This document shows, piece after piece, positions 1-45,727 of a DNA stretch of 45,727 nt. Made by a program: the position numbers and the translations under genes. How positions within the stretch are numbered: position 1 is the stretch's first letter; each line of letters opens with the position of its first letter. The notes beneath the pieces were generated by a model. It did no database searches. It had not been told where the DNA came from and saw nothing but the letters and a program-made list of their open reading frames with translations. The stretch is from Aminivibrio sp. (GTDB taxonomy: Bacteria > Synergistota > Synergistia > Synergistales > Aminobacteriaceae): NCBI RefSeq assembly GCF_016756745.1, contig NZ_JAESIH010000062.1, positions 1 through 45,727 of the forward strand, read 5' to 3'.

Positions 1-51
1 ACCGGGCAGACCATCCTCGCCGACGGGGGTATGGTGAAGGCGGTACCGTAA
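1..51 (+). CDS. C-terminal end of a short-chain dehydrogenase/reductase (partial)
   Basis: The first 17 codons end in a TAA at 49-51 and encode TGQTILADGGMVKAVP. A TGQ-x4-DGG tail is the usual C-terminus of classical SDR oxidoreductases (FabG-like). Only this tail lies in the window, so substrate and cofactor cannot be judged. It converges on citF and is separated from it by a strong hairpin terminator. Confidence 0.6.
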   Translation, partial: TGQTILADGGMVKAVP

Positions 52-134
52 AAATGCCGGATCAGCGAGCGCCGGTAACACTTCTCGCCGCCGGCAGCAA
101 TCAGGTGCGATTTTTAATGCTCATTGCGGATAAC

Positions 135-170
135 AACGAGCCCGCCCCGGTCAAAAGGGGCGGGCTCGTT
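135..170. terminator. bidirectional intrinsic terminator
   Basis: Perfect 14-bp inverted repeat AACGAGCCCGCCCC / GGGGCGGGCTCGTT with an 8-nt loop. It lies between the convergent SDR tail and citF and can serve both strands. The rest of 52-190 shows no gene. Confidence 0.8.
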
Positions 171-190
171 CGCTTCAAAGAGTTCCGGGC

Positions 191-1756
191 TTACAGGACC
201 TTCCGGATAGTGTCGATGATGGTGCCGTCCCGGTATTCCACGAGCCCCACGATCTCGTCGGAGAACCGCACCTCGTCGGGGATACCCGTGATCTTTTCGA
301 TCTCCGCCTTGAGCTGCCGGATGTCCTTCACCGGAAGGCCTGCGTCCAGGGCGGCCTTCCGGAGGTCCTCCCTCCGGGGATTGATTGCGATGCCCCGCTC
401 GGTGACGATGGCATCCACGGTCTCCCCCGGGGTGACCACGGTCTGGACCCGCTCCCGGATCGACGGCACGCCGTTCCGCATGGAAGGGATGGTGATGACG
501 GAGAGCTTGGCCCCCGCCGCCGTGTCGGAGTGTCCTCCCGAGGCTCCACGGAGGATGCCGTCGTGTCCCGTGAGGACGTCCACGTTGAAGTCGGTGTCCA
601 CGTCCAGGGCCGCCAGGACCACCACGTCCAGGTCGTTCACCAGGCAGCCCTTGTTGAAGGGGTTGGCGTAGCAGGAGACATCCACTTCCATGTGGTAGGG
701 GTTGCCCGCCATCGATGTGGTCACCGCGGCGTCGAAGCTCTGCACGTCGAAAAGGGCGGTGAAGAGGCCCTCCCGGAGCATGTCGGCCATGTAGCCGGTA
801 ATGCCGCCTATGCAGTAGCTTCCCCGGACGGCCTTCTCTTTCATGTACTCCTTCACGTACCGCGCAACGGCAAGGCTCGGGCCGCCTCCTCCCGTCTGGA
901 AGGAACAGCCGTTCTTCAGCATCCCCGACGCTCGAATGAGGCCGAAGGCGAGCTCGGCGATGCGGAGCTGCACCGGGTCCCGGGTGACCCGGGCTGCGCC
1001 GCTGGCGATCTTCGACGGGTCGCCGATGGAGTCCACTACGGCTACCTGGTCCACCAGGTACTGGGGCACGGAGATCCGCGGTGCGAGAGGGTAATCGACG
1101 AGGTTGTCCGTCACGGCGATGACATGGTCGGCGTACCGGGCGTCCACCATGGCGTAGCCCATGGAGCCGCAGGCGGTTTTTCCCGAGGAGCCGGTGAAGT
1201 TGCCGAGCCTGTCGCACGCCGGGGCGGCGAGGAAGGCCACGTGAATGTGCAGGCTGCCTTCCTCGATGGCCCGGGCCCGACCTCCGTGGCTCCGGATCAT
1301 CACAGGCACTTCGAACATGCCGCCGGAGACGGCCCGGCCCACCTCGCCCCGGACGCCCGAGGTGTTCAGCCGTGTGACCACGCCCTTCCGGACCATCTCG
1401 GCCACGCAGTCGTGGCAGTCGCCCAGGGAGCTTGGCGCGAGGGTGATGTTCCGGATGCCCATCTTTTCAAGAAGAAACAGAACCTGGCAGACCAGGGAGT
1501 CTCCGTTCCTCATGTGATGATGGAAGGAGATGGTCATGCCGCTCGCCAGGCCCGAGCGGCGGACGGCTTCTTCGAGGCTTTCGGCGACCTTGTCCGTGGA
1601 CGGGGCGGGCACCTTCCTGGGGAAGAGACGGGGCGTCCATGTATAGTCCCCGCCGAGCCTGGCATAGGGGCCCGCAAAGGGGGTGAATTCCCCGAGGCCG
1701 GGAACGAGGACAGGCACCTCCCTGCCGATGGTGTTCTTCACGGTTTCAATTTTCAT
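191..1756 (-). CDS. citF: citrate lyase alpha subunit (citrate CoA-transferase)
   Basis: A 521-residue protein with full-length CitF character. In the citrate lyase complex CitF swaps the acetyl group on the CitD acyl carrier for citrate, giving citryl-ACP and acetate. The N-terminal stretch with FTPFAGPYARLGGDYTW and SFHHHMRNGD, and later TGHDGILRGASGGHSDTAAG, are typical of the family. The ATG at 1756 overlaps the citE stop as ATGA, indicating translational coupling. It is the last gene of the minus-strand arm tctC-tctB-tctA-citE-citF. In most known loci citF sits in one operon with citC, citD and citE; here citC, citD and citXG are on the opposite strand about 5 kb away. Confidence 0.95.
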   Translation of the reverse strand: MKIETVKNTIGREVPVLVPGLGEFTPFAGPYARLGGDYTWTPRLFPRKVPAPSTDKVAESLEEAVRRSGLASGMTISFHHHMRNGDSLVCQVLFLLEKMGIRNITLAPSSLGDCHDCVAEMVRKGVVTRLNTSGVRGEVGRAVSGGMFEVPVMIRSHGGRARAIEEGSLHIHVAFLAAPACDRLGNFTGSSGKTACGSMGYAMVDARYADHVIAVTDNLVDYPLAPRISVPQYLVDQVAVVDSIGDPSKIASGAARVTRDPVQLRIAELAFGLIRASGMLKNGCSFQTGGGGPSLAVARYVKEYMKEKAVRGSYCIGGITGYMADMLREGLFTALFDVQSFDAAVTTSMAGNPYHMEVDVSCYANPFNKGCLVNDLDVVVLAALDVDTDFNVDVLTGHDGILRGASGGHSDTAAGAKLSVITIPSMRNGVPSIRERVQTVVTPGETVDAIVTERGIAINPRREDLRKAALDAGLPVKDIRQLKAEIEKITGIPDEVRFSDEIVGLVEYRDGTIIDTIRKVL

Positions 1757-2652
1757 TCGGTCTCCACCTCCATTCCCGCGAGTCGGGCAAGTTCCAGGGT
1801 TCTTCGCGCCTGGGCCACCACGGGGGCGTCCACCATGCGACCGTCCACGGCCACCACTCCCAGTCCCCGTTCCTCCGCCTCCCGGGCTCCCCTGACGATC
1901 CGCTCCGCCTTCCGCACGTCCTTTTCTTCGGGGCGGAAGGCCTCGTGGATGACGGCGATCTGGGACGGATGGACGGCCGCCTTGCCGGAAAACCCGAGGG
2001 CGACGCTCATGGCTGCCTGTTCGCGGAGTCCCTCTAGGTCGTCGATGTCGGTGTAGACCGTGTCGAAAGCGAGAAGGCCGGCAGCCTTCGCCGCCAGGAC
2101 CACGGCGCTCCGGGCATAGAGCATCTCCAGGCCTTCCTTGGTTATTTTGATGCCGAGGTCGGCAGCCAGGTCCTGGCCTCCGATGGTGAGTCCCAGGATG
2201 CGGGGAGACGACGACGCTATGGCGGATGCGTTCACGATGGCCCGGGCGGTCTCGAGCATGGCGTGGATTCTTACGAATCCTCGTTCCATGCCGTTCTCTT
2301 CTTCAAGGCGGGTGATGATGTCGTCCGCGGCCCGGATGTCGTCGGGGGAGTCGATCTTGGGTATGCGGACGGCATCCGGCCTCGCCGGGATGATTTCCTC
2401 GAGGTCCCGTTCAAAGAAGGGCGTGTCCCGGCCGTTGATCCGCACCACCCGTTCCACGGAGCCGAAATCCAGGGTTTTCAGGGCATGTTTCACCAGTTTC
2501 CGGGCGGCGTCCTTTTCGGTGACGGAGATGGAGTCCTCCAGGTCAAGGAGGACTCCGTCCGATCCGTAGATGGCGCAGTTCTGGATCATTCCGGGGTTGT
2601 TCCCCGGGATGTAGAGCAGCGACCGCCGGGGCCGGCCGTCAATTCGGTTCAT
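1753..2652 (-). CDS. citE: citrate lyase beta subunit (citryl-ACP lyase)
   Basis: A 299-residue HpcH/HpaI-type TIM-barrel lyase. CitE cleaves citryl-ACP to oxaloacetate and acetyl-ACP. The N-terminus RRSLLYIPGNNPGM, the acidic metal motif LLDLEDSI near residues 35-42, the RINGRD segment near residue 70 and GGQDLAADLG near 158 are family hallmarks. The start overlaps the tctA stop (ATGA at 2649-2652) and its stop overlaps the citF start, so three genes are coupled. CitE-like homologs also act on other CoA esters, but the adjoining citF fixes the assignment. Confidence 0.93.
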   Translation of the reverse strand: MNRIDGRPRRSLLYIPGNNPGMIQNCAIYGSDGVLLDLEDSISVTEKDAARKLVKHALKTLDFGSVERVVRINGRDTPFFERDLEEIIPARPDAVRIPKIDSPDDIRAADDIITRLEEENGMERGFVRIHAMLETARAIVNASAIASSSPRILGLTIGGQDLAADLGIKITKEGLEMLYARSAVVLAAKAAGLLAFDTVYTDIDDLEGLREQAAMSVALGFSGKAAVHPSQIAVIHEAFRPEEKDVRKAERIVRGAREAEERGLGVVAVDGRMVDAPVVAQARRTLELARLAGMEVETE

Positions 2653-4136
2653 GATGAATACTTCCTCCTCTTCAGGAGCGAATAGACCAGGGAGACGGCG
2701 GCGAGGACGATGAGGGTCACGGAGATGGGCTTCCGGAAGAAGATGGCCAGCGACCCGTCGGAGAGGGACATGGAGTTCCTGAAGGACTGCTCCGTGGTGC
2801 CTCCCAAAATGAGGGCGAGCACCAGGGGCGGCAGGGGAATCTCCAGCTTGGAGAAAATGTACCCTCCGAGGGCAAAGCCCATGACGAGGATGAAGTCGAA
2901 GGCGCTGTAGTTCAGAAAGTAGGTTCCCATGAAGCCCATGCCGAGAATCAGGGGCAGCATGATCCTCTGGGGGATTTTGAGGAGCTGCACCAGGGGGATG
3001 GCCAGGGGCAGGTTGATGATGACGAGCATGATGTTCCCCACGAGGATGGACGCGATGACGCCCCAGGCGATCTCGGGATACTGGGAGAAAAGGATGGGCC
3101 CGGGTCTGACGCCGAGCATCATGAGGGCGCCGAGCATGACCGCCGTGGTACCCGATCCCGGAATGCCGAGCGTGAGCAGGGGGACCATGGCGCCGGCGGC
3201 GCAGGAGTTGTTCGCCGCCTCGGGGGCGGCGAGACCCTCGATGGCTCCCTTGCCGAACTTTTCAGGGGTCTTGCTCAGGTTCTTCTCCATGGCGTAGGAC
3301 ATGAAGGTGGCGATGCTCGCCCCCATTCCCGGGAGAACGCCCACGAAGAATCCAAGGGGAGAGCTGCGGAGCATGGGCATAATGCATTTTTTGAACTGGG
3401 CCCAGCTCACCCAGACCTTGCCTATGCTGCGGGAGTCGAGGGTGTATCTGGTGTCGAGGTTTTTATAGTTCTTGAAGACCTCGCAAATGGCGTACACCCC
3501 GATCATGACCACGAGGAAGTCGATGCCGTCCTGTAGTTCCTCCACGCCGAAGGTGAAGCGGATGATGCCCGTGAGGGGGTCGATGCCGATGGTGGAAAGC
3601 ATGAAGCCGATGCACATGGCGATGATGCCCTTGAGCAGGCTTCCCTCGGCAAGGGTGATGGTGGCCACGAGGGCGAAGAGCATGAGGGAGAACATTTCGG
3701 CGGGGCCGAACTTCAGTGCGGCGGCGGCGATGGGACCCGTCAGGAAGACGAGGAAGACCATGCCGACGGTACCCCCTATGAAGGACGCGATGGCGGAGAT
3801 GGCCAGGGCCGCTCCGGCTTCGCCGTTTTTCGTCATGGGATAGCCGTCGAAGCACGACACGATGGCCGACGCGTCACCGGGGGTGTTGATCATGATGGAA
3901 GCCCTGGAGCCGCCGAACATGGCACCGTAGTAGACGGCGCACATGGTGATGAGGGCCGTGGACGGGTTCATCCCGTAGGTGATGGGGATGAGGATGGCCA
4001 CCCCCGTGGCGGGCCCGAGGCCGGGCAGCATGCCCATGATGGTGCCCAGCAGGCCGCCGATGAAGACCCACATAATGTTGGTGGCCGTTATGGCCGTGGC
4101 GAACCCTATGGCGAGATTATCGAAAATGACGTCCAT
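2649..4136 (-). CDS. tctA: tripartite tricarboxylate transporter, large membrane subunit TctA
   Basis: A 495-residue, very hydrophobic protein of TctA length with about 10-12 predicted membrane spans. The conserved loop GMLPGLGPATGVAILIP lies near residues 36-52 and a second glycine/proline-rich half-motif, GVLPGMGASIATF, near residues 265-280. TctA forms the ion-coupled permease with TctB and receives substrate from periplasmic TctC. The start has a strong TAGGAGGAAG ribosome site. Its stop is coupled to citE, so the likely cargo is citrate or a related tricarboxylate. Confidence 0.93.
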   Translation of the reverse strand: MDVIFDNLAIGFATAITATNIMWVFIGGLLGTIMGMLPGLGPATGVAILIPITYGMNPSTALITMCAVYYGAMFGGSRASIMINTPGDASAIVSCFDGYPMTKNGEAGAALAISAIASFIGGTVGMVFLVFLTGPIAAAALKFGPAEMFSLMLFALVATITLAEGSLLKGIIAMCIGFMLSTIGIDPLTGIIRFTFGVEELQDGIDFLVVMIGVYAICEVFKNYKNLDTRYTLDSRSIGKVWVSWAQFKKCIMPMLRSSPLGFFVGVLPGMGASIATFMSYAMEKNLSKTPEKFGKGAIEGLAAPEAANNSCAAGAMVPLLTLGIPGSGTTAVMLGALMMLGVRPGPILFSQYPEIAWGVIASILVGNIMLVIINLPLAIPLVQLLKIPQRIMLPLILGMGFMGTYFLNYSAFDFILVMGFALGGYIFSKLEIPLPPLVLALILGGTTEQSFRNSMSLSDGSLAIFFRKPISVTLIVLAAVSLVYSLLKRRKYSS

Positions 4137-4149
4137 GATGTTCTTCCTC

Positions 4150-4623
4150 CTAGAAGGGAAGCATGTTCTCTATGATCCCCCGGGGCAGGCTCAGCTGGAG
4201 GGCTATGGCGAAGGCTCCGTAGGTGACCGTTGGAAACAGGACGGAGATGAGGACGTTCTGGACGAACCGCCCCCGGTTGATCATCATGGTCGCGAAGAAC
4301 ATGAAGGCCGTTGTGGCAAGCAGGTAGCCCCAGGTATCGAGGACCATCCCGTAGACAACGCCGAGGACCATGGTGACGAGAATTTTGAGCCAGACGGCCC
4401 GGTCCGATATGAAATTCCAGGCCACGGGCTCAGATTTTCCAGACATCCTGTCGGTGATGCAGAGCAGGATGCCGGCGATCACGGCCACAGCTCCGACGAT
4501 CAAGGGGAAGAGTTTCGGCCCCGTGTTGTCTCCAGCCTGGACCTCGGGAAACTGCATGGCGGTGTAGAAATATATGGCTCCCAGGATGATGGAAATCAAG
4601 CCGCTGGTAAAATTTTTGCTCAT
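4150..4623 (-). CDS. tctB: tripartite tricarboxylate transporter, small membrane subunit TctB
   Basis: A 157-residue protein with four apparent transmembrane helices. It begins near SGLISIILGAIYFYTAMQFP and has the FGPKLFPL-like stretch GPKLFPLIVG that is usual in TctB. It pairs with TctA, whose start lies 13 nt downstream. It is separated from tctC by a hairpin that probably lowers expression of the membrane subunits relative to the binding protein. Confidence 0.88.
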   Translation of the reverse strand: MSKNFTSGLISIILGAIYFYTAMQFPEVQAGDNTGPKLFPLIVGAVAVIAGILLCITDRMSGKSEPVAWNFISDRAVWLKILVTMVLGVVYGMVLDTWGYLLATTAFMFFATMMINRGRFVQNVLISVLFPTVTYGAFAIALQLSLPRGIIENMLPF

Positions 4624-4650
4624 TGAGCTCCCTCCGTCTCCAGAAATCTC

Positions 4651-4692
4651 ACAAAAGAAAAGGGGCGGAAGAGGCCGGAGAAACGCCCCTTC
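4651..4692 (-). terminator. intercistronic hairpin after tctC
   Basis: On the minus strand AAGGGGCG and CGCCCCTT pair around a 16-nt loop (4660-4691), followed by TTCTTTTG. The position just after tctC suits a leaky terminator or mRNA-stabilising hairpin that raises TctC over TctA/TctB. Confidence 0.6.
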
Positions 4693-4713
4693 CGCCGGGA
4701 TTGTCCGGTTCGG

Positions 4714-5691
4714 CTACTTCTTCAGGCCGACCTGCGTGAGGAGTTCGTCGAATTCCTTGGTGCGCTTCTCGAGGAATGCCTTGTGCTCCGCGGAATTCTG
4801 GTAGAAATTGTCCCAGCCGAGGTTCTTGAGGAGGGTTTTCCACGTCTCGGTCTCCACCATCTTCGAGAATACGTCGTCCCAGTATTTCACCTGGTCCTCG
4901 GTAAGGCCGGGGGCGCCGATGATGCCCCTCCAGTGGGGGAATACCACGTCCACTCCCTGCTCCTTGAAGCTCGGAACACCGGGAAGGATGTCGGCGAGGG
5001 TTTTCTCGGAGCTGACGCCGATGACCCTCATTTTGCCCGCCTTGTGCTGCTCGAGAACCTCGGCGAGGCCGATGACCGTCGCCTTCACGTGGCCGCCGAG
5101 AAGGGCGGGCACAATTTCTCCGCCGGCGCCGGGATAGACTATGAACTTGATGCTTGCGGGATCGACTCCGTTGGCCTTGGCGAGTTCAAGGAAGACAAGG
5201 TGGTCATTGTTGCCGAGGGTGGGTCCCACGCCCACGGGAACTGAGGAGGGGTCGGCCTTGATGGCCTCGAAGAGGTCCTTCACGGTCTTCCAGGGAGAAT
5301 CCTGTTCCACGGCCACGGAGATCCATTCGGTCTGCAGGGCGGCGATAGGGGTGAAGTCATGGTAGGTCAGTTCGCTCTTGCCGAGGAGGTTGTTGAGCAT
5401 GATGAGGGTGGAGGTGGCGGCGAGGTACTCGCCCTGCCCCTTCTTGCCCTTCAGGTAGTTCCATCCCGTGGCGCCGCCTCCGCCGGGCTTGTTGACAACG
5501 ATGACGTTTTTCTCGACCAGGTTCTCGTCGGTCAGGGCCTTCTGCACGGTGCGGCAGAGCATGTCCCATCCCCCGCCGGGGTTGGCCGGGGCGATGAGTT
5601 CGATGGTCCGGGAGGGCTTCCACTCCGCCGAAGCCGCCCCTGCGGTCGCGAACAGCGCGATGAGCATAAGAACTGCGAACAACTTTTTCAT
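4714..5691 (-). CDS. tctC: tripartite tricarboxylate transporter substrate-binding protein TctC
   Basis: A 325-residue periplasmic solute-binding protein of the Bug/TctC family. The ATG at 5691 is preferred over in-frame ATGs further upstream: it has a GGGGGAAACAGAGGA ribosome site and starts a clean signal peptide (MKKLFAVLMLIALFATAGAASA). No lipobox Cys is visible, so a soluble periplasmic form is likely. The family segment IELIAPANPGGGWDML follows the signal peptide. It is the first transport gene after gntR and feeds TctAB; the coupled citEF genes suggest citrate as ligand. Confidence 0.92.
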   Translation of the reverse strand: MKKLFAVLMLIALFATAGAASAEWKPSRTIELIAPANPGGGWDMLCRTVQKALTDENLVEKNVIVVNKPGGGGATGWNYLKGKKGQGEYLAATSTLIMLNNLLGKSELTYHDFTPIAALQTEWISVAVEQDSPWKTVKDLFEAIKADPSSVPVGVGPTLGNNDHLVFLELAKANGVDPASIKFIVYPGAGGEIVPALLGGHVKATVIGLAEVLEQHKAGKMRVIGVSSEKTLADILPGVPSFKEQGVDVVFPHWRGIIGAPGLTEDQVKYWDDVFSKMVETETWKTLLKNLGWDNFYQNSAEHKAFLEKRTKEFDELLTQVGLKK

Positions 5692-5728
5692 TCCTCTGTT
5701 TCCCCCTTTAAAATATGATGATGCGTCT

Positions 5729-5748
5729 CCGCGCACCGCGGTGCGCGG
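5729..5748. other. perfect palindrome between gntR and tctC
   Basis: CCGCGCACCGCGGTGCGCGG is fully self-complementary and sits in the 65-nt gap between gntR and tctC. It could be a hairpin in the minus-strand transcript or an operator. No U-tract follows directly on the minus strand, so termination is doubtful. Confidence 0.45.
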
Positions 5749-5756
5749 GAAAAGCC

Positions 5757-6467
5757 CTAAAAGAAGGTGAAACCTTCAAGTTCCTTTCCGTATCCCGACT
5801 TGTCCCTCCAGATAGTGAAGGATTCGTTCAGGTGATCCGTCCAGACGGCACAGGCCCGGTCAGGGTCGCCGTCCCGGAGGGCACAGTAGATGTCCTTCCG
5901 GCGGGAAAGGCTTTTGTGGATTCTGTTGGGCAGGATGATTCTCATGACCCGGTAGCGGTCAAAAATCTCCCGCTGGGCCCAGATGAGGGCCGAGAGACTG
6001 GTGGATTTGCACGCCTCGAAGAGGGTATGGTTGAAGTTTTTTACAATGGGGAAAAACCGCTCAAGAAGTTCGTCTCCGGTGAACTGGGTGAAGACGATGT
6101 CCGCCTCGGCCAGCAGTTCCTCAAGGCGGTGGAGTTCCTCGGGTGTGATCCGGAGGGCGGCGTAGCGGACGGCCAGTGTTTCCAGTGCCTTCCGGATGGC
6201 CATGGCATGGGCAAGTTCGTAAGGGGAGACGCCGCAGACCCTGTTCCCTTTCATGGGGACCCGCTCGATATAGCCGTCGGCCTCGAGCTTCTGTACGGCC
6301 TCCCGGACCGGGGTGCGGCTGACGCCGAACTCCTCCGCGATCTCACCGTCGGTGAAGGTGGATTCGGCCTTGAGATCACCGAGGACGATGGCCTTGCGGA
6401 GGTGTTCGTAAATGACGTCCCTCATAGGCTTGGTACGGAGATCGGGAACGTTTTTCAGCAGGGGCAT
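5757..6467 (-). CDS. GntR-family transcriptional regulator, FCD (FadR) type
   Basis: A 236-residue regulator. The N-terminal winged helix (about residues 10-75) includes LRKAIVLGDLKAEST and EEFGVSRTPVREAVQKLEADG, the usual GntR recognition helix. The C-terminal half is all-helical FCD type with His/Asp/Arg positions (FNHTLFEACKS, HLNESF) that often bind a metal-carboxylate ligand. The ATG at 6467 follows GGAGGAACGACA. It heads the minus arm and diverges from citC, so it probably controls both halves of the citrate locus in response to citrate or a related acid. Confidence 0.88.
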   Translation of the reverse strand: MPLLKNVPDLRTKPMRDVIYEHLRKAIVLGDLKAESTFTDGEIAEEFGVSRTPVREAVQKLEADGYIERVPMKGNRVCGVSPYELAHAMAIRKALETLAVRYAALRITPEELHRLEELLAEADIVFTQFTGDELLERFFPIVKNFNHTLFEACKSTSLSALIWAQREIFDRYRVMRIILPNRIHKSLSRRKDIYCALRDGDPDRACAVWTDHLNESFTIWRDKSGYGKELEGFTFF

Positions 6468-6702
6468 TGTCGTTCCTCCGGAAAAAAGATTTTTGTCTTT
6501 TCCGATAAAATTTGGATCCTAGATCCAGTATCCATATCGTATAATATCCCCGGAAAGGAAAAGTGTAAAGTGGTATGATTCCCGTTTTTTGGTATATTTT
6601 TCAGGACACGCGGCAAGCCGGTTCTGGGGCAAATGCGTGCCGGGCCGCCTGCTGAGGCTGTCCGGAAAGGGGGTGAAGGCCCTGTTCGGGCTGGAGGAAC
6701 GA
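6468..6702. promoter_or_regulatory. divergent control region between gntR and citC with candidate operator
   Basis: A consensus -10 box TATAAT lies at 6540-6545 on the plus strand; no matching -35 box is clear. A palindrome GGATC-CTA-GATCC at 6514-6526 lies between the two transcription units and is a good candidate operator for the adjacent GntR regulator. The region is AT-rich compared with its surroundings. It lacks a supported gene apart from an in-frame extension of citC that I do not favour. Confidence 0.5.
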
Positions 6703-7764
6703 ATGCTTGAAACGAAGAGGGACCTGGAGGAACGGGCCGCCCTGCTCGCCTCCCGGGATCTTGCGGTGCCGGAAGGCGAGGACCTTGTCCTCGGCCTTTT
6801 CCAGGGCGACCGGCTGGTCGCCGCGGGGGCGCTGGTGGGGAACATTCTCCAGGGCATCGCCGTCGCCAGGGAAATGGAGGGCGAGGGGGCCGCTGCGGCG
6901 GTGACATCGGCCCTGCTCAAAAAGGCCGTGGAGCGGGGAATGAGGAAGGTTTTCCTCTACTCCAAGCCCCAGGAGGCCCGGATATTCCAGGAGCTTGGGT
7001 TTTCTCTCCTCGCCACGGCGGCGGTGGAAGAATCCGGCCTGGGGGCGGCCCTGCTGGAATGGGGAGCCGAGGGGATAGAAGGCTGGAAGGCCAGGACGGC
7101 GAAGATTGCCGAAGGGAAGCCTGCCCGGGCCGGGGCCGCGGTGGTGAACTGCAATCCTTTCACCCTTGGGCACCGGAGACTTCTCGAGTACGCCGCAGGG
7201 GTGAGCCCCTGGCTGTACGTCCTGGTGGTCCAGGAAGACCGGTCTCTCTTTCCCTTCGACGTCAGGCTGCGCCTTGTCCGTGAGGGGACGGCGGACCTGG
7301 AGAACGTGACGGTGCTGCCCGGAGGCCCCTACGTCATCTCCTCGGCCACCTTTCCGGCCTATTTCACCAGGGTTCCCGCCGGCGGCGATCCCCGGAAAAT
7401 CACCGAGCTCTATGCCGCTCTCGACCTGGAGATGTTCCGGCGGCACGTGGCCCCCACCCTCGGCATAGCCATACGCTACGTGGGAACGGAACCCTACTGC
7501 CCGGTGACGTCCGTCTACAATGACCGGATGAAACGGATTCTCCCGGTCGGGGGGGAAGATTGCCCTCCCGTGGAAGTCCGGGAGATTCCCCGGTTCGAAA
7601 GGGACGGCCGGCCGGTGAGCGCGTCCCTGGTCAGGGAGCTTATCCGGGAGGGGCGGCTCGGCGAGGCGACGGCCCTTGTCCCGAAGACGACGGCGGAATG
7701 GCTGAAATCAGAAGAGGCCGCTCCCGTTCTTGAGAAGATACGGACGAGCGGTTCACGGCACTAG
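6703..7764 (+). CDS. citC: [citrate (pro-3S)-lyase] ligase
   Basis: A 353-residue enzyme that acetylates the thiol of the citrate lyase prosthetic group with acetate and ATP, activating the complex. It has an N-terminal acetyltransferase-like part (VAAGALVGN near residue 40) and a C-terminal nucleotidyltransferase-like part (VVNCNPFTLGHRRLLEYAA, with the HxGH-type motif TLGHR). The ATG at 6703 has GGAGG five bases upstream and gives the length usual for CitC. The frame stays open upstream to a TTG at 6589, but that extension has no family match. First gene of the plus arm. Confidence 0.92.
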   Translation: MLETKRDLEERAALLASRDLAVPEGEDLVLGLFQGDRLVAAGALVGNILQGIAVAREMEGEGAAAAVTSALLKKAVERGMRKVFLYSKPQEARIFQELGFSLLATAAVEESGLGAALLEWGAEGIEGWKARTAKIAEGKPARAGAAVVNCNPFTLGHRRLLEYAAGVSPWLYVLVVQEDRSLFPFDVRLRLVREGTADLENVTVLPGGPYVISSATFPAYFTRVPAGGDPRKITELYAALDLEMFRRHVAPTLGIAIRYVGTEPYCPVTSVYNDRMKRILPVGGEDCPPVEVREIPRFERDGRPVSASLVRELIREGRLGEATALVPKTTAEWLKSEEAAPVLEKIRTSGSRH

Positions 7765-7803
7765 ACAGAACACGGGCCCATGGCCCCGAAGGGAGAATGA
7801 ATC

Positions 7804-8076
7804 ATGAAGGCAGTGAAGGACGCGGCAGCCGGGTCTCTCGAATCAAGCGACGTGCTGGTGACGGTGATTCCTGCGGGGGGGGAGGAAAACACCCTCTCTG
7901 TGGAGAGCATCGTGTTCAGGCAGTTCGGCGGGCGGATCCGCTCGGTGGCGGAGGAAGTTATCGCCTCCTCGGGCCTTGAGGGGGCTGCCGTGAGAATTCA
8001 GGACAGGGGAGCCCTGGAGTGCACTCTCCGGGCCCGGCTCGAGACGGCCATCGAGAGGGCTGCCGGAAAGGCATGA
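7804..8076 (+). CDS. citD: citrate lyase acyl carrier protein (gamma subunit)
   Basis: A 90-residue carrier subunit. The sequence GSLESSDVLVTV at residues 10-21 places the prosthetic-group serine at Ser14, as in characterised CitD proteins; it carries 2'-(5''-triphosphoribosyl)-3'-dephospho-CoA. It shuttles acetyl and citryl groups between CitF and CitE. It lies 39 nt after citC with GGGAGAATGAATC before the ATG, and its stop overlaps the citXG start. Confidence 0.93.
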   Translation: MKAVKDAAAGSLESSDVLVTVIPAGGEENTLSVESIVFRQFGGRIRSVAEEVIASSGLEGAAVRIQDRGALECTLRARLETAIERAAGKA

Positions 8077-9452
8077 ACAGCTCCGTCCTCGATGCCCGGG
8101 AGGGTCGCTGGAACAGGAGGAGGGCCCTTGCGGCGACCCTCCCGGCGGGATGGTCTGTCCTTTCCTTCACCCTCAGGATGCCTGCCGCCCTGCGGTTGGG
8201 GGGCGAATTCGACCGGGACGCGGAGGGGCTTTTCAGGGACCTGGTGTTTCATCTCGGCAGCCGGGGATTTTCCGTGGAATCGACGGCTTTTGCAGTTCGG
8301 GCCGACGGACCCGAGGGCCTCTGCTCGGTCCGGGGCGGCGCGGCGGCGGTAAAGAGGGCCGCGGTGGTCTTCGAGGAGGAGCACCCGAGGGGCTGCCTGG
8401 CCGACGGTGACGTCATGGATTCTCTCTCCGGGGAGGTCGGGCGGGAGAGCCTGGCCCTGCCCCCGAGACGGTGCCTCGTCTGCGGGCGCAGGGCCGCGGA
8501 ATGCGTTGCGGGCAGGACCCACAATACTGAGGAAATCCGCGCCTCGGTGGAGCGTATTCTCTCCTTTCCCGGCGGCGTCCCGGGAGAAGAGCCCGTTTCG
8601 TTCACAGCGGAGACGGCACGGAAGGCAGTCCTGTTCGAAACGGCCGCCTCTCCCAAGCCGGGGCTCGTGGACCCCCTGTCCAGGGGAGCCCACGGGGACA
8701 TGGATTACTTTACCTTTCTCGCGTCCGCGGCGGCCCTTGCCTCCGAATGGGAGCGGTTCGCCCGCCTGGGCGCCCGTTTCCGCGGGGATGACCCCGCGGG
8801 ACTTCTCTCCTCCCTGCGGGAGGAAGGCCTTCGGGCGGAGCGGAAGATGTTTTCCGCCACAGGGGGCATCAATACCCACAAGGGGCTGATTTTTTCCCTG
8901 GGGGTTCTCTGTGCGTCGGCGGGCATGCTCGCCTCGGAAGGAATCCCCCTTTCGCCGGAGGCATGCGCTTCCCGGGGAGCTGCCATCGTCCGGGGCATCA
9001 CGGAGCGGGATTTCGCCTTCCTGAAGGGAACGCCGGGCGGGCGCCCTCTTACGGCGGGGGAGCGGCTCTTCCTGAGCGATGGGGTAACGGGCATCCGGGG
9101 CGAGGCGGAAAGAGGCTTCCCCTCGGTGACCGGAACGGCCCTTCCCGCTCTCCGCTCATCCCTGTCGAAGGGGCTTTCCCTGAACGATGCCATGGTGGAC
9201 GGGTTGCTTGCCCTCATGACCGTGGTGGAAGACACGAACATCCTCTCAAGGGGCGGCCGGGAAGGGGAGCGGACCGTGCGGAAAGAAGCTGAAAAGGCGG
9301 TGAAACTCGGCGGCATGTCGTCGAAAGAAGGGAAAGAAGCCGTCCAGAAAATGAACGGCCTCTTCACGCGGCGCAATCTCAGTCCCGGCGGAAGCGCGGA
9401 TCTTTTGGCCGTGACGGTGTTTCTTCACCTGCTTATTCCAGCCAGCGGATGA
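8073..9452 (+). CDS. citXG: CitX-CitG fusion: prosthetic-group transferase plus triphosphoribosyl-dephospho-CoA synthase
   Basis: A 459-residue two-domain protein. Residues 1 to about 165 match CitX, the transferase that loads apo-CitD; the Cys-containing segment RRCLVCGRRAAEC lies at its end. Residues about 170-459 match CitG, which makes the prosthetic-group precursor from ATP and dephospho-CoA; KPGLVDPLSRGAHGDMDYFT and TGGINTHKG are typical. The ATG at 8073 overlaps the citD stop (ATGA), so I reject the longer in-frame start at 8019. CitXG fusions are known in other citrate fermenters. Its 3' end overlaps the convergent aminotransferase gene by 20 bp. Confidence 0.92.
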   Translation: MNSSVLDAREGRWNRRRALAATLPAGWSVLSFTLRMPAALRLGGEFDRDAEGLFRDLVFHLGSRGFSVESTAFAVRADGPEGLCSVRGGAAAVKRAAVVFEEEHPRGCLADGDVMDSLSGEVGRESLALPPRRCLVCGRRAAECVAGRTHNTEEIRASVERILSFPGGVPGEEPVSFTAETARKAVLFETAASPKPGLVDPLSRGAHGDMDYFTFLASAAALASEWERFARLGARFRGDDPAGLLSSLREEGLRAERKMFSATGGINTHKGLIFSLGVLCASAGMLASEGIPLSPEACASRGAAIVRGITERDFAFLKGTPGGRPLTAGERLFLSDGVTGIRGEAERGFPSVTGTALPALRSSLSKGLSLNDAMVDGLLALMTVVEDTNILSRGGREGERTVRKEAEKAVKLGGMSSKEGKEAVQKMNGLFTRRNLSPGGSADLLAVTVFLHLLIPASG

Positions 9453-10257
9453 TTTCCTCCAGGAAGGTGTGGTGGAGCATCCTGGTGACCGGGCCGGGTT
9501 TCCCTGAGCCCACCACTTGGTCGCCGATCTGCACCACGGGTACCACTTCCTTCACCGATCCGGTGATGAAGGCCTCGTTTGCTTCCGGAAGCTCGGAGAG
9601 CAGGGGGCACCGCTCCTCGACCTTCATGCCCTTTTCCCGGGCCAGCTGCAGGATGATGTCCCTGGTGGTTCCCTTGAGCACCCTCGACAGGGGGGCCGTG
9701 ATCAGCGTTCCGCTCTTGTAGAGGAAGAAGGTGCTGTGGGCCGCCTCGGTGATCTCTCCCTCGGGGCAGTAGAGAATTTCGTAGACGTCGTGGCGCTTGC
9801 CGTACCCCGTGTAGGCGAACATGTAATCGACGCTCTTGACCCCGGGAATGTGTCTCCCCCCATCCACGGGCAGCAGAAGCACTCCCTTGTCGTACACTTC
9901 CGGCGAGGGTTTCCGGACCTTTTCAAAAAGGACGAAGAGCCGCGACGCCGGAAAGCCTCCCTCGTGGAAGATGTCTCCGCCTGTGATATAGGGCCGGACC
10001 AGGCAGTCCTCCTTCATTCGGGAAATGCCCTCGCGGATGATGTCCTTGATGTCGTCCGCCGGAAGGGGGAGGGCGATGGAGGCGCTTTCCGCAGACCGGA
10101 CGAGCCGATCCAGATGGGGGGTCAGCATCAGGGGGCGCCGGTGGAAGGTGCAGATGGATTCAAAGACCCCCACCCCCCTGAGGATAATGTAGTCGGAAAC
10201 GGGAAGGGACGCCTTCTCAAGCGGCTGGAAGGTCCCGTTGATATAGCAGAGAGACAT
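9433..10257 (-). CDS. class IV PLP aminotransferase (branched-chain or D-amino-acid type)
   Basis: A 274-residue fold-type IV aminotransferase. The PLP lysine is in PGVKSVDYMFAY (about residues 134-145), followed by EITEAAHSTFFLYK, where branched-chain enzymes usually read E-x-x-x-N/S, and LKGTTRD, the phosphate-binding turn. Substrate class (BCAA, D-Ala or aminodeoxychorismate) cannot be fixed by eye. Start ATG at 10257 with GAGGTGATC upstream. It overlaps citXG tail to tail and diverges from the HD-GYP sensor gene. Confidence 0.85.
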   Translation of the reverse strand: MSLCYINGTFQPLEKASLPVSDYIILRGVGVFESICTFHRRPLMLTPHLDRLVRSAESASIALPLPADDIKDIIREGISRMKEDCLVRPYITGGDIFHEGGFPASRLFVLFEKVRKPSPEVYDKGVLLLPVDGGRHIPGVKSVDYMFAYTGYGKRHDVYEILYCPEGEITEAAHSTFFLYKSGTLITAPLSRVLKGTTRDIILQLAREKGMKVEERCPLLSELPEANEAFITGSVKEVVPVVQIGDQVVGSGKPGPVTRMLHHTFLEEIIRWLE

Positions 10258-10360
10258 GAACGATCACCTCGAAAAAATCGGTCTTGGAACCTTTGCAGTA
10301 TAAGGGTATTATAGAAAATATGCACGGGCTTTTTCCCGGGGCGGAGAAAGGGGGGGGGCG
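10258..10360. promoter_or_regulatory. divergent promoter region
   Basis: An AT-rich 103-bp spacer between divergent starts. ATTATA at 10308-10313 is a perfect minus-strand -10 box (TATAAT), and the overlapping TATTAT at 10307-10312 could serve the plus strand. A very purine-rich GGAGAAAGGGGGGGGGCG precedes the plus-strand start. Confidence 0.45.
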
Positions 10361-13012
10361 ATGAAGAGGACGGTGTGTACCTACCTGGCAATCACGGTTC
10401 TGGCGTTCTTTCTCCTTGTGCTTCCCCGGTGCGCCTCCGGGAGCGGGATGTCCTATTCCGCCCTTCTTCTGAATTCCTACCACAGCGGCTTTCCCTGGAC
10501 CGACGGCATAACGGAGGGCATCCGTTCGACGTTTGCCGCCCGCGGCCTGAGGGTCAACCTGGACGTGGAATACATGGACACGAAGCGCACAATGTCGGTC
10601 CGGACGACGGTGGCCTTCGGGGAGTATTTCCGGACCAAGTACGCCGGGAAACGCCCCGACATTCTTCTCTGCTCCGACGACGATGCTCTCGTCTTTTTGC
10701 TCCGCCACGGCAGGGAGCTCTTTCCCGGCGTCCCCATCGTATTCTGCGGCCTGAACACCCCGGGTTTTATCGATTCCGGGGGCGATGCCCAGGTTACGGG
10801 CGTCTTCGAGGAGATGGACATCCCCGGAACGGTGGAGCTGATCCTCCGGCTCTTTCCGCAGACCAGGAACCTCGCCCTGGTAAGCGACCTTTCCATCTCC
10901 GGCATGGGGGCCGTCAGCCTGGCCCGGAAAGCCATGGCTCCCTTTCTCGACCGCCTGAAGGTCGTGGACCTCTTCGGCCTTTCCGGCGAGGAACTCCGGG
11001 ATGAACTCTCCATGCTTCCTCCGGACACGGCGGTGTTGCTGCTGGTGTATTTCCAGGATGACGCCGGTGAATACTATTCACCGGCCAGAAGTGTCGCCAT
11101 CGTGAAAAGCGCCGGTCCCTTCCCGGTCTTCGGCCTCTGGTCCATGATGGTGGAGGGGGGAGCCCTGGGCGGAAGCGTCCTTGTCGCTGAACACCACGGC
11201 GCCCTGGCCGCGGAAATGGCTGTCCGCATCCTGCAGGGAACGTCCCCTTCGGAGATTCCTCCCGTGACGGACCGGCACCTGATTCCTGTATTCAACTACG
11301 GGGAGATGGTCCGGTTCGGTATCTCCCGGTTCGACATTCCCGCAGGATCGGTTCTCCTGTCCGAACCCGAGACGTTTCTCTACAGGCACTGGAAACTTAT
11401 TCTCGCCAACGCTCTTGTTGTCTCGGCCGCCATGGTCTACCTCCTCGCCCTGTTCGTGAATGAGCGGCTCAAGAAGGCAGCGGAACAGGACCTTGAGCTG
11501 AAGACGGCCCAGTGGGAAGGACTCTTCCGCAATGCCCCGGAGGCCTACGCGGTCTTCGACGGGGCCAACAACATCGTGACGGTGAACAGCGGTTTCACTA
11601 GGCTCTTCGGGTACACCCCCGACGAGGTGGCCGGCAGGAACCTGGACTCCGTGGTGGCGGATTTCCCGGGGATAAAAGCCGAGGCGGAAAATAACTCCTC
11701 CAGGGTGTTTGCCGGCGCGACCGTCACCGGTGAATCCTGCCGGCGCAGGAAGAACGGCAGTCTGGTCCCCGTGGAATACGTGGGGGTGGCTTTCCCTACG
11801 AGGAATGAAACCTTTACGGGCTTCGCCATCTACCGGGATATTTCGGAGCGGAAAAAGTCCGAGGACGAGATGCTGAGGAACCTGCAGAGGGAAGCCCTCA
11901 TATCCTCCGTTTCCGCCAGGCTCCTCGAGGAGGGTGTCCGGGGAGGCGTTCCCCCGTCCCTGGAGGAGCTCGCGGCCTTTCTCGGAGTCTCTCGGGGATG
12001 CCTGGTGGAGACTGACGGCGACGGTCTTCCCGTCCGGGAATTCTCCCTCTCGGGAGGAAAGGCGGAAACTCTGTCGCCGCCGGAATATTCTTCAGGAATT
12101 TCTCAGGACTCCTTCAAAAATGCGGCCCTGCATCTTCGGGAAAAAGGCGGGCTGGTTCTTGACGATTCCGGATCGGGCGACGCCCCTCTTCCACCCTTCG
12201 CCGGAGAGTTTCTGCGGGTCTGGGGAGCTCCTCTGCACATCCGGCCCGTCTATTCCGGGGGAGCGGTGAAGGGATTCCTGATCCTCCGGCCGGGCCGTAC
12301 GGAATTGTCCCATGGTGACGATGCTCTTCCGGTCATGTACTGCGACCTCGTCGGAAGCGCTTTCCACCGGGAAGAGCGGCTGCGCCTGATGGAGGAAAAC
12401 GGCAGGGTGCTCGACGGCGCCTCCAGGGGCATCGTGGAGATTCTCGGCCACGCCCTTGCCATGAAGGATCCCTACACGGTAGGGCACCAGGTCAACGTGG
12501 CCGGCCTGGCGAGGGCCATGGCACAAAAGGGAGGATGCGACGAGGCGTTCCAGGAGAGGGTGTACTACGCCGGGCTCGTCCATGACCTGGGGAAGATCGC
12601 CATTCCCTCGGCCATCCTCTCCAAGCCTGGGAAGCTCACCGACATCGAGTTCGCCATCATCCGGAATCATGCGGCCTACGGGTGGGACATTCTCTCCTCC
12701 GTCGATCTGCCCTGGCCCCTTGCGGAGATCGTGGTCCAGCACCACGAACGCCTTGACGGGTCGGGATACCCGAAGGGGCTCAGGGGGGACGCCATCGGCC
12801 GGGAGGCCCGCTTCCTCTCCGTGGCCGACGTTGTGGAGGCAATGACCTCCGACAGGCCCTACCGGCCCGGATTGGGAATCGGCGCCGCTCTTGACGAAAT
12901 TCGGTCCCGCCGGGGAGCCTGGTTCGACCCTGAGGCGGTGGACCTCTGCATTGCCGTCATTGAGGAGGGGTTTTCCTTCGACGGGGGGAGCTACCGTCTT
13001 TTCCTTCCGTAA
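10361..13012 (+). CDS. membrane sensor protein: ABC-type periplasmic binding domain, PAS, HD-GYP
   Basis: An 883-residue protein. A signal anchor (about 5-25) is followed by an extracytoplasmic domain (about 30-330) resembling ABC-transporter substrate-binding folds (LLLNSYHSGFPWTDGI, DDDALVFL, VFCGLNTPGF). A transmembrane helix lies near 346-366, a PAS domain near 385-490, and a C-terminal HD-GYP domain near 680-870. The HD motif is HDLGK at 741-745 and the GYP motif is GSGYPKG at 800-806; both look intact, so c-di-GMP hydrolysis is likely. The stretch between PAS and HD-GYP (about 510-680) is GAF-like but weak. It stands alone on its strand, so its signal is unknown. Confidence 0.85.
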   Translation: MKRTVCTYLAITVLAFFLLVLPRCASGSGMSYSALLLNSYHSGFPWTDGITEGIRSTFAARGLRVNLDVEYMDTKRTMSVRTTVAFGEYFRTKYAGKRPDILLCSDDDALVFLLRHGRELFPGVPIVFCGLNTPGFIDSGGDAQVTGVFEEMDIPGTVELILRLFPQTRNLALVSDLSISGMGAVSLARKAMAPFLDRLKVVDLFGLSGEELRDELSMLPPDTAVLLLVYFQDDAGEYYSPARSVAIVKSAGPFPVFGLWSMMVEGGALGGSVLVAEHHGALAAEMAVRILQGTSPSEIPPVTDRHLIPVFNYGEMVRFGISRFDIPAGSVLLSEPETFLYRHWKLILANALVVSAAMVYLLALFVNERLKKAAEQDLELKTAQWEGLFRNAPEAYAVFDGANNIVTVNSGFTRLFGYTPDEVAGRNLDSVVADFPGIKAEAENNSSRVFAGATVTGESCRRRKNGSLVPVEYVGVAFPTRNETFTGFAIYRDISERKKSEDEMLRNLQREALISSVSARLLEEGVRGGVPPSLEELAAFLGVSRGCLVETDGDGLPVREFSLSGGKAETLSPPEYSSGISQDSFKNAALHLREKGGLVLDDSGSGDAPLPPFAGEFLRVWGAPLHIRPVYSGGAVKGFLILRPGRTELSHGDDALPVMYCDLVGSAFHREERLRLMEENGRVLDGASRGIVEILGHALAMKDPYTVGHQVNVAGLARAMAQKGGCDEAFQERVYYAGLVHDLGKIAIPSAILSKPGKLTDIEFAIIRNHAAYGWDILSSVDLPWPLAEIVVQHHERLDGSGYPKGLRGDAIGREARFLSVADVVEAMTSDRPYRPGLGIGAALDEIRSRRGAWFDPEAVDLCIAVIEEGFSFDGGSYRLFLP

Positions 13013-13036
13013 GTGTCCCGAAAAAAGGATATACTG

Positions 13037-13042
13037 TATAAT
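13037..13042 (+). promoter_or_regulatory. -10 box upstream of the buk-ptb cluster
   Basis: TATAAT at 13037-13042 lies 72 nt before the first buk start in the 101-bp spacer after the HD-GYP gene. No convincing -35 box is seen at the expected distance. Confidence 0.45.
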
Positions 13043-13113
13043 ATGTTCAGTTTCGACACACGGAATCAGAAAACTATAGACAGGATCCGCAGTACAAAGG
13101 GGAGGAACGAACC

Positions 13114-14208
13114 ATGGCCTTTCAGATCCTTGCAATCAATCCCGGTTCCACCAGCACCAAGATCGCATGGTATTCCGACGGCACGGAAGCGTGGAGAGAG
13201 ACGGTCCGCCATGACCCGGACGCCCTCGCCGCCTTCTCATCGGTGGTCGACCAGTTCGCCTTCCGCCTGGAGACAATCGAGGCGGTCGTGGCATCTCACG
13301 GGGCATCCTTCGACGAACTTTCCGCCGTGGTCGGGCGAGGGGGGATTGTGAAGCCCATCCCCGGAGGAACTTACGCCGTGGATGACCAGCTGCTGAAGCA
13401 TCTCCGCATGGGCAAGCCCTGGGAGCACGCCTCCAACCTCGGGGGCATTCTTGCCGACGCCATCTGCCGTCCCCGGAACATCCCCGCCTTCATCGTGGAC
13501 CCCGTGGCGGTGGACGAGATGAACCCCGTGGCGAAGATCACCGGGCTCCCCGAACTTCCGAGAATCTCCCTGGGACATGCTCTCAACATCAAGGCCACCG
13601 TGCGCCGCGCCGCGAAGGATCTCGGCAAGCCATGGGATGAACTGAACTTCATCGTGGCCCACATCGGCGGGGGCATCACCGTCTGCGCCCACGAAAAGGG
13701 GCGGATGACCGACCTGAACAACACCAACGAGTTCGGCCCCTTCTCCCCGGAGCGAGCCGGAGGCCTTCCGGCGGGGGATCTCGTGCGGATGTGCTTCGGC
13801 GAAAGCATGACCGAAAAGGACATGCTCCGGAAGATAGTCGGCAGGGGAGGCCTCATGGCCTACATGGGAACGTCGGACGTCAGGGAAGTGAGAGCCATGG
13901 CCGCCGGAGGAGACGAACGGGCGCGGGAAGTCCTGGACGCCATGGCCTACGCCGTCGCGAAGGAGATAGGTTCCCAGGCCCCGGTCCTTTCCGGCAGGGT
14001 GGACGCCGTTCTCTTTACCGGCGGAGTGGCCTTCGACAGCGACTTTGTGGCCGCCGTGCAGAAAAGGGTCCAGTGGATAGCCCCCGTGCTGGTCTATCCG
14101 GGAGAGGATGAAATGCCCGCCCTCGCGGAAGGGGCCCTCCGTGTCCTCCGCGGTGAAGAGGAATGCAAAATCTATGGCCGGTTTATTTCGGGAGGCGAAA
14201 AGGCATGA
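13114..14208 (+). CDS. buk: butyrate kinase (first copy)
   Basis: A 364-residue ASKHA-fold acyl kinase. The N-terminal phosphate loop is INPGSTSTKIAWYSDG (about residues 6-21), later come GRGGIVKPIPGGTY, HIGGGITVCAH and FTGGVAFDSDF. It converts butyryl-phosphate (or another branched/short acyl phosphate) and ADP to the acid and ATP. A GGGGAGGAACGAACC ribosome site precedes the ATG. The next gene, ptb, starts inside its stop (ATGA), so kinase and transferase are coupled. The exact acyl chain cannot be read from the sequence. Confidence 0.92.
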   Translation: MAFQILAINPGSTSTKIAWYSDGTEAWRETVRHDPDALAAFSSVVDQFAFRLETIEAVVASHGASFDELSAVVGRGGIVKPIPGGTYAVDDQLLKHLRMGKPWEHASNLGGILADAICRPRNIPAFIVDPVAVDEMNPVAKITGLPELPRISLGHALNIKATVRRAAKDLGKPWDELNFIVAHIGGGITVCAHEKGRMTDLNNTNEFGPFSPERAGGLPAGDLVRMCFGESMTEKDMLRKIVGRGGLMAYMGTSDVREVRAMAAGGDERAREVLDAMAYAVAKEIGSQAPVLSGRVDAVLFTGGVAFDSDFVAAVQKRVQWIAPVLVYPGEDEMPALAEGALRVLRGEEECKIYGRFISGGEKA

Positions 14209-15113
14209 CCATGCAGAAACTGGATTTTCTCCTTGAAGAAAGCAGGAAGGGGCGCCCCATGACCCTCGCGCTCGCATGCCCCTACAGCGACGACGCCCTT
14301 GCGGCCGTGGCCCGGGCAGGCCGGGAGGGTGTGGTGAAGGCAGTGCTTATAGGCGACGGCGCCAGGATTCGTGCCCTCGCCGAGCAGGACGGGTGCGATC
14401 TCTCCGGGGTCGGCATCGTGGAGGAGAAGGACGACGAAAAAGCGGTGGAGCGGAGCGTCCGGATGGTCTCCTCCGGCGAGGCGGACCTCCTCATGAAGGG
14501 GCTCGTGAAGACATCGACCCTTCTCAAGGCAGTCCTCGACAAAGAGTGGGGGCTCCGGACAGGTTCCCTACTCTCCCATCTTTTCCTCTTCGAGGTTCCC
14601 GCCATGGGGCGTCGGGTTATCGGCATCTCCGACGGGGGAATGAACACGTACCCCGACCTGAACGCCAAGGCAAAGATTATAGAAAACGCGGCTGCCTGCT
14701 ATCACAAGATCGGTGTTCCCCAGCCCAGGATCGCCGCCCTCGCCGCGGTGGAGGCCGTCAACCCGGACATGCAGGCCACCCTCGACGCCGCCGCCCTGGC
14801 GAAGATGAACGAACGAGGGCAGATCCGGGGATGCATCGTGGACGGGCCCCTGGCGCTTGACAACGCCGTAAGCGAGGAATCGGCGAAGATCAAGGGGATC
14901 AGCTCCCCTGTGGCAGGAAACGCCGACATGCTCCTGGTCCCCGACATCGAGTCGGGAAACTTCGTCGGAAAGGTGCTGCTCTACATGACGGGAGGCAAGG
15001 GCGCCGGGGTCATCCTCGGGGCCAGGAAACCCATCGTCCTCACAAGCCGTTTCGACAGCATGGAAACCAAGCTGCTTTCAATCGCCCTTGGCGCGGTAGT
15101 CGCCCGGAGCTGA
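14205..15113 (+). CDS. ptb: phosphate butyryltransferase (first copy)
   Basis: A 302-residue member of the phosphate acetyl/butyryltransferase family. It exchanges CoA on butyryl-CoA for phosphate, feeding butyrate kinase. Family features are MKGLVKTSTLLKAVLDKE, DGGMNTYPDLNAKAKI and CIVDGPLALDNAVSEESA. The ATG at 14205 overlaps the buk stop and has GGAGG 10 nt upstream; it is preferred over the in-frame ATG at 14163. It is followed 35 nt later by a second, clearly related ptb. Confidence 0.9.
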   Translation: MTMQKLDFLLEESRKGRPMTLALACPYSDDALAAVARAGREGVVKAVLIGDGARIRALAEQDGCDLSGVGIVEEKDDEKAVERSVRMVSSGEADLLMKGLVKTSTLLKAVLDKEWGLRTGSLLSHLFLFEVPAMGRRVIGISDGGMNTYPDLNAKAKIIENAAACYHKIGVPQPRIAALAAVEAVNPDMQATLDAAALAKMNERGQIRGCIVDGPLALDNAVSEESAKIKGISSPVAGNADMLLVPDIESGNFVGKVLLYMTGGKGAGVILGARKPIVLTSRFDSMETKLLSIALGAVVARS

Positions 15114-15148
15114 AAATTCAGACCCAATTTCAGAGGAGGAATTGCATT

Positions 15149-16078
15149 ATGGAACAGATCCGTTCACTGTCACAGCTTCTCGAGTACGCGAAGAAAATCG
15201 GCGCCGAGAAGGGCCCGAAGAAGATCTCCGTGGCCATGGCCGAAGAGGCCGGCCTGCTCTCCGCCATCGAGGAGGCCAGGCGGACGGGGTTCGCCGAGGC
15301 CATTCTTGTCGGAAACGCTGACAAGATCAAGGCAGCTGCAGACCAGGCCGGCGTGAACCTTGCCAACTACGAGGTCATCGACGAGCGGGACGAGCCCGCC
15401 ATGGGCATCACCGCCGTCTCCCAGGTGTCCTCGAAGAAGGCCGATATTTACATGAAGGGCCAGATCCACACCAATAACTTCCTCCGGGCCATGCTTAACA
15501 AGGAAGTGGGGCTCCGGAAGGGCAAGAACATCATCTCCCACTGCTACTTCCACAGCGTTGAAGGGTACGACCGGATCTTCTTCCTGGCCGACGCCGCCTT
15601 CAACATGTATCCCGACCTCGCCGCCAAGGCAGACATCACCCAGAACACGGTAAACCTCGCCAGGGCCTTCGGCGTGGCCGAGCCCAAGGTGGCAGTACTC
15701 GCAGCGGTGGAAGTGGTGAACCCCGATATGCCCGCCACCCTTGACGCCGCCGCCCTCACCCAGATGAACCGCCGGGGGCAGATCAAGAACTGCGTCGTGG
15801 ACGGCCCCTTTGCCCTGGACAACGCCGTGAGCGAAGAGTCCGCAAAGACCAAGGGCATTATCTCCCCCGTGGCAGGCAAGGCAGATGTCTTCATCGTCCC
15901 CGACATCGATGCAGGAAATATGCTCGCCAAGGCCATCGTCTACTTTTCGAAGAACGAGACCGCCGGCCTGATCCTCGGCGCGTCCGCGCCCGTCGTGCTC
16001 ACCAGCAGGGCCGACTCCGCCAGGGCGAAGCTCCTCTCCATCGCCGCCGCCGTCGCCCTGTCCGATTTCCAGAAGTAA
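15149..16078 (+). CDS. ptb: phosphate butyryltransferase (second copy)
   Basis: A 309-residue paralog of the preceding gene; both share the pattern MKG-x13-NKE/DKE-x-GLR, NMYPDLAAKADI and CVVDGPFALDNAVSEESA. It has a good ribosome site (GAGGAGGAATTGCATT). The two copies differ clearly in the N-terminal third, which suggests different acyl-CoA preference rather than a recent duplication. It is followed after 11 nt by a second kinase gene. Confidence 0.9.
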   Translation: MEQIRSLSQLLEYAKKIGAEKGPKKISVAMAEEAGLLSAIEEARRTGFAEAILVGNADKIKAAADQAGVNLANYEVIDERDEPAMGITAVSQVSSKKADIYMKGQIHTNNFLRAMLNKEVGLRKGKNIISHCYFHSVEGYDRIFFLADAAFNMYPDLAAKADITQNTVNLARAFGVAEPKVAVLAAVEVVNPDMPATLDAAALTQMNRRGQIKNCVVDGPFALDNAVSEESAKTKGIISPVAGKADVFIVPDIDAGNMLAKAIVYFSKNETAGLILGASAPVVLTSRADSARAKLLSIAAAVALSDFQK

Positions 16079-16089
16079 GACGGCCGGCC

Positions 16090-17157
16090 ATGAAGGTAAT
16101 TGCGCTCAACCCCGGCTCCACGAGCACCAAGGTCGCCCTCTTCGAGGACGGCAGGGAGCTGTGGAGCGAAACCCAGCGGTATGATACGGACGTCATCGGG
16201 AAGTTTGCTTCCATTTCCGACCAGGAGGGATTCCGGCTCGGGGAGGTACGGAAATGTCTCGAGACCCACGGAACAAACCTGGCCGAGATCGACGCCGTCG
16301 TGGGAAGAGGCGGGCTGCTGAGCCCCATTGAAAGCGGAACCTATGAAGTGAACGATAAAATGCTCTCCGACGTGCGGTCCTGCAGGTGGGGGGCTCATGC
16401 GAGCAACCTCGGCGCTCTCCTGGCGGTGCGCCTTGCCCGCGAAGGAGGGTGCGGGAAGGCCTTTATCGTGGACCCCGTAGTTGTGGACGAGCTTGGCCCC
16501 CTTGCCCGGTACTCCGGCCTGCCGGAGATCGAGCGGCGGTCCATCTTCCACGCCCTGAACCAGAAATCCGTGGCCCGCAGGGCGGCATCAGATCTGGGCA
16601 AGCCCTATGAGCAGTGCAATTTCATCATTGCCCATATGGGTGGGGGAATCTCCGTGGGTGCCCATGACCACGGGCGGGTTGTCGACGTGAACAACGCCCT
16701 GGACGGCGACGGGCCCTTCTCGCCCGAGCGGGCGGGCGGCCTTCCCTCAGGCGCTCTTGTGCGGCTGGCCTTCAGCGGCAGGTATGACCAGCCGACCCTG
16801 CTGAAGATGATCACCGGCAGGGGGGGGCTCGTCGCCCACCTCGGAACCAGCGATTTCAGGGAAGTCCTGCGGCGCATGCACGAAGGAGACGAAAAGGCGA
16901 AGCTGCTCTTCGAGGCCATGGCCTACCAGATGTCCAAGGAAATCGGGGCCTGTGCGGCCGTACTGGAAGGCAGGGTGGATGCGGTCGTCCTTACGGGCGG
17001 TCTTGCCTACAGCGAGGAATTCACCGGTATCATCGCCGGCAGGGTCTCCTTTATCGCCCCTGTGAGGATCTACCCCGGGGAGGACGAGATGCAGGCTCTT
17101 GCGGACGGCGCCTTCAGAGTCCTGAAGGGCACGGAGACGGCACGGCAGTACATCTGA
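16090..17157 (+). CDS. buk: butyrate kinase (second copy)
   Basis: A 355-residue butyrate kinase paralog with LNPGSTSTKVALFEDG at residues 5-20, GRGGLLSPIESGTY, HMGGGISVGAH and LTGGLAYSEEF. It closes the order buk-ptb-ptb-buk. A strong terminator follows, so all four genes are likely one transcript from the promoter near 13037. Isobutyrate, isovalerate or 2-methylbutyrate from amino-acid breakdown are plausible alternative products for one of the two pairs (inference). Confidence 0.92.
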   Translation: MKVIALNPGSTSTKVALFEDGRELWSETQRYDTDVIGKFASISDQEGFRLGEVRKCLETHGTNLAEIDAVVGRGGLLSPIESGTYEVNDKMLSDVRSCRWGAHASNLGALLAVRLAREGGCGKAFIVDPVVVDELGPLARYSGLPEIERRSIFHALNQKSVARRAASDLGKPYEQCNFIIAHMGGGISVGAHDHGRVVDVNNALDGDGPFSPERAGGLPSGALVRLAFSGRYDQPTLLKMITGRGGLVAHLGTSDFREVLRRMHEGDEKAKLLFEAMAYQMSKEIGACAAVLEGRVDAVVLTGGLAYSEEFTGIIAGRVSFIAPVRIYPGEDEMQALADGAFRVLKGTETARQYI

Positions 17158-17181
17158 CGGCTCTTTAAGGAAAGCAGGTAC

Positions 17182-17229
17182 AAAAACAGGGGAGGATGCC
17201 CGCGGGCCCGCAGGCATCCTCCCCTGTTT
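17182..17229. terminator. bidirectional intrinsic terminator
   Basis: ACAGGGGAGGATGCC (17186-17200) pairs with GGCATCCTCCCCTGT; the 3' side runs into TTTC on the plus strand and the 5' side is preceded by AAAAA, giving a U-tract on the minus strand. It separates the buk/ptb operon from the convergent TRAP operon. Confidence 0.88.
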
Positions 17230-17244
17230 CGTGCGGGTTCCCCG

Positions 17245-18528
17245 TTACATTATGCCGAGCAGCTTCGGCACGAAGAAGGCCACGTCGGGAAACATGGCCA
17301 CGGCGAGCAGGATGAGCATCAGGGCGGAGATATAGGGCAGCACGCCCTTCAGCGCCCGTTCGATGGATAAATCGGCTATGGAGCCCGCGATGAGAAGACA
17401 GAGCCCGTAGGGAGGTGTCACCAGCCCCACCGCCAGGGTCATGACCACCACCACCCCGAGGTGGACCGGGCTGATCCCCATCCTGAGTGCCGAGGGCAGG
17501 ATGACCGGTATGAAGAGGATCATGGCCGGGATGGCGTCCATGAAGGTGCCGACGAAGAGGAAGAAGGCGATGACGATGAGCATGAAGATCTCAGGGCTTC
17601 CCACATGGGCGGCGAAGAAGCCCGCCACGTGCTCCGAGGCCTTGTAGTAGCCCAGCAGCTCCCCGAGGGCACTGGCCGTGGCCAGGGCGAAGAGGGACAT
17701 GGAGCTCAGCTTCAGGGTTTCCTTGATGATCCCCGGCAGGTCCCTTATCTTCAGGGTTTTGTAGTAGAAGAAGCTGATGATCATGGCGTACACCGACGCA
17801 AAGGCTGCGGCCTCCGTGGGGGTGTACCAGCCCGTGGTGATGCCGCCCACGATGATCAGGGGTGTGAGCAGGGCGGGAAAAGCTTCTTTGAAAAGCTTTC
17901 CCACTTCTCCGGGCACCGCTTTTTCATACTTCGGGAAGTTGCGCCTGCGGCCCATGAAGTACACGATGAGCATCATGGCCAATCCCACGAGGATGCCGGG
18001 GATCATTCCCCCGAGAAAGAGGGCCGCCACGGAGGCGTTGGTCAGGCCGGAGTAGACCACCATGGGGATGCTCGGAGGGATGATGACGCCTATCGTGGAG
18101 GACGCGGCGGTGACGCCCACGGCATTTTCCTTGTCGTAGCCCGTACTGATCATGGCGGGGATGAGCATCTTTCCCACCCCGGCAGTGTCTGCCTGAGAGG
18201 AGCCGGAGACGCCGGCGAAGATCATGGAGACGAGAATGTTGGCATGGGCCAGTCCGCCCCGGATGTTCCCGACGAGGGTGATGCAGAAATCCACGAGCTT
18301 CTGGGTGATTTTCCCGTGGTTCATGAGGTTCGCCGCGAAGATGAAGAGAGGGATGGCCAGGAGGACGAAGGAGTTGAGTCCGTTGAACATCTTCATGAAC
18401 ACGGTGAGGTTCGGGATGAAGGGAATGGTAGCGATGCCCGTCAGGGAGATGATCCCGATGACGAAGGCGATGGGCACGCCGAGGAAGATGAGGAGAACAA
18501 AAAGGCCGACGATAAGCAGGGGCGTCAT
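17245..18528 (-). CDS. dctM: TRAP transporter large permease DctM/YiaN
   Basis: A 427-residue polytopic protein with about 12 membrane spans. It begins MTPLLIVGLFVLLIFLGVPI and has typical DctM segments such as SMIFAGVSGSSQADTAGVG and PPSIPMVVYSG. It is the ion-coupled channel subunit of a TRAP uptake system. The ATG at 18528 overlaps the dctQ stop (ATGA), so the longer in-frame start at 18627 is rejected. Order on the minus strand is yiaK-like gene, dctP, dctQ, dctM. Confidence 0.92.
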   Translation of the reverse strand: MTPLLIVGLFVLLIFLGVPIAFVIGIISLTGIATIPFIPNLTVFMKMFNGLNSFVLLAIPLFIFAANLMNHGKITQKLVDFCITLVGNIRGGLAHANILVSMIFAGVSGSSQADTAGVGKMLIPAMISTGYDKENAVGVTAASSTIGVIIPPSIPMVVYSGLTNASVAALFLGGMIPGILVGLAMMLIVYFMGRRRNFPKYEKAVPGEVGKLFKEAFPALLTPLIIVGGITTGWYTPTEAAAFASVYAMIISFFYYKTLKIRDLPGIIKETLKLSSMSLFALATASALGELLGYYKASEHVAGFFAAHVGSPEIFMLIVIAFFLFVGTFMDAIPAMILFIPVILPSALRMGISPVHLGVVVVMTLAVGLVTPPYGLCLLIAGSIADLSIERALKGVLPYISALMLILLAVAMFPDVAFFVPKLLGIM

Positions 18529-19010
18529 GATAAGGCCTCCCGGGAGGTGAGAATTTTGATGTCTTCCACGATGTGTCCCGCCAGGTAGAGGGTCATGGCT
18601 CCTCCCGCAATGGGCAGGCAGAGCCACGTATACCCCATTTTCACCCAGGTGAGGGTGATCCAGTTGTAATCCCAGAATTCGGTGACTACCGTGCTCCCGT
18701 AGAGGGTCATGGGAACGGTGAAGCAGAGTAGAATGACGGATATGAAAACGTCGTAGAAGGCGCCCCTCTTCCCCCGGAATTTGTCCCTGAAAAAGTTGAA
18801 GGCGAAGTGGGCCTTGTAGTGGACCATGACGGAAGCCCCCATAAAAACGGCCCAGATGAAGGCGTAGTTGGCCACCTCTTCTGTCCAGAGCAGCGGGATG
18901 GCCATATAGCGGGCGGTAATCTGGGCCAGGATGGCTAGAAAGAAAATGGAGAGCAGGACCATTCCAAGGGTTTCCTGGATGCGGACCAGCAGTTCGATCA
19001 GTCTTTTCAC
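18525..19010 (-). CDS. dctQ: TRAP transporter small permease DctQ/YiaM
   Basis: A 161-residue membrane protein with four predicted helices; the pattern LLWTEEVANYAFIWAVFMGA near residues 38-57 is the classic DctQ signature. GTG start at 19010 behind GAGGAGGAGAACC. It joins DctM to form the membrane complex. Confidence 0.9.
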   Translation of the reverse strand: MKRLIELLVRIQETLGMVLLSIFFLAILAQITARYMAIPLLWTEEVANYAFIWAVFMGASVMVHYKAHFAFNFFRDKFRGKRGAFYDVFISVILLCFTVPMTLYGSTVVTEFWDYNWITLTWVKMGYTWLCLPIAGGAMTLYLAGHIVEDIKILTSREALS

Positions 19011-19070
19011 GGTTCTCCTCCTCTTTGAAACCCTCTCGGGCGCAGTATTTTTCTTAAAAGAAAAAGGAAC

Positions 19071-19105
19071 ATTCCCCGCGCTCCCTCGAAAGGAGCGCGG
19101 GGAAT
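19071..19105 (-). terminator. intercistronic hairpin after dctP
   Basis: On the minus strand ATTCCCCGCGCTCC pairs with GGAGCGCGGGGAAT around a short loop, followed by GTTCCTTTTTCTTTT. It directly follows dctP and precedes dctQ, as expected for a partial terminator giving excess binding protein. Confidence 0.7.
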
Positions 19106-19136
19106 GGAAATGGAGACTTCCTTTCAGCGGCGCGCC

Positions 19137-20135
19137 CTATTTGCCGGCGGCGCGGACCATCTCCAGGAGATCCTGGATGCCCAGTTTCTCGGCGAGCTTG
19201 TCCTGTATTGGGACGGCGATGGCGATGAAGGGGGCCTTGTCGATGGTATTCACGATGCCGCCTTCGGCGATGACCTTCTCCTTGGACTTGGAGAGCATGG
19301 CGTAGGTGATCTGCCGCTCCTCGGCGGTGGCCTGCTTCAGGGCCTCGGTGATCCATTCCTTCTGCTGGTCGGTGAGGGCGTCGAACTTCTTGCCGTTCAT
19401 GAGGACGAAGCGGGTGGTGAAGTCGTGCTCCGTCTCGGTGATGAACTTGCCGTTGGGCGTCTTGTGGTGGTCAAGAAGGCTGAAATTGGTGTAGTCGTTT
19501 TCCGCGCAGTCCACGATGCCCTGCTGCAGGGCCTGGTACAGTTCGCCCCAGGCAACCTGGGTGGGGATGGCGCCGGTCTGCTTCCAGAAATCGGCCACGA
19601 CGCCGGACATCTGGGTGCGGATCTTCATACCCTTCAGGTCGTCCATGGTGTTGATGGGCTTCTTGCCGTAGTAGTTCCGGACGCCTGCGGACCAGTAGGC
19701 GGCGATGCGGAAGGTGTTCTTTGACTTCTCGTTGATGATTTTGGCGAGGGCCTGTCCGGCTTCGCCGTCCACGGCCTTCTCCCAGTGATCGAAGCTGTTG
19801 AAGAGGTACAGCAGGGAGAACAGGTCCACCTCGGGAATGCCGATCTTGGTCATGAATCCGGGGGAGGCAACGACCACGTCGGCGGCACCGAGCTTCAGCT
19901 TCTCCACGAGCTCGTCTTCGTTGGTGCCGATGGTGCCGGCATGGACGTCCACGGAGATCTCGCCATTGGAGAGCTTCTCGACCACTTCCTTGAACTTCAG
20001 CATCCCGTACTGGTAGGGGTTCTCCTGGGATGTCTGGTTATGGGCCGCCACCAGCTTCAGGGGAGCCGCCTGCACGGGCAGGACGAAAACGAGCGCAAGA
20101 ACGGCTGCAAGAAGCAATACAACAGGTTTCTTCAT
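19137..20135 (-). CDS. dctP: TRAP transporter substrate-binding protein DctP/YiaO
   Basis: A 332-residue periplasmic binding protein. The ATG at 20135 follows AAAGGGG and starts a signal peptide MKKPVVLLLAAVLALVFVLP ending VQAAP. The mature part has the DctP helix-and-arginine region (NTMDDLKGMKIRTQMSGVVAD), whose arginine binds the ligand carboxylate, and the motif PTQVAWGELYQALQQGIVD. Ligand is probably a sugar acid or other carboxylate; the adjoining YiaK-like dehydrogenase suggests 2,3-diketo-L-gulonate or a related keto acid (inference). Confidence 0.92.
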   Translation of the reverse strand: MKKPVVLLLAAVLALVFVLPVQAAPLKLVAAHNQTSQENPYQYGMLKFKEVVEKLSNGEISVDVHAGTIGTNEDELVEKLKLGAADVVVASPGFMTKIGIPEVDLFSLLYLFNSFDHWEKAVDGEAGQALAKIINEKSKNTFRIAAYWSAGVRNYYGKKPINTMDDLKGMKIRTQMSGVVADFWKQTGAIPTQVAWGELYQALQQGIVDCAENDYTNFSLLDHHKTPNGKFITETEHDFTTRFVLMNGKKFDALTDQQKEWITEALKQATAEERQITYAMLSKSKEKVIAEGGIVNTIDKAPFIAIAVPIQDKLAEKLGIQDLLEMVRAAGK

Positions 20136-20193
20136 ATTTGGTACCCCTTTCGTGTGTGAATTTTTGCGGGTTTGCCGCAAAGAACTTCCGATG

Positions 20194-21198
20194 TCAGTTC
20201 AGTTCTTTCAGAAGATTGTACCAGATTTCCTCAACAACGGGGATTCCCTTTTCGAGGTTTTCCCTCCGGGTGCGGGCCGCCTTTTCGCCGGGATAGTAAT
20301 AGATTCCTCCCGGTTCCGCCGGTTCGGCACTTCTGAAATCCTCCAGTATGGCAGCCGCCGTCTTTTCGGCGTATTCCTTGCCGGAAGTATTTTCCACGTC
20401 GAAGGCGAGAAAGACCTGGGTCACGGCGATCTCGTCGCCGAGCTTCCCGATCTGGTGGACGGAGTTCCCCTTGGACAGTACCGAACCTATGAGGTCCAGC
20501 ACGAGGGAATAGCCCGAGCCCTTCCAGAGGCCGATAGGCAGGACCCGCCAAGTCTCCATCACGGCCGCAGGATCGGTGGTCAGTTTTCCCTCCCGGTCGT
20601 AGCCGCCGGGGAAGGGGAGCTGCTTTCCAGCCATGCGGTATCCGTCAAGGGCGCCGTAGGAGTACTGGGCCAGGGCGCCGTCCATGACCACGGGAGCGTC
20701 CTTCCATGGAAAGGCCATGACCAGGGGGTTGTTTCCCACACGGCATTCCTTCGCCCCCCAGGGGGGCATGTTCGGCAGGGTATTGGTCCAGCAGAAGGCC
20801 ATGAAACCCGCCTTCGCCGCCTGGTATCCGTAGGAGCCGCCTCTCATCCAGTGGTTCGTGTTCCTCAGGGCCACGCACCCGAGGCCGTACTGCCTGGCGA
20901 GCTCCATGGCCCTGTCCATGGCGGCTGCCGCGTTGGTGCACCCCATGCCCCGGTTGCCGTTCCAGCGCTCCAGGGCGCCGAAGGAAGCTTCCGGGGCAGG
21001 TTCGGCATGGGGGTCGATGTGTCCCTTCGAAATGTAGGACAGAACCCGGGGAAAACGGTTCAGGCCGTGGGATGCCACGCCGTCGCAGCTGTTGTCGGTG
21101 AACATCACGGCTGCCCGGGCCGCCGTCTTTTCAGGAAAGCCGTACTTCAGGAGGATTCTCTCAAAGAGGTTCTTCATTTCATCGTAGGGTATTCTCAT
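20194..21198 (-). CDS. dlgD: Ldh2-family NAD(P)H oxidoreductase, YiaK/DlgD-like (2,3-diketo-L-gulonate reductase type)
   Basis: A 334-residue protein of the malate/lactate/ureidoglycolate dehydrogenase family. It carries SHGLNRFPRVL near residues 46-56 (catalytic His), ALRNTNHWMRGGSYGYQAA, TNTLPNMPPWGAKECRVGNN and LPIGLWKGSGYSLVLDL, all very close in pattern to E. coli YiaK. In E. coli yiaK lies beside the yiaMNO TRAP genes; the same pairing here supports the call. ATG at 21198 is preferred over two GTG codons just upstream because of the AGAAAGGTG ribosome site. Exact substrate remains inferred. Confidence 0.85.
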   Translation of the reverse strand: MRIPYDEMKNLFERILLKYGFPEKTAARAAVMFTDNSCDGVASHGLNRFPRVLSYISKGHIDPHAEPAPEASFGALERWNGNRGMGCTNAAAAMDRAMELARQYGLGCVALRNTNHWMRGGSYGYQAAKAGFMAFCWTNTLPNMPPWGAKECRVGNNPLVMAFPWKDAPVVMDGALAQYSYGALDGYRMAGKQLPFPGGYDREGKLTTDPAAVMETWRVLPIGLWKGSGYSLVLDLIGSVLSKGNSVHQIGKLGDEIAVTQVFLAFDVENTSGKEYAEKTAAAILEDFRSAEPAEPGGIYYYPGEKAARTRRENLEKGIPVVEEIWYNLLKELN

Positions 21199-21234
21199 GG
21201 GCACCACACCTTTCTCCGGCCGGGAGCCGGAAGA

Positions 21235-21699
21235 TCATCGGGCCAGGACGGGCCGCCCGTAGTAAGGGGCGAGGATCATCTCCGCCGTGAAGGAAGCTTT
21301 CCGGGCATTGTCCAGCCGCGACGGGCTTTTCCTTTCGCCGGTCAGTTCACCGTTTTCGGGAGCAAAGGACGAAATGGAGGAAAAGCCTCTCACCTTTCCT
21401 ATTACGCCGGAGACGGGGACCTCCCGGATTTTGATGGAGCGGAGCATGGACCTTCAGTAAAAAGAGGCGAAGACAGGCGTTTTCGTTGCCCTGAACGCCC
21501 GGGCGATGGCCGCGCAGTCCTCCCAGGTTCTTCCGAGGAGTCTTTCGATGTAGGCGGGCTTCCGTTGTTCCGCGCAGAAAAGGGCGTACTCCCTGTGGGA
21601 ATCGGGAGGAGCGGCGATATAGACGGTGTCGATGTCGGGGCCGCTTTTCACCTCGCAGACTGAACCGCATCCAATCATTCCCCACCGGATGATTCCCAT
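21235..21699 (-). pseudogene. decayed Gfo/Idh/MocA-family oxidoreductase
   Basis: From ATG 21699 the minus strand encodes GIIRWGMIGCGSVCEVKSGP, a typical N-terminal Rossmann start. It then jumps directly to DIDTVYIAAPPDSHREYAL, so about 45 residues of the nucleotide-binding domain are missing in frame. After PVFASFY an in-frame TGA stands where relatives have Arg. Reading continues in the same frame with RSMLRSIKIREVPVSGVIGKVR until a stop near 21235, far short of the usual 330-350 residues. At least three lesions are therefore visible. It lies upstream of the yiaK-like gene and next to repeat copy A. Confidence 0.75.
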
Positions 21700-21799
21700 G
21701 GCGATTCCCTCCTGGAGCCGGGAGAGAGAGTTCTCTTCTATCACGGTGTATATTCAATATTACCGATCAAGGGGAGATTCGTCAATGTTCGACAGAACA

Positions 21800-22081
21800 C
21801 CTAAATCCGCTCATTTTTCAGGCAGAGGGAGTGTCGCCGGGCATACGGTGAATTCGCCCTCCCCGGGGGCGAAGAGATCTCGCTCCGCGCTCCTTGCGGA
21901 GATATCCCCTGGGGAAGGGCGCCTGAGGTGAGAGAAACCGACACGGATGTCGGTTTCACAAGCAGGCAACCGGCGAACGCAGGGAGCCGCGGGACTCGCT
22001 TGGGCAGTTGTCACGAACGACAATCTGCACTCCCCGCCCAAGCAAGTTCCGGTGACACTCCCTCTGAGGTGCGGATTTAGG
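21800..22081. repeat. inverted-repeat element, long copy (A)
   Basis: Ends are CCTAAATCCGC (21800-21810) and GCGGATTTAGG (22071-22081). It shares with the other three copies the blocks CAGGCAGAGGGAGTGTCGCC, the hairpin GAAACCGACA/TGTCGGTTTC and the TTGTC/GACAA hairpin. It has about 115 bp of extra internal sequence, including a further hairpin with arms CGCCCTCCCC and GGGGAAGGGCG. Flanks are GAACA on the left and GGATG on the right, so no target duplication is seen. No open reading frame of note. Confidence 0.85.
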
Positions 22082-22587
22082 GGATGACGTTCGCCTTGAC
22101 GCCTCCCCTGATGGTGGTGGCGGGGAAGCCGAGCATCTGGGCCATGGCGATGCCCACGGAAAGATTCCTCGACCCCACGATTTTCCAGAGAGGCAGGAAG
22201 TATATGAACAGGAAGGTTCCTGCCGCGACGGCGATGAAAATCACCACTGTCTGGAAGAGAAGGGTCTGAAGATCTCCTACCTTGATGGTGGCCAGGGACG
22301 GGATGATGGCCGCAAAGACCACCATGGAGAAGAAGCCGGACGATTTGCCCTTGTCCAGGATTTTTTCCGGCACAATGCCTATATGCCCCGCTACGGCACC
22401 GAGGATGAGGGCCCAGATGGAATAGCTCACCGTCATGCCCATTCCCTTCGAGACTCCTTGAAGATAGAAGGAGAGCCAAGCGAAAAAGGCTGTGACACCG
22501 AGGCAGGTGAAGGGGGTGTAGAACCTGTCCAGCCCGAGCTTTTCGTACAGAAGGACTCCCGCTCTCTTCGCCGGGGGCCGGAACCCT
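22077..22587 (-). pseudogene. truncated polytopic membrane protein, GltS-like (sodium/glutamate symporter type) remnant
   Basis: The minus strand encodes about 165 hydrophobic residues with at least five membrane-like segments (for example YTPFTCLGVTAFFAWLSFYL, SIWALILGAVAGHIG, FFSMVVFAAIIPSLATI). Coding begins abruptly right after the M20 peptidase stop, with no start codon or ribosome site of its own. It ends at GVKANVIP, where the TAA stop is supplied by the terminal repeat of element A. Both ends therefore look lost. Resemblance to the C-terminal half of GltS-type carriers is by eye and uncertain. Confidence 0.55.
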
Positions 22588-23763
22588 CTACCTTTCGAAG
22601 CGCCAGATGTTGAGGATGCAGGCAGCAAGAACCCTGGCCCGCTCGAAGATCGAGTCCACGAAGGCGTACTCTCTGTCGGAGTGATTCCACTCTCCCTTCA
22701 CTCCCATCTGATCCACCGTCGGAACTCCCGCACAGACGGAGAATGCCGAGTCGGAGCCGCCGCCGGAGAATTCCATGGAAGGGGCGGGAAGGCCGAGTTC
22801 CCGGTAAATGCCGGCCACGTACTCAAAAAGCCGTTCGTTTCCCGGGGTCTGTTCCATGGGGAAAAAGGAGGCAGGAAAGGAAAGTTCCGTCGACGTTCCT
22901 TCGACGTAGGTTGTGCCTGCGACCGCCAAAAGCTTTTCCTTCGCTTCCGCAATCTGGTCCGTGGTCATGCACCGGACGTCGATTCCGGCCCAGGCGAAGT
23001 CGGGCACGGCATTGGGAACCACTCCGCCCTTCACTGTTCCCACGTTGAAGGTGAGCCCCCGACTGTAGTCGGTGAGGCGGTGAATGTCCACGATCTTATG
23101 GGAGAGCTCGAGGATGGCGCTCCGTCCCTTCTGGGGCTCCCTGCCCGCATGGACCGCAAGACCCTTCACCGTCATCTCGCACTGGACGACTCCTTTCCTT
23201 CCCACAACGATTTTGTTCGAGGGGTCCCCTGTTTCGCAGTTGAAGGCGGCAATGCAGCCCTTTGAGCGCTCTTCGAATTCTTTCGCCATATTGGAATTGC
23301 AATGGGCCGTTTCCTCGTCCCCTGCAAGGATGAACCGGATGGGCCTCTCCCTGTACCCTGCTTCTTCCAGGGCCTTTGCGGCGAAGATGAGGAGGGCGAC
23401 CCCTCCTTTCATGTCCAGGACGCCGGGGCCGAAAGCCTTGCCGTCTTCTATGCGGAACGGCCTTTTTTCAACGGTCCCGGCGGGGAAAACCGTGTCGTAG
23501 TGTCCGATCAGCGCCACGGGCGCACCAGGGCGATCATGACCAAGGACGGCCGCTACGCTGTTTCCGGCCTTTTCGAAACGAAGAACCTCCGTTTCGGCTC
23601 CTATGTTTCGGAGTTCTTTTTCAACTCTCTCCGCTACCCTGTCCACGTTCTCCTTGTCTCTCGAACCGCTTTCCATGTTCACAAGTTCTTCCCAGAAGCC
23701 GAGAAGGGAATCCCGCTCCCGCTCCAGGCAGCCGAACGCCGGATTTTCCAGGGGATAATTCAT
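22588..23763 (-). CDS. M20-family metallopeptidase (glutamate carboxypeptidase-like)
   Basis: A 391-residue M20 peptidase. Metal-site motifs are GHYDTVFPAGT (metal His and Asp pair, near residues 87-97), GPGVLDMKGGVA (second metal Asp), DEETAHCNS (catalytic and metal Glu) and a final metal His in EWNHSDREYAF. A dimerisation domain lies between about 190 and 300. ATG at 23763 follows GGAGGCCTTTC. It likely hydrolyses a C-terminal glutamate or a related peptide or acyl-amino acid. The GltS-like remnant just downstream might once have imported the substrate (inference). Confidence 0.88.
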   Translation of the reverse strand: MNYPLENPAFGCLERERDSLLGFWEELVNMESGSRDKENVDRVAERVEKELRNIGAETEVLRFEKAGNSVAAVLGHDRPGAPVALIGHYDTVFPAGTVEKRPFRIEDGKAFGPGVLDMKGGVALLIFAAKALEEAGYRERPIRFILAGDEETAHCNSNMAKEFEERSKGCIAAFNCETGDPSNKIVVGRKGVVQCEMTVKGLAVHAGREPQKGRSAILELSHKIVDIHRLTDYSRGLTFNVGTVKGGVVPNAVPDFAWAGIDVRCMTTDQIAEAKEKLLAVAGTTYVEGTSTELSFPASFFPMEQTPGNERLFEYVAGIYRELGLPAPSMEFSGGGSDSAFSVCAGVPTVDQMGVKGEWNHSDREYAFVDSIFERARVLAACILNIWRFER

Positions 23764-23878
23764 GAAAGGCCTCCTTCTAGAACGGGAAAGCACCCCCGTT
23801 CTGCACTCTTAGTGAAATTACGGGGGAGTGTAACAGAAAAAATCAGCAAATTCAAATGCGTCTTCCCCGCCAACCAAG

Positions 23879-24043
23879 CCTAAATCCGCAGGTTTTTCAG
23901 GCAGAGGGAATGTCGCCGGGCACAGCGCCCGGGCCGAGAAACCGACACGGATGTCGGTTTCAGGTGCAGTTGTCAAGGACGACAATCTGCACCCCCCGCC
24001 CAAGCGAGCACCGGTGACACTCCCCGCTGCCTGCGGATTTAGG
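23879..24043. repeat. inverted-repeat element, standard copy (B), with target duplication
   Basis: 165 bp from CCTAAATCCGCAGG to CCTGCGGATTTAGG, flanked by the perfect 5-bp direct repeat CCAAG (23874-23878 and 24044-24048). Internal hairpins: CCGGGC/GCCCGG, GAAACCGACA/TGTCGGTTTC and GTGCAG-TTGTC/GACAA-CTGCAC. It sits between the M20 peptidase and iclR. No coding capacity. Confidence 0.9.
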
Positions 24044-24126
24044 CCAAGGCGACATTGACACTCGGGGATTTATTGGCTAGAATGTATTTTACATTGCGGA
24101 TAAAAAATCCATGGAGCGAAACGACA

Positions 24127-24882
24127 ATGGAAAACGGGAACATTAGGGTTATCTCACGGGCTTTTTCCATACTGGTTCATCTCGCGCAGGAGAAACGGCC
24201 TCTCGGAATCACCGAGATCGCCTCTGCCGTCTCCCTTCCCAAGGCCACCGTGTACCGCATTCTCGACAGCCTCGAGGCCGAGCGGGCCGTCCTGAACCGG
24301 GGCGGCGAGTATGAGCTCGGTCCAGTGACGCTGTTGTTGGCGGACGCCTACCGCAGCCAGGTCGGCTTTGCCGAAGCTGCCAGGCCTCACCTTCTCTCCC
24401 TCAGGAACGAAACGAAGGAAACGGTCCACCTCTTCGTCTACGAAAGAGGAGAGTTCTACTACCTCGACAAGATAGAAAGCCCCTACCAGGTGCGCATGCA
24501 CTCCCGAATCGGCGGCAGGGCCTCCCTTTTCCGCCTCTCCGCCGGAAAGGCCCTTCTCGCCTGGTTATCTCCCGACGACCTGAAAGAACTCCATGAGCCT
24601 GTTCCCGGCGAAGTCGCCGCAGAGTTTCCCGGCATCCGTTCAAGGGGGTATGCCGTGGATGACGAACAGAACGAGCAGGGGCTCCGGTGCGTCGGAGCGG
24701 CCATCCTGGACGGATCGGGGCGTCCGAGGGGCGCCGTGAGCGTCTCCGCCCCGGTGTACCGATTCCCCACCGAACTCCTGGAGAAATACGGCTCTCTCGT
24801 CGCACGGGCGGCGGAGGCCATCGGCAGGGAGATTGCCTGCTTCGAAGAGTGTCCGTGTTCCGGCGGACGGTCCGCCGGATAA
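24127..24882 (+). CDS. IclR-family transcriptional regulator
   Basis: A 251-residue regulator. Residues about 5-65 form the winged helix (SRAFSILVHLAQEKRPLGIT, VSLPKATVYRILDSLEAE) and about 80-240 the GAF-like IclR effector domain (GRASLFRLSAGKALLAWL, GAVSVSAPVYRF). ATG at 24127 has GGAG upstream; in-frame ATGs from 24055 onward would place the start nearly inside repeat B. The class V aminotransferase starts 32 nt after its stop on the same strand, so it probably controls that gene, itself, or both. Confidence 0.9.
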   Translation: MENGNIRVISRAFSILVHLAQEKRPLGITEIASAVSLPKATVYRILDSLEAERAVLNRGGEYELGPVTLLLADAYRSQVGFAEAARPHLLSLRNETKETVHLFVYERGEFYYLDKIESPYQVRMHSRIGGRASLFRLSAGKALLAWLSPDDLKELHEPVPGEVAAEFPGIRSRGYAVDDEQNEQGLRCVGAAILDGSGRPRGAVSVSAPVYRFPTELLEKYGSLVARAAEAIGREIACFEECPCSGGRSAG

Positions 24883-24914
24883 AAGAAAAAGAGAAAACAA
24901 AGGAGGAAGACAGT

Positions 24915-26072
24915 ATGATCAAGACCAACAAGCTCGTCATGATACCCGGACCCACACCGGTGGTGCGCTCCATCCAGGACCAGATGGGCAGGGAAACCGT
25001 GGCCTTCGGCGACACCGCTTTCGTGAAGGACTTTTCCGAGGTCATCGCTGACCTTAAGGCCATGTGGCGATGTGACGGCGAAGTGTTTGTCGTCGCCGGC
25101 TCCGGCACCATGGGCATGGAAATGGCCATCGCCAACACCACGAAGCGGGGGGACAACGTCCTCATCTGCTCCAACGGCTACTTCGGCGACCGGTTCATCG
25201 ACATGTGCACCCGGAAAGGGCTCAACACCGATGTCCTCTCCGCCGAATGGGGCACATCGGTGACCCCTGAGATGGTGGAGAAGAAACTGGCCGAGAAACA
25301 GTACCAGGCGGTCACGGTGACCCACGTGGAGACCTCCACAGGCGTGGAGGCCCCCATCGCGGCCATCGGCGAAGTGATGAAGAAGCATCCTGAGATCGTC
25401 TATATCGTGGACGGTGTGGCCGCTTCCGGCGGCGCCGATCAGTACATGGACACCATGGGTATCGACGTGGTTCTTTCCTGCTCCCAGAAGGCCTTCGGCG
25501 TGGCGCCGGGCCTGACCATGGTGTGGGCCAGCGCGAAGGCCATGGAGAGAAGAAAGAGCCTCGGCACTATCCCGGAGTCCTATATCGACTTCGACAAGTG
25601 GCTTCCAGTCATGCACGATCCCTCGAAGTACTGGGGAACTCCCGCCATCAACCTTGTCTGGGCGCTGAAGGAATCCGTGCGCATCATGAAGGAGGAGGGG
25701 CTCGAGGAGCGCTATGCCCGCCACCGCCGCCAGGCCGCCGTATTCGACGCCGCCCTGGAGGCCATCGGCTTCAGGGTCGCCGCGGATAAGGCCTTCCGCG
25801 CGCCGACGCTCTCCGTCTATCTTTATCCTGAAGGTTCCGGCATCGACGACGTCAAGTTCCGTACCGTCCTCGCCGGCGAGGGAGCGCAGACTGCCGGCTG
25901 CCTGGGCGGATTTGCCGGCAAGGGCTTCCGCATGGGGCACATGGGCAACATCGACAAGCACACCCTCGTCTCGGCCATCGCCGCCGTGGAGCGGAGCTGC
26001 GTGAAGTGCGGGTATACAATCGAGCTCGGAAAAGCCCTTGGCGTTCTCCAGAAAGGGCTCGTCAACGAATAG
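24915..26072 (+). CDS. class V aminotransferase (serine-pyruvate / alanine-glyoxylate type)
   Basis: A 385-residue fold-type I PLP enzyme. It begins with KLVMIPGPTPVVRSIQDQM, the usual start of the alanine-glyoxylate/serine-pyruvate group. It has AGSGTMGMEMAIANT (phosphate-binding region), HVETSTGVEAPI, VDGVAASGG (the PLP-ring Asp) and CSQKAFGVAPG, with the Schiff-base lysine near residue 194. ATG at 24915 follows AGGAGGAAGACAGT. Exact amino donor (Ala, Ser, Asp or a sulfur amino acid) is not readable. Likely co-transcribed with iclR. Confidence 0.88.
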   Translation: MIKTNKLVMIPGPTPVVRSIQDQMGRETVAFGDTAFVKDFSEVIADLKAMWRCDGEVFVVAGSGTMGMEMAIANTTKRGDNVLICSNGYFGDRFIDMCTRKGLNTDVLSAEWGTSVTPEMVEKKLAEKQYQAVTVTHVETSTGVEAPIAAIGEVMKKHPEIVYIVDGVAASGGADQYMDTMGIDVVLSCSQKAFGVAPGLTMVWASAKAMERRKSLGTIPESYIDFDKWLPVMHDPSKYWGTPAINLVWALKESVRIMKEEGLEERYARHRRQAAVFDAALEAIGFRVAADKAFRAPTLSVYLYPEGSGIDDVKFRTVLAGEGAQTAGCLGGFAGKGFRMGHMGNIDKHTLVSAIAAVERSCVKCGYTIELGKALGVLQKGLVNE

Positions 26073-26093
26073 CATTTCCCTGTGAAGAACGGG

Positions 26094-26124
26094 GAGGGGA
26101 CGGGTGCTCCGTCCCCTCGATTTT
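26094..26124 (+). terminator. intrinsic terminator after the aminotransferase
   Basis: GAGGGGACGG and CCGTCCCCTC form a 10-bp stem with a 5-nt loop, followed by GATTTTGG. Confidence 0.75.
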
Positions 26125-26166
26125 GGTATTTCGGCCGTTCCTTTTTTCCTGGGGAGGTGTTTTTCG

Positions 26167-26610
26167 GTGAGTTGTGTACAGGAAGCCCCCCAGCTCATGC
26201 TTGACGGCTTTGCCTGAGCGCAGGCTGTTCTCGCGGCCTGCGGGAAAGGGCTGGGACTATCGAGGGAAACGGCGGTCCGTATCGCATCCGGTTTCGCAAG
26301 CGGAATGCGTACGGGAGACACCTGCGGCGCCGTGGCGGGAGCCATTATGGTCCTTGGACTCCGCTACGGGTCCGAAGAGTGCGTCACGGCGGCGGGAAGA
26401 GCTGCGGTGTACGGGAAAGTCGAAAAGTTCATCAGGCGGTTTCGGGAACGGAACAAATTTCTTCTCTGCCGTGATCTCCTCGGGGTGGACACGAGCACCT
26501 CGGAAGGACTCGCAAAGGCGAAGGAACTGAATCTTTTCCGGACCATGTGCCCCGCCCTTGTGGGGGACGCCGCCGCGATCCTCGAAGAGATGGAAAAGGA
26601 AGCGGAATAA
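26167..26610 (+). CDS. C_GCAxxG_C_C family redox protein, probable selenoprotein (in-frame TGA)
   Basis: Reading from GTG 26167 (GGGGAGGTG 7-9 nt upstream) gives 147 codons interrupted only by TGA at 26215-26217. That codon falls at residue 17 in GFA-[TGA]-AQAVLAACG, where family members read (N/A)CAQAV, so the TGA replaces the first conserved Cys. Downstream the frame is intact with Cys53 in TCGAVAGA, Cys101 in FLLCRDLLG and Cys128 in TMCPALV, the other three conserved cysteines; Cys25 and Cys72 are extra. I recall that this family includes annotated selenoproteins. If TGA is read as Sec the protein is full length; otherwise this is a pseudogene with one nonsense change. Function is unknown but looks thiol/selenol redox. 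Confidence 0.7.
26215..26242 (+). promoter_or_regulatory. candidate bacterial SECIS stem-loop at the in-frame TGA
   Basis: One base after the TGA, CGCAGGC (26219-26225) pairs perfectly with GCCTGCG (26236-26242) around the 10-nt loop TGTTCTCGCG, which has a G at its second position. Bacterial SECIS elements lie immediately 3' of the UGA inside the coding region. The UGA-to-loop distance here (8 nt) is shorter than in E. coli fdhF, so the assignment is tentative. Confidence 0.5.
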
Positions 26611-26628
26611 GCATCCCGAAGAACATGG

Positions 26629-26672
26629 AAAAAGGCCCTGGCCGGAGGAACGCTCCGGCCAGGGCCTTTTTC
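26629..26672. terminator. strong bidirectional terminator
   Basis: AAAAAGGCCCTGGCCGGA pairs perfectly with TCCGGCCAGGGCCTTTTT across a short loop. It separates the convergent redox-protein and LUD genes. Confidence 0.92.
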
Positions 26673-26692
26673 CGTCCGCTCACAGGGGAGCG

Positions 26693-27334
26693 TTAGAAGC
26701 CCAGTTCTTCCCCGACGACGAACACGTGGAATGGTGTGGATCCCGGGCGCCTGCTGATGATGGTGGTGACGTTACAGATCCTCGTCCCGGTCCGGCAGTC
26801 CATGCAGAGCCCCGTCTGGGTGCAGGGATTGGGCAGGCCGAGCCTTTTGTTGTTCACAGGAGCGGCGACCATCCGAATCCGCTCCTCGGCCGCGTTTAGG
26901 TCTTTCACGATCTTGTTCGTCCCCAGAACGACAATAACCTTTCCCGGGCCGAAGATCATGGCGGCCACCCGGTTCCCGTTCCCGTCCCTGTTGACGAGCT
27001 GCCCGTCAAGGGTGACGGCGTTCGTTCCGGAGAGAAACACGTCGCAGGTGAGCTGCTTTTTCCTGACCTCCATGCGTTCCTCATTGGAGAGACCGGGGGC
27101 TCCATGGTCAAGAATGGTGTTCCCCCGGGACGCCAGTTTGTCCTGAAGGCCAAGGGCTTTCACTGTCCACGAGCCGCCGAAGCCCACAGACGCAGATTCG
27201 GGAATGAGCTCCAGGATCTTGTCCGCGGCCGCGGCGGCGGAGGGGCAGTATTCCGCTTCAAACCCGTTTTTCTTCAGGGCCTCCGCAACTTTTTTTCCAA
27301 GGGTCTCGTTGTGCCAGGGTGTGAATTCGTTCAT
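26693..27334 (-). CDS. LUD-domain protein (LutC/YkgG-like, lactate utilisation family)
   Basis: A 213-residue LUD-domain protein. Features are SVGFGGSWTVKALGL near residues 49-63, LSGTNAVTLDGQLVN near 101-115 and FGPGKVIVVLGTNKIV near 128-143. A Cys cluster follows at 171, 177, 180 and 187 (C-x5-C-x2-C-x6-C), which may bind a metal or cluster. Relatives take part in lactate/glycolate oxidation complexes, but no LutA or LutB partner is nearby, so the role is open. It reads alone on the minus strand. Confidence 0.8.
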   Translation of the reverse strand: MNEFTPWHNETLGKKVAEALKKNGFEAEYCPSAAAAADKILELIPESASVGFGGSWTVKALGLQDKLASRGNTILDHGAPGLSNEERMEVRKKQLTCDVFLSGTNAVTLDGQLVNRDGNGNRVAAMIFGPGKVIVVLGTNKIVKDLNAAEERIRMVAAPVNNKRLGLPNPCTQTGLCMDCRTGTRICNVTTIISRRPGSTPFHVFVVGEELGF

Positions 27335-27492
27335 TCTTCCTCCTCCTCGTATAATTAATCAACGTGCGGTAGCAAAAAGTGAAGGAAAGCAGGTCACCGC
27401 ATAAACCTGCGTCCTGAGAACATGAGACAATGGTTCCGTACAGGCAGGAGCGCAGTCTTCCTCCTCGGCAGCGCCTGGTTGCTGCCGCTTTT

Positions 27493-28362
27493 CTACTCGT
27501 TCCTCGCCGGCGGTGTTCCCACGCCCTTGAGGTACTTCAGGATTCCTTCTCCCGGGCGGAGCAGGATCGGGGTGCCCGGAAGGGTGTTCTGGTAAAAGTC
27601 CATGGTCTTGATGAAAAGGTAAAGGTCCTTCGCCTCGGAAGTGGCCTTCGCCAGGGTGTCCTGGGCGGTGCTGTCCCCCTGTCCCTTGATCTCCTCGGCC
27701 TTTCTTCTCGCCTCGGCGATCATCTCCACTTCCTTCCTGTCGGCGATGGACCTGCGGGTAATGGCCTCCGCCTGGCCTTCCGCCCGGAGCTGTCCCGCTA
27801 CACGGTTGCGTTCCGCCTGCATGGAGCGGTAGACCGCCTGTTCGTTGTCCTGGGGCAGGAAAACCCGCTTGAATGCCACCGACAGGATTTCCACACCGTA
27901 TTCCTTCGACTGTTCCTGGGCGATGAGGGTGCCCTGCTCGATGGCATACTGCCGCCTGTCCTTCACCAGTTCATCCAGGGTGAGCCGCCCGGACACGATC
28001 CGGACAGCAGAGTAAATGGAGTCGTCAAGCCGCTGCTGGACGGAACCCACCGTGCGCACCCTCCGGAAGAAGGTTTCAGGTTCTGAGATCCGGAAGAGGG
28101 CGAAGGTATCGAACACCAGGTTTTTTTTGTCGCTGGTGACCACCGCCACCGGGTCGGCGTCGTATTCTATCAGCTTCTTCGAGTACCTCGTGAGCTGGTC
28201 GACAAAGGGAAGCTTGAAGTATATTCCAGGATCGGTCCGGGTGGCGTTCACCTTTCCCAGCCTCAGGACCACTGCCTGCTCGTCGGCCCGGAGGATGTAG
28301 AAACATCCCGAAAGCGCCAGCAAAACCGCGAACAGCGCGAGGAAAAACAGTTTTCTTTTCAT
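27493..28362 (-). CDS. hflC: HflC-type SPFH/prohibitin membrane protein
   Basis: A 289-residue protein with an N-terminal membrane anchor (about residues 3-25) followed by an SPFH/band-7 domain (QAVVLRLGKVNATRTDPGIYFKLPFVDQL) and a charged coiled-coil region (about 180-240, with RSMQAERNRVAGQLRAEGQA). HflC and HflK form a large complex that surrounds and modulates FtsH. It starts 12 nt after hflK. A short hairpin with arms CGGCAGC/GCTGCCG at 27466-27487 lies downstream without a clear U-tract; the rest of 27335-27492 holds no gene. Confidence 0.92.
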   Translation of the reverse strand: MKRKLFFLALFAVLLALSGCFYILRADEQAVVLRLGKVNATRTDPGIYFKLPFVDQLTRYSKKLIEYDADPVAVVTSDKKNLVFDTFALFRISEPETFFRRVRTVGSVQQRLDDSIYSAVRIVSGRLTLDELVKDRRQYAIEQGTLIAQEQSKEYGVEILSVAFKRVFLPQDNEQAVYRSMQAERNRVAGQLRAEGQAEAITRRSIADRKEVEMIAEARRKAEEIKGQGDSTAQDTLAKATSEAKDLYLFIKTMDFYQNTLPGTPILLRPGEGILKYLKGVGTPPARNE

Positions 28363-28374
28363 CCCGGCTCCCTC

Positions 28375-29445
28375 CTACTGTGCCCCGTCGGGAGACGTCG
28401 CTCCCGCGGATTTGAAGAACTGCTCCAGGGGAAGCACCTGGAGGGCGTTCTCCCCGGCGTCCACGATGAACACCTTCAGTTTCGGCCAGACCTTCTCCAT
28501 GTTCTCCAGCCAGAGGTTGTTCAGCACCAGGTCAGGGTTTTCCCTGTAGGCCCCGTGAAGGGACCTGATCCTTGCCGCCTCGCCCTCCGCCAGGGAGATG
28601 CGGCGGAACTTGTAGGCCTCGGCTTCGTTGAGGATCTTGTCTGCTTCTCCCTCCGCCCTGGACAGTATTTCGTTGGAGTACTTGTCCGCCTCGAGAATCA
28701 AACGTTCCCGTTCGGCCCTCGCGGTATTGATCTCGCTGAAGGCCGCCTGGACAGCTTTCGGCGGATTCACGTCCTGGAACTGGACCGCCAGGATGAACAC
28801 ACCGGTCTTGAGGAAGTCCAGCTTTTCCTGGATGAGCTTCTTCGCCTCCGTCTGGGAGGCCTCTTTTTCTGTGGTGAGCACGTCGTCGAGCTGTCTTGAG
28901 GCGATGACTTCCCGGAGCGTCGACTCCGCCACGTCCCGGATCAGTTTCTCACGAAAAGCCCTGTCCTCGGGGAGGTTCACCACGAAGGAGACCGGGTCTC
29001 CCGCCTGAAACTGGAGAACCCAGTCGATCTCCACGATTTTGTTGTCCCCGGTGAGCATCTTCGACTCGTCGGGCCGGTCGGCAAAAGTCGCCGGCGGCCC
29101 CGGATTCACCGTCCTGTAGCCGTATTCGAAACGCTGGATCTGCTCCGTGTTCACTATGGTGACGAGGTCGATGACGGGCAGCTTGAAGTTGATACCCTGG
29201 TCAGCCACCCCGGAGACCCTTCCCAGCCGGAAGACCACGCCCCGGGACCCGGCGGGAACGATGTAGAATCCCTGGTAGGCCACCAGGGCGGCCACGATCA
29301 GGAGAACCGCATACTTGAAAAACCCCAGGTTCAGTTTTTTCCTCTCCCTTGGCGGAGGCGTTCCCCACTCCTCGCCGTCGAACCGCTGTTCCTTCCTTGC
29401 CCCCTTCTCAAGCATCCCGAGAAGTTCCTCAAAAAAATTTCTCAT
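28375..29445 (-). CDS. hflK: HflK-type SPFH/prohibitin membrane protein
   Basis: A 356-residue protein with a short cytoplasmic N-terminus rich in Arg/Pro, a single membrane helix near residues 45-65 (YAVLLIVAALVAYQGFYIV), the SPFH domain (GSRGVVFRLGRVSGVADQGI, about 70-250) and a coiled coil. HflK pairs with HflC, the next gene. The ATG at 29445 has GGAGGGGAAAT upstream; an in-frame ATG at 29520 would add a non-homologous tail. Confidence 0.92.
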   Translation of the reverse strand: MRNFFEELLGMLEKGARKEQRFDGEEWGTPPPRERKKLNLGFFKYAVLLIVAALVAYQGFYIVPAGSRGVVFRLGRVSGVADQGINFKLPVIDLVTIVNTEQIQRFEYGYRTVNPGPPATFADRPDESKMLTGDNKIVEIDWVLQFQAGDPVSFVVNLPEDRAFREKLIRDVAESTLREVIASRQLDDVLTTEKEASQTEAKKLIQEKLDFLKTGVFILAVQFQDVNPPKAVQAAFSEINTARAERERLILEADKYSNEILSRAEGEADKILNEAEAYKFRRISLAEGEAARIRSLHGAYRENPDLVLNNLWLENMEKVWPKLKVFIVDAGENALQVLPLEQFFKSAGATSPDGAQ

Positions 29446-29689
29446 ATTTCCCCTCCACTCCTGGAATGTGACTCTTTCCCCGAAAATGAATGCGAATCCG
29501 CTCCCGGCGGGGGTCCGCACAATGCGGCAGCTATCCCTTTCCCGGGGGCAGTCCTATTGTAGCCTATTTCACGCCCCTTCCGCCATTGTTAGGTGGGGAC
29601 AACATTTTTCGGACCAAAAAGTAAACAGCTTCAAGCGGGTTTAGGGCAAAGTGCCGGGAGACCATCTTCCGGTTCGCCAGGTTTTGAAG

Positions 29690-29712
29690 TATCATATACG
29701 GAATATCATATA
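29690..29712 (+). promoter_or_regulatory. tandem TATCATATA repeats upstream of the DapA-family gene
   Basis: TATCATATA occurs at 29690-29698 and again at 29704-29712, centre spacing 14 bp, just 24 nt before the start codon. TTGAAG at 29684-29689 could be a -35 box overlapping this site. The remainder of the 290-bp spacer (29446-29735) between hflK and this gene shows nothing I can identify. Confidence 0.4.
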
Positions 29713-29735
29713 TTTTTGACGAGGAGAGAAACCAA

Positions 29736-30629
29736 ATGAAAAAAGTCCGTGGAATTTTCGCCCCCATCGCCACCGCCTTCGACGCTTCCGGAGAGGTGGA
29801 TTATTCGACCTTTGCAGAGAACACGGTGGCCTTCGGCGCAACGAAACTGTCCGGCCTCGTGGTGCTGGGCAGCAACGGCGAGTTCACCCTGCTTTCCCAC
29901 GAGGAAAAGGTGAAGCTCGTGGAGACCGCGAGAAACCACCTTCCGGCGGAAAAAATGGTCATCGCCGGAACGGGTTGCGAGTCCTTCAAGGAGACTCTGC
30001 AGCTTACGAAGGAATGCGCCGCTGTCGGGGCCGACGTGGCCCTCGTCGTGACCCCCAACTACTACAAGAAGGACATGCACGAGGCCGCCCTCGGGAATTT
30101 CTACACCATGCTCGCCGACGCCTCTCCCATCCCCGTGATGATCTACAACATGCCCGGCAACTCCGGGGTGAACGTCCCCTCGTCCCTGACCCTGAAGCTC
30201 GCCGCCCACCCCAACATCACCGGCATCAAGGACAGCGGAGGCAACATCGTCCAGATTTCCGAAGTGCTCGCGAAGGCTCCCGAGGGCTTCTCTGTTTTCG
30301 CCGGCTCAGGAAGCTATCTTCTCGCCACCCTCCTGCTCGGCGGTGTCGGCGGAACCCTGGCGGTGGCCAACGTGGTTCCCGACTATTGCGCCGAAATCCA
30401 GGAGAACTTCGAAAAGGGCGATATTGAGAAAGCCCGGAAGATGCAACTCGCCCTCCTTCCCCTCAATGCCGCCGTCACCAGCCGCTTCGGCATCGGCGGC
30501 ATGAAGGCAGCCATGGACATGGTCGGCTTCAAGGGGGGACTGCCCCGCCTGCCCATCCTTCCAGCCGGCGAGGAGACGAGGAAGGAAATCGCCAGGATCC
30601 TCAAGGAGCTGGGGATCCCCACGGTATAG
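29736..30629 (+). CDS. DapA/NAL-family Schiff-base aldolase (dihydrodipicolinate synthase-like)
   Basis: A 297-residue TIM-barrel class I aldolase. It shows GLVVLGSNGEFTLLSHEEK near residues 37-55 (pyruvate carboxylate-binding GSxGE-type loop), YNMPGNSGV with the catalytic Tyr near 136, and NITGIKDSGGN with the Schiff-base Lys near 165. True DapA, 4-hydroxy-2-oxoglutarate aldolase or another 2-keto-acid lyase are all possible. The next gene is an M20 amidohydrolase starting 4 nt later, so a catabolic role is more likely than lysine synthesis (inference). Confidence 0.85.
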   Translation: MKKVRGIFAPIATAFDASGEVDYSTFAENTVAFGATKLSGLVVLGSNGEFTLLSHEEKVKLVETARNHLPAEKMVIAGTGCESFKETLQLTKECAAVGADVALVVTPNYYKKDMHEAALGNFYTMLADASPIPVMIYNMPGNSGVNVPSSLTLKLAAHPNITGIKDSGGNIVQISEVLAKAPEGFSVFAGSGSYLLATLLLGGVGGTLAVANVVPDYCAEIQENFEKGDIEKARKMQLALLPLNAAVTSRFGIGGMKAAMDMVGFKGGLPRLPILPAGEETRKEIARILKELGIPTV

Positions 30630-30633
30630 TCCC

Positions 30634-31824
30634 GTGATCATCTCCGCAGACCGTTTCCTCGCGGATCTGGAAGCCCTCGGCCGTATAGGCTGGGTGGACG
30701 GGGAGGGCATGGACCGCCCCGCCTTTTCCCCTTCCTGCGAGGCGGCCAGGAAGTTCGTGGAGGACAGGATGAAGGAGGCAGGGCTCGCCGTGACCGTTGA
30801 CGGGGTCGGAAATCTTTTCGGCAGGCTGGAGGGAAGCGATCCCTCCCTGCCTGCCATATATGCGGGGTCCCACCTGGATGCCGTGCCCGGGGGAGGAAAG
30901 TACGACGGTTCCCTGGGCGTGATGGCGGCCCTGGAGGCAGCCCGGACCATCCGGGAAAAGAAGCTTCCCCTTCGCCACTCTCTTGTGGTCGCCGGGTTCA
31001 CAGGCGAAGAGGGGGGCGAGATGGGAGGTACCTTCGGGAGCAGGGCCTTTGCCGGACTGCTGGATGAGCCCCTGCCGGCCGAAAGGCCGGCAAGGGTGGG
31101 TCTGACGCCGGAAGAAGTCCGTTCCGCGAAGGCCGACCCTGGGCGGATCGCCTGCTACTTCGAGCTTCACATCGAGCAGGGTCCCTACCTCGAGCGGAGG
31201 AACATCTCCGTCGGCATTCCCACGGGTATCGTGGGCATCAGCAGGTACGCCGTCAGGATCGACGGCGAGGCCAACCACGCGGGCACCACGCCCATGAAAG
31301 AGCGGAAGGACGCCATGAGAGAGGCCGCGGAGTTGCTCGCCGAGTGGTATGCCTGGACGGATACGAGGGATGACTTTGTCTGCAATGTGGGGGTCTTCTC
31401 CCTCCGTCCCGGGGCCGTGGCCATCGTTCCGGGAAGAGCGGACTTTCTCCTCGAGATCCGTTCGCTGAAGGATTCCGTCATGGACGAGATCGCCACCAAA
31501 TTCCGCTCCTTCCTCGAAAAAAGGAAGAACGTTTCCGTCTCCATGGAGCCCGTGGTCTGGAAAGGGGCCGTGGATCTCGATCCGTTTCTCCAGACGGCAG
31601 TGGAAGCCGTCTGCGAGGAGACGAAAGTCTCTTGGGTGCGCATGCCGAGCGGCGCATCCCACGACGCGAACCCCATGGCCCGGATCACCAGGGCGGGAAT
31701 GATTTTTGTGCCGAGCGCGGGCGGCATCAGCCACTCGAAAGAGGAGTATACGACCCCGGAAGATCTTGCCAGGGGAGCGGACATTCTTGCCCGTGCCATT
31801 TTGGAGGCAGACCGGGGCCTGTAG
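30634..31824 (+). CDS. M20 amidohydrolase (N-carbamoyl-amino-acid hydrolase / allantoate amidohydrolase family)
   Basis: A 396-residue Zn-dependent hydrolase of the hydantoinase/carbamoylase group. Metal ligands are visible in GSHLDAVPGGGKYDGSLGV (His and Asp), TGEEGGEMGG (Glu pair) and ELHIEQGPYLE (His). The dimer-domain signature DGEANHAGTTPMKERKDA and the C-terminal GASHDANPMA and SAGGISHSKEEYT follow. GTG start at 30634, 4 nt after the previous stop. It releases an amino acid from an N-carbamoyl or ureido precursor in relatives. Confidence 0.87.
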   Translation: MIISADRFLADLEALGRIGWVDGEGMDRPAFSPSCEAARKFVEDRMKEAGLAVTVDGVGNLFGRLEGSDPSLPAIYAGSHLDAVPGGGKYDGSLGVMAALEAARTIREKKLPLRHSLVVAGFTGEEGGEMGGTFGSRAFAGLLDEPLPAERPARVGLTPEEVRSAKADPGRIACYFELHIEQGPYLERRNISVGIPTGIVGISRYAVRIDGEANHAGTTPMKERKDAMREAAELLAEWYAWTDTRDDFVCNVGVFSLRPGAVAIVPGRADFLLEIRSLKDSVMDEIATKFRSFLEKRKNVSVSMEPVVWKGAVDLDPFLQTAVEAVCEETKVSWVRMPSGASHDANPMARITRAGMIFVPSAGGISHSKEEYTTPEDLARGADILARAILEADRGL

Positions 31825-31844
31825 GAAACAATCGTGAAACGAAA

Positions 31845-31888
31845 CGAAGGGGAGCGGAAATGCCTGCGGGCTTTTCCGCTCCCCTTCG
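31845..31888 (+). terminator. intrinsic terminator
   Basis: CGAAGGGGAGCGGAAA pairs with TTTCCGCTCCCCTTCG around an 11-12-nt loop, then CCTGTTTA. It ends the DapA-family/amidohydrolase transcript. Confidence 0.75.
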
Positions 31889-32035
31889 TCCTGTTTATGG
31901 AGGACCGGGTCATCCTTTCTTATATCCTGTACGATTGCAATTTTTCCGAAGAAACGGAAAAACCTTCTTCCAAAATGCCTATCCTCCTGTAAAATAGGAT
32001 ATGGAAAAAGCCTTTTTATCAAGGGAGTGGATACT

Positions 32036-33079
32036 GTGGGGAATGTCCAGATCATCATCGGTCTCGTAAGCATCATCTCCATTGTGGCCACGGGGCTGGT
32101 CCTCAACTTCGCCCAGGCGGTGTTCATTCCGCTGATTATCGCATGGCTCCTGTCGTACATCTTCGGCCCTATCGTGCGGTTCCTCTCGCGGCTGAAAATC
32201 CCGACGTTCATCAACGTCATCGTCGTCCTGGCCATCTTCTTCGGCGTCTGCGTTCTCGGGGCTCTTTTCCTCAACGCCCGCATTCTCACCTTCACAGAGG
32301 CCTTTCCGAAATACTATGCCAGGCTTCTTGATATAGGAAAGTCGCTTACCGTGAACTTTGACCTTCCGCCTGACTTCTGGTTGTCCATCAACTGGGGCGT
32401 CACTGTCAGGGGATACCTTCTCGAGCTGTCCGGTTCCTTCGTCACCATTGTCTCAAAGCTCGTCATGGTGATCGTGTTCCTCGTGTTTCTGCTCCTCGGC
32501 GCCCCCTATTTCGACTACAAGCTGCAGAAGGCCTTCTCTCCCGGCACCGCGGAAAAGGTAAAACGCATCCTCGGCACCATCTCCTTCCAGATCGGCCGGT
32601 ACCTGAGCGCCCTGGCCTTCATCAGCGCCGTGACGGGATTCCTGGTGTGGTTCGCCCTTGAATTCCTCCAGGTGGACTTTGCGGTGACCTGGGGTTTGCT
32701 GGCCTTTATCCTGAACTTTATTCCCACGGTGGGATCCATCGTGGCCTCAATCCCCCCGATCCTGGTGGCGCTGGTACAGTTCTACCCGAGCTACATGCCT
32801 GCGGTCGTCACCGCCCTGGTCCTCCTGACCATCCAGGTGACAATCGGCAACTTCATAACCCCCAAGGTCATGGGAGACCGGCTGAACCTCAGCCCAGTCG
32901 CGGTGCTCATCTCCCTGCTTTTCTGGAGCCTCATCTGGGGCGTGGCGGGCGCCCTCATCTCCACCATCATCGCCGCCATCATAAAGATCATCTGCGAGAA
33001 TATCCCCTCCCTGAACTTCATCAGCGTCATGATGGGGTCCGGTAAGGTCTACCAGAAGGAGTTCGAGGAAAGGGTCTGA
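32036..33079 (+). CDS. AI-2E family transporter (PerM/TqsA-like permease)
   Basis: A 347-residue membrane protein with about seven to eight helices. The C-terminal half has family-typical LLAFILNFIPTVGSIVASIP (near residues 220-240) and GNFITPKVMGDRLNLSPVAV. The GTG at 32036 is chosen because AGGGAG lies 8 nt upstream; the in-frame GTG at 32027 overlaps that ribosome site. A -10-like TAAAAT sits at 31990-31995. Members export diverse small molecules or ions; the substrate is unknown here. Confidence 0.85.
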   Translation: MGNVQIIIGLVSIISIVATGLVLNFAQAVFIPLIIAWLLSYIFGPIVRFLSRLKIPTFINVIVVLAIFFGVCVLGALFLNARILTFTEAFPKYYARLLDIGKSLTVNFDLPPDFWLSINWGVTVRGYLLELSGSFVTIVSKLVMVIVFLVFLLLGAPYFDYKLQKAFSPGTAEKVKRILGTISFQIGRYLSALAFISAVTGFLVWFALEFLQVDFAVTWGLLAFILNFIPTVGSIVASIPPILVALVQFYPSYMPAVVTALVLLTIQVTIGNFITPKVMGDRLNLSPVAVLISLLFWSLIWGVAGALISTIIAAIIKIICENIPSLNFISVMMGSGKVYQKEFEERV

Positions 33080-33116
33080 GTCCCGGAAAAAACACCAGCG
33101 AAGGGAAGTGTCCCTC

Positions 33117-33203
33117 ATGAGAAAAACTGCCGTTTTTGCGGCAGCCGCTCTTTTTCTGCTCACCGCTGCCGCTCTGCCGTCCCCTGCGGCGGATTTAGGT
33201 TGA
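33117..33203 (+). pseudogene. orphan signal-peptide stub next to repeat C
   Basis: ATG 33117, preceded by AAGGGAAGTG, encodes 28 residues that read as a complete Sec signal peptide (MRKTAVFAAAALFLLTAA, then ALPSPAA) followed by DLG and a TGA. The last codons coincide with GGATTTAGGTTGA, which matches the right end of the repeat element plus its 5-bp duplication. This is best read as the start of a secreted-protein gene whose body was lost when repeat sequence arrived. A genuine tiny secreted peptide is less likely. Confidence 0.55.
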
Positions 33204-33204
33204 A

Positions 33205-33368
33205 CCTAAATCTGCAAATTTTTCAGGCAGAGGGAGTGTCGCCGGGCACAGCGCCCGGGCCGAGAAACCGACACGGATGTCGGTTTCAGGTGCAGTTGTC
33301 AAGGACGACAATCTGCACCCCCCGCCCAAGCGAGCACCGGTGACACTCCCGCTGCCTGCGGATTTAGG
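33205..33368. repeat. inverted-repeat element (C), with target duplication
   Basis: 164 bp from CCTAAATCTGC to GCGGATTTAGG, flanked by TTGAA on both sides (33200-33204 and 33369-33373). The internal hairpins are the same as in copies B and D. The left flank is itself GCGGATTTAGG, a solo copy of the right end, so a 16-bp direct repeat GCGGATTTAGGTTGAA would be an equally accurate description of the flanks except for one base context. Confidence 0.9.
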
Positions 33369-33437
33369 TTGAAATCGGACTGTTGACAGATCCGGCGGAG
33401 GTAGCCTATAATCTCCGTCATACCTGAATACTGAATC

Positions 33438-33598
33438 GAATCATCCGGAGCGACGGAGGGACAGGCCCTGTGAAGCTGCGGCAACCTCCGCGAGGTTGCG
33501 GAAGGGTGCCGGTTCCTGCAGGTTTCCCTGGAAGATGATCGAGGCTGAATGAACCAGCGACGCCTCTTCCAGCATTCCCGAAGATGTTTTTATTTTTT
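33438..33598 (+). promoter_or_regulatory. SAM-I (S-box) riboswitch with terminator/antiterminator platform
   Basis: The aptamer (33438-33541) has the S-box core GACGGAGGGACAGGCCC, TGAAGCTGCGGCAACC and AAGGGTGCCGGTTCCTGCAG, with P1 strands TCATC (33441-33445) and GATGA (33534-33538). Downstream, TCTTC (33565-33569) and GAAGA (33580-33584) form a short hairpin just before a T-rich run (33587-33598). CTGGAAGA (33528-33535), overlapping the 3' strand of P1, is perfectly complementary to TCTTCCAG (33565-33572). This gives the classic exclusive choice: SAM bound, P1 and terminator; SAM absent, antiterminator. It precedes metQNI. Confidence 0.9.
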
Positions 33599-33634
33599 GT
33601 CGGTCCCCCGGCCCGACGGAAAGGAGGAATCACC

Positions 33635-33727
33635 ATGACCGGTTCCATCAGAAACGGATTCTGCGATATGTTCACCATGATGATGTGCGGCAACGGCGGA
33701 TCTCCTCCGGGAAGGGTCGGCGGCTGA
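33635..33727 (+). CDS. 30-codon Met-rich leader ORF of metQNI
   Basis: ATG 33635 follows the strong ribosome site AAAGGAGGAATCACC. The peptide is MTGSIRNGFCDMFTMMMCG followed by NGGSPPGRVGG. Met codons stand at 12, 15, 16 and 17, three of them consecutive at 33677-33685. It lies after the SAM riboswitch and ends 21 nt before a strong intrinsic terminator. GGATCTCC (33698-33705), just past the Met run, can pair with GGGATCC in the 5' arm of that terminator. Position and codon content fit a translational attenuator sensing charged Met-tRNA. An independent small-protein function is possible. Confidence 0.6.
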   Translation: MTGSIRNGFCDMFTMMMCGNGGSPPGRVGG

Positions 33728-33748
33728 CATCGTGCGCTGATTTGCCGG

Positions 33749-33788
33749 AACGGGATCCCCGCAGCTCAAGGGGGGTCCCGTTTTTTTT
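33749..33788 (+). terminator. intrinsic terminator in the metQNI leader
   Basis: AACGGGATCCCC pairs with GGGGGGTCCCGTT, followed by eight T (33781-33788). It lies between the leader ORF and metQ, so it must be read through for metQNI expression, which marks it as a regulated attenuator. Confidence 0.85.
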
Positions 33789-33917
33789 ATCCTGGAAGGA
33801 GGGGATGCAATGGCCGATGACGACGGCATGAGCGACATGAAAGAAGCGGACGATGGCATTCGGGCCGGACGGACGAGTCCGAAAGATGTCAGTACAGGAC
33901 GAAAGGACGGAAAGAGA

Positions 33918-34715
33918 ATGAAAAAAATCGCAGCACTGTGCGCAGCAGCAGCCATAGCCGTTTTCACAGCCGCAGGGGCGGAAGCCGCCGCTCTTGTTCC
34001 CCTGAAGGTCGGGGCGACTTCGGGGCCCCATGCCGAAATACTGGAATTCCTGGCGGAGAGACTGAAGAACGAAGGCGTGGACCTCAGGGTGTTTCCCTTC
34101 AGCGATTACATCACCCCAAACGCCGCCCTCGACCAGGGAGATATCGACGCAAACTCCTACCAGCACCAGCTCTTTCTCGACACCCAGAACAGGGACCGGG
34201 GATACAGGCTTGTCTCTGTGGCCAAGACCGTGGTCTGCCCCATGGGGTTCTACTCAAAAAAAATAGGGACCATCGACGACCTGAAGGATGGTTCGAAGGT
34301 CTCCGTTCCTAATGATCCGGCAAACGTGGGCAGGGCCCTGGTCCTGCTGGAAAAGAAAGGATTCATTAAGCTGCGGGAAGGAACGGGGTATACCGCCTCG
34401 GTGCTTGACATCGTGGAAAACCCGAAAAATCTCAGGTTTATCGAGATCGAGGCTCCCCAACTTCCCAGGGTTCTGGACGACGTGGACATCGGCGCCGTGA
34501 ACGTGAACTACGCGGTGGAGGCGGGCCTGTCCCCCCTGAAGGACGCGATCCTGCTCGAGGATGCCGAAACCTCCCCCTTCGCCAACGTGATCGCCGTCCG
34601 GGAGGAGGACAGGGACAATCCCCTGGTGAAAAAGCTCGTGGAGGCCTACCGGACGGAAGAGACCGCGAAGTTCATGCTGGAGCGATACAAGGGCGGCTTC
34701 ATTCCCGCCTGGTAG
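33918..34715 (+). CDS. metQ: methionine ABC transporter substrate-binding protein MetQ
   Basis: A 265-residue NlpA/MetQ-family binding protein. The ATG at 33918 starts a signal peptide MKKIAALCAAAAIAVFTAAG ending AEA; earlier in-frame ATGs from 33810 lack a ribosome site. The mature part has VGATSGPHAEILEFLAERL, NAALDQGDIDANSYQHQLF and VSVPNDPANVGRALVLLEK, all classic. Unlike many MetQ proteins no lipobox Cys follows the hydrophobic core, so it may be a free periplasmic protein. The SAM-I riboswitch supports methionine as ligand. Confidence 0.93.
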   Translation: MKKIAALCAAAAIAVFTAAGAEAAALVPLKVGATSGPHAEILEFLAERLKNEGVDLRVFPFSDYITPNAALDQGDIDANSYQHQLFLDTQNRDRGYRLVSVAKTVVCPMGFYSKKIGTIDDLKDGSKVSVPNDPANVGRALVLLEKKGFIKLREGTGYTASVLDIVENPKNLRFIEIEAPQLPRVLDDVDIGAVNVNYAVEAGLSPLKDAILLEDAETSPFANVIAVREEDRDNPLVKKLVEAYRTEETAKFMLERYKGGFIPAW

Positions 34716-34728
34716 GGAAGGTTCGGAC

Positions 34729-35790
34729 ATGGCCATCCTCCTGAAGGGCGTGACGAAAACCTACGGCGCCGGGGAAAAGCGGTTGAAGGCTTTGAGCAAT
34801 ATTGACCTTGAAATTCCCGACGGCTCCATCTTCGGGATCATCGGACGGAGCGGCGCCGGAAAGAGCACTCTCGTCCGGTGCGTGAACCTCCTTGAGCGTC
34901 CGGACTGCGGCTCGGTCGCCGTGAGCGGCCTGGAACTCACCGCCCTGGATGAAGGGGAGCTCCGGCAGGCCCGGAAAAAGATCGGCATGATCTTCCAGAA
35001 CTTCAACCTCCTGTCGTGCCGCACGGTCTTCGGGAACGTGGCCTTTCCCCTGGAACTGGCGGGATGGCGCAGGGAGGATATTGCGGGGAGAGTCGACGAA
35101 CTGCTCGACCTTGTGGGCCTTGCCGACAAGCGGGACCGGTATCCCTCCCAGCTTTCCGGCGGCCAGAAACAGAGGGTGGGAATCGCCAGGGCACTGGCCA
35201 ACAGGCCGGACGTGCTTCTTTCCGACGAGGCCACGTCAGCCCTGGATCCCCTCACCACCCGGTCGATCCTGTCTCTTCTCAGGGATATCAACAGCAGGCT
35301 CGGCCTCACCATCGTCCTGATCACCCACGAGATGAACGTCATCCGGGAGATCTGCACCGACGTGGCTGTAATCGACAAGGGGAGTATCGTCGAGCGGGGG
35401 CCCGTGCTGGACATTTTCACCGATCCCCGCGCTGAGGTCACCCTGGACATGCTCCGGGACGTGATGGGAGTGGAATTGCCGGAGACCTTCGCCGGGCTCG
35501 ATTTCAGTCCGGGAATCCATGGGTCGGGAGACCCTGTCCTGCAGCTTCAGTTCTTCGGCGATATCGCCGCCGATCCCGTAATCTCCGGGATGATCCGCCG
35601 CTTCGAGGTGGATGTGAACATCCTCGTGGCCAGGATCGGCCATATACGGAACGTCCCCTGCGGCACCCTGGTGATCCGGCTCTCAGGGGACGAAAGGGCG
35701 AAAAGCGGGGCGCTGGGCTATCTCAGGGCGCTCGACCTGAAAGTGGAGGTGATCGGCCATGTGGGCTCAGGTATCAGCGTTGCTGTTTAA
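34729..35790 (+). CDS. metN: methionine ABC transporter ATP-binding protein MetN
   Basis: A 353-residue ATPase. Walker A GRSGAGKST at 39-47, signature LSGGQKQR at 142-149, Walker B VLLSDEATS at 162-170 and a switch His in LITHEMN. The C-terminal part (about 265-345) is a NIL regulatory domain that in MetN binds methionine and inhibits transport. It starts 13 nt after metQ and overlaps metI by 32 bp. Confidence 0.95.
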   Translation: MAILLKGVTKTYGAGEKRLKALSNIDLEIPDGSIFGIIGRSGAGKSTLVRCVNLLERPDCGSVAVSGLELTALDEGELRQARKKIGMIFQNFNLLSCRTVFGNVAFPLELAGWRREDIAGRVDELLDLVGLADKRDRYPSQLSGGQKQRVGIARALANRPDVLLSDEATSALDPLTTRSILSLLRDINSRLGLTIVLITHEMNVIREICTDVAVIDKGSIVERGPVLDIFTDPRAEVTLDMLRDVMGVELPETFAGLDFSPGIHGSGDPVLQLQFFGDIAADPVISGMIRRFEVDVNILVARIGHIRNVPCGTLVIRLSGDERAKSGALGYLRALDLKVEVIGHVGSGISVAV

Positions 35791-36421
35791 GGCTCTCGGG
35801 GAGACTCTGTTCATGGTGGGGGCATCGTCGGCCATAGCGTTCGCTTCCGGAGTGCCGCTGGGCGTGGTCCTTCACGTGACGTCGAAGGGAGGGCTCCTGG
35901 AGAGGCGGGTGCTGAACGGTCTGTTGTCGGCGGTGGTCAATGCCGCAAGGTCAACACCCTTCATCATCCTCATGGTGCTTCTGATCCCGGTAACGCGGCT
36001 GATCGCGGGAACGTCCATCGGCACCGCCGCGGCCGTCGTGCCCCTGTCCATCGCCGCCGCTCCCTTCGTCGGGCGGGTGGTGGAGGGAGCCCTGAGGGAA
36101 GTGGACCGGGGAGTGGTGGAAGCGGCCCAGGCTATGGGAGCCACGTCATGGCAGATCATCCGGAAGGTGCTCCTTCCCGAGGCTTTCCCGGCCATTCTTT
36201 CCGGTCTGACCCTCTCGGTGGTGAGTCTCATCGGTTTCTCGGCCATGGCCGGGGCGGTGGGAGGCGGCGGACTGGGCGACCTGGCCATCCGTTACGGTTA
36301 TCAGCGTTTCCGCCTGGACGTCATGTTCGCCACCGTGGCGGTACTCATCCTCCTGGTACAGCTCTGCCAGGCCGGGGGCGATTTTCTCGCCGGGCTGGCC
36401 AGGAAGGATGGGAAGTCCTGA
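35759..36421 (+). CDS. metI: methionine ABC transporter permease MetI
   Basis: A 220-residue permease with five predicted helices. The cytoplasmic EAA loop is VVEAAQAMGATSWQIIRKVL near residues 120-139, and NAARSTPFIILMVLLIPVTR is typical of MetI. The 32-bp overlap with metN indicates coupled translation. It completes the metQNI operon. Confidence 0.95.
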   Translation: MWAQVSALLFKALGETLFMVGASSAIAFASGVPLGVVLHVTSKGGLLERRVLNGLLSAVVNAARSTPFIILMVLLIPVTRLIAGTSIGTAAAVVPLSIAAAPFVGRVVEGALREVDRGVVEAAQAMGATSWQIIRKVLLPEAFPAILSGLTLSVVSLIGFSAMAGAVGGGGLGDLAIRYGYQRFRLDVMFATVAVLILLVQLCQAGGDFLAGLARKDGKS

Positions 36422-36423
36422 AC

Positions 36424-36460
36424 GGAAAAAAATCGGGGGGCGCCATAGAGGTGCCCCCTG
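36424..36460 (-). terminator. terminator for the minus-strand remnant, also after metI
   Basis: GGGGGCGCC (36436-36444) pairs with GGTGCCCCC (36450-36458). On the minus strand it is followed by GATTTTTTTCC, a good U-tract; on the plus strand the tail TGTCCGGTTTC is weak. Confidence 0.65.
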
Positions 36461-36486
36461 TCCGGTTTCGGAGTCAGTGGAAGGAA

Positions 36487-36796
36487 TCAGTCTTTTTTTA
36501 ACGTAACTTCCTTTGAAAACGTGTCGTTTTTCGCCTGTTCGATGTCCCGTATCCATATTTCCCGTTTCTCTTCTTCCTTTACCCTGATGGTAGGTACCGG
36601 GGACCAAGGAGTATTCATGGGTGCTGCCGCCGGGTTTTGCCCCCATACTCCCGGAAGCGTCCAGGATGAGCTTGATAGGGTTCGTGGCATCATCCTGGGC
36701 AAACGCAGGGTCGGCAGGAACCCGCCGCAAACAAAAAAGAAGAGAAGAAAAGGCAGCGCGAAAACCTGCGGAACGATTCACAATGACCAGCCTCAC
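36487..36796 (-). pseudogene. remnant of a secreted von Willebrand factor A (VWA) protein
   Basis: The minus strand first encodes a start with a hydrophobic segment, then DATNPIKLILDASGSMGAKP, where LILDASGSM is a clear MIDAS motif (DxSxS) of a VWA domain. The frame then fails. In another frame a tail appears (VPTIRVKEEEKREIWIRDIE, ending in TLKKD and a TGA at 36489) that resembles the C-terminal end of such proteins. A third frame over the N-terminus gives an even better signal peptide (VFALPFLLFFFVCGG), suggesting a second frameshift. Most of the VWA domain is deleted. This remnant explains most of the 595-bp gap between metI and the stress-protein gene; 36797-36931 shows nothing else. Confidence 0.6.
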
Positions 36797-36931
36797 CGAA
36801 AATAGCGGGTATATTCAGGGTAATTTCAGCCTGGAGAAAATGGAACGGACGGTGAAACGGGGTTCCCTCAGTCTGTTTCGGCGGAGGGATTAAATAAACT
36901 AAAAATTCAATCGAGGTACGGAATCTTGTGG

Positions 36932-36937
36932 TATAAT
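36932..36937 (+). promoter_or_regulatory. -10 box of the universal stress protein gene
   Basis: TATAAT at 36932-36937 in GTGGTATAATTAC, 80 nt before the start codon, in an AT-rich stretch (36891-36950). A -35 box is not obvious. Confidence 0.5.
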
Positions 36938-37016
36938 TACTTCTGGAGAACCTTCCAAGGCTGGTGGAATCAGGTATTTGCCCGCCCCTTTCCCGGGCGG
37001 CGAAGGAGGGATTCAG

Positions 37017-37475
37017 ATGAAGAAAGTCGTTGTGGCGATCGATGGAAGCGAGGCCAGCAGGGGCGTGGTGGATTACGCCATCCATTACGCAAATCGCGAA
37101 CCGGATGCCGAAATGCTCTTTCTCCATGTCATCGACCTTTCGGAGTATAAGCCAGTGTTCTACGGGGAAGGGACGGTGGTTGTCCCGCCGTCCGACGAAG
37201 AGGTAAAGGCGCAGTTCGAGGAGTTCATCAAAGAGGAAATAAAAGCCCTCGGGAAGACCATTCCCAGAATGTCCATTTCGGTGAGATCCGGAAAGATCTA
37301 CGATCAGATAGTGAAGTTCGCCGAGGAGAACGGGGCGTCCATGATCATGGTCGGTCACCGGGGGCTGGGCGCCATGGAGCGGTTCTTCCTGGGCAGCGTG
37401 GCGGCGAAGGTGGTGGCCAATGCCCCGTGCAGCGTCTACGTCCATCGCCCGAGGACCGAAGCTGACGTGGAATGA
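37017..37475 (+). CDS. universal stress protein UspA family
   Basis: A 152-residue single Usp domain. The N-terminus KKVVVAIDGSEASRGVVDYA and the ATP-binding C-terminal motif MVGHRGLGAMERFFLGSVAAKV (G-x2-G-x9-G-S/T type) are intact, so it is probably the ATP-binding class. ATG at 37017 behind GAAGGAGGGATTCAG; the longer in-frame start at 36978 lacks a ribosome site. Confidence 0.93.
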   Translation: MKKVVVAIDGSEASRGVVDYAIHYANREPDAEMLFLHVIDLSEYKPVFYGEGTVVVPPSDEEVKAQFEEFIKEEIKALGKTIPRMSISVRSGKIYDQIVKFAEENGASMIMVGHRGLGAMERFFLGSVAAKVVANAPCSVYVHRPRTEADVE

Positions 37476-37500
37476 GCCTTCTGTGCCCCGAAGTCCTCAG

Positions 37501-37558
37501 TCTCGGCAGGCCCAAACGCCCCGTCCGGGGTCCGGACGGGGCGTTTGGCCTGCCGAGA
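37501..37558. terminator. very long inverted repeat after the stress-protein gene
   Basis: TCTCGGCAGGCCCAAACGCC (extending to 37526) pairs with the segment ending GGCCTGCCGAGA at 37558, giving about 25 bp with a single bulged C and a tiny loop. No U-tract follows on the plus strand. It may terminate, protect mRNA ends or act as a repeat unit. Confidence 0.6.
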
Positions 37559-37608
37559 GACTTCGCGGCGCCGTCTGGTATGGTAAAAGGAGAAAAGGAG
37601 CTGCCCTC

Positions 37609-39483
37609 ATGGAAAAACTGTTCGGCTACGCCGGCACGATTTTGTGGATCGACCTCACGTCCGGCGGGATTTCCCGGAAGGAACTTTCAGCTGAAACCAT
37701 ACGGCCCTGGCTTGGAGGAACGGGGTATGCCGCCCGTCTCCTCTACGACGGGGTGCCTCCCGGAGCGGACCCCCTGGGTCCGGAAAACCTGTTTATTCTC
37801 GCCACCGGTCCCCTCACGGACAATGGCGTTCCGGGCGGCGGAAGCCTGTCGGTCTGCTGCAAGTCTCCCCTCACCGGGGGGTGGGGCGAGGCCAGGGTCG
37901 GCTGCGACTTCGGACCGGAGCTGAAGCGGGCGGGGTACGATTTCGTCGTGCTCTCCGGAATCTCGGATAGTCCCGTGCACATCGTCATCACCGACGACAG
38001 CGTGGTACTCCGGGACGGATCTTTTCTCACCGGGAGGAAGGTGCTGGAAAGAGAGAAGCTCGTGAGGGAACAGGACGGTCTTGAAGGGCATTCCGTCCTG
38101 ACCATCGGCCCTGCGGGAGAAAAGGGCGTGCTTTTCGCCTCCGTCATGGTGGGGCACCGGGCTGCAGGGCGCATCGGTGCGGGAGCCGTCCTCGGTTCGA
38201 AGAACGTGGCCGCCGTCTCGGTGAAGGGGACAGGGAGAATCGCCCCCGCCGACCCAGCCGCCTGGATGCGGGAGGTGCGTGCAGCCCACGGGATCGTGAA
38301 GGAAAGCCCCAATACGCCGGGATTTACGGAACTCGGCACCATGGGAGGGTACGAGAACTCCGACCGGATCGGGGACCTTCCCACGAAAAACTGGCAGTCC
38401 AACTCCTGGGGGAAGGGGGAGGCGGTTTCCTCCCATTTCTTCGGGAAAAACCAGGTTGCCTCCACCGGCTGCTACAAGGGATGCCCCATGAAGTGCGGGA
38501 GGAAGGTCCGCGTGGAGAACGGCCCCTGGAAGACCCCCGAACACGACGGCGGAGAGTACGAGACCGTGGGATCTTTTACTGCCTATGTCCTCAACGAGGA
38601 TGTGGACTGTGCCGTGCACTGCGGGTATCTCTGCAACGAGCTCGGCGTGGACACCATCTCCGCCGGAGCGGTTATCGGCTTCCTGTTCGAGTGCGCGGAG
38701 AAGGGCCTGGTCTCACCGGAGGCAGCGGGGGGGCTGGACCTCTCGTGGGGGAACGGCGCCGTCCTTCCCCGGCTTGTGGAGATGATTGCCCTCAGGGAAG
38801 GCATCGGCGATATTCTCGCCGGCGGCGTCAGGAGAGCGGCGGAAAAGATCGGCGGAGGGGCGGAGCGGTTCGCCGTCCACGTGAAGGGCCTGGAGGGTCC
38901 CTGCCACGACCCCCGGGCCGGCAAGACCCTTGCTGTCAGCTACGGCACGGGCAACCGGGGCATGTGCCACATCCATCCCCTTGAAACGGTGGCTTACGAC
39001 TGCGCCCACACCGACTTCGGGCTGATCCCTTTCGGCCTGCCCGACCCGAAACGGTTCGGCCGGTGGGACGAGGAAGGAAAGGGCGAGGCGACCAGGATCC
39101 TGCAGGACGGAGGGGCCCTCCCGGATATCCTCGGAACCTGCAAGTTTTACATGTACGTGGGCATTACCCCAAGGGAATATGCGGCCATGCTCTCGGCGCT
39201 GACGGGATGGAACGTGACGGGCGAGGATCTTTTGGAGACGGCGGAGCGGGTGACGAACCTTCAGCGCCTTTTCAACTGCCGGGAGGGTTTTGGAAGAGAG
39301 CAGGACCGTCTTCCGGACAGGGCACGGTCCCTGCCTGCCTTCGGGAAATATGCCGGCAGCCCGGAAAGCGCTGTCCGGAACTACGACCTCATGCTGAACG
39401 AATATTACGACGCCAGGGGATGGGACAGGGAAACCGGCGCTCCCCTGGAGGAAACCCTCCTTCGGCTTGGGATTGAAGGATAG
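37609..39483 (+). CDS. aor: aldehyde:ferredoxin oxidoreductase (tungsten enzyme)
   Basis: A 624-residue AOR-family protein. The N-terminal domain begins GYAGTILWIDLTSGGISRKE and contains GGTGYAARLLYD and GPLTDNGVPGGG. The [4Fe-4S] cluster ligands are in CYKGCPMKC (C-x3-C-x3-C) near residues 287-295, with a fourth Cys in LFNCREGF near 559. DxxGxC/D-type pterin-binding segments (NELGVDTISAG) are present. It would oxidise aldehydes to acids with ferredoxin, useful in amino-acid fermentation beside Ptb/Buk. ATG at 37609 behind AAAAGGAG. No dedicated ferredoxin or cofactor gene lies next to it. Confidence 0.93.
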   Translation: MEKLFGYAGTILWIDLTSGGISRKELSAETIRPWLGGTGYAARLLYDGVPPGADPLGPENLFILATGPLTDNGVPGGGSLSVCCKSPLTGGWGEARVGCDFGPELKRAGYDFVVLSGISDSPVHIVITDDSVVLRDGSFLTGRKVLEREKLVREQDGLEGHSVLTIGPAGEKGVLFASVMVGHRAAGRIGAGAVLGSKNVAAVSVKGTGRIAPADPAAWMREVRAAHGIVKESPNTPGFTELGTMGGYENSDRIGDLPTKNWQSNSWGKGEAVSSHFFGKNQVASTGCYKGCPMKCGRKVRVENGPWKTPEHDGGEYETVGSFTAYVLNEDVDCAVHCGYLCNELGVDTISAGAVIGFLFECAEKGLVSPEAAGGLDLSWGNGAVLPRLVEMIALREGIGDILAGGVRRAAEKIGGGAERFAVHVKGLEGPCHDPRAGKTLAVSYGTGNRGMCHIHPLETVAYDCAHTDFGLIPFGLPDPKRFGRWDEEGKGEATRILQDGGALPDILGTCKFYMYVGITPREYAAMLSALTGWNVTGEDLLETAERVTNLQRLFNCREGFGREQDRLPDRARSLPAFGKYAGSPESAVRNYDLMLNEYYDARGWDRETGAPLEETLLRLGIEG

Positions 39484-39638
39484 AAGACAGGATGCACAAA
39501 GCATTTACATGGAAAAGACGGGAGACAAACGGGGGAGAAAAAGGTACAATATGAACCTGTTATGTCAAGAACAGGATGATGACGAGGTTTCCAGGCAGAG
39601 GCAACACACACTTTCGGGGAATGGGAGTTGATGTCCGG

Positions 39639-39932
39639 ATGCTGACGGAGAACATCGTGACGGTTTCGGGGACGCTCCATCTGATCCGCGTCGAGGCAGG
39701 CGCCGGCAAGCCGAAGAAATACATACCCTTTTCGGTGCGCCAGGACACGCCGGGGACGGATGGGAGCGTCAGAAAGGACTTTCTTCTCGCCAGGATTTAT
39801 GATCCCCGCATCCAGGAAGAAATGAAGAACCTGAAGGAAGGGGTGCCTGTAAGAGTGCATGGGGATGTGCGCTCATCCCTGGGAAGCGGCGAGATGTACA
39901 TCAACGTGACCGCCATCGAAGTTCTGGTTTAA
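39639..39932 (+). CDS. small OB-fold, SSB-like protein (first paralog)
   Basis: About 97 residues from ATG 39639. The pattern LTENIVTVSGTLHLIR, KKYIPFSVRQDTPG, RKDFLLARIYDPRIQE, LKEGVPVRVHGDVRSS, GSGEMYINVTAIEVL follows the strand order of single-stranded-DNA-binding OB folds. It lacks the acidic C-terminal tail of housekeeping SSB. A clear paralog lies at 42230-42532. In-frame ATGs at 39576 and 39621 are alternatives; 39639 matches the paralog's N-terminus and has GGGAG upstream. Role unknown. Confidence 0.6.
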   Translation: MLTENIVTVSGTLHLIRVEAGAGKPKKYIPFSVRQDTPGTDGSVRKDFLLARIYDPRIQEEMKNLKEGVPVRVHGDVRSSLGSGEMYINVTAIEVLV

Positions 39933-39993
39933 GGACTTCCCCGTTCCGTCCAGCGGGCCGAAAGGTTGCTTGGGGACGCGCATTGCAGTGCGT

Positions 39994-40091
39994 GCAGATG
40001 GTGTGGTGCATCAGGGATAGAGACTGGGTGATCCCGGTGCCGGAACAATTCTGACTCTATCCGGTTCCCTGATTCGAATCTGCTCTTTTTT
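39994..40091 (+). ncRNA. candidate structured RNA or leader ending in a terminator
   Basis: Three nested helices line up: GCAGAT (39994-39999) with ATCTGC (40078-40083), ATCAGGG (40010-40016) with CCCTGAT (40067-40073) and ATAGAG (40017-40022) with CTCTAT (40055-40060), with internal loops GGTGTGGTGC/TCGA and a CCGGTT bulge. The helix ends in TCTTTTTT (40084-40091). It lies in the 290-bp spacer before the TPP enzyme. It does not match a riboswitch class I know by eye; a small RNA or an attenuated leader are both possible. Confidence 0.5.
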
Positions 40092-40152
40092 CCGAAAAAC
40101 GCCGTCGCCGGGATTTCATTGTCTTTTTCTCATTCTCCCGCACCGTTTTCAT

Positions 40153-40184
40153 CGGGACGCTCTCCCTCCGGGGGCGTCCCGTTT
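40153..40184 (+). terminator. hairpin shortly before the TPP-enzyme gene
   Basis: CGGGACGC (40153-40160) pairs with GCGTCCCG (40174-40181), followed by TTT. It lies 39 nt before the start codon, so with the upstream structured RNA it may form a leader attenuator. Confidence 0.5.
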
Positions 40185-40222
40185 CGTACAACACCATCAT
40201 TTCAAATCAGGAGGTCGATTCA

Positions 40223-41824
40223 ATGGCAGGGAATACCGGCGGAAGAACAGCCGTCCGGGTCCTGGAGCGCATGAACATGTCCGTTCTCTTCGGCATACCG
40301 GGCATTCACAACCTTTCTCTTTATAAAGGTCTCTCAACAAGCCCCATAAGGCACATCACCACCCGCCACGAACAGGGGGCCGGGTTCATGGCCTACGGAT
40401 GGGGCAAATCCACGGGAACACCGGGAGTGGTCTTCGCCATCACCGGACCCGGACTCACCAATATCCTCACGCCTCTCGGCCAGGCCTTTCACGATTCAGT
40501 TCCCATGGTGGCCGTCACCACCCAGATTCCCTCGCGGTTTCTTTCAGGCCGTTCCGGCTACCTTCACGAACTTCGGGATTCCACCGTCATGTCCTCCTCG
40601 GTCACCAAGGGCTCCTTCCGGGCATCGTCCCCGGAGGAGATTCCCTGTCTTGTGGAACAGGCCCTCAGACTCTCCGTCGAGGGACGGCCGGGGCCCGTGC
40701 ACGTGGAGATTCCCCTGGACTATCTCGACGAACCCTGCGGCCTGCCCGGCGGAGAACCGGTGCGCCGGGAGGGGTACCCTCTTTCTGAAGGGCTTGTCGG
40801 CGAAGCTGCCGGGAGCCTGTCGGCAGCCCGGTCGCCCTTCATCATCGCCGGCGGAGGTGCCGCGGGAGCCGCTGAAGCGGTGAGGTCGCTGGCGGAGAAG
40901 CTCTCCTCTCCGGTGGTGCTGACGTCGGCGGGGAAGGGTATCCTCCCGGACAATCACCCCCTCTGCCTCGGTGCACGGCTCCATTTCCCGGCGGTGAAGG
41001 AGCTGCTGCGGAATTCGGACTGCATCCTCGCCCTTGGAACCGAGCTTTCCCCCGCGGACCTGTGGGAGGAGGAATTTCCCTTCCCCGACAGGATGATCTC
41101 GGTAGACACGGACGGCGGCTTCGCCTCGTCCCGGAAAGGACTGTTCCTCGGGGGCAGGTGCGAGGACGTGGTCCCCATGCTTGCGGAAGCGGTGAACGAC
41201 AGGGGAAACATCTCCTTTCCCGGCAGGACGGCCCTTCTCGGCGAATGCCGGGAGGCCCTCGGTTCCGTTCTCGGCGTGGAAGAGGAGCTTCCCCTGCTGT
41301 ATGACACCGTCTCGGCGCTTGCGGGGGCCCTTGGCGGCGACGGTATCCTCTGGGCGGACATGACGGGGGCGGCGTACTGCGCTATCAGCGAATATCCCTG
41401 TTCCCGGCCCAGAACGTTTCTCCATCCCGTCGGCTTCGGCGCCCTCGGAGCGGCCCTCCCCGGAGGCCTCGGGACCAGGTGCGCCTTCCCGGACCGCAGG
41501 GTTGCGGTCCTCACCGGAGACGGAGGATTCCAGTTCACCCTTCCCGAGCTTGCGGTGGGGGTCCAGGAGAAGATCTGCCTCCCCGTGGTGCTCTGGAACG
41601 ACGGCGGTTTCGGCGAAATCCGCCGCACCCAGGACAGGAACGGCGGCCCCAGGATCGCCGTGGATCACTGGAACCCCGATTTTCGGGTCTTGGCGGGAGC
41701 CTACGGGATTCCCTATTTCGCTCCCGAAGGGGGCGCGGGTATCGGACAGGCGCTGGAGTCGGCCTTTGAGGTTCCTACACCGTCCATCATCGAAGTGAAG
41801 GTCCGGAAGGGGGCGAGGATATGA
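40223..41824 (+). CDS. thiamine-diphosphate-dependent enzyme, AruI/acetolactate-synthase-like decarboxylase
   Basis: A 533-residue ThDP enzyme. The N-terminal pyrimidine-binding domain has FGIPGIHNLSLYKGL and the catalytic Glu at residue 50 in RHEQGAGFMAYG. A central domain spans about 190-320. The C-terminal domain has GDGGF near residues 432-436 and the paired Asn459 in LWNDGG, the usual GDG-x25-N motif. The pattern GIPGxHxxxLYxGL and GRxGYLHELRD recalls 5-guanidino-2-oxopentanoate decarboxylase (AruI) more than biosynthetic IlvB, and no small regulatory subunit gene is present. Substrate is uncertain. Good AGGAGG ribosome site. Confidence 0.8.
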   Translation: MAGNTGGRTAVRVLERMNMSVLFGIPGIHNLSLYKGLSTSPIRHITTRHEQGAGFMAYGWGKSTGTPGVVFAITGPGLTNILTPLGQAFHDSVPMVAVTTQIPSRFLSGRSGYLHELRDSTVMSSSVTKGSFRASSPEEIPCLVEQALRLSVEGRPGPVHVEIPLDYLDEPCGLPGGEPVRREGYPLSEGLVGEAAGSLSAARSPFIIAGGGAAGAAEAVRSLAEKLSSPVVLTSAGKGILPDNHPLCLGARLHFPAVKELLRNSDCILALGTELSPADLWEEEFPFPDRMISVDTDGGFASSRKGLFLGGRCEDVVPMLAEAVNDRGNISFPGRTALLGECREALGSVLGVEEELPLLYDTVSALAGALGGDGILWADMTGAAYCAISEYPCSRPRTFLHPVGFGALGAALPGGLGTRCAFPDRRVAVLTGDGGFQFTLPELAVGVQEKICLPVVLWNDGGFGEIRRTQDRNGGPRIAVDHWNPDFRVLAGAYGIPYFAPEGGAGIGQALESAFEVPTPSIIEVKVRKGARI

Positions 41825-41969
41825 TCCCCGGAGTGAGAAAGGCGGTGGGCTCGGCCTCAAAAAGGCCTCCGACCCGGCGGAGCATGCCCCGAAATGGAAA
41901 CTGGGCGGCGACGAGAACTTCGACACCCGCCTGGTCGGATACCCCCGCTACCTGCGGATTCAGGGAATA
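41821..41969 (+). pseudogene. remnant of a gene once coupled to the TPP enzyme, cut by repeat D
   Basis: An ATG at 41821 overlaps the TPP-enzyme stop as ATGA, the usual sign of a coupled second gene (MIPGVRKAVG). Within about 10 codons good coding shifts to another frame, which reads GLGLKKASDPAEHAPKWKLG, then GDENFDTRLVGYPRYLRIQG, up to the left end of repeat D. The two pieces look like head and later part of one deleted gene. I do not recognise the family. Confidence 0.45.
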
Positions 41970-42134
41970 CCTAAATCCGCAGGTTTTTCAGGCAGAGGGA
42001 GTGTCGCCGGGCACAGCGCCCGGGCCGAGAAACCGACACGGATGTCGGTTTCAGGTGCAGTTGTCAAGGACGACAATCTGCACCGGCGGCCCAAGCGAGC
42101 ACTGGTGACACTCCCCGCTGCCTGCGGATTTAGG
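41970..42134. repeat. inverted-repeat element (D), with target duplication
   Basis: 165 bp from CCTAAATCCGCAGG to CCTGCGGATTTAGG with perfect 5-bp flanks GAATA (41965-41969 and 42135-42139). The left flank is preceded by CCTGCGGATTCAGG, a near-copy of the element's right end, as also seen for copy C. Internal hairpins match copies B and C with a few substitutions (CACCGGCGGCCC in place of CACCCCCCGCCC). Confidence 0.9.
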
Positions 42135-42229
42135 GAATAAAGAAAAATTTGCGAAAAAGGCTAACGAGTGGTATTCTTCTCTGTACCCCTTGATGACGGG
42201 GGGATCAATAACGAACAAGGAGTTGGGTT

Positions 42230-42532
42230 TTGTTGAACTTCGAGAATTCTGTCACGGTTACCGGATCGATCCACCTTCCCAAGGGCGACATGGCCGGAAG
42301 AAACCGGAACGGCGTCTACCTGAGATTTTCGCTGAAGCACCCGAGCCTCGGGTATGACGGCGTGGAGCGGACGAGCTTCCTTCCTGTCCGGGTCTTCGAT
42401 CCAGTCCTGCAGGAATGGCTCCGCGGAAAGGGCGAAGGCTCACCGGTCCGGATTACGGGCCGGCTTCAGACCTCCAGCGGAAGCGGCGAGATGTACATCC
42501 TCGCGAAATCCTTGGAGGAAGGGGCGGCCTAG
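42230..42532 (+). CDS. small OB-fold, SSB-like protein (second paralog)
   Basis: A 100-residue paralog of the protein at 39639-39932: FENSVTVTGSIHLPKG, LRFSLKHPSLGYDG, RTSFLPVRVFDPVLQEWLRG, GSPVRITGRLQTSSGSGEMY. TTG start at 42230 with AAGGAG 7 nt upstream; the next codon is also TTG. The same order of OB-fold strands and the shared SGSGEMYI/L motif suggest duplication. It lies just after repeat D and is followed by a strong terminator, so it is a single-gene unit. Confidence 0.65.
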   Translation: MLNFENSVTVTGSIHLPKGDMAGRNRNGVYLRFSLKHPSLGYDGVERTSFLPVRVFDPVLQEWLRGKGEGSPVRITGRLQTSSGSGEMYILAKSLEEGAA

Positions 42533-42557
42533 CTCCTCTTATACGAGCATTGTTCGG

Positions 42558-42600
42558 CGTCTCTCCCGGCTGTCCTGTCCGGGAGAGACGTTTTTCTTTT
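42558..42600 (+). terminator. intrinsic terminator
   Basis: CGTCTCTCCCGG pairs with CCGGGAGAGACG around a 9-nt loop, followed by TTTTTCTTTT. Confidence 0.92.
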
Positions 42601-42667
42601 TGTCCCTCTGTAAGGTATACTGTTTATGACAGATTCGATTTTTATTAATTAAAGGAGCTGGATAAAA

Positions 42668-43693
42668 GTGAATCTCGCCCGTTTTCCCCGCCGCAGGTAC
42701 ACCGAAGGAGAAACGCCTCTGGAAAGGCTCGACAGGCTGTCCGCATATCTCGACGGCCCCGAGATATGGATCAAGAGAGATGATTTTCTGGGGTTCTTCC
42801 CCGGGGGCAACAAGACCAGGAAGCTCGAATTCCTCATGGCTGAGGCCCTTGAGAAGGGAGCGGACGCCGTGATCACCTGCGGTGCCCCCCAGTCGAACCA
42901 CTGCCGCCTCACCCTCGCCGCAGCCCGCAGGGAGGGCATGGAATGCCACTTCGTCATCGAGGAGAGGGTCCCCGGCACCTATTCCGAGAGAGCCTCGGGG
43001 AACATGTTCCTCTTCCAGCTCATGGGAGTGGACTCCATCCGGGTGGTCCCCGGAGGAGCAGACATGACCGCCGAAATGGAAACGACCGCAGCGGAACTCA
43101 GGGCATCGGGCAGGAAGCCCTACATTATTCCCGGCGGGGGTTCCAACGCCGTGGGAGCCCTGGGCTACGTGGCCTGTGCCGAGGAGATTCTCTCCCAGTC
43201 GTTCCGGAAGGGCGTCTCCTTCGACCGGATTTTCACCACCAGCGGCAGCTCCGGCACCCACGCAGGACTGGCCGTGGGGCTCTGGGGCAACCGTTCGGGG
43301 ATTCCCCTCACGGGAATCAACATCAGCCGGCCGAATTCCCTGCAGGTTCCTCTCGTCGAAAAGGTCGCCCGTGAGACGGCCGCCCTTCTCGGGATCGGAG
43401 ATCATCTCCCCGACGGCCTCATCCAGTGCTTCGACGGTTATGTGGGTGAAGGCTATTCCCTGCCCACCCCCGCCATGACGAAGACGGTGGTCCTGCTGGC
43501 CCGGATGGAATCCATCCTGCTCGATCCCGTTTATACAGGCAAGGCTTTCGCCGGAATGATCGACCTCATCCGACAGGGTTTCTGCAAAAAGGGAGAAAAG
43601 GTCCTCTTCATCCATACGGGAGGCATGCCCGCCCTCTTCCACTACCAGAAATATTTCGACCCGGAACTGTTTCCGGAGGACGGGCGGAGGTAA
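42668..43693 (+). CDS. PLP-dependent D-cysteine desulfhydrase family enzyme (possible cysteate sulfo-lyase)
   Basis: A 341-residue fold-type II PLP enzyme of the ACC-deaminase/D-cysteine desulfhydrase group. The PLP lysine is in GGNKTRKLEFLMAEA near residues 44-58; GAPQSNHCRLTLAAA and the phosphate-binding TSGSSGTHAGLA follow. GTG start at 42668 behind AAAGGAG. It is 6 nt upstream of a YeiH-type exporter gene, so the pair is one operon. D-cysteine desulfhydration to pyruvate, sulfide and ammonia is the default call. L-cysteate sulfo-lyase (CuyA) is a related alternative that would pair well with a sulfite exporter. Confidence 0.8.
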   Translation: MNLARFPRRRYTEGETPLERLDRLSAYLDGPEIWIKRDDFLGFFPGGNKTRKLEFLMAEALEKGADAVITCGAPQSNHCRLTLAAARREGMECHFVIEERVPGTYSERASGNMFLFQLMGVDSIRVVPGGADMTAEMETTAAELRASGRKPYIIPGGGSNAVGALGYVACAEEILSQSFRKGVSFDRIFTTSGSSGTHAGLAVGLWGNRSGIPLTGINISRPNSLQVPLVEKVARETAALLGIGDHLPDGLIQCFDGYVGEGYSLPTPAMTKTVVLLARMESILLDPVYTGKAFAGMIDLIRQGFCKKGEKVLFIHTGGMPALFHYQKYFDPELFPEDGRR

Positions 43694-43699
43694 TCCCTT

Positions 43700-44638
43700 A
43701 TGGAATTGAAGCGAACGAACGCCCCGTTTCTTCTCTTTCTCGCCGTCGCAGCGCTGCTGGCCATCCTTCCGGCCACGAAGACCTGGGCGGTGGGCATCGC
43801 CCTGCTTCTCGGAGCGGCGGTGAGCAATACGGTGCCGTCGGCAGCTCCGTCCGGCCTCGGGAAAATGCGGAAGCTCGCCCTCAACACGGCGGTGGTCCTC
43901 TTCGGGTTCGGCCTGAACATCGGCCAGGTGATCTCCGTGGGGGGGCAGGGAGTCCGGCAGACGGCGGTGAGCCTCGGCGTGATCATCTCCCTGGGGTACT
44001 TCCTGCTCCGGTTCTTCCGCCTCGAAGGGAACACCATGAAACTCATCACCTTCGGCACCTCCATCTGCGGCGGCAGCGCCATTGCCGCCGTCTCCTCGGT
44101 GATAAAGGCCCGGGACGAGGAGATAGGTGTTGCCATGGGCGTGGTCTTCCTGCTGAACACCGTGGCCCTCTTCGTCTTTCCGCTGCTGGCCCGGGGGATG
44201 TCTCTTTCCCCTGAACAGTACGGCATCTGGTGCGCCCTCAGCATCCACGACACGAGTTCCGTGGTGGGAGCCGCCGCCTTTCTCGGGGACGCCTCACTGT
44301 CCACGGCCACCATCATGAAGCTCACCCGGACCTTGTGGATCACTCCCATCGTCTTTGTCCTCTCCCTCCGGCAGGGAGAAAAGGGGAAACTCTCGGTGCC
44401 CCTCTTCATCGTCCTCTTTCTTCTCGCGTCGGTTGCCGCGTCGGTGCTTCCCTTCCCGGCCCTCTTCAAAAGCCTCGCTTCGGCGGGGAAGGTGTTCATG
44501 GCCGCAGCCCTCTACATGGTGGGGTTCGGCCTCCACCGTTCCGTGATGAAGAAAGCGGGAGCGGGGGGCATGCTCTTCGGCAGTATTCTCTGGGCAGTGT
44601 CCATCGTCGCCGGGTATTTCCTGGCATCGATGAGCTGA
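43700..44638 (+). CDS. YeiH/UPF0324 family putative sulfate/sulfite exporter
   Basis: A 312-residue polytopic protein with about ten helices. GLGKMRKLALNTAVVLFGFG, TFGTSICGGSAIAAVSSVI and CALSIHDTSSVVGAA are family hallmarks. Relatives are annotated as putative sulfate exporters, and COG2855 members occur beside sulfonate-degradation genes. Co-transcription with a sulfur-amino-acid lyase suggests export of a sulfur product (inference). Confidence 0.85.
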   Translation: MELKRTNAPFLLFLAVAALLAILPATKTWAVGIALLLGAAVSNTVPSAAPSGLGKMRKLALNTAVVLFGFGLNIGQVISVGGQGVRQTAVSLGVIISLGYFLLRFFRLEGNTMKLITFGTSICGGSAIAAVSSVIKARDEEIGVAMGVVFLLNTVALFVFPLLARGMSLSPEQYGIWCALSIHDTSSVVGAAAFLGDASLSTATIMKLTRTLWITPIVFVLSLRQGEKGKLSVPLFIVLFLLASVAASVLPFPALFKSLASAGKVFMAAALYMVGFGLHRSVMKKAGAGGMLFGSILWAVSIVAGYFLASMS

Positions 44639-44888
44639 ACTCCGTTCCGATCCGGCGCCGGCTGCGGGTAAGGGGCCGGGGCGGAACTCAGGGGGAGTGT
44701 TCCCCGCCGTCGGCCTGGGGCCGGTTTGTTTCCTCTCGGAGGAGATCGAGAAACTTCTGCGAAAAGACACTATCCGGCGGACGAAATTCTTCCCCCGGCA
44801 AAGGCTCTTGAAGAGGAGATAAACCGATTGATAGCCGACATGAGGATTTTTTTCCCCGGAGGAATCCCGGCCGGATCCGCGAGGATGG
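44639..44888. other. intergenic spacer without a supported gene
   Basis: 250 bp between the convergent exporter and HAD genes. A small hairpin GGGGGAGTGTTCCCC lies at 44690-44704. I see no clear terminator, RNA gene or coding remnant. Confidence 0.4.
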
Positions 44889-45689
44889 TCACTCCGTCCT
44901 TGGAAGGGACCATCTGCCGCAGGTTCCCGCAGGCGAGAAAAGGTCGGGAAGGGAGGATATGTACCCGTCGGGGCGCCTGAAATCCCCCTCTCCGGAATGA
45001 AGGGCTTCGCCCATGAGGATGGCGGAGATGCCGGCCCGGTGGGCGCCCAGGATGTCCACATCGGGCGTGTCGCCCACCATGACGGTCCGCTCCCTGGGAA
45101 AACCTGCCGAGTCGATGGCCTCGGCAAACATGGGCGGAAAGGGCTTCCCCACCACCACGGGATCCCTGCCCGACCCCGTGCGGATTGCCTCCACCAGGGC
45201 GCCTACCCCTGCTACGGGTCCTTCCGCCGTGGGGAAGGTCCGGTCGATGTTCGTGGCCACGAAGAGCGCCCCGTTCCGAACGGCCAGGGCCGCCCGGCGG
45301 ACCATGGCCAGGGTGGCGGTCTCATCCCAGCCCAGAACGAGCGCTTCGCAGTCCTTTTCGCCTGCGGCGAGGATTCCCGCCATCTCCACCTCCTTGTGAA
45401 GCCCCGATTCGCCGATAACCCATGCCCTGGTGATTCCCTGCTCGGCGAGGTACTTGGCCGTGGCCGAACCGGCTGTGACGATCTCGTCCATATCGGCGGC
45501 GATACCGTGCCCCCGCAGGCGGTCGGCTATCCTCACCCGAGTGGTGGGGTTGTTCGTCAGAAACCGCACGGTCTTTCCCATGCTTCTCAGCGTATCGAGG
45601 CTCTCGGCAGCTCCCGGCGTGGCTTCACCCCCGACGTACAGCACGCCGTCGAGGTCGAAAAAGAAACAGTCGAACAGGTCTGCTATCAC
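44889..45689 (-). CDS. HAD-superfamily (IIA, NagD-like) phosphatase
   Basis: A 266-residue HAD hydrolase. Motif I FFFDLDGVLY near residues 9-18, motif II LTNNPTTR, a substrate-selecting C2 cap (about 80-185), motif III Lys in VVGKPFPPMF, and motif IV MVGDTPDVDILGA are all present. The GTG at 45689 is preferred over the GTG at 45698 because AAAGGAG lies 8 nt upstream. Substrate is probably a small phosphoester (p-nitrophenyl-phosphatase, phosphoglycolate or nucleotide monophosphate type). Confidence 0.88.
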   Translation of the reverse strand: MIADLFDCFFFDLDGVLYVGGEATPGAAESLDTLRSMGKTVRFLTNNPTTRVRIADRLRGHGIAADMDEIVTAGSATAKYLAEQGITRAWVIGESGLHKEVEMAGILAAGEKDCEALVLGWDETATLAMVRRAALAVRNGALFVATNIDRTFPTAEGPVAGVGALVEAIRTGSGRDPVVVGKPFPPMFAEAIDSAGFPRERTVMVGDTPDVDILGAHRAGISAILMGEALHSGEGDFRRPDGYISSLPDLFSPAGTCGRWSLPRTE

Positions 45690-45727
45690 GGGCGACACTC
45701 CTTTGCTCTTTTTTCTTTTGGGTTTAT

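Follow-up and report, generated by a model that had tools for sequence, protein, structure and literature searches.

Methionine is the start amino acid, and its supply is usually regulated by S-boxes, T-boxes and repressors. In Aminivibrio sp. the metQNI operon is preceded by a long leader in which a SAM-I riboswitch is followed by a short open reading frame with a run of Met codons and by a second terminator, and the locus raises the question of which signal governs the operon: SAM, the charging of Met-tRNA, or both of them in series. The leader lies on a stretch of 45,727 nt (contig NZ_JAESIH010000062.1) which is called the window here. Our reading is that this leader places transcription of metQNI, which encodes a Met importer, under ribosome-mediated attenuation, with the charging of Met-tRNA as its signal; a SAM-I riboswitch would act as a second, serial control in close relatives and looks decayed here, leaving the Met leader as probably the main working control. 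We put the probability of this reading at about 0.87, and ribosome-mediated attenuation at the Met codons is strongly supported by the comparison of sequences.

All elements listed in the preliminary description, namely the S-box, the 30-codon ORF, its ribosome site, the Met run, the terminator and metQNI, hold with their coordinates, and to these we add a promoter (Table 1). The three-Met run ATGATGATG occupies 33677-33685 and a fourth internal Met codon lies at 33668-33670. Region 2 codes for GGSPP together with the first two bases of a Gly codon. The terminator stem spans 33750-33781 with a loop of 10 nt, and it was missed by our pattern scan because the scan permits loops of up to 8 nt only. 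Two features of the flanks can be recorded beside this layout. Within metQ's upstream region an alternative in-frame start with a good ribosome site is found at 33810, 108 nt before the likely start, and the resulting 36-codon extension (MADDDGMSDMKEADDG..., 33810-33917) is kept in the sister species (with GTG) and not in other relatives. Just before the promoter, the segment 33200-33373 is flanked by two nested imperfect inverted repeats of 17 and 22 nt; a motif resembling TAAATCCGCAAATTTTTCAGGCAGAAGG recurs on a second contig of this genome (L073), which gives the segment the look of a small mobile or REP-like element present in several copies.

Table 1. Features of the metQNI leader and operon in the window.
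Feature	Position	Strand	Evidence
Sigma-70 promoter, TTGACA-18 nt-TATAAT	33383..33412	+	12/12 consensus matches; shuffles expect 0.1 promoter-like sites
SAM-I (S-box) aptamer, probably decayed	33438..33541	+	RF00162, 70.8 bits (gathering score 44.4)
S-box antiterminator CTGGAAGA:TCTTCCAG, 8 bp	33529..33574	+	-17.7 kcal/mol
S-box terminator remnant	33563..33588	+	-3.8 kcal/mol
Region 1, Shine-Dalgarno (SD) segment of the leader ORF, can pair with region 2	33617..33631	+	SD:B duplex -16.7 kcal/mol; covaries (114 leaders)
SD AAAGGAGGA	33620-33628	+	sequence
Leader peptide ORF MTGSIRNGFCDMFTMMMCGNGGSPPGRVGG*, 30 codons, ATG 33635, stop 33725-33727	33635..33727	+	kept in relatives with in-frame indels
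Met codons ATG TTC ACC ATG ATG ATG, proposed stall site	33668..33685	+	near-constant distance to the Pro element
Region 2 (B), distal element GGCGGATCTCCTCCGGG, antiterminator 5' strand	33695..33711	+	cognate B:C pairing, z -13.9
Region 3, GCCGGAACGGGATCCCC, 3' strand of the antiterminator, also 5' arm of the terminator	33744..33760	+	duplex with region 2 -27.2 kcal/mol; covariation
Intrinsic terminator (regions 3:4) and T-run	33750..33789	+	11-bp stem, -22.1 kcal/mol, 8 T
metQ	33918..34715	+	TIGR00363, 254.5 bits, above cut-off
metN	34729..35790	+	best match TIGR02314 ABC_MetN, 414.7 bits
metI	35759..36421	+	PRK10782 MetI, 214.4 bits, above cut-off

The leader is not peculiar to this genome, which belongs to Synergistota. 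A metQ orthologue at E <= 1e-90 was found in 12 of 188 Synergistota genomes, and every one of these 12 keeps the Met leader and its terminator; in G074 the leader stands ahead of a metY-metQ unit, and elsewhere it is also found upstream of the Met synthesis genes metY and metX. The leader peptides of G057, G055 and G074 (MTRRIDMMMCSMMMCDGGGSPPGRIGDC, MRLSDSNMMMCDMMCCLCGAPDGEYGG and MTVLTNTMMMCGMMMCDNGGSPPGRHGD) may serve as examples; G074, G016 and G057, which are among the kin of the window's genome, are, in that order, Synergistaceae LM3-B13.2, Synergistales SV1-B2.2 and Synergistota strain L-13. When 14 Met leaders are aligned, all indels in the ORF are multiples of three, a rule that indels past the stop do not obey. 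An alignment of relatives had been proposed as a check on the preliminary description, and it shows that ORF, Met run and antiterminator pairing are kept and that the pairing covaries. A pairing of the SD with the T-run suggested by alifold was judged spurious. In the G055 group (locus L031) the stop codon of the leader lies inside a hairpin, CGGCTA...TAGCCG, with TTTTTT behind it, and this may be an additional terminator acting early.

A covariance model, R1, was built from 14 Met leaders, the window's own among them, and matches 115 of the 188 Synergistota genomes (E <= 0.01); its match to the window leader has an E of 1.4e-32, that leader being part of the training set. From the fetched matches 117 complete leaders were extracted (by the rule of an SD, an ORF of 18-45 codons, Pro near its end and a terminator), 114 of which were distinct leaders with a G-x-x-Pro motif and were analysed. 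They share a common chassis of SD – codon run – G-x-x-Pro element – stop – terminator, in which the invariance of Pro is no evidence because the Pro anchor served to define the motif. What varies is the codon run: 63 leaders carry Met, 39 Ile/Leu/Val (ILV), 5 are classed as Thr, 4 are aromatic and 3 other, in proportions skewed towards Met by the origin of R1 from Met leaders. The run agrees with the downstream gene. Among leaders with a recognised met or branched-chain amino acid (BCAA) gene, 55 combine a Met run with a met gene and 26 an ILV run with a BCAA gene, with no crossover (Fisher p = 9e-22), and R1 contains no information on downstream genes; for 13 of the 39 ILV leaders the fetched stretch contains no gene recognised as a BCAA gene. 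The rarer runs include TTTT upstream of homoserine dehydrogenase, MTMT upstream of aspartokinase and FFFSFFF upstream of a family-3 solute-binding protein. All synonymous codons are used freely in the ILV runs, which indicates that amino acids are kept there and not RNA letters; Met has one codon, so that selection on the Met run cannot be demonstrated by synonymous change and the argument is carried by the relatives with ILV, Thr and aromatic runs. Spacing is conserved as well: run and Pro element are 8 codons apart in 41 of the 63 Met leaders and 6 codons apart in 32 of the 39 ILV leaders, and the distance from stop to T-run is 49.7 +/- 4.6 nt over the 114 leaders.

The arrangement is no isolated case, and it belongs to a family of attenuators that spans the phylum and serves several amino acids. 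A chassis family with swapped codon runs across Synergistota is apparently undescribed, and no Rfam family exceeds its gathering score apart from RF00162 in the window, nor does any in 12 family leaders searched with their flanks. The window's own genome holds two more family leaders (L272 and L273), one being MRASRSSLVLLLVLIIIGGPPSGGFGT with a Leu/Ile run, the other ending in FNALFAMMMRSDPPGAAGA before a 432-aa protein. In several genomes a 420-aa protein (L227:412-1671), without a match in Pfam, NCBIfam or PDB, directly follows Met-run leaders, and in some of them an ORF clustering with aspartokinases comes after it. Nearly all inspected copies of the 14-mer GGMGGATCTCCTCC, considered as a sign of many leaders per genome, lie in coding or unrelated sequence, and this count, for which a reversed-pattern control was misleading, was left unused; of 29 loci from a separate pattern scan over genome contigs, only the seven of Synergistota are leaders.

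We then consider the pairings that would turn such an ORF into a switch. For each leader the duplex energy of its own partners was compared with that of permuted partners (5000 permutations). The cognate pairing of region 2 with the terminator 5' arm (B:C) averages -20.1 kcal/mol against -16.5 when permuted (z -13.9, 114 leaders), z being -10.7 for permutation within family and -7.8 within family and specificity, and the cognate value was reached in 0 of 5000 permutations. The helix between SD and region 2 also covaries (z -9.5 overall, -7.8 within family, -5.7 within family and specificity). Three control pairings, in which the partner of region 3 is the 5' part of the ORF, its last 24 nt or the SD, stay flat (z -0.9 to +0.6). 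The effective sample is smaller than 114, as the leaders share ancestry and related genomes give several each, and the controls share that same ancestry. In the window the preliminary description had paired GGATCTCC (33698-33705) with GGGATCC (33752-33758) as antiterminator; this pairing is present and covaries, and its extent was drawn too short, the hairpin of regions 2 and 3 really spanning 33695-33760 at -32.1 kcal/mol against -22.1 for the terminator. When the window's leader is folded without region 4, the antiterminator is the minimum-energy fold for a stall at every Met codon; with region 4 present, the terminator is. The terminator is thus favoured at equilibrium, and the mechanism would need kinetic trapping, as in other attenuators; kinetic control is a feature of the classical ones. 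Comparison therefore shows a conserved and translated-looking ORF, the match of run and gene, two covarying helices and a terminator, and the marks of an attenuator were found together: a leader ORF with its own ribosome site (in 117 leaders, translation being predicted), a codon run of the pathway, an intrinsic terminator and a covarying antiterminator.

From these elements we infer stalling, folding order and termination as follows. With no ribosome on the leader, or after it has gone, regions 1 and 2 would pair, the terminator would form and the operon would be off. Stalling at the Met codons would hold the ribosome between the SD and region 2, so that the 1:2 helix is blocked and region 2 lies exposed ahead of it; the 2:3 hairpin could then form before region 4 is made, and the operon would be on. 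With the Met codon at 33683 in the A site, the front edge of the ribosome would be near 33696, just before GGATC, and this position, taken from the usual footprint, would explain the fixed spacing of run and element. It had been suggested earlier that a ribosome reaching the stop masks the antiterminator. The usual ribosome footprint would then cover about 33707-33738 and leave GGATCTC uncovered, which speaks against the suggestion; the likely competitor of the antiterminator, overlooked at the time, is the covarying helix of SD and region 2, which would be free to form once the ribosome has passed region 2.

How much does SAM still contribute? SAM-I leaders as generally known have one terminator, whereas here a second, translation-dependent attenuator follows the S-box and the S-box terminator is eroded. 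When RF00162 and R1 matches are compared, both modules stand on one strand at ten loci in nine genomes of four families, before metQNI in G000, G001, G017, G047, G055, G058 and G119 and at Met synthesis genes in G074 (two) and G185. The earlier reading in full, in which this genome uses riboswitch and Met leader alike through two successive terminators, draws on these ten loci and on the window aptamer itself, which lies above the Rfam threshold. The S-box terminator is sound in the other nine loci (about -17 to -23 kcal/mol, and about -18 to -23 in the eight besides the sister species) and the window is the exception, at -3.8 kcal/mol against -17.3 in the sister species G001 and against -17.7 for its own antiterminator. 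The aptamer points the same way: it scores 70.8 bits where that of the sister species scores 87.4, the consensus GCCAAUUCC reads GCCGGUUCC with one P2 pair broken, and J3/4 has GG where the Rfam consensus and two aligned relatives have a highly conserved AA. An aptamer above threshold is thus found in the window together with no working expression platform, which G001 and eight other loci possess. The 8-bp pairing CTGGAAGA:TCTTCCAG described earlier does stand as antiterminator, and the terminator it should compete with is nearly destroyed. With that terminator lost and GG in place of AA, the SAM input is probably lost or weak in the window genome, and we regard the joint working of both sensors here as unlikely. 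The earlier idea that SAM and Met-tRNA are sensed in series thus fares well as a recurrent arrangement of four families, and suits these relatives better than the locus for which it was proposed, where the SAM arm probably no longer works. Four genomes (G016, G049, G057 and G072) have the Met leader without any RF00162 match, so that S-box and Met leader are independent parts.

A second alternative accepts the attenuator and changes its signal, to Cys or to Met and Cys jointly. Cys is a sulfur amino acid and follows 62 of 80 Met runs, MMMC being nearly constant, and UGU is used at 2 of these 62 Cys codons; on the other hand many leaders have CGC (Arg) for UGC, and UGC or CGC also occupies a fixed place in the ILV leaders, which suggests a constraint on the RNA. 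The near-constant UGC itself would suit a constraint on the RNA and Cys sensing equally, and we hold Cys sensing to be decidedly improbable as an account of the leader. It is very improbable that the ORF makes a small functional Met/Cys-rich peptide, for example a metal-binding one: strong translation signals, recurrent MMMC blocks and a conserved C-terminal GSPPG would suit such a product, but leaders of the same chassis replace the Met run by Ile/Leu/Val, Thr or Phe/Tyr to suit the downstream gene, and the C-terminal motif is the very segment that pairs with SD and terminator. That the SAM-I aptamer, a known regulator of met genes, is the only control and the ORF and second terminator are fortuitous is refuted by the conservation of the leader, which with its terminator persists in the four genomes lacking an S-box and stands before met genes phylum-wide.

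The Met attenuator reading can also be followed outside Synergistota, where the genomes of 22 unrelated loci served as comparison set. R1 matches one of the 22, at a Met-rich leader before metN-metI in Oscillospiraceae, and a search of 101 Oscillospiraceae genomes added six Met-rich leaders, mixed with chance matches, upstream of metNI, metQ or metY (MRHIVRIDNMMMGMMMRMGTMGMMMCAPKVDSPSFKSI is an example). By these cases the range of the leaders is wider than Synergistota. Their C-terminal element is unlike that of Synergistota, and they may accordingly be convergent. At the Oscillospiraceae loci L271, L277, L278, L279, L283, L284 and L286, the Met-rich leaders are followed by candidate T-run terminators.

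In classical attenuators the leader peptide repeats the amino acid that is regulated, antiterminator and terminator exclude each other, and translation is coupled to termination. Those of Proteobacteria (trp, his, leu, ilv and thr leaders) have been summarised (PMC9413887), and the Synergistota leaders share with them the amino-acid run, the exclusive structures and the coupling. They differ in that the ORF itself contains the 5' strand of the antiterminator, 20-30 nt ahead of the stop, that region 1 includes the leader's own SD, in their Met specificity, and in the use of one conserved chassis for several amino acids across a phylum. The His attenuators in the same source were followed as a lead and set aside, as they cover Firmicutes while Synergistetes appear there with the HisR repressor. 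In 2010 leader peptides were called unknown outside Proteobacteria and Actinobacteria, the atypical ermC leader excepted; bacilli then contributed a His leader (PMC2965389). For Met-codon attenuation we found no well-supported earlier case and one weakly supported proposal, the metL leader MSTTSDRTPATEATTTPGARCMCRRMCAF with Met and Cys before metNIQ of Streptomyces lividans (PMC8079986). Like the window it has a Met/Cys-containing leader peptide before the same operon; unlike the window it belongs to a different phylum and to a leaderless transcript, with no typical terminator found, no Met run and no comparative support. Precedents for leaders of several elements, or for a riboswitch with a short ORF, are the tandem attenuators of Salmonella mgtCBR (PMC3641672) and the B12 riboswitches with uORFs of M. 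tuberculosis (PMC11260477), which concern other ligands and genes and have neither SAM nor a Met codon run. Our literature search, with most subscription papers outside its scope, returned no paper on attenuators in Synergistota, and priority is unproven.

Taking the leaders together, we consider it likely that throughout Synergistota the uptake and synthesis of amino acids are controlled by a single exchangeable attenuator chassis, built of leader SD, distal G-x-x-Pro element and terminator arm, that takes Met, Ile/Leu/Val, Thr or aromatic runs; the Met form is commonest among the leaders examined, a set gathered with the Met-derived R1, would reach into Clostridia, and has repeatedly been combined with SAM-I riboswitches in an arrangement that would read SAM and Met-tRNA in series. 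A Met attenuator that reads codons would be a kind of sensor for which only the Streptomyces proposal precedes it. One chassis with swapped runs across a phylum offers a natural experiment on the evolution of attenuators and on change of specificity, and the patchy pairings of S-box and leader, one of them with a decayed-looking S-box and an intact leader, illustrate the combination and loss of two metabolite sensors. A testable form of regulation is thereby proposed for many short ORFs that lack annotation in Synergistota and Oscillospiraceae.
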